This document shows positions 1-45,230 of a stretch of 45,230 bases of DNA, piece after piece (positions within the stretch are counted from its first letter, which is position 1; the number at the start of each line of letters is the position of its first letter). A program made the translations under genes and the position numbers. The stretch is from a virus. The notes beneath the pieces are model-generated. The model saw only the letters and a program-made list of their open reading frames with translations, was not told the origin of the DNA and made no database searches. The DNA lies in the IMG/VR virus record IMGVR_UViG_3300032265_001397, positions 1 through 45,230 of that record; one strand, given 5' to 3'.

Positions 1-3000
1 ACCCTTTTTTAAGGATGCTTTCACGCAGTTCCGGAGACAGGAAAGCCCCGGGGGCAACAATTTTTTGACCTCGTACATGCCCACTTTCTAATGGGCGATC
101 TGAATGTTTTTTGCTATGCTCGTAATCAATTTTGAAATGCGGATCATGTTCTTCGTTGATGACGTTTTGAAGCTGTTTAATAAAAGCGTTATGCACCTCC
201 GCCTTGCGGCGTGTTGATTTTCCACTGTCAATAACTTCCGCCAAAAACTGTTGGACGCTATCTTCGTCTTCGGGGTCGACTTCTTCATGGTGTGGAACAA
301 AAGCATAAAATGGGGTTTTAGCAAGAGAGTCATCATGAAGCGTTATGTCGCCGCGCTTTCCTTCGGGAAGTATTTTGCGCACACGTGATTCAATTTCATT
401 CCCGTACACTTTTTTCAAATCGTCCATCGTCAAAGGAATTGGGAGACCTTCAACGTGGAATTGCTCCGGCTCTTGGTTGTCCCAAGATGGAATATTTGAA
501 CGGGTTTTGCCAAAACTTTGAATTTCCAATTGATCCACAGGCGTGGAGTGTTTGGCGCGGCGAACAATTTCCTGCCACGGAGTTACCGTGACGCTTTCGT
601 AACCCTGTTTCGCGGCATGATGAAGAACATCTTTTGCCAACGCACGTTGCCAAGATTTGTTTGATTCAAGATGCGGAACATCCGGGGCAGCATAACCGCC
701 AGTCAATCCATCAAAATAATGTTCGTAATCTTGAATGGTTTTAAAATCTTGCGGGTTTTCAATAAAAGGTTTGTCGGAAGCACGAAGACGTTCCTGCGCA
801 GCAACCGCTTCTTCATATTTTTTTTGATGCACTTTGGGGTCGTACGCAAATCTATCCGGTGGCCTGTTTTCACGGTTGTTTGTATCATAACGCCGCGCCG
901 CATCCGACTGTGCTTCTTCAATGTTTAAATTTTTTACGAGTTTTACACCTTTCAAAAGAGGGATATCCGACATGCGTGAATGATACGCCAAGTTTGGGAC
1001 ATCCGTAAAATGCTCCATTGTTGGTGATGTTTTCTGTTTGAGTCTATCATTCGCTTTTTTTTGAGCGGCCTCTTGCAAAGCCGGGCGTTTTTCCTCAAAA
1101 TTTTCACCGTTAGTGCCCGGATCAATCCGGAGCAACCCCATATAATGCCCAAACCTATCATGGACTCTGCCATATCGATTTGCTGACTGCGACCCTTGAT
1201 CCCAATGCGAAAAAAATCGCGCATTCAAATCATCAATCGGCATCAAAAGGGTATTTCTTGGGTGCGCCGCACTTTGACGTGGGTATCCTTCATATCCCGT
1301 GTGTTGCGGAATAACAGAATAATCTTCCGCTGGCGGGGAAAATACATCTTGGCCGGAGCTTGTGGGTTTTGCAACGTTCATTTCCGAATACGCTTTAGCC
1401 CCGGGCAGTTTCTGACTCTTCATATCGTATGTAGGTCTATATTCATTAGAATGTTCATTTCGAATAATGCGGTTCAATTGCGGTGCATTATTGTGAATCA
1501 AGTCAGCCAGTTCTTGACCGCCAATCTTACCTTGTACCGCTGGATGCAATTCGCCCGTTTCCATATGGCGAAGAGGAATGCCGCCAATACGGGTATGGTG
1601 CAGTTCATCCGGCCTTACACCCTTACCCAACAGGCGGGTGATGAACTCTGGACCGCTTCCTTGGGCTTTAGGAAGGATTTTACGGGCAGTCTCCGCCCCC
1701 TCGCTGTACATGCCTCTCTCATCCAACGTACGAGGCGGTACACCGCCATCGCTCATATGGACTGCGCCACCTTCATTCATATGGACGGCACCGCCAGCAG
1801 CATGACCTCCAGCCAACGCCCCCATAAATCGGGAAGCATTTTCTTTTGTCATGACTTGGGAAGCATTGTCTTTCAAATACTGCCCCATTGCCCGCATGAA
1901 AGTCGGGTTCTTTTCAGCCAAGGACAGGCCTTCTTTAAAAGCATTCAAGTCATCGGACGCCAACTTTGTTGCAATATTTTTAGCAAACTTGTTGTTAACG
2001 TGCTGTTCCGCCAAATTATATGCAAGCGATGCAAGCGCAGCATGATCGTGGATCAAATATGCCCAAGCAACACGCGCAGTCCGAGAAAGGTCCGCATTGT
2101 AACTTTGCCCGCCGCCAAACTTGCTGGCGGCTTGAATGGCATTTGACAATGTGGCTTGTGTGCGGATGTGCCGTTCCAGCTCACTGAATCGACGGGGCCC
2201 GAGAGCAGACTCTACAGCCTGTTTGGTGTACCCTTTTAAAAGGTTATTTAATACCCCGATTTTAACAGTGCCGTCAGCATTAGAAGCGCGAGCAATAGCC
2301 TCTTCAAGCACCCCGTGAGCAACATAGTATTTTTCACGCGGACTCATAGCCGCAACTTCGCTGGCAATTTCAGATGACTTTGCCGCATTGGTTGCACTTG
2401 ACCAAATCTTACGGCCATACGTAAACGCATCTTCCGTGCGTTCCGCATTGGTATGTGCGCGAAGTGCTTCCGCATACTCCTTGTTGTACAAACTGCTTTT
2501 AGGGTCCGTTAGACTGTCCATGATCTGTTGACGGGCGTTTGCAATTTCAGCACCAACGTCCCCGCTGGGCGTATTCTTGATGTTCATTTTAGATTCGGAG
2601 GCACGGTTCAAATTGCGCTGCAATGTGTCGAGGAAGTCAATGTCTACAGCACCGGGGTTAACCAATTGGTATCGACCCACGGGCGCACCTTCGCCCAAAT
2701 GTTCAATGCCAGCAGGCGGTTCGACACCCTTCTTTGTAAAGAACGATTCCGCCATAGCCCTAGCATCATTGGGGTCTGTTTTTAATTCAGATGCTTCGCC
2801 TTTGATAAACGGAGATTCGTACAGGTCCGGATCACCTTTGCGAAGTGCGGTTTTTTCACGCATGTCCGCAATGGTTTTATCTAGCGCATCCGTAAATGTG
2901 TTGGAATTTAACCATTTATTCCATTTTGAATCCCACGATCCTGCGCCGTTACCTTCGCGTTTTGCCGCCTCGTATGCGGATGTAACACGTTGTTTAGCCA

Positions 3001-4084
3001 GCCCCATAGCCGTAGCCTGCATTTCTGCGGGCGATGCCTTGGTTGAAAGGATATCATTCGCAAAATTGCGTAGGTCTGCCTGACCGTCACCCAACCAAGT
3101 ACCGAGCTTATCTTGCAGGATTTTAGCGGCTTCGGGGCGACCTTCAAATATCTTTTCAAGTTCCGCATGACGGGAGGGATCAACAAGGTTGAAAAGCGTT
3201 ACAGGTTTTCCTTCCTCTTTTGCCTTGACCCAATCCGCAATTTTACTTTCGTCGATCATTCCGGCTACTTTGTCGGCCAGCCGTTTTTCGCCGCCAAACA
3301 GGTTTTTAGCAAATGTGCCAACGGCAGTATCAGATAGACCGCTAGCAATAGACGAAATTCCTTTACCAGCAAGGCTAAGTCCAGCACCAGCACCCCCGCC
3401 AATCAACGCGGATTCCGCGATTCCGGGCTCATCCTGTTTGCTTTTAGTGCCAAACGCCTGTTCGCCAACAGCAGTACCAGCACCGAATGCGGCACCTTCC
3501 GCGCCTACACCCAATGCCCTAGCGGCTGTAGGGCCAAGCCCACGCGCAAGTGCTACAGCTTCAACAGGAGCGGCAACAGCCAACGATTGGGGGGCATAAC
3601 GTGTGGCCAAAACAATGCCCGCAAATTCCCCCGCGCCCTTTGCGAGAGCATGCTTTTCTTCATACGCACGGGCTACAGCCTCGTCTTCGGCTTTCAACTG
3701 ACCATAACGTTCCGAGAAATTCTTACCTTCCCCGGCACCCAATGCAGCCATTGCCCCACGGGTAGCAGTGCGCAAGCCAGTCCATTCCCCGACTTTGCCG
3801 ACGCCTTCCACGAAAGCCCCCGGTGCGCCCTTGGAGGCTACGTCACCGTCTTTTGTAATAAACTCACGGGCCTTCGGCAATAAAGACCGTACTTTGTTTT
3901 CGTACTCTTGATCCTCGGGGGAGATGTTCTTGCCGGAAGAAGAAGCGGATGGAGCAGACTTCCCAAATGCCGCATCCATGTCAATGGAGCCGGGCTTCTG
4001 TTCGCCCGTTGGTTGATTGCCTGTCGATGCCTGTTGCTTGTTTGGGTTACCAAACGCAGCGTCCATATCAAAAGAGTCAGCCAT
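1..4084 (-). CDS. Large polyvalent protein / internal virion protein, C-terminus beyond left edge
   Basis: The reading frame is open for at least 1361 codons and runs off the left edge, so the C-terminus is missing. The ATG at 4084 sits one base after the stop of the upstream 1246-aa gene. The N-terminus carries a tandem motif (FDMDAAFG near residue 5, IDMDAAFG near 34), then an Ala/Gly-rich helical stretch (about 100-200). A run of GG motifs (AAGGAVH, NEGGAVH, SDGGV) lies near residues 753-782. The C-terminal third has an IEEAQSD element near 1053, followed about 110 residues later by a conserved helix ending in AAKQGYESVTVTPW. That pairing (EIQSD, then a helix and 'A..GYD.v.wT') is what I know from large polyvalent protein-associated domains of phages. 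These giant proteins are thought to be packaged and ejected with DNA; no catalytic activity can be claimed here. Confidence 0.8.
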   Translation of the reverse strand, partial: MADSFDMDAAFGNPNKQQASTGNQPTGEQKPGSIDMDAAFGKSAPSASSSGKNISPEDQEYENKVRSLLPKAREFITKDGDVASKGAPGAFVEGVGKVGEWTGLRTATRGAMAALGAGEGKNFSERYGQLKAEDEAVARAYEEKHALAKGAGEFAGIVLATRYAPQSLAVAAPVEAVALARGLGPTAARALGVGAEGAAFGAGTAVGEQAFGTKSKQDEPGIAESALIGGGAGAGLSLAGKGISSIASGLSDTAVGTFAKNLFGGEKRLADKVAGMIDESKIADWVKAKEEGKPVTLFNLVDPSRHAELEKIFEGRPEAAKILQDKLGTWLGDGQADLRNFANDILSTKASPAEMQATAMGLAKQRVTSAYEAAKREGNGAGSWDSKWNKWLNSNTFTDALDKTIADMREKTALRKGDPDLYESPFIKGEASELKTDPNDARAMAESFFTKKGVEPPAGIEHLGEGAPVGRYQLVNPGAVDIDFLDTLQRNLNRASESKMNIKNTPSGDVGAEIANARQQIMDSLTDPKSSLYNKEYAEALRAHTNAERTEDAFTYGRKIWSSATNAAKSSEIASEVAAMSPREKYYVAHGVLEEAIARASNADGTVKIGVLNNLLKGYTKQAVESALGPRRFSELERHIRTQATLSNAIQAASKFGGGQSYNADLSRTARVAWAYLIHDHAALASLAYNLAEQHVNNKFAKNIATKLASDDLNAFKEGLSLAEKNPTFMRAMGQYLKDNASQVMTKENASRFMGALAGGHAAGGAVHMNEGGAVHMSDGGVPPRTLDERGMYSEGAETARKILPKAQGSGPEFITRLLGKGVRPDELHHTRIGGIPLRHMETGELHPAVQGKIGGQELADLIHNNAPQLNRIIRNEHSNEYRPTYDMKSQKLPGAKAYSEMNVAKPTSSGQDVFSPPAEDYSVIPQHTGYEGYPRQSAAHPRNTLLMPIDDLNARFFSHWDQGSQSANRYGRVHDRFGHYMGLLRIDPGTNGENFEEKRPALQEAAQKKANDRLKQKTSPTMEHFTDVPNLAYHSRMSDIPLLKGVKLVKNLNIEEAQSDAARRYDTNNRENRPPDRFAYDPKVHQKKYEEAVAAQERLRASDKPFIENPQDFKTIQDYEHYFDGLTGGYAAPDVPHLESNKSWQRALAKDVLHHAAKQGYESVTVTPWQEIVRRAKHSTPVDQLEIQSFGKTRSNIPSWDNQEPEQFHVEGLPIPLTMDDLKKVYGNEIESRVRKILPEGKRGDITLHDDSLAKTPFYAFVPHHEEVDPEDEDSVQQFLAEVIDSGKSTRRKAEVHNAFIKQLQNVINEEHDPHFKIDYEHSKKHSDRPLESGHVRGQKIVAPGAFLSPELRESILKKG

Positions 4085-4085
4085 G

Positions 4086-7000
4086 TTACTGTCCTAACAC
4101 AAAGCGCGACAAGTTAGATATTTTAGAGCCATTTTTCATTGCGAATTCGTTAAATTGCTCCGAAGTAATATCCCCGTTAGCAAGGGCAGAAACAGGATTC
4201 CAAAGTTTGCCAGTGCTTGAATTAACTTTGCTGTTATTAATCATTAACTTAGCAATATCATTTTGTGCCGCAACATAAAGTTGTGGTGGGTTAATTCTTT
4301 CATACGCATTGTTAATGTCATAACCCATTTTCATAGATTTGGCACCATACGCTTGAGCGACACGGGCGTAATCCAAATGCGCCGTATTTTGAACAAGTAA
4401 TTTTGCCGTCAAAGTTTTAGCGGCCTGTTCCGTTTGTTCCGGACTTGGGAATGCGTTTGCAAAGTTAGAAAGCCATTTAGCGGCGGCACTTCCGCCTTGT
4501 TCGTTTGCGGCAAGAGTTGCGACTTTATTTGCAATCTGCTGTTGTGTAATGTTGTTTTCGTCAAACCCGGTTTCGCCAAAAGTTCTTAATCCAGCGTTGA
4601 TGGTACGGGCCAATGCCAATCGGGATTCTGAACCGGGACCAAAACCAGTCAACCCGCCAGAAGGCAATTCGGACACAGCCTTGACGGTTGATGCAAGATC
4701 GCCACGCGCAGCATTTGCGGCTTTGGCCGCTATTTGAGCGTTCGAGAATTCTTTTTGATACGCATCTTGCGCTTTCTCAGGGTCAAAGGCGTTGTTTTTA
4801 ATAGCCTCTTTGCCCAATTGGTCCAAAACGTTAAACGGATTCGATTGATCCCCCGCCAACCGTGGACCCATAAGGTTGATTTCTTTCGCCTGTTCGGGGG
4901 TTATTGGGGCTTGTGGTGCGTTTTCGGTACCAGCCTGACCCGCACTTGGGCCTCCCGCCGTGCCAGCATTGCCTTGACCGCCAAATGTCGTGGTTGTACC
5001 GGGGACAGTGACTTGATTTTCAATTGTAAACTTGCCGCTTTCGTCCGCAGGACTACGCACACTTGTCGTAAGGCCCTTCTGACTAATGCGCTTGGATGCC
5101 GCCTCTTCGCCACGGAGATTCGCTTCGCTTTCGGCAGTGTAACCTTCGCGCTGTTGCTTGTTCGCTTCCATAAGTGTTTTGGAATACGTATCAGCAGCAG
5201 CGGCCAAACCAACACCAAACTTGCCGGGGGTTCCAGCCATTTTGGCGAACGCGTTAAACATTGCAAGACGCTGGTTGTCCGTCATGGAAACGCCCAAACG
5301 CCCCAAGAAAGCATCTTTGTAGGCCGCTTGGTTTACGCCACTAGCATCCTGCGCTTTCTGTCTTGCGGAAACTTCCGGTTTTGCATTTTGCTGGTCATCC
5401 GAGAGGGGCGCAATTCTATTGGGGGCCGCATTGCCATCATTTGGTCCGGCAGCACCCGCTTCCACAGTTGCAATGGTTTTACCCAAAACGTCGCGGACTT
5501 TAGGGTCCATTACATCAATTGGGTCATTGGGGGCAACGCCCAATTTCTTGGCGACTTGCGCAACATACCCGCCCGTGTCGTTTCCATCAGACGGAGGTGC
5601 CCATCTGCCAATAATGCCAGCGGGTGTTGTAATGCCCTGTTTTTGGTAGTTTTGCAAAAGCCCATGCATGGCCGATTCACCATGTTCCGGAGTTTCAAAC
5701 CGAGCAAACCGACCGTCCGTACCCGCATAACCGGGTTGTGAACGAGCAAAACCGGAATCAATAATGTTACCGGGATTATTGTTTTTAACGGCACGAGAAT
5801 TCGGATTGAGGCCTTCAAAAATATTGCTTCTTGGAACGCCAGTCGCAACACCTTCTTCCGGAGCAACAGCAGCTACACCCGCTGTTTTACCCGCAACGTT
5901 GCTATAACCGTTGGTTTCATCGGGGTTAGCGTGGTGTTCGCGATGGATTACGCCGCCATACGCATGACCCGGAAGCAAATCTTCAGACGCGAGAGCCGCG
6001 ACAGTGGTATTGTTACCAGCCTGCCCAGACCCAAAAGCCTCTTCTGCTTGGTCTTTGACAGTTTTTGACGTGGGCATGCCCGCGTAATTAACAATGTTTC
6101 CACCAGCGGCATAACGATGCGCGTAAATACGACCACCAGTAGCAGAACCTCCGCTCCCGCCCCCGCCCCCTTCCAGGCCCCCGCCCCCGCCCCCGCCGGA
6201 ATCTAATGTGGGCTCTGGTTTTTTTTCTGCAACGGGATCAGAAGATGGGGCGGCTTTCCAACCAATACCAGATGGGGTAGCATTCCTATAAAGGTCGTAT
6301 GCGCTTTGAAGGTCCGCAAGAGAAGCGTTACCGCTACCCGCCAATTTAGTGTAGTTTGCGCGGGCCGTAGCCATATCGGGAGGAGCTGCTCCAGCCCCAG
6401 CCCCAATCGCATCTGTATTGCTAACATTTCCATGCGCTGCTGGCATAACGCCTGCATTTGGCAATGTCTGCGTATAATGTTGCTGTGATGATTTTAGTGC
6501 AGCAAACGAATTAGTTGCGGCGGGGGCAACGCCACCACCAGTATCGAAATGAGGAATATACCCGCCAGAAGCATAATCCAAGAAATTTGCTTCGGCTTCT
6601 ATTGGTGCAACCGCCCCTTCCGGTGGTTTTTCCGGCGCATCCGCATTTTCACTACGCTTATCCATCATGGATCGTACGTTTTTAACGGCATCCTTCAAGT
6701 TTGAATACATGTCTTTATTAGGGTCTTGCGCCGCCCCCGGTGCCTGCGGGACATGGGGGTTTGCCATAGGAGCCGATCCTGCCGGAATGTAGGAACTAGC
6801 CGTCATTCCAGCAATTGGGCTAACACCCAAACCCTCGGGCACAACTTCCCCACCTTTGGCGTAATCCCTGTCTTCGTGAGATGGGACACGCCCACCTTCT
6901 TTAAGAAGCAACGGCAAAAAGCTAGCAATTGCACCGATTCCGCCAATTGCTTGGCTCATGCCGCTAGGCTGCGCTGGGTTGTTTGTGGTTGTCCCGCCCA

Positions 7001-7826
7001 TGCCGGATGCCATGCTACCAACAAGACCGGATTCAAAGTTTGCCCGTTGGAACGGATACCCAATCTGGTTCAAATAGTTTTGGTAGGCAGTAGACAGTTC
7101 CGCTTGGTTCTGCTGTTGCTGCTGTGCGCCAATGCCATATTGGGCTTGAGCCTGTTGAATAGCGGCGTTCTGCCCCGCGCTACCAATGTTACTCAAAAGG
7201 CCAGCCCCAGACTGCGCTAACTGCCGACTCAACCCTTGAGCCTGCATGTTTTGATTGTTCATCGTGTTAAACTGGCCCAACGCGGAGTTGTAGCCCGTGT
7301 TAGCAATGTTCGCGAGAGTCGCGTTGTTTGCAAGGTTCTGTTGACGAGCCAATTCAGCCTGCGCGATACCCGAACGATCTCCCCCAAAGGCACCTTTGGA
7401 AATGCTATTCCCAAGCACTTGCTGCTGCTGTTGCGCGTTAGTTTCGTTAATGTTTGCAGTTGTCGTGCCCATAACATTCTGCATGAATGGGGACATGTAC
7501 TGGTTAACGGCTTGATTGTTAAACTGCTGCAACCCAATTGGTTTTGACCCCTGCTGGACAAGGTCAGTAGCCGCGTTACCGTATGGCTGATAGTAACCCG
7601 CTAGAGACGCAATGTTTTGCCCCGCAGCCACTTGGTTGGGGGTTTGAGGGGCAACAGTGTACGGGGTTATGCTAGACGCCCCAGCAGCCTGATCGCCGCC
7701 GTACGGTTGAAACGGTTGCGAAAACAGCGGCTGAGAACGCGCCAGCAACGCTTTATACGCGTCACGGACTTCTGGTGGTGGACTATATGTTGATGAAGAT
7801 TGACCGCTACCGCTACCGCCACCCAT
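4086..7826 (-). CDS. 1246-aa internal virion protein with peptidoglycan-hydrolase-like domain
   Basis: This is a mosaic virion protein. Residues 1-300 are Gln/Asn/Ala-rich and helical (QQQQQVLGNSISKGAFGGDR), as in phage internal core proteins. Residues about 300-660 are disordered, with repeated GG motifs (KEGGRV, AKGGEV, ASGGYIPH, TGGRIYAHRY, YGGVIHREHH) and poly-glycine near 535-560. A compact domain near 675-785 begins VKNNNPGNI, continues GTDGRFARFETPEHG and ends RWAPPSDGNDTGGYV. That is the signature of virion-associated lysozyme/transglycosylase-like domains that open peptidoglycan during DNA entry. The C-terminal 350 residues are helical. Its start overlaps the stop of the GNAT-like gene (TAATG), so the two are probably translationally coupled. 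The hydrolase role is inferred from the family; I did not identify the catalytic residue. Confidence 0.8.
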   Translation of the reverse strand: MGGGSGSGQSSSTYSPPPEVRDAYKALLARSQPLFSQPFQPYGGDQAAGASSITPYTVAPQTPNQVAAGQNIASLAGYYQPYGNAATDLVQQGSKPIGLQQFNNQAVNQYMSPFMQNVMGTTTANINETNAQQQQQVLGNSISKGAFGGDRSGIAQAELARQQNLANNATLANIANTGYNSALGQFNTMNNQNMQAQGLSRQLAQSGAGLLSNIGSAGQNAAIQQAQAQYGIGAQQQQQNQAELSTAYQNYLNQIGYPFQRANFESGLVGSMASGMGGTTTNNPAQPSGMSQAIGGIGAIASFLPLLLKEGGRVPSHEDRDYAKGGEVVPEGLGVSPIAGMTASSYIPAGSAPMANPHVPQAPGAAQDPNKDMYSNLKDAVKNVRSMMDKRSENADAPEKPPEGAVAPIEAEANFLDYASGGYIPHFDTGGGVAPAATNSFAALKSSQQHYTQTLPNAGVMPAAHGNVSNTDAIGAGAGAAPPDMATARANYTKLAGSGNASLADLQSAYDLYRNATPSGIGWKAAPSSDPVAEKKPEPTLDSGGGGGGGLEGGGGGSGGSATGGRIYAHRYAAGGNIVNYAGMPTSKTVKDQAEEAFGSGQAGNNTTVAALASEDLLPGHAYGGVIHREHHANPDETNGYSNVAGKTAGVAAVAPEEGVATGVPRSNIFEGLNPNSRAVKNNNPGNIIDSGFARSQPGYAGTDGRFARFETPEHGESAMHGLLQNYQKQGITTPAGIIGRWAPPSDGNDTGGYVAQVAKKLGVAPNDPIDVMDPKVRDVLGKTIATVEAGAAGPNDGNAAPNRIAPLSDDQQNAKPEVSARQKAQDASGVNQAAYKDAFLGRLGVSMTDNQRLAMFNAFAKMAGTPGKFGVGLAAAADTYSKTLMEANKQQREGYTAESEANLRGEEAASKRISQKGLTTSVRSPADESGKFTIENQVTVPGTTTTFGGQGNAGTAGGPSAGQAGTENAPQAPITPEQAKEINLMGPRLAGDQSNPFNVLDQLGKEAIKNNAFDPEKAQDAYQKEFSNAQIAAKAANAARGDLASTVKAVSELPSGGLTGFGPGSESRLALARTINAGLRTFGETGFDENNITQQQIANKVATLAANEQGGSAAAKWLSNFANAFPSPEQTEQAAKTLTAKLLVQNTAHLDYARVAQAYGAKSMKMGYDINNAYERINPPQLYVAAQNDIAKLMINNSKVNSSTGKLWNPVSALANGDITSEQFNEFAMKNGSKISNLSRFVLGQ
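6145..6206 (-). repeat. G-tract cluster on the coding strand
   Basis: The plus strand shows repeated CCCCCGCC tracts; on the coding strand these are runs of three to five Gs in close succession, encoding a poly-glycine linker in the 1246-aa protein. Such spacing permits G-quadruplex formation in the mRNA. Confidence 0.55.
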
Positions 7827-8287
7827 TACACAACTCCAACGCTTTCTTTATTGTAGACAAAGTAGTTCCCAGCACGATCAAACTGGCGTTCGTACAAGCG
7901 GGATTTTGCTTCCGTGCGGATATTGGACATAATACCCATCAAAAGCGGTAGATTCATTTCTTTTGCGCATTTCTTGGCGAACGCAAGTAAACACTTTGCG
8001 CGTGTTGATCGACGAAATTCGGGATGAACAAACGTAAACATGTCCACAAGATACCATTGGTCCGCAAACCAAAATTTATCAATTTTAACGCCAATGACGC
8101 CTTCTATCCCGCTGTCACCAACGATGACACCAAGCAATCCGCCATTTTTGTTCATGATGCTTTTTACGAATTCAAGCACAACTTCCCGATCAGGGGGGAA
8201 TACGAACCCCTCATCGCGGCCCTCAAGCAAAACGTCAGTTATTTCTTCCGCCATGTGTGGCTGGGCAAGCTGAACGTCGTATTCCAT
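7826..8287 (-). CDS. GNAT-fold acetyltransferase-like protein
   Basis: 153 residues, the usual length of a single GNAT domain. The beta strands LLGVIVGD and IEGVIGVKID are followed by WYLVDMFTFVHPEFR and then a helix RAKCLLAFAKKCAKE. This is the beta4-alpha3 arrangement in which GNAT proteins bind acetyl-CoA. The canonical R-x-x-G-x-G/A pyrophosphate loop is degenerate here (RRSTRA, about residues 92-97), so catalytic activity is doubtful. Podoviruses often place such a gene directly before the internal virion proteins, as here. It could be an enzyme acting on host or virion proteins, or a structural derivative of the fold. The stop overlaps the next ATG (TAATG). Confidence 0.65.
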   Translation of the reverse strand: MEYDVQLAQPHMAEEITDVLLEGRDEGFVFPPDREVVLEFVKSIMNKNGGLLGVIVGDSGIEGVIGVKIDKFWFADQWYLVDMFTFVHPEFRRSTRAKCLLAFAKKCAKEMNLPLLMGIMSNIRTEAKSRLYERQFDRAGNYFVYNKESVGVV

Positions 8288-8302
8288 TAAGATTGACTCC
8301 TT

Positions 8303-9706
8303 TTAGTCTTTCCGAGGACCGGGAAGGTTCTGCAACGTCTTGGCGGTATGCGCACGAACATACTTAACGAAGTTATCAAGATACTCGTGCCCCGCATTCA
8401 TATCACCTTTACCCAACTGTGTAACGGTCTCCGGATGGACAACGTATTCACCGCCAGCCGCTACGATAGGAACGGGTTTGCTTGTTGGGCTCATTGAACG
8501 ACCGCCAGCAGCTCGTGCGGGCGTATTTGTGGTGCTGCCACCCATTGAAGGGGCAGATGGGAATTTAGGGTTTGCTCGGGCATTTGGAATTTTTGCTCCA
8601 TATGGTCCAGATTGGAACATGTTATCCAGAATCTTCGAGCCAGCCAATGTGTTGCCCTCACCCAGACCGGACACAATGTCGGCGGGAAGGACATATGAGC
8701 CCTCAAGCACGTTCATTGGAATGTGGTCAGTGCGACCGCCAACAGCCATGTTGATGATCCCACTGTGGCAAGGGGTAGCTTTTTCTTTGGCAACCTTGTG
8801 CGCCTGATGGATCGCGCCACCAGCGGCATTGCCCGTTGGAATAATATTGCCGTCTTGGTCACGCGGAACTTCCATGCCAGCCTGCGGTTGTTTGGCAAGA
8901 GGCGGCATGCGGTCACCATAATCTTTGTTTGCGAGTCCTTCAGTTCTTGTCTGCGCCTGTGGCGTTGGCTGGCCCAAATTAGCTGGGCGAGGAGGAGGCA
9001 TAGGAACATTGCCCTGCGGCTTTGGCACGTTGTTTTGTCCGGAAAAATCGCCTTGGAAAGCCTTTTGCGCACCAGTTGTTGGCGTAGGGATTGGAACAGC
9101 GGAAATATAACCGCCACCTTGCTGTGAACCAGCGGACATGCCTTGAGGCAACGAACGGCCCAAATTGACTGTTGGGCTACCATCGCCCTTGTCATAATAA
9201 TACATGTTTGGGGCTTGCGGCTGCGTTTGAGCGGGAGCCGAAATCCGACCGGATGCCGTTGGTTTTTTAGATGGCATGCCAATAGGAGGTTCTTGCGCAC
9301 CACGTGTTGCTTCTGCATACCCCCTTGAAATATCGGGGTTGTACAGTTGCTGGATGGGGATTCGGTTTGGTTCAGTAGACGCGACCGTGCTAGTTGGTGG
9401 CCTCATTTTTTGCGATTCAACATACGGGTCAGTGATGGGTTCTTCACCCTGACCATAAGGAAGGCGAGACTGTTCTTGCGCCCTGCGTTGGTTTCCCTCA
9501 ACAAAACTTGTAAAACGGTCCCACATAGATGGGTCGCTTTGGGGAGTGAGCGGAGTTGTTTTTTGACCCATAGTTGGAGAGCCGCTCATTAGACGCTCGT
9601 ATCGGGCACCTTTTACCGCCAAATATCTGTTAGGATTACTTGTCCGAAGAATCTTTTCTTCGTTGGAATCCGGCAAATCCATCATTTCTTGGGCTGTACG
9701 AGGCAT
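8303..9706 (-). CDS. Pro/Gln-rich virion protein with duplicated C-terminal motif
   Basis: 467 residues. The first 290 are low complexity, rich in Pro, Gln, Gly and Thr, with no recognisable domain. The C-terminal part has a repeated unit: GSYVLPADIVSGLGEGN followed by SKILDNMF, and later GEYVVHPETVTQLGKGD followed by HEYLDNFVKYVR. Each copy is preceded by a GG element (AVGGRTDHIP, AAGGEYVV). The second copy, ending in KTLQNLPGP, is a sequence I associate with uncharacterised structural proteins of environmental podoviruses. Its place between tail-fibre-like and ejection genes supports a virion role. No function can be assigned beyond that. Confidence 0.7.
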   Translation of the reverse strand: MPRTAQEMMDLPDSNEEKILRTSNPNRYLAVKGARYERLMSGSPTMGQKTTPLTPQSDPSMWDRFTSFVEGNQRRAQEQSRLPYGQGEEPITDPYVESQKMRPPTSTVASTEPNRIPIQQLYNPDISRGYAEATRGAQEPPIGMPSKKPTASGRISAPAQTQPQAPNMYYYDKGDGSPTVNLGRSLPQGMSAGSQQGGGYISAVPIPTPTTGAQKAFQGDFSGQNNVPKPQGNVPMPPPRPANLGQPTPQAQTRTEGLANKDYGDRMPPLAKQPQAGMEVPRDQDGNIIPTGNAAGGAIHQAHKVAKEKATPCHSGIINMAVGGRTDHIPMNVLEGSYVLPADIVSGLGEGNTLAGSKILDNMFQSGPYGAKIPNARANPKFPSAPSMGGSTTNTPARAAGGRSMSPTSKPVPIVAAGGEYVVHPETVTQLGKGDMNAGHEYLDNFVKYVRAHTAKTLQNLPGPRKD

Positions 9707-9746
9707 TTTTAAACTCCAATTTACATATTGTCTTTATACTTCCAAT

Positions 9747-10565
9747 TTAGACAATTGTCCAAACGGTTGGTGTGTTAATTGTTACGGTTGCACCAGCATT
9801 AATAGTTATAGGCCCAGCGGACATAGCATTCTGATTTGATGGGATTTGATAGTCGGTTGTAATGGTTTGATCGTTTTGGTAAAAAACCAAGTCAGACCCC
9901 CCGCCTGTAGCCGCAACAGTGTTAACGCGGTTATCAGCATACCCAATATTTGTACCATCAGAATAAATAAGGCTACTGACAGACTGTTTAAGGTACACGC
10001 CAGTGCCACCCGCAGCCGTTACAGCATACACCGATGCAGGGCCAGTTGTCGCATTGGTAACAACCCATACACCACCTTTACCCGTGGGGAACACAAGATT
10101 GATTTGACCGTTATTGCCTTTGATTGTTGTAGTGGCAACCGTTTGCGATTGGCTAACCGTGTATGTACCGTTACCGCCCGTTGTGCCCGTCAACTGAGCT
10201 ACGATTGTGGTCCCTGTGCTTACACCCGTTCCGCTGATAACGTTTCCAACGGATATAGTTCCTGTAACACCCGTAATTGTCAAAACAGTGCCGGACATAG
10301 ACCCAGACCCCGAAAACACGTACGTAGAACCTGTATCGCCCGTAAGGTTAATGCGTTGGTTGACAAAATCAGGGGGAACAGTCGATGTGCCCGTTGTACC
10401 AATTGTCTGGGTAGTAGCAGACGCATTAAGGGTATAGGATTTTGTTGACCCTAATGCCGCGTCCAAGTAATACCAATCGGTGTTAAGAATTGGCCCCCAC
10501 GAACCAATTTCCGTACCGGGGTCAACTACATCAAGGGCTTTGTTGGTAGTAACTGTGTAGCTCAT
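9747..10565 (-). CDS. Tail-fibre-like structural protein with shared C-terminal cap
   Basis: 272 residues, rich in Thr, Gly, Ser and Val, in short beta-strand periodicity typical of fibres. A middle module (residues about 105-150) contains [27 protein letters not shown] and [11 protein letters not shown]; related modules occur in the fibre proteins at 14299-15378 and 15391-16260. The last 50 residues ([18 protein letters not shown], then [18 protein letters not shown]) match, position for position in pattern, the C-terminus of the 984-aa fibre at 17682-20636. This module looks like a detachable C-terminal tip or trimerisation cap. The role as a fibre or appendage is inferred from composition and neighbours. 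Confidence 0.75.
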
Positions 10566-10577
10566 TGTCAGGTTCCC

Positions 10578-10925
10578 TTACGAGTACGATATACTTGCCA
10601 CTTGACTAGTACCGGGTACGTAAACAAGACCGTTTGTAAACGGGAAGTTTAGATTTGTCACGCCAACGGTGTTGGGGATTACAAATATTAAGTTTGTAGC
10701 ACCCGCGCCGTTTATCGTACTGCTATCATAAATTGCGCCAGTTGTAGCCCCCGCCGTTGTAACATTTATTGAATAAACGCGGCCACTTTGCGAAGAAACA
10801 ACAGTTGATGCGGATAAACCCAAAGAACGAGATTGGGCAAACCCCTGTTTGTAAAATTGATTTGCGCTGTTCAACGCAACAACAACGTTTTTTAACGAAG
10901 AAAGGAGATCATCTGTAGAAGCCAT
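10578..10925 (-). CDS. Small structural protein, unknown function
   Basis: 115 residues. There is a short helical N-terminus (about 1-35) followed by a Thr/Gly/Val-rich beta region with SGRVYSINVTTAG and NLIFVIPNTVGVTNLNFPF. The start overlaps the stop of the nozzle-like gene by one base (TAATG) and the gene sits directly upstream of a fibre gene. It is therefore part of the tail module. The beta part resembles small phage tail or decoration proteins that present NGLVYVPGT-type strands, but I cannot name a family. Likely a virion component. Confidence 0.65.
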   Translation of the reverse strand: MASTDDLLSSLKNVVVALNSANQFYKQGFAQSRSLGLSASTVVSSQSGRVYSINVTTAGATTGAIYDSSTINGAGATNLIFVIPNTVGVTNLNFPFTNGLVYVPGTSQVASISYS

Positions 10926-13219
10926 TAGTACTTCCCATCCGGCGCAAGCCTGTAACGAATTTTACCCAGTCTCCAAAACTGTTCGCCGCCAACAACAACG
11001 CCCTGATTATCCGTAGACCCGATAGTAAATGAAAACAAACGACCACGAATCCGCACGGATAAATATTCCGTCTGTTGGGTTATTGGATATGGGCCATAAG
11101 AAATGGGCGTGTCTCCGGGGTAGTTAACGGAGTTAATGGTAAGGTACACCGTTGCGGGCTGGGCAGAACCGGAATACGTATTCCATTTCATATCGGGCCA
11201 CACTTGATCGACAAAGACTAACTGGTCCCCCTCCATCATTGAAAAATAACCCGTTGTGAAATTGGAATTCATTGGAAGGCCAGCCGCAGAATTCCCCATT
11301 TCGTGCTGGTACAAAATGTTATCTGAACCAGCGGCAATTGGTTGACCCAACACAGATTGATCAATCCATGCGGTGCGTCCCAGTGTGCCGTAGTCCCACG
11401 TCTGCAAGACGGTATTAAACTTGACGTAAGAATCGTTTTCGCCAGACGTGCTATTTACGGATGGGTAGAACCACCAAATTTCGTTAAAAGATGTGTTAGC
11501 GGCTGCACGAATATTATTGACGTATGCCGTATTTAAATTTTGAAACACGACATCCCAAACCGGGCAAGGGATTGGTTGGACGCCGTTTGCAGATAACATA
11601 AAGAACTGCTTCTGCGACATCCAATAGGTCATATTGCTTAACTGGGTCGCGGCTTTCGGGGCAATCAATCCGCAGTTAGAACCGATTTTGTTGAACCCAT
11701 ACACAAGCGGAGGCCCGACATACTGCATCGCCCACGCGTCAAGGTCGGTCCAAATAATCCCCTGCTGTGGTCCCTGCATGCACGAAACAATGCGACTGCC
11801 AGTCGGGATTCGGAAAGACCCCGCTTGGTTAATCGATTGTGCAATCCAATTATTGTAGTTGGATACGTCTGACCACCGAAGGAGGAGCGGATCAGATATG
11901 CTGGTAAATGAAGAGCCCCACGCAACAAGTTGCTGTTGCGGCATTGCTACAAATACACCTTGGTTTACAAGGGGCGCGTTTTGAATGTATGTGCCATTTG
12001 TCAGATAATACCCCGGGGTATAGGCGAAGATAGGCCCGCCTACAGGGCATATAATCAGTGTTTCGCCCCAACTGTCCAAGAACCAGTCAGACGCTGTTAC
12101 ATTGGTCCCGGATACAGCACCGGATGCAGTGCCGCCATACGCATTCGCCCCGTACGCATTTGCACCGTAAGCGGTAGCTGGATACGGCGGAAGAGCGGAA
12201 TAGTAGTAAACAATGTTCGCGTTGCCAGAATTCTCAAACACAGAGTCCGTAGAAGTTGCGGTGTTCGCGGCAATGAACGCAAAATTGTTTGCATCATACG
12301 GCGTTGGAAGAACCGTATATGAACCACTCAAAGTTATGCCGCCTACGGTTGTGGGCACGTTAACGGAAAAAGACCCGTTAGGGGCGTAACCGTGGTTAGG
12401 CAAAAGAACGCTGACAACAGGGGAATTGTTCGTTGTGGTAAAATACGGAACCTGACCCGAAAAATTGGCTGTGTGTGCGCCGGACCCCGCAACAGTAGTG
12501 TTAATCAACGCGCCTGTAGGAGTTAGCGAGATACTAAACGTTGTCGAGCTGACATTGCGAACAAAGTATGTTGTGCCCGCCGTAATGCCTGTCGGAAGCG
12601 CACCAGTTGTCGTAAATTTTACAACCGTACCGGATGGCGGGGCCGCAGCAACAGTAATAACAACCGGAGATGCAACAGGAATAGTTGCCCCTTGTGCGGT
12701 CGTGTAAGTCGCGGCAGTGTTGTCTATAATCGTGTATTGAGTCGCACTTGGCGTGGTGTTAATGGGGTAAACACCAGAAATTATTGTTCCGCCAATGCTT
12801 ACGGGCACTGGGAAATAAGCATACGTATACGCGTTAGTGTTGCTGTCAGCGTCATTGACGGTAATTGTTGCCGACCCAGACGTTGCTGACATATTAACAA
12901 CGTTGTTAGTTGTCGCTGACCGGGGAGTAACGTCCGTTGGATAGACGGTTGAAGCCGTCCACGCGTAAACTGCGCCAGTGCAGGCAATACCCAACCATGT
13001 TTTGCCATTCAAATCTTCCCACGCTTTTAAGGCCCGCACAGTCGTGTTGAACGGGGTAGGAAGAAACTTGACCCACCCGCCCAAACGTTGCGGGTAGGCG
13101 GCCCCCGGCTTGTCTGGAAGAAACCGGATAAGATTCGATGACGAAATAGCGGCTTCGTTTAAAGCGGGGGTCTTTATCAGATCAACGCCCGGCTGGAGAG
13201 TTAGTGCTGCGTGAGGCAT
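10925..13219 (-). CDS. Tail nozzle / P22 gp10-like stabilisation protein
   Basis: 764 residues. The N-terminus (GVDLIKTPALNE, NLIRFLPDKPGAAYPQRLG, GWVKFL) has the layout of podovirus nozzle or packaged-DNA stabilisation proteins, which begin with a 'source' statement and a beta-propeller strand. A Thr/Val-rich insert (about 110-330) resembles the Ig-like modules of neighbouring fibres. After it come propeller-like repeats with aromatic strands (LVAWGSSFTSISDPLLLRW, YWMSQKQFFMLSANGVQP, WWFYPSVNS). Such proteins cap the portal-adaptor channel below the head. The gene lies three bases after the SU10-like adaptor gene, which fits a connector assembly. Assignment rests on the N-terminal pattern and context; a different neck or tail tube role is possible. 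Confidence 0.65.
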   Translation of the reverse strand: MPHAALTLQPGVDLIKTPALNEAAISSSNLIRFLPDKPGAAYPQRLGGWVKFLPTPFNTTVRALKAWEDLNGKTWLGIACTGAVYAWTASTVYPTDVTPRSATTNNVVNMSATSGSATITVNDADSNTNAYTYAYFPVPVSIGGTIISGVYPINTTPSATQYTIIDNTAATYTTAQGATIPVASPVVITVAAAPPSGTVVKFTTTGALPTGITAGTTYFVRNVSSTTFSISLTPTGALINTTVAGSGAHTANFSGQVPYFTTTNNSPVVSVLLPNHGYAPNGSFSVNVPTTVGGITLSGSYTVLPTPYDANNFAFIAANTATSTDSVFENSGNANIVYYYSALPPYPATAYGANAYGANAYGGTASGAVSGTNVTASDWFLDSWGETLIICPVGGPIFAYTPGYYLTNGTYIQNAPLVNQGVFVAMPQQQLVAWGSSFTSISDPLLLRWSDVSNYNNWIAQSINQAGSFRIPTGSRIVSCMQGPQQGIIWTDLDAWAMQYVGPPLVYGFNKIGSNCGLIAPKAATQLSNMTYWMSQKQFFMLSANGVQPIPCPVWDVVFQNLNTAYVNNIRAAANTSFNEIWWFYPSVNSTSGENDSYVKFNTVLQTWDYGTLGRTAWIDQSVLGQPIAAGSDNILYQHEMGNSAAGLPMNSNFTTGYFSMMEGDQLVFVDQVWPDMKWNTYSGSAQPATVYLTINSVNYPGDTPISYGPYPITQQTEYLSVRIRGRLFSFTIGSTDNQGVVVGGEQFWRLGKIRYRLAPDGKY

Positions 13220-13222
13220 GGG

Positions 13223-13918
13223 TTACCTCGTTGGCGAAGCGGCAAGGGATGGGGATTGCGATGTCCAGCCAGAAGCCTCAAACTTCTTACGCGCTTCTTC
13301 AACCATCGCGCCTTTGAGTAGGGTTTGATACTGCGACTCGTACGTGACAGCCATCTGCGGATCGTTGGACGAGGCACTTGTAAAATTGCGCTGGTATGCG
13401 GAAATGTAAACCATAGATGCCATGATAAATACATCCGGCAAATATTGACTGATGAACGTCGAGGTATTTGTAGACGAGAGCGTTGGGAAACGTTGGGTGC
13501 CGACCACTGTAAACGTGTACGCCTGATCTGGTATAGGAGCCACGAGCATAAGGTTGTCGTTGAACGGGGCAAAATACTGCGGCAAACCTTGCGTTGATCC
13601 TTGTGGGTATACCGCGTAAATCCATTCTTTTGTGACGGGCGTTAACTGGGACACGTAGTTTGTTGCGGGGTCCGTAACGCCAATGTTCTCCATGACAACA
13701 AACGGGTAACCTTGCGTAAGTTGCAAATTGTATGAACCAGCGGTGCCCGTGTAAGTACCAGTGCCTGACGTGTTCAAAAAGTCCAAATCACGCTGCATGC
13801 GCAATTCGGCGTAATCAATCATGGATGGAATGATTATCTGGAAATTGGGGTCAGAAACCGGAACAACGGCCATTGTTGCGATTTGCGTAACATATGTATT
13901 GTATGTAAGACCGCTCAT
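13223..13918 (-). CDS. Head-tail adaptor protein (SU10-like adaptor family)
   Basis: 231 residues. The sequence starts with a helical segment (TYVTQIATMAVVPVSD), then IIPSMIDYAELRMQRDLDFL, a pattern I know from the phage adaptor family that sits between portal and tail in podoviruses. A beta domain follows (GYPFVVMENIGVTDP, LTPVTKEWIYAVYPQGS, MLVAPIPDQAYTFTVVGTQR). The protein closes with helices (LPDVFIMASMVYISAYQRNF and YQTLLKGAMVEEARKKFE). Adaptors form a dodecameric ring below the portal. It precedes the nozzle-like gene by three bases, so the two products probably assemble onto each other. Confidence 0.7.
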   Translation of the reverse strand: MSGLTYNTYVTQIATMAVVPVSDPNFQIIIPSMIDYAELRMQRDLDFLNTSGTGTYTGTAGSYNLQLTQGYPFVVMENIGVTDPATNYVSQLTPVTKEWIYAVYPQGSTQGLPQYFAPFNDNLMLVAPIPDQAYTFTVVGTQRFPTLSSTNTSTFISQYLPDVFIMASMVYISAYQRNFTSASSNDPQMAVTYESQYQTLLKGAMVEEARKKFEASGWTSQSPSLAASPTR

Positions 13919-13932
13919 CGCATTAGTCCTTG

Positions 13933-14124
13933 TTAGTCAGAAGACTTCGTGTTCTTTACATCACGCAGTACAATAAAAACCCGGCACATGATAACAAAAA
14001 AACCAATAATAGTCATGATAAAGTGTAGCCAATCATTTAAATTAACGGCCCACAACGGCATTGTAATAATACCGCCCGTTATTGCCGAATCGATTGCTAG
14101 ATTTGTTTCATGATTTGGTGTCAT
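13933..14124 (-). CDS. Small membrane protein, holin candidate
   Basis: 63 residues with a strongly hydrophobic stretch (WLHFIMTIIGFFVIMCRVFIV, about residues 32-52). It is preceded by a weaker apolar segment (SAITGGIITMPLWAV, about 13-27) and followed by a charged tail (LRDVKNTKSSD). Short length, one or two membrane spans and a basic/charged C-terminus are the general features of phage holins. It is the only convincing membrane protein in the window. No endolysin gene lies beside it; the only hydrolase-like domain seen is in the 1246-aa virion protein. Assignment as holin is inference; a membrane-anchored tail or superinfection-related protein is an alternative. Confidence 0.6.
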   Translation of the reverse strand: MTPNHETNLAIDSAITGGIITMPLWAVNLNDWLHFIMTIIGFFVIMCRVFIVLRDVKNTKSSD

Positions 14125-14127
14125 GGC

Positions 14128-14295
14128 TCACTCGCTTGGCGGTTCGGATTCGTTGACTTTTGATGCATTTGCAAGCTGTTCTTCCGCATCAATTTTAATG
14201 CGGTGAATCAATTCAGCCACTTCCATGTAAGGCCGTTGGCCCAATGCCGTGAGGATCATGTTCACTTGTTCAATGCTCAAAGAAAGGTTGACCAT
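14128..14295 (-). CDS. Small conserved phage protein (55 aa) beside fibre genes
   Basis: Found by direct translation; 55 residues from the ATG at 14295 to a TGA, then GCC and the ATG of the holin candidate. The protein begins MVNLSLSIEQVNMILTALGQ and continues RPYMEVAELIHRIKIDAEEQ. I recognise the pattern 'L..eqvn.Il.aLg..p...v..Li.kI...a..Q' from very small proteins encoded next to tail fibres in many environmental phages. It is predicted to be fully helical. Its function is unknown to me; proximity suggests a fibre-associated or lysis-associated role. Confidence 0.75.
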   Translation of the reverse strand: MVNLSLSIEQVNMILTALGQRPYMEVAELIHRIKIDAEEQLANASKVNESEPPSE

Positions 14296-14298
14296 GTT

Positions 14299-15378
14299 TT
14301 ACTCGTATTGGATGTTAAGGGAGCCAGCGTCAAAATTGTCCGTGCCACCTACAGTGGTTAGCGTTATGATGTTCAACGCGCCCGCCAAAGTTACGGTACC
14401 GGAAGTCATGGACGAAAGCGGCGTTGTGGTTGCGTTGCCCAAAAGACCGGAGGCCACCCAGATATTGCCAGACACGTTATAAATAGTAACAACACCAGAC
14501 CAAGCGTATGTGGCAGCGTTTTGGTAAATTGGGAAACCAGCAGTTGAAGAAGAAGTTGCACCCGATGAGCTTGCAATACCAGTAGTTTGCGCGGAATAAC
14601 CGGAAGTAGTAGGAACGCCTCCCGTTCCAATTTGAACAAGAAAAAAGTTAGTACCATTTGTTGAAACGCCGTTAAATGCTAACGTGATGCGTTTAGCCCA
14701 AGAAGGAATATTTAAAAATGATTGACCTACGACTGTAATAGTTGTCGATGCAGTTGTCTGCGACGTGTTAACCGTATATGTTCCAGTGCCGCCCGTGCCA
14801 GTCCCCAGAGCGGTAATGGTAGTTCCAGCCGTAACGCCTGTGCCAGTGAGGACTTGTCCAACGGAAACAGTGCCGGAGCCTACGGCGGTAACCGTCATGG
14901 TAGTTCCGGCTATGGAAGCCGTAAAAGACGTTGTCGTTGTCGGCACTGCTGTACCCGACACCAGCATCAAGTTACCAGCGGTACCCGTCAGAATGCCTGC
15001 CGTGGACAACTGCATCTGCTGGGTGCCGTTGGTGTAGAACGACAATGGCAGATACGTACCCGTACCGTTGATACCAGACACAAGTTGCACATCCGTGCTG
15101 GCGTTGGTCGCAATTAGAATCTTGCTAGCGTTGGTTGGATCAGCAGCATTTGCCGCCTGCCATGATGCGGCTGTGCTTGTGCCGTTTGGCAGTGCATAGA
15201 TGCCCGTGGAACCGTTAGTGGTAGTGGTTTGGAAGTTGGTGCGGCTTGCTACGGTAGCATTGGTATAGTCGCCAAGGACTTTCCCGCCGAAGGTTGTGCC
15301 ACCGCTTGAGTCAAGGGTGATGTTACTAGCGGAGGATGCGCCGTCTTTGATAATTGTGGCCTGTAATGTACCCGACAT
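14299..15378 (-). CDS. Tail-fibre-like protein, paralogue of next gene
   Basis: 359 residues. The N-terminal 130 residues ([54 protein letters not shown]) are typical of phage fibre shafts. A central Thr/Gly module ([20 protein letters not shown] to ASTTITVV) is followed by [20 protein letters not shown] and a beta-rich C-domain ending [11 protein letters not shown]. The central and C-terminal parts are clearly paralogous to the 289-aa protein upstream. This C-domain looks like a receptor-binding or tip domain duplicated and diverged. The gene is four bases before the 55-aa gene. Confidence 0.75.
14690..14945 (-). repeat. Thr/Gly fibre module plus FLNIPSW segment, copy A
   Basis: Encodes TTSFTASIA through ASTTITVV and FLNIPSW in the 359-aa fibre protein. 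A clearly related stretch at 15790-16045 in the next gene is copy B. Confidence 0.65.
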
Positions 15379-15390
15379 AACGTAATCCTC

Positions 15391-16260
15391 TTATTCGTAC
15401 AGAATGTTGATAGAGCCAGCGTCAAATGTAGCCGTACCAGTTGATGTAACCCGCACTAAATTTACAACCCCAGCCATAGCTACAACTCCAGCAGTTGTAT
15501 CTTGCAAGTTAGTTACTGTGCCAGCCAAAATCCCTGTGCAAGTCCATGTATTACCAGTAATGTTTGTAATGACCAGATTACCTGTTGCTAAGTTAGCCGC
15601 TACGCCAAGAGCAACACACTCAAAACCGCTTCCGCTATATGCGTTAGTTGAAACAGCTATAGCTTGAAGTCTAGTTGATGAACCTGTATATCCTGATGTT
15701 GTAGGAACCCCGCCTGTGCCTAATTGGACAGTTAGTGCATCGGTATTACTAAGGCTTACACCATTAAACATTACAGTAATACGTTTTACCCAAGACGGGA
15801 TGTTTAAAAAATCAACGGCCACAACCGTTATTGTGGTTGACGATGTTGTCTGCGATGCACTGACCGTATACGTCCCGGTGCTACCCGCTGTGCCCGTTAA
15901 CTGGGCCGTAATTGTTGTGCCAGCGGTTACCCCCGTGCCTGTAAGAACCAACCCGACAGCAAGAGTTCCAGACCCCACGGCAGTAACTGTCATTGTGGTT
16001 GCGGCAATGGAAGCCGTGAACGATGTGGTAGCAGTAGATACTGCGGTTCCTTGCACCACCGGGTAAACAATGCCTGTAGCTCCCGCAACGGTGCTTGAAC
16101 CAGTAATAGCACCTGTGACAGCCAACGTGCTGCTCATGGTAGCCGCCCCAGTTACAGCCAAAGTGCCTGCAACGGTGACATTGTTAAGCGCATCCGTACC
16201 AGTGGTATCGGAAATGCCGTTGGTTGTAATACCCGTTGAACCGTTGATTGTAACTGCCAT
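15391..16260 (-). CDS. Tail-fibre-like protein, paralogue of previous gene
   Basis: 289 residues. The N-terminus ([20 protein letters not shown]) is a very common fibre opening. Next come repeats of TLAVTGA, then the [20 protein letters not shown] to SSTTITVV module, then [20 protein letters not shown] and a beta-rich C-domain ending [11 protein letters not shown]. Compared with its neighbour at 14299-15378, the module and C-domain are shared, but the N-terminal shaft is different. That is the pattern expected when fibre heads are swapped between shafts. It is likely a virion appendage subunit with host-recognition potential. Confidence 0.75.
15790..16045 (-). repeat. Thr/Gly fibre module plus FLNIPSW segment, copy B
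   Basis: Encodes the matching module in the 289-aa fibre protein. The two copies are about 1.1 kb apart and similar in both DNA and protein, so they could recombine. Confidence 0.65.
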
Positions 16261-16264
16261 TGTC

Positions 16265-16531
16265 TTAACCCTTCACAATATTCACGAGGCGGCTATTTGG
16301 TTCTAACGCGATAAATGCATGATATTGACCAATGTCAAAATCAACAACATCACCGCATTTTGACACCATCTCCCAACCATCACCAACCATTTTAAACGAG
16401 CCACGGGCCACAATAGAAATATGAACCGTAGTCTCATCATGTGTATGGCGCGTCAGTTCGTCACCTTCGTTTTCGAAGTCGTATATGCCGCCAGTCAATT
16501 TCCCGTAAGCAAGTGGCTTGTTAAGCAACAT
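16265..16531 (-). CDS. Small cupin-fold protein
   Basis: 88 residues from the ATG at 16531, chosen over a longer upstream start because the longer N-terminus is only the overlapping proline-rich gene read in another frame. The sequence has H29-T-H31 and H37, then a Gly at 44, and a second motif [14 protein letters not shown] with H71. This spacing fits the two-motif metal-binding cupin core in its minimal single-domain form. The fold can bind metals or sugars; no substrate can be named. The start overlaps the end of the preceding gene by 11 bases, so it is co-translated with tail-fibre-associated genes. A role in fibre maturation or as a passenger metabolic gene is possible. Confidence 0.65.
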
Positions 16532-16751
16532 TGGGAGGAGCCTGTGCTGGAGGAGGAGGAGGGGCGGGAATAACCACACAAGCATCGCCAGACCAATACC
16601 ACTGATCTGCTACCACATCATCAGCGCAAACAACCCAAAACAATGGCGGAGCAACTTCAAATGGCGTTGCGCTTACCTCGGCAATGCGTTCGCCAAGCAA
16701 AGAGCCATCGTAGGAATAAACTTTTTCTTCAGGAGAGATAAGAGCGTTCAT
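16521..16751 (-). CDS. Small tail-associated protein with poly-proline tail
   Basis: 76 residues from the ATG at 16751; an in-frame upstream TTG is a weaker choice. It begins MNALISPEEKVYSYDGSLLG and contains ERIAEVSATPFEVAPPLFW and VADQWYWSGDACV, ending in [16 protein letters not shown]. The opening 'alispe..v..yDG..l' with 'rIaeV....FeVa.plfWv' is one I know from short proteins encoded beside phage tail-fibre genes. It may be a fibre chaperone or a small attached tip protein. The proline run gives a stiff C-terminus. Function is not established. Confidence 0.7.
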   Translation of the reverse strand: MNALISPEEKVYSYDGSLLGERIAEVSATPFEVAPPLFWVVCADDVVADQWYWSGDACVVIPAPPPPPAQAPPNVA

Positions 16752-16755
16752 GTCA

Positions 16756-17682
16756 TCACCACTCAATAATTACGACACCAGTGCCGCCGACCGCACCCGC
16801 GTAATGATTTCCTACACCCGATGATCCGCCAGCGCCGCCGCCAGTACTTGTTGCTCCAGCAGCACCAGCACCATTAGTAGACCCTCTACCACCGCCACCA
16901 AGCAATGAGTTACCCCCACTGCTGCCAATACCGTAAAAAGAAGAACAACCGAGGGTAAAAAATGTAGTAGGAGAGCCACCGCCTCCGGCAATATTAAGAT
17001 TGCCTGAGCTTCCTATTCCACCCGCTGCCCCACTAGTATTTGTTTGTCCGGCTGCACTACCAGCGCCGCCTGTTGCAGTTGCATATGCGCCAAAAGAAGA
17101 TGAGCCTCCAGTACCGCCAGCATTTAACCCGCCAACTCCGCTATCGGCACCAGCAGTACCGCCAGCACCGACGGTTACTGCGACAGTACCGCCGGGGGTA
17201 AGACCCGTAACAACCCGGATTGCCGCCCCACCTGCGCCGCCCCCAGAAGAAGAACTTTGACTGGCAACGTTACCAGAACCACCGCCACCAGCAACAACCG
17301 TGACTTTACAAGTGGTAATACCAGTCGGCACGGTCCAAGTCAGTGAGCTTGTGCTGTTCCAAACAAGCGATGAACCCGTGGAGTTGGATGCCGCTGTAGT
17401 AGTGCCAACTGCCATGTTGGAAAAGCCGCCAGCCGCAGTGCTTGCAAGCGTAATTGATCCTGCGGCATTGGTAACAGTGATACCCGTGCCTGCCGTAATG
17501 GTGGCGGCGGTATAATCCGTGCCGTTACCAATCGGTATCTGACCATTGGTTGGCGCAGTCGTTGTGCTTTGTGCTACAAGCGAACCGCTCCCCGCAGGAA
17601 GGGTAAGCGTATTACTCGCAGCAGTAGCAGCCGCTTGAAGTTGGGTGTACCCGGAAGTGGCACCGTTAAGTTTGATAGGCAT
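16756..17682 (-). CDS. Glycine-rich tail fibre / adhesin-like protein
   Basis: 308 residues from the ATG at 17682, which overlaps the stop of the 984-aa fibre (TAATG). Residues 1-115 form a normal fibre start (MPIKLNGATSGYTQLQAAAT). From about 120 the protein becomes extremely glycine-rich (VTVVAGGGGSGN, GGGAGGAAI, LLGGGGRGSTNGAG, ATSTGGGAGGSSG), ending in GGTGVVIIEW. The strand CKVTVVAGGGGSG and the closing VVIIEW are standard for phage Gly-rich adhesin tips, built from packed polyglycine helices, as in T-even gp38-type adhesins. It is a good candidate for the host-range determinant. The receptor cannot be predicted. Confidence 0.75.
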   Translation of the reverse strand: MPIKLNGATSGYTQLQAAATAASNTLTLPAGSGSLVAQSTTTAPTNGQIPIGNGTDYTAATITAGTGITVTNAAGSITLASTAAGGFSNMAVGTTTAASNSTGSSLVWNSTSSLTWTVPTGITTCKVTVVAGGGGSGNVASQSSSSGGGAGGAAIRVVTGLTPGGTVAVTVGAGGTAGADSGVGGLNAGGTGGSSSFGAYATATGGAGSAAGQTNTSGAAGGIGSSGNLNIAGGGGSPTTFFTLGCSSFYGIGSSGGNSLLGGGGRGSTNGAGAAGATSTGGGAGGSSGVGNHYAGAVGGTGVVIIEW

Positions 17683-20636
17683 TACACAATGCTCCAAGTT
17701 GAACCAGACGGCACGGTGACAGTCACGCCGCTATTAACCGTAACAGGGCCAAAAGTACCAGCATTCTGACCGCTAGGTATACTATAATTTGTTGTCACTG
17801 TCTGCCCGTTTAAATAGAAAATTTGATCTGTGCCGCCGCCTGTCGCGCCGCCGCCAACAGAAGTCCACGAAGTGCCGTTGTAACCTTCGAACCCAACAGT
17901 GGTAGAATTAAACCGGATCATACCCGTTTGACCAGTCGGTTCTTGCGCGGTTGTACCAACAGGGAGAACAATAGCGCCAGTGGTCGGGAATGAGACAATA
18001 CCGGTCGTCGCGATGCTTAAAGCGGTCGTCGCGCCGTTATTCCCTACCTTCATCACAATGGAATCGGTCGCGCCAATACCCGTTGTTGATTGCAGCGTAA
18101 GGGAGGATCCGGTCCCCGTCCCACCGTAAATCGTTGGCCCCGTGACACTTGTAGCTGTAGCCGCCCCAATATTTGGGGTTGTCAGGTTTGGCGATGTCGC
18201 AAGGACAATACTGCCGGAACCAGTTGAACTATTCCCCAATGCGGTGACTGTACCGCTTGTCGGAAGCGTAAGGGAAGTATTGCCAGAAACCGTAAACGAG
18301 GTTGTAAACGCACCCGAAAACGTCAGATTACCACCGATTGTAATGGTCGATGCGCCGTTATTAACCCCGGTTCCGCCGTAAGTGCCGCCAATAATCGACC
18401 CGTTCCACGTACCGGTTCCAATTGTACCCACGCTTGACAACGACGAAAGAGTCGTCACAGAGCCAGTCGCAAGGCCGTTTGTGGTGTTGACGTTGTTGCC
18501 AATGGCCGTAAGAACGCCCGTACCAGTTGTGGTGGTAGATGGGGCAACACCAGCACCGCCGCCGATGACAATAGCGTTTGCCGCCAAAGCCGCAGAGGAC
18601 GCCCACGTTGTTCCGCTACTAAAATAGACAATACCGCCCGAAGTCCCCGCAACAGTCAAAGCGGGGGTCGTTGTCGCAGTTGCTACGGAAATAATCCCGC
18701 CAGTAAAGCCAACGCTTGTTACGGTGCCCGCAGAAGCCCACGTACCATCCCCGCGCAAATAATTGGATGAGGATGGAGTTCCCGTCACTGCCCCCGGCAA
18801 TGCGGTGACGGAACTCATTACAGTTCCCGACGTTGGAAGCGTTACGGAAGTAGCGGCGGTTGCAGTTAAAGTAGTGTTAAAAGCACCCGATGTTGTAAGG
18901 TTCCCGCCTAATGTAATAGTAAAAGAACCATTATTAACACCAGTACCACCATAAGTTCCCGCAATAAGAGAAGCATTCCACGTCCCCGATGTTACGGTTC
19001 CAATGCTTGCAAGGGATGAAAGTGTAGTAACGGCAGTGTTTACCAACGTACCAGACGTGGGAAGAGTAACACTTGTGTTTCCAGTAGCCGTAATTGTCTG
19101 TGTAAACGCCCCTGCATGGGTCACATTTCCAGCCATAGTAAGGGTTGAGGAGCCGTTATTAACTCCCGTCCCACCATATGTAGAACCAAGCAGCCCGCCC
19201 AACGATACGGCCCCGGTTGTTGCGGAGCTAGGCGTAAGGCCCGTCGATCCGCCGCTGAAACTTGTTACGGCAAACCCGGATGGTAGCGAGGACGACCATG
19301 AGGGGGCCGCACTTGTATTTCCAATAAGAATTTGCCCAGTTGTTCCCGCAACCGTTACCTGTAACGCAGATGTGCTATTTCCATACACGATCCCGTTTGC
19401 AGTAAAAGTTGTTGCGCCCGTACCGCCCTGCCCAACGTTAAAATTACCGCTTGTGACTTGCGATGCCGCAATCCCAATTGACGTGTTGCTTGCGTTGGTT
19501 AATTGACCTTGAGCATTAACCGTAAACGTCGCGACTTGCGTACCAGATCCATACGTTCCTGCGGAAACAGTCGTATTTGCGATGCTTAACGTGCCTGATG
19601 TTGTAATTGGGTTTGTCGTGCTGCTGGATAACCCAGTTCCCGCACCAATACTCAAAACTGTACCAGTACCTGATACTGATGCCCAATAAGGGTTAGCGCT
19701 AGATCCGCCAGTCGCAAGAAGCTGACCGGCAATACCGGGTGTCAAGGTTGTCCATAAAGACCCCGCACGGTAAACAACGTCGCCCTGTTGGTTCCCAAAC
19801 GTCGCGTCCATAATAGCCGTCAACGTCGTGGATGATGGGGATGCGCTGCTACCAGACGTATTCCCCAACAAAGTATTATTTGCAATGGGGGTCAGAGATA
19901 ATGTTCTATCGGATGTTAAATCTCCACCGCCAGATATACCGCCAGACGTTGAAATCGACCTAGTTGTGGGGACAGCACCAATTGCGGACGTGGAGATGTT
20001 TGTGTTGCTTGCTGCCGTAATACGCCCATACGTATCAACGGTAAACGCAGGAACCGCAGACGATGACCCGTACGAAGCGGCGGTTACGCCCGTAATCGGT
20101 AATGAAATTGTCCCAGTTGTCGTAATTGTGCCGCCCGATAAGCCACTACCAGCCGCAACAGACGTGACAGAACCCGTTCCATAACCCTGCGCCTTAACAA
20201 ATGCGGTTGTTGCAATTTGAGTGGAACTATCGCCAGTTGATGGCGTGGGAGCCAGCGGAGTACCCGTAAAAGTTGGCGAAGCCAGCGGAGCAGCCCCCAG
20301 CATCGTCATAACTGTAGACGTGCTTAAATCCGAAGGAGACGCAGTGCCGCCTGTGCTGTTGCCTTTGAGGGTCAGGGTGGGCATGGTCCCCAAATACGTA
20401 TTGGTCACGCCACCAGTGCTAAGGCCTATAGTCCCCGTGGACGTAATTGTCCCGCCAGTGATGGGGCCGGATGTCGCAATCGAAGATACACCCGGGGCTG
20501 GATATATAGACTGCGTATAGGCCGCGATCTGCGACAGAGTAGCGCGAACGCTCGTGCTTGTTTGAACGATAGGAACCGAGTCTGTACCGGAAACGGATGT
20601 CGCAGCGGGGAGGTTGGTGATTGAGATATTAGCCAT
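17682..20636 (-). CDS. 984-aa modular tail fibre
   Basis: A long Thr/Ser/Gly-rich fibre. The N-terminus ISITNLPAATSVSGTDSVPI is a frequent attachment domain in phage fibres. The shaft contains repeats built around TYGGTGVNNGS (three copies) separated by TLPTSGT and LSSLxSIGTVxSGTWN-type strands, about 190 and 75 codons apart. The C-terminal cap (QIFYLNGQTVTTNYSIPSGQ, then TVTVPSGSTWSIV) is shared with the 272-aa protein at 9747-10565. It is probably the main side fibre, trimeric by analogy. The repeats make this stretch prone to recombination and length change. It overlaps the Zn-ribbon gene by 8 bases. Confidence 0.85.
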   Translation of the reverse strand: MANISITNLPAATSVSGTDSVPIVQTSTSVRATLSQIAAYTQSIYPAPGVSSIATSGPITGGTITSTGTIGLSTGGVTNTYLGTMPTLTLKGNSTGGTASPSDLSTSTVMTMLGAAPLASPTFTGTPLAPTPSTGDSSTQIATTAFVKAQGYGTGSVTSVAAGSGLSGGTITTTGTISLPITGVTAASYGSSSAVPAFTVDTYGRITAASNTNISTSAIGAVPTTRSISTSGGISGGGDLTSDRTLSLTPIANNTLLGNTSGSSASPSSTTLTAIMDATFGNQQGDVVYRAGSLWTTLTPGIAGQLLATGGSSANPYWASVSGTGTVLSIGAGTGLSSSTTNPITTSGTLSIANTTVSAGTYGSGTQVATFTVNAQGQLTNASNTSIGIAASQVTSGNFNVGQGGTGATTFTANGIVYGNSTSALQVTVAGTTGQILIGNTSAAPSWSSSLPSGFAVTSFSGGSTGLTPSSATTGAVSLGGLLGSTYGGTGVNNGSSTLTMAGNVTHAGAFTQTITATGNTSVTLPTSGTLVNTAVTTLSSLASIGTVTSGTWNASLIAGTYGGTGVNNGSFTITLGGNLTTSGAFNTTLTATAATSVTLPTSGTVMSSVTALPGAVTGTPSSSNYLRGDGTWASAGTVTSVGFTGGIISVATATTTPALTVAGTSGGIVYFSSGTTWASSAALAANAIVIGGGAGVAPSTTTTGTGVLTAIGNNVNTTNGLATGSVTTLSSLSSVGTIGTGTWNGSIIGGTYGGTGVNNGASTITIGGNLTFSGAFTTSFTVSGNTSLTLPTSGTVTALGNSSTGSGSIVLATSPNLTTPNIGAATATSVTGPTIYGGTGTGSSLTLQSTTGIGATDSIVMKVGNNGATTALSIATTGIVSFPTTGAIVLPVGTTAQEPTGQTGMIRFNSTTVGFEGYNGTSWTSVGGGATGGGTDQIFYLNGQTVTTNYSIPSGQNAGTFGPVTVNSGVTVTVPSGSTWSIV

Positions 20637-21369
20637 TTAAAGCCCCGACTTGTGGTATCTGTGTAAACCCTGTCGGCAAGCCAACGTTGGCGGTCGCCAC
20701 ACGCGTATTACCGTCAATCAAACTTCCAGCCACTATAGGCGATGCAACAGTGTAGGTAAATGCCGTAGCAGTTGTAACTGTAACAGAATAGAACCCGCTA
20801 GCTTTATTATTGGTCAAATCTTCTACCGAAACTTGCGAGTTATTCGACAATCCATGTGCGCTGCTGCATGTCACGGTAATAACAGTTGTTCCGTTGGCCG
20901 TGATGGAAATGACAGGAAGCACAACGTCATAATACGTGGTTCCCTGCAACGGCATAACGGCATTGGGGTTCAATCCTGTAGGCACCCCAATCGGCTGCGT
21001 AACGATGTTAATGTCGTTTTCGGTGATCAAATCAATGCTATTATCGACCGGAATGCCCGTCTGTTGATACGTTGTTGTTGGCTCTGTTGCCGCCAAATAA
21101 CTGGAGTTTGCGTACACATAATCTTCGGGGCGCGCATTAATGATTGGCGTTGGGTCTTGCGTCACGATGATGGGCTTCAATTGCGTTTGTGGCCTGTCAT
21201 AGCAATTATTGCACACCAAGAACCGCAAGTTCTGCAACTGCGGCCCACGAAAATCAAATTGGAAGCGAAGTGAGCTTTGGTTGTAGATAAACCCGCATCT
21301 ATCACACCGCCCAAAGGCCCGTGGGTTACTAGGGTCTACATTTGCACGACCATGAAACCGATAGGACAT
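20629..21369 (-). CDS. Zn-ribbon structural protein with Ig-like C-terminal module
   Basis: 246 residues. The N-terminal 60 residues hold a zinc ribbon: C22-x-x-C25 (RCDRCGFIYN) and C53-x-x-C56 (LVCNNCYDRPQ), with FDFRGPQLQNLRFLV between. I know this arrangement from conserved but uncharacterised structural proteins near the neck genes of podoviruses. The C-terminal half has a beta module (HGLSNNSQVSVEDL, then SGFYSVTVTTATAFTYTV) that resembles one in the 602-aa protein upstream. It lies three bases from the adaptor gene and just before the long fibre, so it may anchor fibres to the neck. Zinc binding is inferred from spacing. Confidence 0.75.
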   Translation of the reverse strand: MSYRFHGRANVDPSNPRAFGRCDRCGFIYNQSSLRFQFDFRGPQLQNLRFLVCNNCYDRPQTQLKPIIVTQDPTPIINARPEDYVYANSSYLAATEPTTTYQQTGIPVDNSIDLITENDINIVTQPIGVPTGLNPNAVMPLQGTTYYDVVLPVISITANGTTVITVTCSSAHGLSNNSQVSVEDLTNNKASGFYSVTVTTATAFTYTVASPIVAGSLIDGNTRVATANVGLPTGFTQIPQVGALNG

Positions 21370-21371
21370 TG

Positions 21372-22064
21372 TTACATCCTATAGTAGCCGGACAACCCCG
21401 GGGTTAGGTACAGCGGAACGTTTTCGGTATCCTGCGTTGCCGCAATCATATACGCGGATTCTGCATTAGTCCCCAACATCGGCACACGGTCAGGCGCATA
21501 AATTCCCGCGAGACGAGATGCTAACCCCGCAGCAAACGCGTCAAACCAACGATACGGGATATCAACAGTTTGCCCATTGTCGTAGTTTGCGTCTTGAATC
21601 TGTTTAACGCGGTAATACCGCAGCGTATATTGGTTGTCCTGATCAGGAACAGGCCACAGAGTTACCGTTGGGTTAATCAAGCGGTCAAACCAAAACACCG
21701 TGGGCGGGGCTTGCTGGTTTTTATTTGGGGTTTGGCTGTACTCTGAACGCGAAATTGGCATGATTACGCGGTCAAACTGGGACTGACCCGAACCAGTCGA
21801 GATGTATGCGTCCAATATCATAATGGTGTTGGATGGAACGTTGTAGGTTGTGACCCCTTGAGACAAAACAACCGTTTGAACGTCCACTTCCCATAAGTTA
21901 ACGCCACGATTGGACCAGTTTGAAAGCATCAAATTGGTTTCCATACGGGCATCTTGCATGTGTTCTTGCACAAGCGCGGTTCTGCGTACTCCGCAACGGG
22001 CAAAAGCGTTGAGGACAAGTTCACCAAGTGTTGGATTGAACGTGTATGTCCCGCTTGTTGTCAT
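21372..22064 (-). CDS. Head-completion / tail accessory factor (P22 gp4-like)
   Basis: 230 residues. The start region LGELVLNAFARCGVRRTALV followed by DARMETNLMLSNWSNRGVNLW is a well-known pattern in gp4-type packaged-DNA stabilisation proteins, which bind under the portal ring. A beta section follows (VQTVVLSQGVTTYNVPSN, VTLWPVPDQDNQYTLRYYR), then IPYRWFDAFAAGLASRLA. It overlaps the 602-aa gene by one base. With the SU10-like adaptor at 13223-13918, the window carries two connector-type proteins, consistent with a layered podovirus neck. Confidence 0.75.
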   Translation of the reverse strand: MTTSGTYTFNPTLGELVLNAFARCGVRRTALVQEHMQDARMETNLMLSNWSNRGVNLWEVDVQTVVLSQGVTTYNVPSNTIMILDAYISTGSGQSQFDRVIMPISRSEYSQTPNKNQQAPPTVFWFDRLINPTVTLWPVPDQDNQYTLRYYRVKQIQDANYDNGQTVDIPYRWFDAFAAGLASRLAGIYAPDRVPMLGTNAESAYMIAATQDTENVPLYLTPGLSGYYRM

Positions 22065-23872
22065 TACGACATCGCTTCCTGCGCAACAATAGATGCACCA
22101 ACGTTAGATTGGCCCCCTGACGTTGCGGTTGTAATAGCAACAGTCAACATGTCGGGCATATTACCTTGTACAGTCGTGTAAAGCGGGAAGAAGTTGGTTA
22201 GATCATAGTTTTGCAAACCGCCAGCCGGAAGAGGCGCGTTGTACACGACTTCACCACCAGTAACCGCCGTAGCACTTACATCGCGTTCCGCAAAACTGTT
22301 CAACGAACCAAGCGAATACATTGTGTTAAATGTAGCGCCCGTCAAAGAGATTGGGGAATAATAAGTGGATGCAATCAGTTCCAATGTGCAGTTCGCGGAA
22401 GAATAAATGTTCAACAACTGCGGAAGGATCTGACCACGGTCAATTTCACCGATGATGTAGTTACCGCTTGTAGCTGGCGGAATGACCATGGGAGTGTTGC
22501 CGGTAATATTATCCACTACAGTCAACGCAGTCGCTGTATTCGAAATAATACGCCCAATACCGCCCTGACCTTGCGTGTAAACAAGGGTACCACCAACTGC
22601 ACCCGACGCAGTCACAGGATAAGTAAACGTATTTGCACCCGTTACAGTGATTTGGAACGTGCCGTTTACGGAAGTGTTGCCTGTCGCGCCAGTAACTGTC
22701 AAATAACGACCAGTTGTTAGGTAGTTAGGATTAGCGGTTGTCGTAACAGTTGCGGTGTAAGGAGCAGATGCGCCTGATACAACAATACTGGTAATAGATG
22801 CGGAAGAACCACGACAAAATACGTATTTGCCCGCCCATTGGTTAACGGTCCAAGTCGCGGATGAAGACGTAATAACCGTATTTGATGCGCTTTGCGTTAC
22901 ACCCGTAATAGCCGCACCGCCTGTAGGTAATGTGCCATTTGCGCCGGAATAGGCAGTATCCACCCCATATTCCAACGTACCCATTGTACGATAACGAATT
23001 GTCAAAAGCGGGAAACGAGTTGTTGCTGTAGCCACTTGGCGGATTGGTGCGTTTGCCGCCATCCCATAACCGTAAGTAAACCCGCGCTGCGTATCAATGC
23101 GGCCCTTCGCAAGAACCGACACGCCATAATGGTACATAGAACCGGCGGTAGAAGCGCCAACGTTGCGCAATTCGTAACGCACTGGAATGTTACCAGTACG
23201 AGACCACGGGGTTGTTTGGCTTGCTTTGTTACCAATACCAATTTGATGAAGGGTGTATGGTTCACCACCTATAACAACGCCCCAACGCAACAAACCAGCA
23301 CCATACCAAGCAAACTCAATCCAAATCATTTGGATTTGCGTCCAAACAATAGTGTTTTTGATACCTTGCGGGTCAGACCAGTTTTCGTACGAAATACGGG
23401 TGTCAAATGGGTTACCGCCTACGTCAGAACGGTAAACAACGCCCAACCCCGATGGATTAGTCGAAGTAGGGTCGCCCTGTTCAAAAAATACGCCGTTACC
23501 ATCATCAAAAAAGCCAACGCGCTGGCGCTGGTTAGCGTAAGCTGTACCAAACACAAAACCAGATGACATGTAAATGGTTTTACCCGGCTGATACCGAATG
23601 TAAGGGCGGGTTTGACGAACAGCAATGTCACCAGCGGCGGAAGTAACGGATAATTGAATACCTCCCTGACCCGAAACCTGTTGAATGCTAGCGCCACCTA
23701 CAACATATTGTTCCCAGCGCATGGGCTGTGCGGAGTATTCAAAATCCGCTTCAAACAGGTTTTGCGCTTCGGAAACCTCGGTCTTCCCAAGGTTATCGCG
23801 AAGACGTTGTGGATATTCAACAGTTGCAACGCCATCTGCTGGGGAAGCGGATAAAAGGCTAAGACCGGCCAT
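22064..23872 (-). CDS. 602-aa structural protein with internal Ig-like insert
   Basis: The N-terminal 300 residues are globular and aromatic-rich (EYPQRLRDNLGKTEVSEAQN, RWEQYVVGGAS, FFDDGNGVFFEQGD, YTLHQIGIGNK), not fibre-like. Residues about 325-450 hold a Thr/Gly beta module (LTVTGATGNTSVNGTFQITV, then TFTYPVTASGAVGG) related to one in the Zn-ribbon protein. The rest returns to a globular part (YYSPISLTGATFNTM). I have seen this architecture in conserved capsid-proximal structural proteins of environmental podoviruses without a known function. It lies between the small conserved proteins and the head-completion gene. Likely head fibre or neck component; uncertain. Confidence 0.7.
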   Translation of the reverse strand: MAGLSLLSASPADGVATVEYPQRLRDNLGKTEVSEAQNLFEADFEYSAQPMRWEQYVVGGASIQQVSGQGGIQLSVTSAAGDIAVRQTRPYIRYQPGKTIYMSSGFVFGTAYANQRQRVGFFDDGNGVFFEQGDPTSTNPSGLGVVYRSDVGGNPFDTRISYENWSDPQGIKNTIVWTQIQMIWIEFAWYGAGLLRWGVVIGGEPYTLHQIGIGNKASQTTPWSRTGNIPVRYELRNVGASTAGSMYHYGVSVLAKGRIDTQRGFTYGYGMAANAPIRQVATATTRFPLLTIRYRTMGTLEYGVDTAYSGANGTLPTGGAAITGVTQSASNTVITSSSATWTVNQWAGKYVFCRGSSASITSIVVSGASAPYTATVTTTANPNYLTTGRYLTVTGATGNTSVNGTFQITVTGANTFTYPVTASGAVGGTLVYTQGQGGIGRIISNTATALTVVDNITGNTPMVIPPATSGNYIIGEIDRGQILPQLLNIYSSANCTLELIASTYYSPISLTGATFNTMYSLGSLNSFAERDVSATAVTGGEVVYNAPLPAGGLQNYDLTNFFPLYTTVQGNMPDMLTVAITTATSGGQSNVGASIVAQEAMS

Positions 23873-23885
23873 TTTCTAACTCCAA

Positions 23886-24533
23886 TTAGTACGGCGCTAC
23901 GCCAAACTGTGTAAAGGTTGCGGTAACGGATCCCGTACCGGATGTAAGAGTGATTCGCGCAAATGCTGGAGCGTATTGATAACTGCTCTGCAACGACGTT
24001 GTCGCATTGACAACCGCCGAATCATTGGTGTTTAACCAAGTCATTCCATAAGAGGAAACGTTTTGCGTGGAACTGTTGGGATCGTCCAATGTCTGCTGCA
24101 ACGTATAAGCAACGGTACCGTTAACGGTCGCTTGTAATGCGATCTGCGACAAAGCGTAATCGTCAAAACGCACCCAAGGGGATGACGCAACGTTGTTTGT
24201 CCCAACAGTAATTGCACCTAAAGCCGCAGAAGATACCGTAATGGATGATACGGTTTTAAAATCGAGGTTTGAATAAAACGCAGCAGCGTTTGCACCCGTA
24301 ACGATTTCCGTTTGAGGCGCACCATTTGCGGATGTACCAACAATCGTAAATTTGTTTGCGCTTTCATTGGCTGCGGGCGTAAACAAAACGCGGCGAGCAG
24401 TATCCAATGTCGCAACACCATTGGATGCGAGCGCACCATTGATGGTGAATGTGGCTGTCGGGGTCTGTGAAAGGCAAATATTGTTTGCGGATGCAGTTGC
24501 TAAAGGCCCAACTGTAACGGTTACAGGACGCAT
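23886..24533 (-). CDS. Structural protein related to the 409-aa capsid-cassette protein
   Basis: 215 residues, beta-rich. The central section FTIVGTSANGAPQTEIVTG, then FKTVSSITVSSAA and ITVGTNNVASSP, has the same order and spacing of motifs as the 409-aa protein (FTVSGYDIYGYPMTEVI, FKYIVSVTPS, YSVGTTDIIGLP). I take the two to share a domain, with this one being the shorter form. The gene starts two bases after the stop of the 54-aa gene (TAAT-ATG arrangement). Probably a virion surface or head-associated protein. Confidence 0.7.
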   Translation of the reverse strand: MRPVTVTVGPLATASANNICLSQTPTATFTINGALASNGVATLDTARRVLFTPAANESANKFTIVGTSANGAPQTEIVTGANAAAFYSNLDFKTVSSITVSSAALGAITVGTNNVASSPWVRFDDYALSQIALQATVNGTVAYTLQQTLDDPNSSTQNVSSYGMTWLNTNDSAVVNATTSLQSSYQYAPAFARITLTSGTGSVTATFTQFGVAPY

Positions 24534-24534
24534 A

Positions 24535-24699
24535 TTATTTACCTCTCTTACGGGCTACTGCTGCATTATCTACCAGATTTGGATAAGGTCTGCCAGCAGC
24601 ACGTGCGTGTGCTTTGGCAAGTGATTTTTGTTTGGTGGACAAATGCTTGTGATGAGCATCTTTTTCCTGCGGATGTTCCCAGAATGGTTTCTTTTCCAT
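24535..24699 (-). CDS. Small basic conserved protein (54 aa)
   Basis: Found by direct translation of a gap; 54 residues from the ATG at 24699. It starts MEKKPFWEHPQEKDAHHKHL and continues STKQKSLAKAHARAAGRPYP, ending NLVDNAAVARKRGK. The 'kaaAkarA.aaGRPYPNLVDN' signature is familiar from tiny proteins of aquatic phages, with no known function. It is highly basic, so nucleic-acid contact is possible. Its ATG overlaps the stop of the 82-aa gene (TAATG), and its own stop is one base from the next ATG. The tight coupling argues for real expression. Confidence 0.8.
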   Translation of the reverse strand: MEKKPFWEHPQEKDAHHKHLSTKQKSLAKAHARAAGRPYPNLVDNAAVARKRGK

Positions 24700-24947
24700 T
24701 AGCAGCCCCACTTGCGCAATGCTTTGTTAATCCGACTATCCGGGTCATGAGCGTTTTTGTGATTGGTTAATTTAGACCGCATACCTTCCATCCGGCTACA
24801 AAATGAATGATGCCGTGAGTTATGCGTATCTTTGGTCGGTGCTTTAAGAGTGCCGCCAGTCTCATGATGATAGGATTCGCGCCCTTTGGCGTTCAATCCA
24901 CCTGACTGACTTTTACCTTCTGATCGCTGCCATGCTGGTGTAGACAT
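24699..24947 (-). CDS. Small conserved phage protein (DUF6321-like, 82 aa)
   Basis: 82 residues from the ATG at 24947, preceded by a GGAG Shine-Dalgarno; a TTG 12 bases upstream is less likely. The order AWQRSEGKSQSGGLNAKGRE, ETGGTLKAP, SFCSRMEGMRSKL and DSRINKALRKW corresponds to a domain I know as a DUF in cyanophages and other aquatic phages. There it occurs alone or fused to larger proteins. It is rich in basic residues with scattered Cys and His. Function is unknown. It starts right after the terminator that ends the capsid cassette. Confidence 0.8.
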   Translation of the reverse strand: MSTPAWQRSEGKSQSGGLNAKGRESYHHETGGTLKAPTKDTHNSRHHSFCSRMEGMRSKLTNHKNAHDPDSRINKALRKWGC

Positions 24948-24962
24948 CCGACTCTCCAAATG

Positions 24963-24988
24963 AAAAAGGGGGCGTTAGCCCCCCTTTT
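24963..24988 (-). terminator. Intrinsic terminator ending the capsid cassette
   Basis: On the minus strand: AAAAGGGGGGC, loop TAAC, GCCCCC, TTTTT. It lies between the His-rich gene (24999) and the 82-aa gene (24947). The opposite strand also ends in Ts, so it may work in both directions. Confidence 0.82.
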
Positions 24989-24998
24989 GCTAGTGGGC

Positions 24999-25394
24999 TT
25001 AGGATTCACCCGGACCAACATCTCGACCAGCAGGGGTCTTGACAGCGTGTGCCGAAGAGAATGGGCTCATGTCCGAACCCACCTTGCCGCCATGCTTACG
25101 AGCAGGACGATCCAGACGGTGCTTGGCCATGTGGCCGTGAGCTTCCAGATGCTTGTGCTTCATTGCGCCGCCACGCTTCTTGTGAGCGGCTTCTTTGACA
25201 ACGTTAGAGTTTGCACCAGCGTAGATATCGTGTGGGGTTTCGTCATGATCTTCATGACCTTCCGACACTTTACCGCCACGCTTGTGGGCCTTGCGGTGAT
25301 GCTTCATCGAGTGCTTTTTGACATGCGCATGAATGTCATGCTCATGATGACCATGATGTTCGTGGTGCATGCCGTGTGATTTATGAGCCTTCAT
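24999..25394 (-). CDS. His/Lys-rich protein with GG motifs (131 aa)
   Basis: An unusual composition: histidine and lysine make up a large share, with clusters such as GMHHEHHGHHEHDIHAH and KHKHLEAHGHMAKHR. Three GG elements punctuate it (HKRGGKV, HKKRGGAMKH, RKHGGKVG). It is predicted disordered, very basic and probably metal-binding (inference from His clusters). It is the last gene before the terminator at 24963-24988, in the same transcription unit as the major capsid protein. This would make it abundant. It may bind packaged DNA or act as a metal-dependent capsid additive; no family recognised. Confidence 0.75.
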   Translation of the reverse strand: MKAHKSHGMHHEHHGHHEHDIHAHVKKHSMKHHRKAHKRGGKVSEGHEDHDETPHDIYAGANSNVVKEAAHKKRGGAMKHKHLEAHGHMAKHRLDRPARKHGGKVGSDMSPFSSAHAVKTPAGRDVGPGES

Positions 25395-25408
25395 GGGTCA
25401 TGTCCTTG

Positions 25409-26638
25409 TTAAGCTTGTGTAACACCAAATACGCCAGCGGGTGCGGCAATATTATAAGTTTGCGGCGACTGCGTAATCATCAAACGACGCGAACCGTTAG
25501 ATGCTGTCTGCAATGCATATGTACCACGTACATCGCCAGTGGTGGATGTTGCGTATGTACCAACAGCAGCCGTGAAGCCGGTGGTGGCCGTAACAACCGT
25601 AGCCGGGTAGTTGATCACCAGTTCACCAAAGTTGTTAGCAACAAGGGGGAGACCAATGATGTCAGTTGTACCAACCGAATAAGTAACCGTATCTGTAACA
25701 CTTGGTGTGACAGAAACGATGTACTTAAACGCTTTTTTACCATTCACTGCGGTGCTTTGCGTTGAACCAGTGGTCAACGAAATTACTTCGGTCATTGGAT
25801 ACCCGTAGATATCATAACCAGAAACAGTGAAAGTAATGCTTGCGGTTGGCGTACCCGAAGTTGGTGTTACGCTAACTGCACGAGCGATCAGGCACTGCGG
25901 ATTCCACAGTTGAACAGTACCGGCAGAACCAAAAGCTTGACGCGATTGAGTCGTAGCCGGAACAGTGCTTGTACCGATAGATGCGGTAATTGTAATAGTA
26001 GAACCGCTAGTACCAGCAGCCTGAGAGGTGCTTAAATAGTACGTACCCGTACCACCTGTACCCGGATTGCCGTTTGTTACGTTAAGAACAGGGCCAATAC
26101 CAGTAATATATGTACCGGTAGTGATACCAGTGCCGCTAATAACCATACCAACCGAAAGCGGACCGTTTGAAGCGGTGCTTACAACAAGAATGTTACCAGC
26201 AGTACCGCTCGTTCCGTTAGAAACGTAACCAGAGACTGATGTATAACCATCAATCGCAAGAAGACCAGTAATCGAAGCCCCGGTGTCCGCACGATTGATA
26301 GAAACAGCAGTTGCAACACCGGTTGTCGTTGAAGAAGACGAAACCAAAGTCATTGCCGTGGAAGCGGTAGTAGCCGCCGCTGCCGCAATTGCTGTCGCGC
26401 TTAACGTATAAGGTACAACGTTGAGGGTTTGGATGTTTTGTGCAAGCAAACCAGCAGTTACGTTACCGAAATTTTGTCCCGGCTCGTAGCTGTAGGGCCA
26501 ACGGCTATCCAAAAGAGCCACGCCGTTGTAAAACAACGACGGGCCAGCTTCCGGATTATAGTCCGTCATTGACGGACTATTTGGGTTGGTGTTTTGCCCA
26601 TACGAAATATAAGGACCGGAGTTAGCTGTAATAGACAT
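25409..26638 (-). CDS. 409-aa capsid-cassette surface protein
   Basis: The N-terminus is a defined block (YISYGQNTNPNSPSMTDYNP, PSLFYNGVALLDSRWPYSYE). Then come a Thr/Ala/Gly beta region with an inserted module ([37 protein letters not shown]) and a C-terminal domain (FTVSGYDIYGYPMTEVISL, FKYIVSVTPSV, YSVGTTDIIGLPLVA) shared with the 215-aa protein. It lies 15 bases after the major capsid protein, inside the terminator-bracketed cassette. Its position suggests a decoration or head-fibre protein. The inserted module is of the same type as in tail fibres, so it may have been picked up by recombination. Confidence 0.7.
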   Translation of the reverse strand: MSITANSGPYISYGQNTNPNSPSMTDYNPEAGPSLFYNGVALLDSRWPYSYEPGQNFGNVTAGLLAQNIQTLNVVPYTLSATAIAAAAATTASTAMTLVSSSSTTTGVATAVSINRADTGASITGLLAIDGYTSVSGYVSNGTSGTAGNILVVSTASNGPLSVGMVISGTGITTGTYITGIGPVLNVTNGNPGTGGTGTYYLSTSQAAGTSGSTITITASIGTSTVPATTQSRQAFGSAGTVQLWNPQCLIARAVSVTPTSGTPTASITFTVSGYDIYGYPMTEVISLTTGSTQSTAVNGKKAFKYIVSVTPSVTDTVTYSVGTTDIIGLPLVANNFGELVINYPATVVTATTGFTAAVGTYATSTTGDVRGTYALQTASNGSRRLMITQSPQTYNIAAPAGVFGVTQA

Positions 26639-26653
26639 TTGCTGTCTCCAATC

Positions 26654-27568
26654 TTACGAGGTTGGGAATGAACCGTAGATCGAACGCCAGTTGTAGTAGC
26701 CGACCGAATAACGCTCGTAGCCTTTTACCAACAGGTTGTCTGTCGTAAAATCGACTTGCATATCCATTTCGAAGGGGACGCGTTCCATGTACACAAGACC
26801 TTTTACGTTGGTCAGCAAGAACCAAGCGTAGTTGGAAGTCAAGAAGTCCATGACCATGTAACCTTCTGGCAAGCCGCCAGCGGTCATGAGGATCGCGTTC
26901 ACATCGTTGTCTGCTGTACCGGGGCGCAACTGGGTCTTCGTCAGGCGGATAGCAACCGGCTCCAATGCAGGAGGAACGATCAACTTGCGGCCACGAGCGA
27001 AGATTTTAATGCCAGCGATGTCACGGAAGTTCTGACGAATTGCGACCATGCCGTTCAAGAGGGTCGATTCGTTGAGGTCAACGTCAACGGTCGGCTTGTT
27101 GGCAATCGTGGTGCCGTCGATAGGATGCGAGGTGGAGCAGAGAGCAACACCGTCACCGCCGATAGACGCATTGTAGGTCGTCGCAGTGTTCAAAACGTTA
27201 GCAGAATAGATTTCCTTGGTCTGATGGAAGGATTCCACGAGGCCGAGGTTGGTTGGCTTGAACTGCGCTTTGTACAGGTTATCGTCAATAGCCTTACGGG
27301 TGATCGCGTAACCGAGAGCGATTTCGTTATGTTCCTGATTGTAGACATAACGTTCGCCAGCGGCGTTATCAAACTGGGTGTTACCACCTTCAGTCTTCAA
27401 AGCGGCGAGGCCGAGGTAGCGCATTTCTGCGGTGCGTTCCAGAGCCATGTTTGACTTGGTGATTTCGAACACCTTGTCGTACTGGCTTGGAATCTGGGTG
27501 TACTTGCCTTCAACGCCACGGAGACCGGGGAGGAGAAGGTCACGAATCTGACTAAGATTAATAGCCAT
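26654..27568 (-). CDS. Major capsid protein
   Basis: 304 residues, the expected length for an HK97-fold coat protein without a delta domain. The N-terminus is helical (LSQIRDLLLPGLRGVEGK), then YDKVFEITKSNMALERTAEM. The middle holds LGYAITRKAIDDN and LCSTSHPIDGTTIANKP, a pattern seen in Mu gpT-type heads and related coat proteins. A strand-rich C-terminus follows (ARGRKLIVPPALEPVAI, YMVMDFLTSNYAWFLLTN, ERYSVGYYNWRSIYG). It is flanked by decoration-like genes and preceded by a scaffold candidate. Base composition and codon choice look more even than in the fibre genes, as expected for a highly expressed gene. The identification is strong; the subgroup is less certain. Confidence 0.88.
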   Translation of the reverse strand: MAINLSQIRDLLLPGLRGVEGKYTQIPSQYDKVFEITKSNMALERTAEMRYLGLAALKTEGGNTQFDNAAGERYVYNQEHNEIALGYAITRKAIDDNLYKAQFKPTNLGLVESFHQTKEIYSANVLNTATTYNASIGGDGVALCSTSHPIDGTTIANKPTVDVDLNESTLLNGMVAIRQNFRDIAGIKIFARGRKLIVPPALEPVAIRLTKTQLRPGTADNDVNAILMTAGGLPEGYMVMDFLTSNYAWFLLTNVKGLVYMERVPFEMDMQVDFTTDNLLVKGYERYSVGYYNWRSIYGSFPTS

Positions 27569-27581
27569 TGTGTATTACTCC

Positions 27582-28190
27582 TTACAGGCCAGCAGTGGTA
27601 CGGAAGGTCTGATTGTTGAACGCTACAGTAATGTAGTTGTACGGAGTAGTAGTGTCCGTACCGTTCGCGCCGGGAGGCTGGGTAATCAGATTGAGGATGC
27701 GGAATGCATAGTTAGTCGAAGTACTGATGTTCGCCTGATTGGCGTACGCAATCGACTGACCGCTAAACTGCTGTGCGGAGGTTGGCGAAGTCGTGAGACC
27801 AGCCCAGTCAATGTTCTTGCCGACGTTTGCCTGCACTACAGCGGACGAACCGCTTGACTGCACTTTGAACGTAGCCTGTGGATCAGTGATAACCCATGCA
27901 GTAATGACAGTGCCCGACGGCACGGTCGTGCTACCGGGCCAATATGGCGACCAGATAACGCGGTTTACTGCGGAGGAGTAGTATTCACAACCGATAAAAA
28001 TACCAAGAATCTGGTTTGCACCGACAGTTGCGGCAGTCAAGTAACCGCCCGAGAGGGAGACGGGATCGCCCGTCATGTAGTAGTTAGAATCACCACTAGC
28101 AATCAACCACTGCGATTGGCCCAGAGAACCTTCACGCCCGTCGAGGAAGCCAGCAAGTTGGAAACCATTGGGCGCAGATGTGTTCGCCAT
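27582..28190 (-). CDS. Decoration-like protein preceding the capsid gene
   Basis: 202 residues with a good Shine-Dalgarno (AGGAG, 7-11 bases upstream). It begins ANTSAPNGFQLAGFLDGREG and contains YYMTGDPVSLSGGYLTAATV and ILGIFIGCEYYSSAVNRV, then a Val/Thr-rich strand region and an ending AFNNQTFRTTAGL. This resembles small beta-barrel proteins commonly encoded next to coat genes ('GdpV.l.....i..a......iLGvf.G..y'). It is the first gene after an intrinsic terminator, heading the capsid cassette. A decoration (cement) role is inferred; a scaffold or protease role is unlikely from composition. Confidence 0.7.
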   Translation of the reverse strand: MANTSAPNGFQLAGFLDGREGSLGQSQWLIASGDSNYYMTGDPVSLSGGYLTAATVGANQILGIFIGCEYYSSAVNRVIWSPYWPGSTTVPSGTVITAWVITDPQATFKVQSSGSSAVVQANVGKNIDWAGLTTSPTSAQQFSGQSIAYANQANISTSTNYAFRILNLITQPPGANGTDTTTPYNYITVAFNNQTFRTTAGL

Positions 28191-28210
28191 AGGTAGCTCC
28201 TGTCTGGAAT

Positions 28211-28244
28211 GATCTTACTTTTGACAGCGCGTCACATTAAGATC
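28211..28244. promoter_or_regulatory. Nested inverted repeat in the capsid-gene leader
   Basis: GATCTTA (28211-28217) pairs with TAAGATC (28238-28244); within it TGAC (28223-28226) faces GTCA (28231-28234). A weak minus-strand promoter (TTAATG, 17 bases, TAAGAT) would overlap it. The region could hold the capsid promoter and its operator, but evidence is limited. Confidence 0.4.
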
Positions 28245-28250
28245 AGTCAG

Positions 28251-28275
28251 AAAAGCCCGCTACGGCGCGTAACGG
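28251..28275 (-). terminator. Intrinsic terminator before the capsid cassette
   Basis: On the minus strand: CCGTTACG (from 28275), loop CGC, CGTAGCGG (to 28257), then GC and TTTT. One pair is G-U. It would end the packaging/scaffold transcript before the capsid genes. Confidence 0.6.
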
Positions 28276-28284
28276 AAGTGAATA

Positions 28285-28316
28285 CGCGATAAATACCATA
28301 ATGAATATTTATCGCG
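28285..28316. repeat. 11-bp inverted repeat upstream of capsid cassette
   Basis: CGCGATAAATA (28285-28295) and TATTTATCGCG (28306-28316) with a 10-base spacer. It could be a protein-binding site or an RNA hairpin at the 3' end of the AT-hook gene. No T-run follows on either strand. Confidence 0.55.
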
Positions 28317-28348
28317 CAAGAGTGTTAAAGGAAAAAATTACACTAATT

Positions 28349-28942
28349 TCAACCTTTGGGAATTTCCATTGGAATATATTCTTTCTTAACGACCTGACGA
28401 CGTTGGTCGCGTTCAAAAGTTCCGCTAGGAGCCATGCCCAATGCGCGTTCTTTTTCGTTTACAACGCGACGAGCCTCCTGCAATTCCAAGAACTTGGCAC
28501 GATTAGAGATTTCCGTAGGGCGTTCCATCAAAATCATGCCTTCCCGGATGATTGGACCCTTGTAATTGGCTGGCATCATTGACGGATGACGTGCAGAATC
28601 AACCGCTTCCCAACCAGTCTGCGCCAATTCAACTTCATACGAGCCATCTTTCATGCCCAAAGTTTCATAACGCTTCCAATTGTAGTCCCATCCATCCGGG
28701 ATATCGCGTGGGTCGATGTAAAATTTGTCGTAAACGGTTGCATCTGAATCTTCATTGCGAGAACGGGAACGAATTTGTTCCGCACGGAGGTTTGCTTCGC
28801 GAATCCCGCGTGAAACGGGGGCTGTTTTGGTTTCAATTTCCGTATTTTCCACGATATTTGCCTCATTTAATTGGTAATTCATTGAACTAGGGACATTATC
28901 GTCCTTCCGAGGACGACCCGGTTTGCGTTTAATGTCATTCAT
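28349..28942 (-). CDS. 197-aa protein with N-terminal AT-hook-like motif
   Basis: Residues 5-13 (KRKPGRPRK) match the AT-hook core, a minor-groove DNA-binding element. The middle is a conserved block familiar from podovirus head regions: IPDGWDYNWKRYETLGMKD, then ELAQTGWEAVDSARHPSMMP and MILMERPTEISN. The C-terminus is charged and helical. The ATG overlaps the end of the scaffold candidate by four bases (ATGA). I know of this family only as uncharacterised head-region proteins. A link between capsid and packaged DNA would fit an AT hook, but that is inference. Confidence 0.7.
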   Translation of the reverse strand: MNDIKRKPGRPRKDDNVPSSMNYQLNEANIVENTEIETKTAPVSRGIREANLRAEQIRSRSRNEDSDATVYDKFYIDPRDIPDGWDYNWKRYETLGMKDGSYEVELAQTGWEAVDSARHPSMMPANYKGPIIREGMILMERPTEISNRAKFLELQEARRVVNEKERALGMAPSGTFERDQRRQVVKKEYIPMEIPKG

Positions 28943-29883
28943 AGCTTCAACTGACCCTTTTTATTGTAATAAAGCATCGCTTCCGCGTATTCTTCATCAC
29001 TCATACCCAATACTTCTTCCGCATAAGCCCTCATTTCGGGGGTAAGGGTTACGCGAACCTGATTGCTACCCCTTGCCGGAACGCTACCGCCACGTGCAAC
29101 AGGTGCAGCCGTAACAATATTGCGTTGGCGAGTGCTTTGGGGTGGTGCTTTTTCACCTAAACCCATTTCGTTTTCAAGATATTCAAAATATTCCGGGGTA
29201 TCGGGCTGATAATTGTCCGCAACAGCACGATAATGAGCAGCCGCCATAAGGTTTTTGCTCTTTTGATCGTGCATTACATGAATATTTTTGCGCACCCACG
29301 CCTGTGATGGACCGGAAAGTCGCTGCAATTCGGCTTCAATGGGGTCGTATTGGGTTTGTTCATACGCTGGTGGCTGGTATTGTGGCTCTGGACGCGACCG
29401 CTCGTACTGCAAACGCTCATCCAAAGCCTCGCGGCCCTGATGAAGAGTCGAAAGTTTGCTTTCAATCTGCGCCATTTGCCGTTGCAGCTTGGCTGCGGCA
29501 TGGTAATCGCCTTGTTCAAGCCTATTAGCGTATTCATTTTCCAACATTTCGCCATCACGCTCGTAAGAAGCAATGGCATTGGTAAATGCTGTTAACTGAT
29601 TGTCAGCCGCCTGATAAGCATATGACCGTACTTCCGTTTCTTTTTGATAAAGATTTTGTTCCGCCTCATTTTTTTGGCGACGAATTTCGTCAGCTTCACG
29701 CTTTTTGGCTTCCAACTCGCGTTTCAACTGTTCAATACCGCCGTCAGCGGAATTTACGGGCAGTTCTTCTTCTTTTACAATCGCATTTACGGGAAGTTTA
29801 GCGGGGGAATCTGCCCCGATATCAATTTCTTCCGTCAATGGCGGTTTAATTTCAATCACGACTTCTTTTGAAGCGGTTTCCAT
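28939..29883 (-). CDS. Scaffolding protein candidate
   Basis: 314 residues, acidic at the N-terminus. A long heptad-like coiled coil follows from about 50 to 165 (EQLKRELEAKKREADEIRRQ, NEYANRLEQGDYHAAAKLQR, QMAQIESKLSTLHQGREALD). Next is a Pro/Gln/Tyr-rich linker, a helical section (SQAWVRKNIHVMHDQKSKN) and a C-terminal helical hairpin (LTPEMRAYAEEVLGMSDEEY). Coiled-coil body plus a small charged C-terminal capsid-binding hairpin, encoded shortly before the coat gene, is the usual design of a podovirus scaffolding protein. One GG element (ARGGSVP) is present. No protease domain is seen. Confidence 0.7.
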   Translation of the reverse strand: METASKEVVIEIKPPLTEEIDIGADSPAKLPVNAIVKEEELPVNSADGGIEQLKRELEAKKREADEIRRQKNEAEQNLYQKETEVRSYAYQAADNQLTAFTNAIASYERDGEMLENEYANRLEQGDYHAAAKLQRQMAQIESKLSTLHQGREALDERLQYERSRPEPQYQPPAYEQTQYDPIEAELQRLSGPSQAWVRKNIHVMHDQKSKNLMAAAHYRAVADNYQPDTPEYFEYLENEMGLGEKAPPQSTRQRNIVTAAPVARGGSVPARGSNQVRVTLTPEMRAYAEEVLGMSDEEYAEAMLYYNKKGQLKL

Positions 29884-29893
29884 GTATCACCTA

Positions 29894-30286
29894 TTAAAAA
29901 GCGGAATCGGGTGCGGGGATACGCATGCGCACTTGCACGTCCTGCACCATACGGCACAGCACACCATTGATCATGACTTGCCAACCATCCGAAGGACGGA
30001 TCACAACCCAGTCACCAACGTCTACATTTTGCCCTTGGAAGGAAGTGTTTGCGTCATCGACGAAGGCCTGTACGCCTTTTTTCAAGACAAGACCCGCTTT
30101 GCCTTGATATTCGTCTTCTTTGCGCGTATCGTCAGTCAAGAAAAGTCCGGATTTGGTACGTTCCGGACGTTTGTAAACAGCTACAAGTACCCAATTAAAG
30201 AAAATATCCACTTTAGAAAGGTCGCCGATAGCGTTTCGGATTTCCTCACGTGGATCGCCCACGTGGTCCATAGTCATATACGTCAT
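29894..30286 (-). CDS. GroES-like co-chaperonin
   Basis: 130 residues. From about 28 the sequence follows the Cpn10 plan: a first strand FFNWVLVAVYKRPERTKSG, a mobile-loop-like segment LFLTDDTRKEDEY, GKAGLVLKKG where GroES has 'G.V.avG.G', then VDVGDWVVIRPSDGWQV, the equivalent of 'vkvGD.Vif....G', and a closing strand VLCRMVQDVQVRMRI. Phage co-chaperonins (T4 gp31 is the known case) redirect host GroEL to fold coat protein. The location between the scaffold candidate and the packaging genes fits that. About 25 extra residues at the N-terminus are not part of the fold. Identification rests on pattern, not on a search. Confidence 0.65.
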   Translation of the reverse strand: MTYMTMDHVGDPREEIRNAIGDLSKVDIFFNWVLVAVYKRPERTKSGLFLTDDTRKEDEYQGKAGLVLKKGVQAFVDDANTSFQGQNVDVGDWVVIRPSDGWQVMINGVLCRMVQDVQVRMRIPAPDSAF

Positions 30287-30292
30287 GTTTTC

Positions 30293-30505
30293 CTATCTCG
30301 CGTTGTTAGTATCGCCGATTAACTGGTTGTTAATCTCATTAGCCCAGATAAGTGTGTCGGAAATCGCTTTCAAATATCCGACGGCAGCTTTGTAGTCCTC
30401 TAGGTTGGTATAAGACCCGGTCAAGATGAATTCCGCACGGGTCTGGGTTTCTTCGTGTAATTTCTCCCGCAGCTTGCGGAAGAACAGTATGTCAAAATTA
30501 TTCAC
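30293..30505 (-). CDS. Small helical protein (70 aa) in head module
   Basis: 70 residues, two helices: FDILFFRKLREKLHEETQTR and then LTGSYTNLEDYKAAVGYLKA followed by ISDTLIWANEINNQL. The pattern 'l...l..G....yeeYk..vG.ikgl...l' is common in short proteins between portal and coat genes of podoviruses. No function is established. It begins 8 bases after the end of the GG-motif protein and ends 6 bases before the co-chaperonin, so it is embedded in the head operon. Confidence 0.7.
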   Translation of the reverse strand: MNNFDILFFRKLREKLHEETQTRAEFILTGSYTNLEDYKAAVGYLKAISDTLIWANEINNQLIGDTNNAR

Positions 30506-30513
30506 ATCACCTC

Positions 30514-32100
30514 CTACTTAGCAAGAGGCCACTTTCGTTTTTCTAAACGACCGAGGCCCGAGCCGGAACCATAATCGTGTTCTTGATGGGTTGGCATTGC
30601 TGCTTGTGGAGCTTTGCCGCCTACACGACCGCCAGCTTTACGCATAGGAGGGGTAGGAGCGGTCATGCCGGGACGACCAACGTTCATGGCTGGGCCAGCA
30701 CCTAAACCGCCGCCAGCACCCGCCATACCCGCGCCGGGAGGCATTGCGCCGGGGGGAGGACCGCCAGCACCGGGAGGAGGACCACCAGCACCACCAGCCA
30801 TTGCGGCAAGCAACTGCGGAGGAATGGCGGGGGGGCCACCCATTGGCGTCTGGGATGCGCCTTTTGGGCCTTCTGGCGAAATAATGATGTTGATGCTGGT
30901 CTTGCCTTTACCAACTTTACCGCCAGTAGCACGATGAGCGCGACCGCCGCGTTTTAATTCGCTGGATGTTAAAGATTGGTTTATTTTGTTTTCGGGTTTA
31001 TTTTGTTGAATAAATTTTTTGCGCTCTTCCGGAGAAGCAGCCATGAGAGTGGCCTTACGAATGTCTTCTGCTAGTGCGCGTTTTTTTAACGGGCGCAACA
31101 TTTGATCAATTTCGTTCATGCGGCCACCACCGCTTTTGTGTGCGCGACCACCGCGTTTAAGATTGGAATAACCAGTTTCCTTGGCGGTATTTTCGAAATT
31201 GCGAACCGCCTTACGCAAGGTATCCTGCGTGTGCTGGCTGTCGGTATCCAAATCCATGCCTTCGTCAACAGAATTACGGCGGGCTTTTTCGTATTGGGTA
31301 CGTTCTGACCGCAGGCCACCACCGTCAGCTTTGCGAATACGCCCGCCACTTTTTTGACCTTTCCAAGGGTCTGGCTGTGGGCCATACTCATCGTACATTT
31401 TTTCAATGTTTCCATAATACTTCTGAGACGATTTATTTTGCATAGCTAGAGCTTCTTCACGCTCCCGCTTTGCCACTTCGTCATTTGCACGGCGTCTTTT
31501 TTCAAACTCGGTGCTTTCAGAACGCAAGCTACCACCGTCAGCTTTTTTGGTTCTACCGCCCCAGCACTTTTCGGTGCGGTGCTTCAAAGCGGAAGGTTTA
31601 ACTTCCTTACGGATCAACTTACGATCTTCCGCCTCATCCGGATGCGCGGAAACGCTACCACCCTTTTTGTGGGGCGATACAACGCCAGTCATCATATTTG
31701 CGCCAACGGACATAGGAACGCCGTATGGAAGGCCTTCGCGTTTTTTGCGCATAGCCATTGCGGCTGCGCGTTTTTTACGAAGAAGCGGGTTAAATGCGGC
31801 GACACCACCGCTTGCCAATTCTTCATCACGCTCAAACGGTGCAGGAGATTTGCCGCGAGGCTTTTTACCCAAGTTCTGTTTGGCTTTATTACCTTCCAAG
31901 TGAGCAACTTTACCACCGCGTTTAAAACGCTGTTTGCCCACAGGAGCAGCACCCGACGGGGTTTCTGTACTTAACTGGGGGACACCATCGTAGGGATGAA
32001 CATCATCAAAATGTTTCTTGCCAGAATGCTCTTTGTGCAAACCCATGCGCTCCATTTTGTCGTGCGCAGCCTGTTTTGCTTCGTGTTTGTAGTGTGTCAT
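30514..32100 (-). CDS. 528-aa basic repetitive protein with GG motifs
   Basis: Start set at the ATG at 32100 because a GGAG Shine-Dalgarno lies 9 bases before it; an upstream in-frame GTG is weaker. The protein is Lys/Arg/Gly-rich and largely disordered. At least nine GG elements occur (FKRGGKVAH, HKKGGSVSAH, CWGGRTKKADGG, KSGGRIRKADGG, LKRGGRAHK, LKRGGRAHRATGGKV, RKAGGRVGGK). Two units are near-duplicates: GGRTKKADGGSLRSES and GGRIRKADGGGLRSER. Helices with KRRRAND and PEERKKF lie between. The C-terminus has SINIIISPEGPKG and a Pro/Gly/Ala-rich tail. Located directly after the portal gene. Likely an internal, DNA-contacting head component, but no family is known to me. Confidence 0.7.
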   Translation of the reverse strand: MTHYKHEAKQAAHDKMERMGLHKEHSGKKHFDDVHPYDGVPQLSTETPSGAAPVGKQRFKRGGKVAHLEGNKAKQNLGKKPRGKSPAPFERDEELASGGVAAFNPLLRKKRAAAMAMRKKREGLPYGVPMSVGANMMTGVVSPHKKGGSVSAHPDEAEDRKLIRKEVKPSALKHRTEKCWGGRTKKADGGSLRSESTEFEKRRRANDEVAKREREEALAMQNKSSQKYYGNIEKMYDEYGPQPDPWKGQKSGGRIRKADGGGLRSERTQYEKARRNSVDEGMDLDTDSQHTQDTLRKAVRNFENTAKETGYSNLKRGGRAHKSGGGRMNEIDQMLRPLKKRALAEDIRKATLMAASPEERKKFIQQNKPENKINQSLTSSELKRGGRAHRATGGKVGKGKTSINIIISPEGPKGASQTPMGGPPAIPPQLLAAMAGGAGGPPPGAGGPPPGAMPPGAGMAGAGGGLGAGPAMNVGRPGMTAPTPPMRKAGGRVGGKAPQAAMPTHQEHDYGSGSGLGRLEKRKWPLAK

Positions 32101-32158
32101 TCTAAATCTCCACGGTGGATTTCGCACCATAAACTAAATTTTGGCAACCGCCAATAGG

Positions 32159-34303
32159 TTACACATTGGGATTATCTACCAATTTTTGTACGTCTGGTTT
32201 GACAAACCTTTCGGCAATTGGCGCACTTTCTGGGTGTACTGCAATTTCGCGGGCAAGTTGCAACATAGAAATACGTTCTTTGCTTTCGCGATCCGCAATA
32301 CGATTTTGAGCGTCCGCCGTAACATCTACGGCGCGGACTTTGACTTCCGCCATTTTTGCCTGCGAATCCATCATCTTCGCCTGCGCCATGACCATTGCGG
32401 GGTCTGCCATTGGGTCGGCCTGACGTGGTGGTGCAAACAATGATTTAGCGTCATTGATACCCATCATGTCCATAATGCGTTCATCCACGGCCTGCGCGTT
32501 GTACAGTTCCGGGTTTGCGGCTTGCAACTGCTTGATCGCCATAGCTTTTTGAATTCTTGCCGTCTGCGATGGGGTGTTGGGGTCCGCCATAGGGACGAGG
32601 TTTGCGTCGTTAAGGGCTTTAACAAGCACTTCTTCCGACCAAGTTCCAGCAGGAAACTTGTTTTCGCGCCAGAAACTTTCCGGGTCTTCTTTGAACAACT
32701 CTTTTAGCAGTTCAAATTCGCGGGCTTGTGCAGCATGCATACGTTTATGCACGGAGGACATAGTCTTCTGCGCTTGTTCAATCAACGCAATGGTCGTGCC
32801 AACGGGAGCCTGTGTATTCCCCTCACCAACGTTCAATTCAGCGGTGCCCCCAAGACGCTGGCCGGACGTATCGATTAATTGCAACAACTGCAAAAACCCA
32901 CCGTCTACCCCACGGTATGGAAGGTTCATAACCATGTTTTGAATTGGTTGACCGCCCGTTTCAATAGCAACGCCGGAACCGGGAGCCACGCGGAACTCGT
33001 TGGTCATCTGCCGCCCAGCTTGTTTTGCGTACAGGAATCCGGGGAAGTTAGCAAACATCCCGTTATCAAGGGACAAACGCCAACCAGCGGTAAGGGCCAT
33101 TGTCGAGTTACCAAGCAAATGCAGCAGGCCAAACCCGTAGAACCCAATTCCGGGAACAAAAATGTAGTCTACAAACACGCCTTTACGCAGGAAATTGTCA
33201 TCGTCCTGTTTCCACCAGCGGCGGATTTCAAGAATTTCGCGGCTGGTTTTATCCAATGTTACGCGGTACGGAAGGCGCAAGCCCGTAATGTTGCCGTCAG
33301 CGTCTTCATGTTCGTAACCGGGGATATCCAATTCGCAATAACATTCAAACACATCACGCAGTTCATTTTCCAAATTAGAAGACTGCGTTGGTTTGATTCC
33401 TTGAAGATCGTCAATTTTTTCTTCAACGGGGTTCTTTTTTAAGGGGCCAGCATCCGTCAACGGAATAGTGCGGTACACGCCCAAAAGCTGCATGCGCTTC
33501 ATAATAGAAGGTTGCATTTTGATGCGGTGGGTTACGCGTTGTGCGGAATCAATATTTGTTTCGGAGGAGGAGACAATCACGTCTTTTACGTCTACAAATT
33601 CGGAGACAGGCCGACGACGAATTGGGCAGTGGTATACTTTTTTGAATGCTGTTCCGCAGAAACCAAGCGAAAAGAACATGCGTTCCGTGTCTGGGTAATA
33701 TTCTTTTGCGGTATACGTCAGGTAATGGTTAAAATCCATTTCCAACGCATGCGCTTCAACGTTCACGGTTTTGTTTTCAAACCCGTCATTGCGAATTTTA
33801 ACGGGACCGGAAGACGGAAGCATTTCGCCTTGCGCATTGGCTTGGAACCGCACGACAGCTTCCAGCAGCATTGGGTGCTTGACTGTTGCCTGACCCTCAA
33901 CGGACGTGGAGCCGTCCGCCGAATTGGATTTGGGGGATTCAATCTTGGTGCCCAACAGGTCCAACCCAAGAACAATCTGTTCCAAATACTCTGATCTAGA
34001 TTGGTCATCTTGTTCAATCAATCGTAGAAGATCGTTTGCAATCTGCCCAAGCGTAGACCCGTCAATATCCATCGCGATGTTTTCGTGGAAATCATCATCG
34101 ATTTTTTTATTTGGGTTGGCCATCTGGCCTATATTGATGGTAACAGACCCGTCAGCATTCTCGACTTTGACGTAACCTTTGTCAGTATCGATTGTGGGTT
34201 CAATATCGCCGTCGGCTTCCAGATCAATATCCAGCGGCTTGTAATCGTCATAGGTTTTCCCCGATACGGGGTTCTGTCGAATATTGAACGGGGCGAGAGC
34301 CAT
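32159..34303 (-). CDS. Portal protein (P22/SU10-type)
   Basis: 714 residues, the size of P22-type portals. N-terminal linker, then a helical clip region (ANDLLRLIEQDDQSRSEYLE, LGLDLLGTKIES), the conserved stem section PMLLEAVVRFQANAQGEMLP, and strands with RRRPVSEFVDVKDVIVSSSE. The motif VDYIFVPGIGFYGFGLLHLL and the channel helix region (GGTAELNVGEGNTQAPVGTT followed by LIEQAQKTMSSVHKRMH) are typical. The C-terminal barrel helices contain AQAKMMDSQAKMAEVKVRAV. It forms the dodecameric DNA gate. It sits three bases after the large terminase, as usual. High confidence. Confidence 0.88.
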   Translation of the reverse strand: MALAPFNIRQNPVSGKTYDDYKPLDIDLEADGDIEPTIDTDKGYVKVENADGSVTINIGQMANPNKKIDDDFHENIAMDIDGSTLGQIANDLLRLIEQDDQSRSEYLEQIVLGLDLLGTKIESPKSNSADGSTSVEGQATVKHPMLLEAVVRFQANAQGEMLPSSGPVKIRNDGFENKTVNVEAHALEMDFNHYLTYTAKEYYPDTERMFFSLGFCGTAFKKVYHCPIRRRPVSEFVDVKDVIVSSSETNIDSAQRVTHRIKMQPSIMKRMQLLGVYRTIPLTDAGPLKKNPVEEKIDDLQGIKPTQSSNLENELRDVFECYCELDIPGYEHEDADGNITGLRLPYRVTLDKTSREILEIRRWWKQDDDNFLRKGVFVDYIFVPGIGFYGFGLLHLLGNSTMALTAGWRLSLDNGMFANFPGFLYAKQAGRQMTNEFRVAPGSGVAIETGGQPIQNMVMNLPYRGVDGGFLQLLQLIDTSGQRLGGTAELNVGEGNTQAPVGTTIALIEQAQKTMSSVHKRMHAAQAREFELLKELFKEDPESFWRENKFPAGTWSEEVLVKALNDANLVPMADPNTPSQTARIQKAMAIKQLQAANPELYNAQAVDERIMDMMGINDAKSLFAPPRQADPMADPAMVMAQAKMMDSQAKMAEVKVRAVDVTADAQNRIADRESKERISMLQLAREIAVHPESAPIAERFVKPDVQKLVDNPNV

Positions 34304-34306
34304 ATG

Positions 34307-35905
34307 TTACACCCAATATAACGGTTTACTTGTGTTCTGCGGTTTGTATATCATGGATTCTGTCTTCTCCGCTATAGCTTCTGCGGGTTTTTGTGCAAAT
34401 CCAATGGTCCGAAGATGTAGGAGTGCTTGCGTCATACTATCGACCAAGTCATCGTGTGCCCCACGCGGGAACGATTCCGCCTGACCAATCATTTTTTCCG
34501 CCCATTCAAAGTCGGGGGCGTAGATCATTCCTTCCGAAAACAAATGTTGGATGGCATATGCACGGGCAACCTTATCACCCCGACCGGGGTCGATAAGTTG
34601 CAAGCCCCAATTCTCTCGCGAAAAGTTGGTACGAATTTCTTGCGCGACACTGATTCCGGCGGCTTTTGATTCAATCAAGAGCTTATCGATCTTAAACTTA
34701 TTGCATAACAACCCGACTTGTTTGACGAGCTGCGGGAACTCCAGACGATCCTGCCACGCGTAAATAAGCATGATCCGCCTGTTATCATTGCGGTCGGTCC
34801 ACACGCCCCAAATGGTTAAAGCCGAATAATCATTCTCTTGCTTTGTTGTGTATGCCGTATCCAAAGACGCAATGACGTATTCAAACGGCGGGAAAACAGT
34901 TTTGGGGAGGCCTTCCGTGCCGGAGATGGCTTCATCCCATAGAACCCACCATTCCCTTTTGATAATACCGCCGCCTTTGGGCTGTGGCCGTTGTTGCAAC
35001 TGACCCGCCGCCGCAAATGGCCCGAGGCTCGATTCAAGTTCTTTGACTTCGGTGTCACCGAACCGCTCAGGAACAAGAAGTTCACCTTCTTCCCGTTCAT
35101 CAATGAACCATTGAGTAATACAACGGCGGTCTGACTCAAAGCGCATCGGTAGGCATAGATGAGTCCAATTTCCGATATCTTTTTGAAGGATGTGACCCGT
35201 AAGGTCACCTTCGTGGAGTCTTTGCATGATAACAATAAAGGCACCCGTTTTGGGATCGTTAAGACGGGTGGACATTGATTGATCCCACCACTCCAATGTA
35301 CCTTCACGGACAAGGTCTGACTCCACTTCGTTTGCGTTGTGCGGATCGTCAACGATGATAATCGATCCCCCTTCCCCTGTCAGGGAGCCGTCAACGGATG
35401 TCGCAAGGCGGTACCCGCCTTTATCATTATCAAACCGAACCTTTGTGTTCTGGTCGGACGTAATGCGGTAACGATCACCCCAATATTTTTTGTACCACGC
35501 GCTTTCAAGAAGCCGCCGGGTCTTCAAACTATCGCGGATCGACAAGGTTTGCGCGTAGGAGGCAAACAGGAACTGTACGTGCGGGCCTGCAAGCGGGCCA
35601 TGTTCCCTCTGAGCCCAAATCCATGCGGGGAACGCAACGGAGACCATTGAAGATTTGGATGTGCGGGGCGGAACGTTGATAACAAGCCGCCGAATCTCCC
35701 CGTTAGCGACCGCCTGCAAATGTTCACCGATAGCGTTCAAATGCCAACCGTGTTTGTACGGGTTAGGATCGATGTACTTCCAACCGCCGCGTAGAAACTT
35801 GTGAATGTTATTTTCGTATTCCAACCGAAAGATTTCCTTGATGGCTTCATCCGGATGTTCATCAAGGGCATTTTTGTAGTGTGAAGGAAGAATAAGATCA
35901 CTCAT
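34307..35905 (-). CDS. terL: Terminase large subunit
   Basis: 532 residues. The ATPase has a Walker-A-like PPRTSKS at 79-85 (the common phage form of P-loop), Walker B SIIIVDD at 181-187, and the coupling motif VIMQRLHEGDL at 225-235. The nuclease domain begins with strand VIASLDTAY (acidic residue D349) and closes with AHDDLVDS near residue 500, consistent with an RNase H-like fold that cleaves concatemers. It overlaps the small terminase by 8 bases and precedes the portal by three. It powers DNA packaging through the portal. High confidence. Confidence 0.93.
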   Translation of the reverse strand: MSDLILPSHYKNALDEHPDEAIKEIFRLEYENNIHKFLRGGWKYIDPNPYKHGWHLNAIGEHLQAVANGEIRRLVINVPPRTSKSSMVSVAFPAWIWAQREHGPLAGPHVQFLFASYAQTLSIRDSLKTRRLLESAWYKKYWGDRYRITSDQNTKVRFDNDKGGYRLATSVDGSLTGEGGSIIIVDDPHNANEVESDLVREGTLEWWDQSMSTRLNDPKTGAFIVIMQRLHEGDLTGHILQKDIGNWTHLCLPMRFESDRRCITQWFIDEREEGELLVPERFGDTEVKELESSLGPFAAAGQLQQRPQPKGGGIIKREWWVLWDEAISGTEGLPKTVFPPFEYVIASLDTAYTTKQENDYSALTIWGVWTDRNDNRRIMLIYAWQDRLEFPQLVKQVGLLCNKFKIDKLLIESKAAGISVAQEIRTNFSRENWGLQLIDPGRGDKVARAYAIQHLFSEGMIYAPDFEWAEKMIGQAESFPRGAHDDLVDSMTQALLHLRTIGFAQKPAEAIAEKTESMIYKPQNTSKPLYWV

Positions 35906-36476
35906 CAGAGATGTTCTCGTATTCCGTTTCTATGAATTGCTTGTCTTTTGACTTTGAGGACAGCTTGTGGAGCATTTTCAACCGTTCCTCTTCGGGGAGG
36001 TTGCTAAAGTCAAACACAATGGACGGGCCACGCTGGAACTCTTCGGGGTCTTTATCCCGCCAGTTCATACGGGCTTTTGTCAGGAATATACCCGCTTGGA
36101 TCGATGACGGCTGATCCTTCATGGCTTGCTGGTACAGGTTCTCCACAACAAGGGCGTTAGCAATCTGCCGCCCGAATTGGATTTCCTGTTTGTAGTTTTC
36201 CAGCAACCACGTCTTGGATATACCAATTGTATCCGCAATCTCGTCAACCGTCATGCCCATCTTGGCTAGCCCCGTTAACGAACGGCGCAATCTGTCATCA
36301 ATGACAATCTCTTTCCGCTTGCGAGGGTTCTTTTCCACGGGTTTCTTGGTTTGGTAGACTCGTTTGCGTTTTTCTTCTGGCATGCGCTGTCTTCCAATGG
36401 TTTTTCCATTTACGGTTTTCTGGTGGAGGCGGCGCAACCGTATTTTTACGCCGTTGATGACTTCTGTCTTGTTCAT
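35898..36476 (-). CDS. terS: Terminase small subunit
   Basis: 192 residues from the ATG at 36476. A longer frame to 36566 would overlap the divergent gene at 36539 and adds an atypical hydrophobic start, so I prefer the shorter one. A basic N-terminus (KIRLRRLHQK, KRKRVYQTKK) precedes a helix-turn-helix MTVDEIADTIGISKTWLLEN (about residues 84-103). A helical oligomerisation region follows (ALVVENLYQQAMKDQPSSIQ) and then FLTKARMNWRDKD. This is the standard small-terminase layout for recognising the packaging site. It is the first gene of the late block. Confidence 0.82.
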   Translation of the reverse strand: MNKTEVINGVKIRLRRLHQKTVNGKTIGRQRMPEEKRKRVYQTKKPVEKNPRKRKEIVIDDRLRRSLTGLAKMGMTVDEIADTIGISKTWLLENYKQEIQFGRQIANALVVENLYQQAMKDQPSSIQAGIFLTKARMNWRDKDPEEFQRGPSIVFDFSNLPEEERLKMLHKLSSKSKDKQFIETEYENISDE

Positions 36477-36538
36477 GGCTTCAAAATGGACTAGGGTTAT
36501 GGGAATGTCAATTCTCGCTTGAAAGAGAAATTTAATCA

Positions 36539-36787
36539 ATGACGGAAATCGTTGAAGATTTGACAAGTGAAGTTGACCGCCTCACTGAAAATATCATGTT
36601 ATCGTTAAACGGGGAGACAGTCCCCCTCGCGATGATCGCGCTTGTCAATTGCGTGTCGGTACTCATTAAGGACATGCCAGAACAAAACCACACTCGTGCA
36701 GTTGAGGAGACCGTGGAGATGTTTATGGGGTTCATGGGGTACTCGGAAATTGACGCTGACGAAATACAAAACGCAACGCGCCACTAA
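36539..36787 (+). CDS. Small acidic protein (82 aa), unknown function
   Basis: 82 residues, acidic and helical: TEIVEDLTSEVDRLTENIML, then VPLAMIALVNCVSVLIKDM and EETVEMFMGFMGYSEID. It is the first gene of the plus-strand block, divergent from the terminase with about 60 bases between the chosen starts, which must hold promoters for both. A purine-rich AAAGAGAAA precedes the ATG. No family recognised. The acidic character is compatible with a host-protein-binding early product, but this is speculation. Confidence 0.65.
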   Translation: MTEIVEDLTSEVDRLTENIMLSLNGETVPLAMIALVNCVSVLIKDMPEQNHTRAVEETVEMFMGFMGYSEIDADEIQNATRH

Positions 36788-36799
36788 CAGGAGACAATT

Positions 36800-37060
36800 G
36801 TGGACAAGAACTGGATGACTGAAGAAGCCGCCGCCCATAAATACTGCCCGAAGATTGGGGATTATTGCCTCGTATCGGATTGCATGTTTTGGGAATGGCA
36901 AGACCCAGAGTACCGTTATGCTGCGGAATCGCCCGGTGAAGGCTGGGTAAAGGGGGAAGTGGACGAATGGATGGTAGGAGTGACAGAAGGAAAGTCGCCC
37001 AAGTTTGAATGGTACAAAGTTCGTGCGGAAGAAAAGGGCAAATGCGGTATTCGCTGTTGA
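36800..37060 (+). CDS. Small Cys-containing protein, putative metal-binding (86 aa)
   Basis: Starts at GTG 36800, with an AGGAG-type site about 7 bases before; no ATG is available. Cysteines fall in a pattern C16-P, C23, C28-M and C82-G, C86. The order KYCP, then CLVSDCMFWEW, and a closing CGIRC parallels a family I know from phage and prophage small genes: 'KWCPf', 'C.aS.CMaWRW', 'GyCGlag'. Zinc or another metal is plausible. Twelve bases separate it from the previous gene, so the two are likely co-transcribed. Function unknown. Confidence 0.7.
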   Translation: MDKNWMTEEAAAHKYCPKIGDYCLVSDCMFWEWQDPEYRYAAESPGEGWVKGEVDEWMVGVTEGKSPKFEWYKVRAEEKGKCGIRC

Positions 37061-37337
37061 CACCCGTACTAATTGAAGGTACGGTTTAACACAAGGGAAG
37101 TTCATCCCCCCGAGGAACGCCGCATAGGCTTCCCGAGTAGAAATCGGGCAAACGAGCATTTGATCTGGATAATACGGCCAGAAGGGTCGCTCGCGATGCC
37201 AGACAGTTACCGCAAGGCGTGAGCGGTAACCCAGTTTGATTTGGATACCTACCACCGTGTGAATCATGGATTGGGGTCATAATGCCAAACACGCTGCCCA
37301 ACAACATGTGCGGGTAGTTTTAACAAAAAGGTGCATA
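37061..37337 (+). other. Structured 277-base intergenic region with three hairpins
   Basis: No convincing reading frame. Three short inverted repeats follow one another: CCGTAC (37064-37069) with GTACGG (37079-37084); CCCGA (37132-37136) with TCGGG (37144-37148); and GTTACCGC (37206-37213) with GCGGTAAC (37223-37230). The first is followed by TTT and might be a weak terminator. The others have no T-run. I checked for a tRNA because the stretch ending CCTACCA near 37254 looks like an acceptor end, but no cloverleaf forms. An untranslated regulatory RNA or leader is possible. Confidence 0.4.
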
Positions 37338-37634
37338 ATGGAACTTGGGACAAAAGACATAACGCCAAAGGGCTACCCCACAAAGATGTTTAGGAAATGC
37401 GTCCTTATTCCCGAAAAAGGGCAAGCAATTTTCAAAGAACTGTCCAAACAATACTCGTCTGATATGTTGTGGTTATGGGCTGTCTATTCTGATCCATTTT
37501 TGAGCAAATGTATGGAAAGGGAGATAACAAACCTTAATCCCCCAAAAGCAATTCGGGGTGAAGTCGAAGGGTATTTTTATTCTCATGGCGATCAAATTGC
37601 TATTGAGATGGTATGGCGGGAACCTAAAAAATAA
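37338..37634 (+). CDS. Unknown protein (98 aa)
   Basis: 98 residues from the ATG at 37338, supported by AAAAGGTG a few bases upstream; an in-frame ATG at 37266 lacks a ribosome site. Sequence blocks: KDITPKGYPTKMFRKCVLIP, GQAIFKELSKQYSSDMLWLW and AIRGEVEGYFYSHGDQIAIE. Mixed alpha/beta composition without motifs I recognise. It stands alone between two non-coding gaps. Confidence 0.65.
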   Translation: MELGTKDITPKGYPTKMFRKCVLIPEKGQAIFKELSKQYSSDMLWLWAVYSDPFLSKCMEREITNLNPPKAIRGEVEGYFYSHGDQIAIEMVWREPKK

Positions 37635-37712
37635 TGGGTTTGCCGCTATTGCCCCAACATACGAGGGGTAACATTTATAACTTGACCACAATATGCGAGA
37701 CAGGAAAGCACC

Positions 37713-37937
37713 ATGTGCGTACGACGTTCACAGGCACGACCAGCATACAAATCCAATCCCCATAAGTTCTACGATGAACTCCGCCCAGCCCTACAGGGGT
37801 TAGAGTACAACAAGCGCGTAGACGGGTATGAGTACGATGAAACCAAGGCGGTCATTGTAAAGGCGACAACGGATCTCATAGAACACCTCCTACAGGTCGC
37901 GGAGTCTGGGCGCGGTACACCGCTAGAAAAATTGTAA
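37713..37937 (+). CDS. Small protein (74 aa), unknown
   Basis: 74 residues with an AGGA Shine-Dalgarno 8-11 bases before the ATG. Basic N-terminus (MCVRRSQARPAYKSNPHKFY), then DELRPALQGLEYNKRVDGYE and a helix TKAVIVKATTDLIEHLLQVA. No domain recognised. A terminator-like inverted repeat with six Ts follows (37952-38003), ending the first plus-strand transcription unit. Confidence 0.65.
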   Translation: MCVRRSQARPAYKSNPHKFYDELRPALQGLEYNKRVDGYEYDETKAVIVKATTDLIEHLLQVAESGRGTPLEKL

Positions 37938-37951
37938 ATAGCCTCCGTAGG

Positions 37952-38003
37952 GGGTTCCTTTTAAGGGGTGGCCTCCATTTCATTACGGTGGGAACCCTTT
38001 TTT
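37952..38003 (+). terminator. Terminator-like inverted repeat with T6
   Basis: GGGTTCC (37952-37958) pairs with GGAACCC (37991-37997), followed at once by six Ts. The loop is long (32 bases), which weakens the call. It lies just after the 74-aa gene. Confidence 0.5.
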
Positions 38004-38079
38004 AATAGGCTGGTGTGTATTACAGTGTTTTAGTACAGTTAAAGAATCGTGGGAATTTTGGTATACTTGGGGGGTAGGG

Positions 38080-38111
38080 AACCCCCATAAATGGGGGTTG
38101 GGGTTTTTTTT
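38080..38111 (+). terminator. Intrinsic terminator
   Basis: AACCCCCA (38080-38087) and TGGGGGTT (38092-38099) form a strong stem with a TAAA loop, followed by GGGG and eight Ts (38104-38111). It is a clear rho-independent design, though the GGGG between stem and T-run is unusual. It should stop read-through into the palindrome-rich region. Confidence 0.65.
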
Positions 38112-38139
38112 CCTAGGGGGTGTAGTCCCACTTTTTGGG

Positions 38140-38208
38140 ACAGTATAGCATAAGTATTCCCACAGTATAGGATTACAGTATTACTTTATAAGACTACAGT
38201 ATACTGTA
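38140..38208. repeat. Four ACAGTAT repeats, the last inside a 14-bp palindrome
   Basis: ACAGTATAG at 38140 and 38162, ACAGTATT at 38175 and ACAGTATA at 38196. The last continues into the palindrome TACAGTATACTGTA (38195-38208). Start-to-start distances are 22, 13 and 21 bases, so sites 1-2 and 3-4 are about two helical turns apart. This fits binding of a dimeric regulator or an initiator protein. Confidence 0.6.
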
Positions 38209-38247
38209 AGTATACACGTACGCCTGGGCGCGTTACTATACTATCCC

Positions 38248-38269
38248 ATTGCATAGGATTACATGCAAT
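38248..38269. repeat. Inverted repeat ATTGCAT/ATGCAAT
   Basis: Seven-base perfect arms (38248-38254 and 38263-38269) with an 8-base loop, nested within CCTGGG (38223-38228) and CCCAGG (38283-38288). It could form an extended stem as DNA or RNA. No T-run follows, so it is not a simple terminator. Confidence 0.5.
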
Positions 38270-38400
38270 CCCATATATGGCACCCAGGACAATCTGGCAT
38301 ACGTATTCTTACGTACGTATTTATACTGATTTAAAGCAATGGTTTATGTGCCAGACTGTTGGCTGGTAGCAATTCTGCTATCGGATAAGGAGATTATGTC

Positions 38401-38694
38401 ATGTCAATGCCTACCGGATTTATTGAGAATACACCATTTAGCTTGACCACCAGTGATTTGTTGCAGGCACTCAATCAAGCCCGATATCTGCACGAACGGC
38501 TGCTGGTGGCTTACTATGTTAACGCTGGCCATAGCCAAGATTATCATCTGCTAAGAGCGCGTGAGAGCTTGCAGGAAGCCGCTGCTGCTATGGGATATAA
38601 TCTTGTGGCGATACCTGATCCAGATGACGGGGAAGCCGATGAGTATTTCTGGACTGAAAGTGAATTGGCTGCTCGTGAATATATTAACGGTTGA
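38401..38694 (+). CDS. Unknown protein (97 aa)
   Basis: 97 residues; strong AAGGAG site before the ATG. Sequence blocks: LTTSDLLQALNQARYLHERL, YVNAGHSQDYHLLRARESLQ and EAAAAMGYNLVAIPDPDDGE. The 'AlnqARylherllvayy' part is helical. No family recognised. It is the first gene after the palindrome-rich region and probably uses a promoter there. Codon use looks more GC-rich than in the genes upstream. Confidence 0.7.
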   Translation: MSMPTGFIENTPFSLTTSDLLQALNQARYLHERLLVAYYVNAGHSQDYHLLRARESLQEAAAAMGYNLVAIPDPDDGEADEYFWTESELAAREYING

Positions 38695-38701
38695 CACTAA
38701 C

Positions 38702-38721
38702 GGGCTGGCGCAAGCCAGCCC
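38702..38721 (+). ncRNA. Intergenic GNRA-tetraloop hairpin, copy 1
   Basis: GGGCTGGC (38702-38709), loop GCAA, GCCAGCCC (38714-38721): a perfect 8-bp stem capped by a GNRA tetraloop. It is followed by ACACCCACACAAAGGA, which includes the ribosome site of the next gene. No T-run follows, so it is not an intrinsic terminator. A related hairpin lies at 39029-39048. Confidence 0.6.
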
Positions 38722-38745
38722 ACACCCACACAAAGGAATGATACA

Positions 38746-39021
38746 ATGAACAATGAAACACTGATCGATGCTATCGCTGCTGCTGTGCTTGCCAAGATAG
38801 GGCAGAACACAATCAATTCAGAGCTTGATATGATCCGCACAGAGATGACGGCCATACACAATAGAATTCTTACACTCACCAACAGGGTCGAGACAGGCGA
38901 GACCGATATCTCGCGTCTCGAGATGCTGGTCGAGGGAATGGACGAATCCGTTACACGGGATGATGTGGCGGACATAATCCGCGACACTCTTTCCGGTGCT
39001 TCACTCTCAATTGATATCTGA
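38746..39021 (+). CDS. Coiled-coil protein (91 aa)
   Basis: 91 residues, AAAGGA site 8-13 bases before the ATG. Almost entirely helical and coiled-coil-like: LIDAIAAAVLAKIGQNTINS, then MIRTEMTAIHNRILTLTNRV and ISRLEMLVEGMDESVTRDDV. Such proteins often oligomerise or wrap a partner. No enzymatic motif. It lies between the two GNRA hairpins, so both hairpins would be on the same transcript. Confidence 0.7.
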   Translation: MNNETLIDAIAAAVLAKIGQNTINSELDMIRTEMTAIHNRILTLTNRVETGETDISRLEMLVEGMDESVTRDDVADIIRDTLSGASLSIDI

Positions 39022-39028
39022 AACAAAG

Positions 39029-39048
39029 GGGCAGGTGAAAGCCTGCCC
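39029..39048 (+). ncRNA. Intergenic GNRA-tetraloop hairpin, copy 2
   Basis: GGGCAGGT (39029-39036), loop GAAA, GCCTGCCC (39041-39048). Compared with copy 1, a T-A pair in the stem is replaced by A-T, and the loop-closing pair is a G-U wobble, so pairing is kept although bases changed. It is followed by ACACTCACAAGG, close to the sequence after copy 1. Confidence 0.6.
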
Positions 39049-39068
39049 ACACTCACAAGGGGCAGACT

Positions 39069-39302
39069 ATGAAAACAATCACTCTCACGGCTCCGGCACA
39101 TTGGGCCAGCTATCTGATCAACAGTGATGCATCCGGTCTAGATGATGAAGACATTCGGGCCTGTGATTTGTTCTTCCGTTCTCAATTCGGAAGAAAAGGC
39201 GCGATTTGTGTCGATGCAACAGATGCGGGGTTTATGGCATGGCATGATGCGCGAGACTATGCGCTAGCGGCAGACTGTGCAGAATTTACGTTTATCATCT
39301 AA
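39069..39302 (+). CDS. Small conserved phage protein (77 aa, DUF6926-like)
   Basis: 77 residues. The order APAHWASYLINSDASGLDDE, then DLFFRSQFG, CVDATDAGFMAWHDAR and CAEFTFII matches a family I know from small early genes of many phages ('W...liNgD.SGL...e', 'cvdv.d..f....', 'c.ytf'). Function unknown. Its stop overlaps the upstream ATG of the next frame (TAATG). GGGGCAGACT before the ATG gives a modest ribosome site. Confidence 0.75.
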   Translation: MKTITLTAPAHWASYLINSDASGLDDEDIRACDLFFRSQFGRKGAICVDATDAGFMAWHDARDYALAADCAEFTFII

Positions 39303-39313
39303 TGGGGGCGGAC

Positions 39314-39493
39314 ATGATCAAAACGACAAAACAACAACGCATTGCAATCATGCGCAAAGCGACACAATCCGGTCAAGCATATCTTGAATTGCGTAAAGCG
39401 ATTAAACCGACATTCGGTTGTGATGGCGCAATCATTGTGCAATGGTGCAACATGTGGTTGTGCATCGAGCGAGACGGTTATTGCCACACTTGA
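39314..39493 (+). CDS. Small conserved phage protein (59 aa)
   Basis: 59 residues from the ATG at 39314, preceded by GGGGGCGG; a second ATG at 39302 overlaps the previous stop and lacks a site of its own. Blocks: TKQQRIAIMRKATQSGQAYL, ELRKAIKPTFGCDGAIIVQW and CNMWLCIERDGYCHT. The ending 'W..MWl.ie.DGy.H' is one I recognise from short proteins of environmental phages, without known role. A strong terminator follows. Confidence 0.75.
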   Translation: MIKTTKQQRIAIMRKATQSGQAYLELRKAIKPTFGCDGAIIVQWCNMWLCIERDGYCHT

Positions 39494-39520
39494 ACAAAAC
39501 TAAAAGACTGTGAACGAGTG

Positions 39521-39547
39521 AGGGGACCCGTAGGTCCCCTTTTTTTA
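39521..39547 (+). terminator. Intrinsic terminator between convergent genes
   Basis: AGGGGACC (39521-39528), loop CGTA, GGTCCCCT (39533-39540), then seven Ts. A textbook rho-independent terminator for the plus-strand operon 38401-39493. It also lies just past the end of the convergent DUF932 gene. Confidence 0.88.
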
Positions 39548-39567
39548 TTGCGTATGATCCGGATCGA

Positions 39568-40341
39568 TCAAGCGAACATGCTTTCACCGATTCCCCATAA
39601 TTGAGCGTTCAACCGTAAATCACTGTCTGCACCACGGATCCGCCGGATTGATCGAATCTTTCCCATTGCAATGCCTTGGATGCCGCCACGGGTTAAATGT
39701 TCCTGTACACGGTTAAACGTACACCAAGCGTTATCCTGTGCGTCTTCCGGACGTTTTGCCTCTAATAGATCACCAGCAACAACCGGACGTTTATCCGCCA
39801 CTGGATATCGCAATTCCAATGCTGCCTGTGCAAAGTCTAATTGTTGCGCATAAGACAAATGTTTTTTAGTCCATCCGTCGATCAAACGATCCGCTGCTGT
39901 TGTGCTTGCCTGTATATGCGCTACTGCTGCTTTGATCCGGTCCCATAGATTGCCGCCACGATGCCCAAGTGAAGCCGAGCCGTAATCCTTAGAATAGGTC
40001 ACTATTCCATTGGCGCACACAAAGCGAAATACACCCCCGAACAATTCGACTGCCTTTGTCCCATCGTGCGCATTACGCAATAGAATCTGCGCAACGGTCC
40101 CGTCATGGTTGATTGGTGCATCATAGTGCTGGAATTTCACGATATGAGTATTGAACCCATATTTATGTGCTTTCCGGACATTTGCTGCCTGTGCTTGCAC
40201 TACACCATATCCTAATGCGCTCATGTGCTGCACAATATCGATTGTCGGGACATGCCGATAGTTTGGTGATCTAGACTCATGCGCTTGCATTTTAAACACT
40301 GCCGCCGGAAGGCTATTGATGCTTTTGAATTCGGTCAACAT
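39568..40341 (-). CDS. DUF932 family protein
   Basis: 257 residues from the ATG at 40341, chosen for the AAAGGAAAA ribosome site; in-frame starts further upstream run through operator-like repeats. The core is FGGVFRFVCANGIVTYSKDY followed by GSASLGHRGGNLWDRIKAAV, which is the DUF932 signature (a conserved 'f.CsNGlv' strand, then a His-containing loop and a helix). The N-terminal section has YRHVPTIDIVQHMSALGYGV. DUF932 proteins are widespread on phages and plasmids with no agreed function. It is divergently transcribed from the GP88-family gene, with about 230 bases between starts. Confidence 0.75.
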   Translation of the reverse strand: MLTEFKSINSLPAAVFKMQAHESRSPNYRHVPTIDIVQHMSALGYGVVQAQAANVRKAHKYGFNTHIVKFQHYDAPINHDGTVAQILLRNAHDGTKAVELFGGVFRFVCANGIVTYSKDYGSASLGHRGGNLWDRIKAAVAHIQASTTAADRLIDGWTKKHLSYAQQLDFAQAALELRYPVADKRPVVAGDLLEAKRPEDAQDNAWCTFNRVQEHLTRGGIQGIAMGKIRSIRRIRGADSDLRLNAQLWGIGESMFA

Positions 40342-40417
40342 AGGCTTTTTTCCTTTTGTCTTATCCCCACCATTGGGGATGAACAAACAATGCATCAAGT
40401 TTTCCTTTAAGTCCATA

Positions 40418-40433
40418 TACGTATAAACACTTA
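40418..40433. repeat. Operator-like direct repeat, copy 1
   Basis: TACGTATAAACACTTA, identical over 16 bases to copy 2 at 40467-40482; start-to-start distance 49 bases. It lies in the leader of the DUF932 gene. Confidence 0.65.
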
Positions 40434-40466
40434 CAGGGTCTTGCATTCCAGCCTATTCCCTATTCC

Positions 40467-40486
40467 TACGTATAAACACTTATACG
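40467..40486. promoter_or_regulatory. Operator-like repeat copy 2 with perfect inverted repeat
   Basis: Copy 2 of the 16-base repeat extends into an inverted repeat: CGTATAA (40469-40475), ACAC, TTATACG (40480-40486). It abuts the -35 box proposed for the GP88 gene, so a bound dimer would control it directly. Confidence 0.6.
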
Positions 40487-40516
40487 TTGATCTGTGCTTG
40501 ACTATTGTGCGATAAT
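40487..40516 (+). promoter_or_regulatory. Sigma70-type promoter for the GP88-family gene
   Basis: -35 TTGATC (40487-40492), 18-base spacer, -10 GATAAT (40511-40516) with an upstream TG-C resembling an extended -10. A hairpin GACCGT/ACGGTC with a GGGG loop (40535-40550) lies in the leader and is followed by TTT. Confidence 0.5.
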
Positions 40517-40534
40517 GTTTAACGTGTGATCTAT

Positions 40535-40550
40535 GACCGTGGGGACGGTC
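40535..40550 (+). promoter_or_regulatory. Leader hairpin before GP88-family gene
   Basis: GACCGT, loop GGGG, ACGGTC, then TTTAAC. The stem is six perfect pairs directly upstream of the ribosome site (AAGAGGTG). It could be a weak attenuator or an mRNA-stabilising structure. Confidence 0.5.
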
Positions 40551-40569
40551 TTTAACAAGAGGTGAAACA

Positions 40570-41307
40570 ATGCAGATACAATTTAAACGGTTTTTCTCGG
40601 TTGATAGTCCCAAGGCCATCAAGGCAAACAAATTTGGCTATTTGAACGCTATCAACTATATGGCACCAGCAAGAACAGCCGGACATGGGGACATGTGCCC
40701 CGATGCTTCCAATGGTTGCAAGTCTATATGCTTGGGTGAGCATTCCGGCCAAGCTGCAATGCGTAAAGATGGTGAGGATAACGCTGTTACCCTATCCCGC
40801 AAGAATAAGATCATTTATTTCATGTCAGACCGGAAAGCATTTATGGCGGAGATGGTTGCGCATATCGCGAAACTAGAACAATCCGCCAAACGTGATAATT
40901 TAACCCTTGCTGTGCGTCCTAACGGATCGACGGATATTGCATGGGAAGGAATTCGCGATGAAAACGGTTTAACGGTCTTTGACCATTTCCCATCTATTCA
41001 GTTTCTCGACTACACCAAGAACCCGAGACGTTTCAAACGTCCATTACCATCTAACTACCATTTGACGTTTTCGCGATCCGAAACAAACGAAGCGCAATGC
41101 AAGGCACTACTTGCCCAAGGTGTCAATGTGGCTGTGATCTTTGCACATGGTTTACCCGTTATCCGCAATTTGTGGGGCCATCCTGTGATTGATGGTGATA
41201 AGCATGATTTGCGTTTTCTTGATCCGCAAGGTGTGGTTGTCGGATTAACACCAAAAGGAAACAAAGCAAAGCGTGACATGTCGGGCTTTGTGTTGCGCGA
41301 CTATTAA
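40570..41307 (+). CDS. GP88 family protein (phage 'gene product 88')
   Basis: 245 residues. Blocks in order: KANKFGYLNAINYMAPA, then MCPDASNGCKSICLG with C43, C50 and C54, VRPNGSTDIAWE, FPSIQFLDYTKNPRRF, SNYHLTFSRSE, VAVIFAHG and HDLRFLDPQGVVVGLTPKG. This is the complete plan of the family named after a mycobacteriophage gene, present in many phages and plasmids. The three clustered cysteines could hold a metal or iron-sulfur cluster; that is inference. Function is not established. It pairs divergently with the DUF932 gene around shared operators. Confidence 0.8.
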   Translation: MQIQFKRFFSVDSPKAIKANKFGYLNAINYMAPARTAGHGDMCPDASNGCKSICLGEHSGQAAMRKDGEDNAVTLSRKNKIIYFMSDRKAFMAEMVAHIAKLEQSAKRDNLTLAVRPNGSTDIAWEGIRDENGLTVFDHFPSIQFLDYTKNPRRFKRPLPSNYHLTFSRSETNEAQCKALLAQGVNVAVIFAHGLPVIRNLWGHPVIDGDKHDLRFLDPQGVVVGLTPKGNKAKRDMSGFVLRDY

Positions 41308-41313
41308 GGGATA

Positions 41314-41336
41314 GGGCGAAAGCCCCATTCTTTCCT
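41314..41336 (+). terminator. Weak terminator-like GAAA-loop hairpin
   Basis: GGGC (41314-41317), loop GAAA, GCCC (41322-41325), followed by CATTCTTTCCT. The stem is short and the T-run broken, so termination would be partial. Confidence 0.4.
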
Positions 41337-41339
41337 ATC

Positions 41340-41366
41340 TTGCAATTTGAACAACCCGTGTAAAAT
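41340..41366 (+). promoter_or_regulatory. Possible promoter for the 41408-42158 genes
   Basis: TTGCAA (41340-41345), 15-base spacer, TAAAAT (41361-41366). The boxes are good but the spacer is short. It lies in the only gap before three tightly spaced genes. Confidence 0.35.
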
Positions 41367-41407
41367 TTGCACAGTCTTATTGAACAATCTAGCCAAAAGG
41401 TGAACCA

Positions 41408-41737
41408 ATGATCTATGTCACATCCGCCAAAAAACTATCCGAAACACTTCCGATTATTAACGCATGCAATAAATTTCATACATACGAAACCGCGAGAAAC
41501 TATGCGGATGAATTCGTTCGTTTGCGTGGTCAACCCTGTTACATTTACAGTTTCGTTCAACACGAAACAATCGAACCAGAACTGCTAAGAACATTTCGCT
41601 TGGAATTCACCCGACTGGAAATTGACCAAATAGACGTAGAGGCAACCGATTTAGCAGAAGCAATCAAAATTGCCCGCTCTTCATTCCCCAAAAACGAATG
41701 GGAATTGATCCGCTCACACTTGATCGAAAAGGAATAA
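41408..41737 (+). CDS. Unknown protein (109 aa) with AIxIA motif
   Basis: 109 residues; AAAGGTG site. Blocks: VTSAKKLSETLPIINACNKF, TYETARNYADEFVRLRGQPC and EIDQIDVEATDLAEAIKIAR. The final 'v.A.d..eAIkIAr' resembles the proteins at 42006-42158 and 43440-43649, suggesting a shared alpha/beta unit. No known function. First of three genes separated by 5 bases each. Confidence 0.7.
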   Translation: MIYVTSAKKLSETLPIINACNKFHTYETARNYADEFVRLRGQPCYIYSFVQHETIEPELLRTFRLEFTRLEIDQIDVEATDLAEAIKIARSSFPKNEWELIRSHLIEKE

Positions 41738-41742
41738 CCAAA

Positions 41743-42000
41743 ATGACGCAAACCGTTTGGACCGTTTTAAACGATTCGACTATCATGGATCACCCAAGCA
41801 TCGCGGTGTTCAACCATCGGGCGGATGCTATGGCATTCATTAAGGAACTATTTGAATACTATCTGGAGGCATCCGAATTGCCGCCCGACATACTACCCGA
41901 ACCCATCGACTATTGGGATGGGGTTAGATACGATTTTGACCACCCAGACGGGTATTGTAGCGAATGGGCGTATATTTCCGATTCCGAAGTGCGGGAGTGA
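41743..42000 (+). CDS. Unknown protein (85 aa)
   Basis: 85 residues from the ATG at 41743, with AAGGA a few bases upstream. Blocks: TVWTVLNDSTIMDHPSIAVF, NHRADAMAFIKELFEYYLEA and DYWDGVRYDFDHPDGYCSEW. It is acidic and aromatic. No family recognised. Spaced five bases from both neighbours in a small operon. Confidence 0.65.
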   Translation: MTQTVWTVLNDSTIMDHPSIAVFNHRADAMAFIKELFEYYLEASELPPDILPEPIDYWDGVRYDFDHPDGYCSEWAYISDSEVRE

Positions 42001-42005
42001 CCAAA

Positions 42006-42158
42006 ATGCGTGAATTCACAGTGACGATGACCAAATTCTATGAAATTTCCATCCTCGCGGAAGACGAAGACCGCGCAATCGAAATTGCGGAAGAAACCCC
42101 CTTAACCGATTTGGGTTGGGAATTAACACATGTTGAATATGATACGGAAGGCGAATAA
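42006..42158 (+). CDS. Small protein (50 aa) with AIEIAEE motif
   Basis: 50 residues from the ATG at 42006, preceded by GGGAGTGA. Sequence MREFTVTMTKFYEISILAED, then EDRAIEIAEETPLTDLGWEL. It is a beta-strand followed by the helix 'eaAIEIAEE', also found in the protein at 43440-43649. Likely a small single-fold protein; function unknown. A terminator follows it. Confidence 0.7.
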   Translation: MREFTVTMTKFYEISILAEDEDRAIEIAEETPLTDLGWELTHVEYDTEGE

Positions 42159-42176
42159 TACCGAACGGTAAAACCG

Positions 42177-42205
42177 AAAGCCCCTGTGATGAGCGGGGGT
42201 TTTTT
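42177..42205 (+). terminator. Intrinsic terminator
   Basis: AAAGCCCC (42177-42184) pairs with GGGGTTTT (42196-42203) around an 11-base loop, with the T-run reaching 42205. It ends the three-gene unit 41408-42158. Confidence 0.7.
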
Positions 42206-42241
42206 CTTTCCCGAACAGGACACCAAACGATAGGATAGGAT

Positions 42242-42466
42242 ATGAAACCAAGGCACATAGAAGCCCAAGCACTGGCATCGCCGCTCTTCCGAAACCGAAT
42301 CAAACCGGACAAAAAGAAAGCGCAGAACAGGCGGAAATGCCGTTCCAAACCCCAGACAAACTTCACGATGACAAAGAGCAGGGGCGGGTCAAACCGCCCT
42401 TTTCTATTGATAAAACAATATACTAACCAAAACCAAACCGCAAGATATTACCCATTGACATATTAA
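42242..42466 (+). CDS. arfA: ArfA-like alternative ribosome-rescue factor with internal terminator
   Basis: The frame codes for 74 residues. The first 25 (KPRHIEAQALASPLFRNRIK) match the ArfA core, where E. coli has an 'aieALlhdPLFRqRv' sequence, and a basic stretch follows (KKKAQNRRKCRSKPQ). ArfA recruits release factor 2 to ribosomes stalled on mRNAs without a stop codon. An intrinsic terminator hairpin (42382-42403) lies inside the frame. Transcripts ending there would have about 54 codons and no stop, just as described for E. coli arfA, whose truncated product is the active one. The last 20 codons overlap the next gene's promoter. The KGKGSY motif is missing, so family membership is probable, not certain. 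Shine-Dalgarno AGGATAGGA is weak. Confidence 0.6.
   Translation: MKPRHIEAQALASPLFRNRIKPDKKKAQNRRKCRSKPQTNFTMTKSRGGSNRPFLLIKQYTNQNQTARYYPLTY
42382..42403 (+). terminator. Intrinsic terminator inside the ArfA-like frame
   Basis: GGGCGG (42382-42387), loop GTCAAA, CCGCCC (42394-42399), then TTTTCT. It falls at codons 47-54 of the ArfA-like frame, before its stop codon at 42464-42466. This would generate a nonstop transcript. Confidence 0.75.
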
Positions 42467-42482
42467 ACCTTTCGTTTAAAAT
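42455..42482 (+). promoter_or_regulatory. Sigma70-type promoter
   Basis: TTGACA (42455-42460), 16-base spacer, TAAAAT (42477-42482). The best promoter match in the plus block. It lies in the 3' end of the ArfA-like frame and drives the operon from 42526. Confidence 0.7.
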
Positions 42483-42503
42483 GATCGGCCAGTAGATCGG
42501 CCA
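42483..42503. promoter_or_regulatory. Tandem 9-bp repeat at the transcription start
   Basis: GATCGGCCA at 42483-42491 and again at 42495-42503, separated by GTA; spacing 12 bases. Each contains the GGCC palindrome. The position just after the -10 box suits a repressor site. Confidence 0.5.
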
Positions 42504-42525
42504 ACCTATGAAAGGGGTAACAAAC

Positions 42526-42720
42526 ATGAAGATTCGGTTTTATTACTGCCAGCAGTGCGGCAGCACTCACATCACTGCGCCCACTACAACCGAATGGGAT
42601 CAGACGACCCAGCAATGGGTTGCGGCACCACCCAATTTGGAAACCGGATTCTGTCGGGTCTGTGAGGGTCCAACACAAATCCGCGAGGGCTTAATTATGG
42701 AAAAATTTGGGGACAATTGA
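42526..42720 (+). CDS. Zinc-ribbon protein (64 aa)
   Basis: 64 residues from the ATG at 42526 with AAAGGGG upstream; an ATG at 42508 is in frame but has no site. C8-Q-Q-C11 and C43-R-V-C46 form a classical zinc ribbon (YYCQQCGSTHI and GFCRVCEGP). Such small ribbons often bind nucleic acid or RNA polymerase. Its stop overlaps the next ATG (TGATG). First gene after the strong promoter, so probably expressed early and well. Confidence 0.75.
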   Translation: MKIRFYYCQQCGSTHITAPTTTEWDQTTQQWVAAPPNLETGFCRVCEGPTQIREGLIMEKFGDN

Positions 42721-42944
42721 TGGACATTGTTGAAAAGCTGCGCGGCGCACACTGGGCTGACAAGATAGCTCATGAAGCCGCTACCGAAATTGAACGGTTA
42801 AACAAAGAAAGCAAACGACAAAAAGAATTGCTTCAACACTGGTTAGCTTGCTGTTTTGTGGATACCCGCAATGGCAGTGTGTCGTTTGGCATGGGCGTTA
42901 AAAAAGTTTGGTCAGAAACACACGAATTATTGCGGAAGGAATAG
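42720..42944 (+). CDS. Small helical protein (74 aa), 'MDIVxxLR' family
   Basis: 74 residues from the ATG overlapping the previous stop (TGATG). It begins MDIVEKLRGAHWADKIAHEA, then ATEIERLNKESKRQKELLQH. The pattern 'diverLR......a..AA.eIerLr' belongs to a very common small phage family of unknown role. The C-terminal half (CFVDTRNGSVSFGMGVKKVW) is extra. A paralogue follows directly. Confidence 0.75.
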   Translation: MDIVEKLRGAHWADKIAHEAATEIERLNKESKRQKELLQHWLACCFVDTRNGSVSFGMGVKKVWSETHELLRKE

Positions 42945-42946
42945 TG

Positions 42947-43132
42947 ATGGACATTGTTAAACGGTTGCGGAAATGGTTGACCGAAGAAAACACATACAAA
43001 TTGCTTTCTGATGCCGCTGACGAAATTGAACGGTTGCGGGGAGCATTGCGAGAAATTGCATCCATTGATTATCGTGGCCCAATGCCGGATGGCGTTCAAA
43101 TAGCCCGTAAAGCACTAGGGGAGAAAGAGTGA
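42947..43132 (+). CDS. Small helical protein (61 aa), paralogue of preceding gene
   Basis: 61 residues from the ATG at 42947 with GGAAGGA upstream. MDIVKRLRKWLTEENTYKLL, then SDAADEIERLRGALREIASI. It keeps the 'MDIVxxLR' and 'AA.EIERL' parts of the preceding gene but a different C-terminus (YRGPMPDGVQIARKAL). A tandem duplication followed by divergence is likely. Its stop overlaps the next ATG. Confidence 0.75.
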   Translation: MDIVKRLRKWLTEENTYKLLSDAADEIERLRGALREIASIDYRGPMPDGVQIARKALGEKE

Positions 43133-43368
43133 TGATCAAAATGACAAAGAACCGGATCAATGATCTGGAAATCGAAAATGTTTATTTGAAATCCGAATTG
43201 TTGGATCGCCCATCATTGCGGGATCAGTTTGCAATGGCGGTTTTAACTGGGATCATTACACGTTCCGCAACATATTTTGACGAAAACGGATTTAACCAAT
43301 TTGCAGTTTGGTCATACGAAATTGCGGATGCAATGCTTGCTGCACGAAACGAGTCAACCAAAAATTGA
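43132..43368 (+). CDS. Small conserved phage protein (78 aa)
   Basis: 78 residues from the ATG at 43132, overlapping the previous stop (TGATG). A coiled N-terminus (NRINDLEIENVYLKSELL) precedes SLRDQFAMAVLTGIITRSAT and FAVWSYEIADAMLAAR. The 'DqFAmaaL.gll' and 'YeiADAMLaAR' elements are those of a widespread short phage family without a known role. Last of four overlapping genes. Confidence 0.78.
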   Translation: MIKMTKNRINDLEIENVYLKSELLDRPSLRDQFAMAVLTGIITRSATYFDENGFNQFAVWSYEIADAMLAARNESTKN

Positions 43369-43439
43369 GCGGATTTGTTCGCCAGTTTGTCACTCGTAAC
43401 TGGTATGGTTACCCTGTTCACAACCATAGGAGAGCCAAC

Positions 43440-43649
43440 ATGGCTAAATACATCGTTTCTATTACTGCGCCGCTTATTCGAGAATACGAAATCGTAGCGG
43501 ACAGCGTTGAATCTGCTATCGAAATTGCGGAATTAGAATTCGTTCGCGATTTTCCTGTTGCCGCTAATACAAACGTGATCGACGAATTCGATACGGACGT
43601 TTCGGATGCGTACGAAATCGATAACGATGGCGAAATGATTGTTGCATGA
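43440..43649 (+). CDS. Small acidic protein (69 aa) with AIEIAE motif
   Basis: 69 residues, AGGAGAG site before the ATG. KYIVSITAPLIREYEIVADS, then VESAIEIAELEFVRDFPVAA, and an acidic tail (DEFDTDVSDAYEIDNDGE). The 'e..v.AdS.esAIEIAE' strand-helix unit repeats that of the 50-aa protein at 42006-42158. Strongly acidic overall, which is compatible with DNA mimicry or binding to a basic partner; that is speculation. Confidence 0.72.
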   Translation: MAKYIVSITAPLIREYEIVADSVESAIEIAELEFVRDFPVAANTNVIDEFDTDVSDAYEIDNDGEMIVA

Positions 43650-43654
43650 TAAAT

Positions 43655-43688
43655 GGGGGAGGGCCAAACTGGGGGGGAGCCCTCCCCC
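43655..43688. terminator. Strong bidirectional hairpin between convergent genes
   Basis: GGGGGAGGGC (43655-43664) pairs perfectly with GCCCTCCCCC (43679-43688). The 14-base loop itself holds seven Gs in a row. It separates the plus block from the primase-helicase gene. There is no long T-run on either side, so it may act by pausing or protecting 3' ends. Confidence 0.6.
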
Positions 43689-43749
43689 TTCATCAACCGC
43701 CGCAAAAGGAGCAAAAACAGCGGGACGAATCCTATTATAGCGCACGTAT

Positions 43750-45230
43750 TTATCGGAACAATCGGTTTCTCGTATCAAAATTCAAAACCGTGTACCCAAT
43801 CTTGCCAGCATCCGGTTGATACCGAATCTTTTTGATGTAGATACCCGTAGTCGTATCGTATTCTGGATCACCAATTCTTCCGACAATTACACCCAAATCG
43901 GCTTTGTTAGCCCAGTGGGAGCTGTCCGCGAGATTGTACAAACCCAGTTCCTCGCTATCCATTTGGCTAGATGCCTTGGTAGGATGAACCACTACTATCA
44001 CCAATACGTTATACTGCATAGCAAACGATTTTAGCTTTTTGATGGCGCGGCCAATGTATTCCGTTTGGCTTTCGTCCGCCTTCTTACGGTGTTCTATTTC
44101 GTTCCAAGGGTCAATCAATACGCATTTAACCCCTTCGCGGATCACTGCCGTTTGCATCTTATCCAACAACCAATCAATATCATGTTCGGTTTCAAGGTCA
44201 GCACGGTTTGGTGCGATGAACGTGAAATACTTGTTAATAAAGACGGTTGCCTTTTCCTTTAACGCTTGGGACGCATCTGCAAACTTCCCCCCAATAGCCG
44301 CACCCATGATCGCATGAGTAACGTACGGGGAGATTTGCATTTCGAATGACGCGACAGCGATAGGCCATTTATGCATCTTCGCGAGGTTCGCGACCAACTG
44401 CATGGTCCAAGTACTCTTCCCATGCCCCGGGAAGCCCCCTACAACCATGAAAGCACCCAAGTGAGGGGTCAGGTAGCCGTCAACCAATGGCCAGCCTGTA
44501 GAGTAGGTTTTTATCGGTTCTGCGGGCGGGAAATCCTGCTCTTTAAACAGACCATCGATAGGGTATGGCTTCGCGTTCTTGATTATGTCCAAAACAGTTT
44601 CCGCACCGTGTTGGACAAGGACGTCATTGAAGTCCTTACAACCATCCGGATATACCACAAACGAACACCGAACACGATCCAGCCTACGTACAAGTTCTTC
44701 TGCAAGTCGCTGACCAGCTTCATCACTATCCGCCGCTATTATGATTCGCGGGATTTTGGAAAGGCTATCCCAGTCATTAAGGATGAAACCGTATTTGACA
44801 TCCTGATCAACATTAATGGGATCATTTTCAGCAACGCGAATAAGCTGTCCATTACGATCACGAGGGGGAGGAGCCCCATCAGGAACGGAAACAACAAAAG
44901 GGTGACCGGAAACGGCAACAGAGAGAGCATCGACTTCACCTTCGGTAATAACAAGAGCCGCACGACTATCGTGCAACATTGGCTCATCCAAAATGTCAGC
45001 ATTAAAGAACTGCTTACGCCCGTCCTTCTTCTGCCAAAATGATTTTTGTGCGCCCCTATACTTCGCGCCTACTTCTACACCATTGCGGATGAAAGGGAAG
45101 ACAAATATGTCCCCCGTTTCATCTTGGAGGACTGAACCATCGGCTTCGCGCCTCCCGCTGTAGCACCCCATATGTTCGGCTATTGTCGGCGTCAACCCGC
45201 GACCCTCTAGCCATTTTGAATGTTTTTCCG
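43750..45230 (-). CDS. T7 gp4-like DNA primase-helicase, N-terminus beyond right edge
   Basis: The frame stays open to the right edge. The visible start KWLEGRGLTPTIAEHMG corresponds to the segment that follows the zinc finger in gp4-type primases, so only the N-terminal zinc domain is likely missing. Counting from TTG 45195: Toprim VITEGEVDALS at 82-92 and AADSDEAGQ at 154-162, then a RecA-like helicase with Walker A GGFPGHGKS at 253-261 and Walker B CVLIDPWNE near 365. The C-terminal region has VIVVVHPTKAS, typical for the DnaB/gp4 group. It unwinds DNA and makes primers at the fork. An expected polymerase gene would be further right. Confidence 0.88.
   Translation of the reverse strand, partial: EKHSKWLEGRGLTPTIAEHMGCYSGRREADGSVLQDETGDIFVFPFIRNGVEVGAKYRGAQKSFWQKKDGRKQFFNADILDEPMLHDSRAALVITEGEVDALSVAVSGHPFVVSVPDGAPPPRDRNGQLIRVAENDPINVDQDVKYGFILNDWDSLSKIPRIIIAADSDEAGQRLAEELVRRLDRVRCSFVVYPDGCKDFNDVLVQHGAETVLDIIKNAKPYPIDGLFKEQDFPPAEPIKTYSTGWPLVDGYLTPHLGAFMVVGGFPGHGKSTWTMQLVANLAKMHKWPIAVASFEMQISPYVTHAIMGAAIGGKFADASQALKEKATVFINKYFTFIAPNRADLETEHDIDWLLDKMQTAVIREGVKCVLIDPWNEIEHRKKADESQTEYIGRAIKKLKSFAMQYNVLVIVVVHPTKASSQMDSEELGLYNLADSSHWANKADLGVIVGRIGDPEYDTTTGIYIKKIRYQPDAGKIGYTVLNFDTRNRLFR

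What the first reader, a model, noticed from the sequence alone, without database searches (positions are those of the whole stretch)
42242..42466. Phage ArfA-like gene with a terminator inside its coding frame
The frame encodes a protein whose N-terminal half fits ArfA (ALASPLFRNRI followed by a basic stretch). A rho-independent hairpin with TTTT sits at codons 47-54, before the stop. In E. coli, arfA mRNA is made without a stop codon by an internal hairpin, so ArfA is produced only when trans-translation fails. Here a phage gene appears to copy both the protein and this regulatory trick. That would let the virus keep ribosomes free late in infection or sense tmRNA capacity.
Basis: partly seen in the sequence, partly recalled or inferred. 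Interest (0 to 1): 0.78.

Follow-up and report, generated by a model that had tools for sequence, protein, structure and literature searches.

The report
Phage ribosome-rescue gene lacking usable stop
This phage carries a divergent relative of ArfA, a bacterial ribosome-rescue protein, and its gene runs into a transcription terminator before any stop codon, so the protein should accumulate only when the host's main rescue system (tmRNA) is overloaded; phage ArfA genes were already known, but I found no description of this stop-less arrangement in phages.

Summary
In detail: ORF 42242-42466 (74 codons) carries a terminator (stem 42380-42401, then TTCTATT) across codons 47-54, in frame, about 60 nt before its stop. 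The protein itself fails the ArfA Pfam model (best 13.9 bits, cut-off 25.5). Homology is shown through intermediates: phage relatives L098/L099 are 57% identical to the window protein and score about 38 bits (E about 1e-9) against an ArfA profile built without this clade. Only the N-terminal, RF2-contacting module (about 25 residues) is alignable; the KGKGSYxRK mRNA-channel motif is replaced by another basic tail. The hairpin stays in frame in four relatives, with a compensatory stem change. Coding constraint stops at the hairpin: an indel shifts the frame right after the T-run and no residues are shared beyond it. In-frame terminators occur in 25 of 98 distinct arfA-type frames, mostly from phages, against 3 of 797 control ORFs, in several clusters; many other phage arfA genes have ordinary stops. 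Most likely the gene makes a non-stop mRNA giving a protein of about 54-56 residues that trans-translation represses, as for bacterial arfA and brfA. Transcript ends and rescue activity were not tested.

The parts
42242..42409 (+). divergent ArfA-like coding region, predicted non-stop product of about 54-56 residues
   Evidence: purifying selection up to the hairpin; transitive homology to ArfA
42269..42301 (+). QALASPLFRNR, counterpart of the ArfA decoding-centre / RF2-contacting patch (E. coli P23, L24, F25)
   Evidence: profile alignments; role of Pro23, Leu24, Phe25 from PMC5378476
42380..42401 (+). rho-independent terminator stem-loop inside the frame (codons 47-54), T-rich tail 42402-42408
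   Evidence: conserved in relatives with a compensatory change at 42382/42399
42410..42466 (+). frame beyond the terminator to TAA, predicted to be mostly untranscribed
   Evidence: no coding constraint against L098/L099 and frame shift after the T-run
42177..42203 (+). upstream terminator-like hairpin between the preceding gene and arfA; absent in L098/L099, where arfA overlaps the upstream gene
42455..42482 (+). promoter-like site (TTGACA-16-TAAAAT) for the next gene; overlaps the distal TAA
   Evidence: TTGACA conserved in relatives
42006..42158 (+). small conserved gene upstream (function unknown)
42526..42720 (+). conserved small gene downstream (Cys-rich, function unknown), used to find L098/L099

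Best explanation
It is a phage-borne, divergent ArfA expressed from a non-stop mRNA. Shown: homology of the N-terminal module to ArfA through intermediates; a terminator inside the frame, conserved in frame across the clade; coding constraint that ends at the terminator. Inferred: most transcripts end at about codon 54-56 without a stop codon, so ribosomes stall at the 3' end and tmRNA tags the product for destruction. When tmRNA is saturated, untagged peptide of about 54-56 residues is released, binds ribosomes with an empty mRNA channel through its basic tail, and uses the PLFR patch to recruit the host release factor (RF2), freeing ribosomes. The gene would be a self-regulated backup that switches on when trans-translation capacity runs out.
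For: Terminator in frame and conserved with a compensatory pair; selection before but not after it, and frame shift right after the T-run; ArfA profile without this clade finds L099/L098 at 38.4/37.6 bits and the window at 15.2 bits, next in the list; PF03889 18.2-18.4 bits for L098/L099; hhalign of the clade with bacterial-type ArfA 92% probability over 21 columns; same layout in other phage arfA clusters; precedents arfA and brfA (PMC8012679; PMC6881298).
Against: No Pfam match over cut-off for the window protein or L098/L099. KGKGSYxRK is absent, and in an ungapped alignment the residue matching E. coli Ala18 is Q, although many accepted phage ArfAs also vary there. The relative L103 has an ordinary stop and no hairpin. 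No transcript or protein data.
Confidence: 0.68

Rival explanations
1. ArfA-like gene with an ordinary operon terminator that overlaps its end by accident; enough transcripts read through to the TAA and the 74-aa protein is the product.
For: A TAA is present at the same place in window, L001 and L002; the hairpin also closes an operon before a promoter-like site.
Against: Codons 57-74 show no protein constraint against L098/L099 and the frame differs after the T-run; the shared TAA overlaps a promoter-like site that is itself conserved; in-frame terminators are about 70 times commoner in arfA-type frames than in control ORFs.
Confidence: 0.15
2. A small basic phage protein that shares the ArfA N-terminal motif by descent but no longer rescues ribosomes (for example another ribosome- or RNA-binding regulator), made from a non-stop mRNA.
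For: The mRNA-channel motif is replaced by RRxCRxxPxTxFTMTK; L098/L099 score slightly better with DUF7230, of unknown function, than with ArfA.
Against: The RF2-contacting patch is the conserved part; the tail remains strongly basic; the non-stop layout is typical of tmRNA-backup factors.
Confidence: 0.14
3. Chance: a spurious open frame over a terminator, with an accidental ArfA-like word.
For: Direct family searches with the full protein are empty.
Against: Strong purifying selection in codons 1-35, clade conservation, independent match of L098/L099 to ArfA.
Confidence: 0.03

Closest known systems
ArfA (YhdL) of E. coli and other Gammaproteobacteria, PF03889
   Same: N-terminal (S/D)PLFRxR patch plus a basic tail; hairpin inside the frame; truncated product of about 55 residues.
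   Different: Below the Pfam cut-off; no KGKGSYxRK; a simple 8-bp terminator instead of the long E. coli stem that is also cut by RNase III; carried by a phage.
BrfA of Bacillus subtilis
   Same: Rho-independent terminator inside the coding frame giving a non-stop mRNA (PMC6881298).
   Different: Sequence was not compared here; bacterial, Gram-positive.
Citromicrobium phage RXM gp10 (ArfA, PMC8953757)
   Same: Phage ArfA; its frame also runs through a hairpin with a short T-run.
   Different: Keeps KGRGSYTRK and passes the Pfam cut-off; its paper does not mention a terminator or the stop codon.
Pelagibacter phage HTVC027P gp30 (ArfA, PMC12753301)
   Same: Phage ArfA, strongly expressed early and late in infection; its portal is 32% identical to the window's.
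   Different: Ordinary stop codon, with no hairpin evident in the sequence read.
Pfam DUF7230 (PF23876)
   Same: L098/L099 match it (about 21 bits, below its 27-bit cut-off) over the same N-terminal stretch that matches ArfA.
   Different: No assigned function; probably an ArfA-type family, not tested further.

Membership tests
ArfA (PF03889) | Match to the curated family profile above its cut-off (25.5 bits) | tested here: not met
   Window: none full length, 13.9 bits for residues 1-26; L098/L099: 18.2-18.4 bits
ArfA (PF03889) | Homology of the N-terminal module with the PLFR-type RF2-contacting patch | tested here: met
   Clade-free ArfA profile: L098/L099 E about 1e-9, window E 0.018; L098 57% identical to window
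ArfA (PF03889) | KGKGSYxRK stretch that lies in the mRNA entry channel | tested here: not met
   Replaced by KKxxxxRRKCRSKPQT; still basic
ArfA (PF03889) | RF2-dependent peptide release from non-stop ribosomes | not testable with these tools
   Needs complementation or purified translation
Rescue factors made from non-stop mRNA (bacterial arfA, brfA) | Terminator or RNase III hairpin inside the frame upstream of the stop codon | tested here: met
Rescue factors made from non-stop mRNA (bacterial arfA, brfA) | Residues after the hairpin not conserved | tested here: met
   0 of 18 residues shared with L098/L099, pN about equal to pS
Rescue factors made from non-stop mRNA (bacterial arfA, brfA) | Product level controlled by tmRNA | not testable with these tools
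   Needs a delta-ssrA comparison

The most novel reading that the evidence does not exclude
Several phage lineages have separately acquired or kept a stop-less arfA as a sensor of tmRNA capacity, and the window clade has in addition evolved a new mRNA-channel tail (RRxCRxxPxTxFTMTK) in place of KGKGSYxRK, making a new subclass of RF-recruiting rescue factor.
Probability: 0.35. Interest if true: 0.7.

Novelty: new variant of a known kind. Interest (0 to 1): 0.58.

Why it matters
ArfA made from non-stop mRNA is a well-known fail-safe of bacteria. Finding the same stop-less design kept in several phage clusters, while other phage arfA genes have ordinary stops, suggests that some phages benefit from sensing tmRNA capacity instead of simply adding rescue factor. 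Several of the closest cultured-phage proteins come from phages of Alphaproteobacteria, where one survey found no arfA in 2,376 genomes (PMC11633108), so such phages may bring a rescue route the host lacks; the window's own host is not established. It makes ribosome-rescue demand during infection directly testable.

Tried and rejected
Direct Pfam, NCBIfam, PHROG, PDB and phage-collection searches with the full protein were empty. The genome-contig scan gave one ArfA-like gene, in a Paceibacterota metagenome bin, so no host could be named from it. Apart from the clade members, the TerL-relative loci and the stretches read of phages MW202675 and CRP-902 show no clear arfA; many of those loci are short, so absence is weak evidence. 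Structure prediction was not run: from general knowledge ArfA is largely unstructured off the ribosome, so a model of the free peptide would not discriminate. Survey hits L139, L155 and L169 should be treated as doubtful: L139 and L155 lie in longer composite frames, and L169 was not examined separately; leaving all three out (22 hits) does not change the conclusion. The tree of ArfA cores has too few columns (38) to settle the number of origins: parsimony needs 5 changes, starred branches force only 2.

Full report
What is there. The window is a virus record of 45,230 bases with tailed-phage genes: terminase large subunit, portal and a primase/helicase. Several of the closest cultured-phage proteins are from phages of Alphaproteobacteria (terminase 46% to Roseobacter phage CRP-902; primase/helicase 40% to a Bradyrhizobium phage), but the host is not established. 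The best portal match is an uncultured spring-water phage (48%). The finding lies among small + strand genes. ORF 42242-42466 encodes 74 residues.

The terminator. A stem-loop at 42380-42401 with a T-rich tail lies in codons 47-54. It is more stable than any shuffle and is terminator-like only in the direction of the gene. A promoter-like TTGACA-16-TAAAAT follows at 42455-42482, so the hairpin probably also closes an operon. In window, L001 and L002 a second hairpin (42177-42203 in the window) precedes the gene. I saw no clear promoter between it and the ATG, so how the gene is expressed is open. In L098/L099 the arfA start instead overlaps the end of the upstream gene (read from the sequence).

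Is it ArfA? Full-length searches fail; residues 1-26 give PF03889 at 13.9 bits, E 0.039. Scans of viral contigs found L001 (identical over 56 residues) and L002 (87-88%) and, by the downstream neighbour gene, L098 and L099, whose proteins are 57% identical to the window's. A profile of 69 ArfA-type sequences that leaves the whole clade out scores L099 38.4 and L098 37.6 bits (E about 1e-9 among 20,349 ORFs) and the window 15.2 bits (E 0.018), next in the list. Profile comparison with bacterial-type ArfA gives 92% probability over 21 columns, the RF2-contacting module. So the N-terminal module is ArfA by transitive homology. The mRNA-channel motif is not conserved and the curated cut-off is not met, so I call it a divergent ArfA-like protein, not a proven member of PF03889.

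Is the non-stop design real? First, the hairpin is in frame in the window and four relatives, with one double, pairing-preserving change (42382-42399 G-C becomes A-T in L098/L099). Second, codons 1-35 are under purifying selection (window vs L002: pS 0.47, pN 0.05; window vs L098: pS 0.91, pN 0.36), while codons 57-74 show none (window vs L098: pN 0.70, pS 0.72, 0 of 18 identical), and a single-base indel right after the T-run shifts the frame. Synonymous differences are few in the stretch just before and within the hairpin, as expected for a structured element. Third, of 98 distinct arfA-type frames (mostly viral, seven from bacterial replicons) 25 have an in-frame terminator, against 3 of 797 other ORFs and 0.1 expected after codon shuffling. 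The detector is strict: it misses the long imperfect stem of E. coli arfA and the RXM hairpin. The positives fall into the window clade, an L128/L129 group that joins RXM (L010, labelled by hand from its fold), a KGKSLPF group (L131, L157 and others) and Pseudomonas phage Y3, an unverified record. Members of one group are near relatives, so 25 is not 25 events.

Mechanism. By analogy with arfA (PMC8012679) and brfA (PMC6881298), termination near codon 54-56 gives an mRNA without a stop codon; the product is tagged by tmRNA and degraded unless trans-translation is saturated. Everything from the transcript end to rescue activity is inference here.

Known and new. Phage ArfA is already reported for RXM (PMC8953757) and HTVC027P (PMC12753301). 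HTVC027P gp30 has an ordinary stop, as do several annotated phage arfA genes. In my searches of an open-access library I saw no report of a stop-less phage arfA; most subscription papers were not searchable, and I read only the passages cited, so absence is not proven.

Noticed in passing
L139, L155, L168, L171, L176, L204, L205: Longer frames in which a KGKGSYxRK-type stretch is followed by a conserved GG..(K)STVNKAGNYTKP.MRK.LF..IKAGGKGG region; possibly ArfA-like motifs joined to another phage protein.
   Followed up: no
L102, end at 3138: A further clade member (MKRRSTEGAALMSPLFRHRVKPDKKRNERRKMCRSKPQTDLTMTKS) whose contig ends just where the hairpin would begin.
   Followed up: partly
L103:2980-3117: A relative with the KCRTK-type tail but an ordinary stop and no hairpin; useful as a contrast.
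   Followed up: partly
L124:4962-5183: ArfA-like gene (MKNRNPIAKALRSPSLHQRVVADKKK) on a 207-kb contig binned as Candidatus Paceibacterota; unexpected taxon, possibly a phage or misbinned contig.
   Followed up: no
L012:517-741: Salmonella phage Arash gp99c is annotated ribosomal protein L2 but scores 67 bits with the ArfA profile: likely misannotation.
   Followed up: partly
L006:583-738 and L098:2733-2897: ArfA-like phage proteins also match DUF7230 (PF23876), which is therefore probably an ArfA-type family.
   Followed up: no
window 39520-39541: Strong terminator-like hairpin GAGGGGACCCGTAGGTCCCCTT followed by TTTTTATT on the + strand.
   Followed up: no
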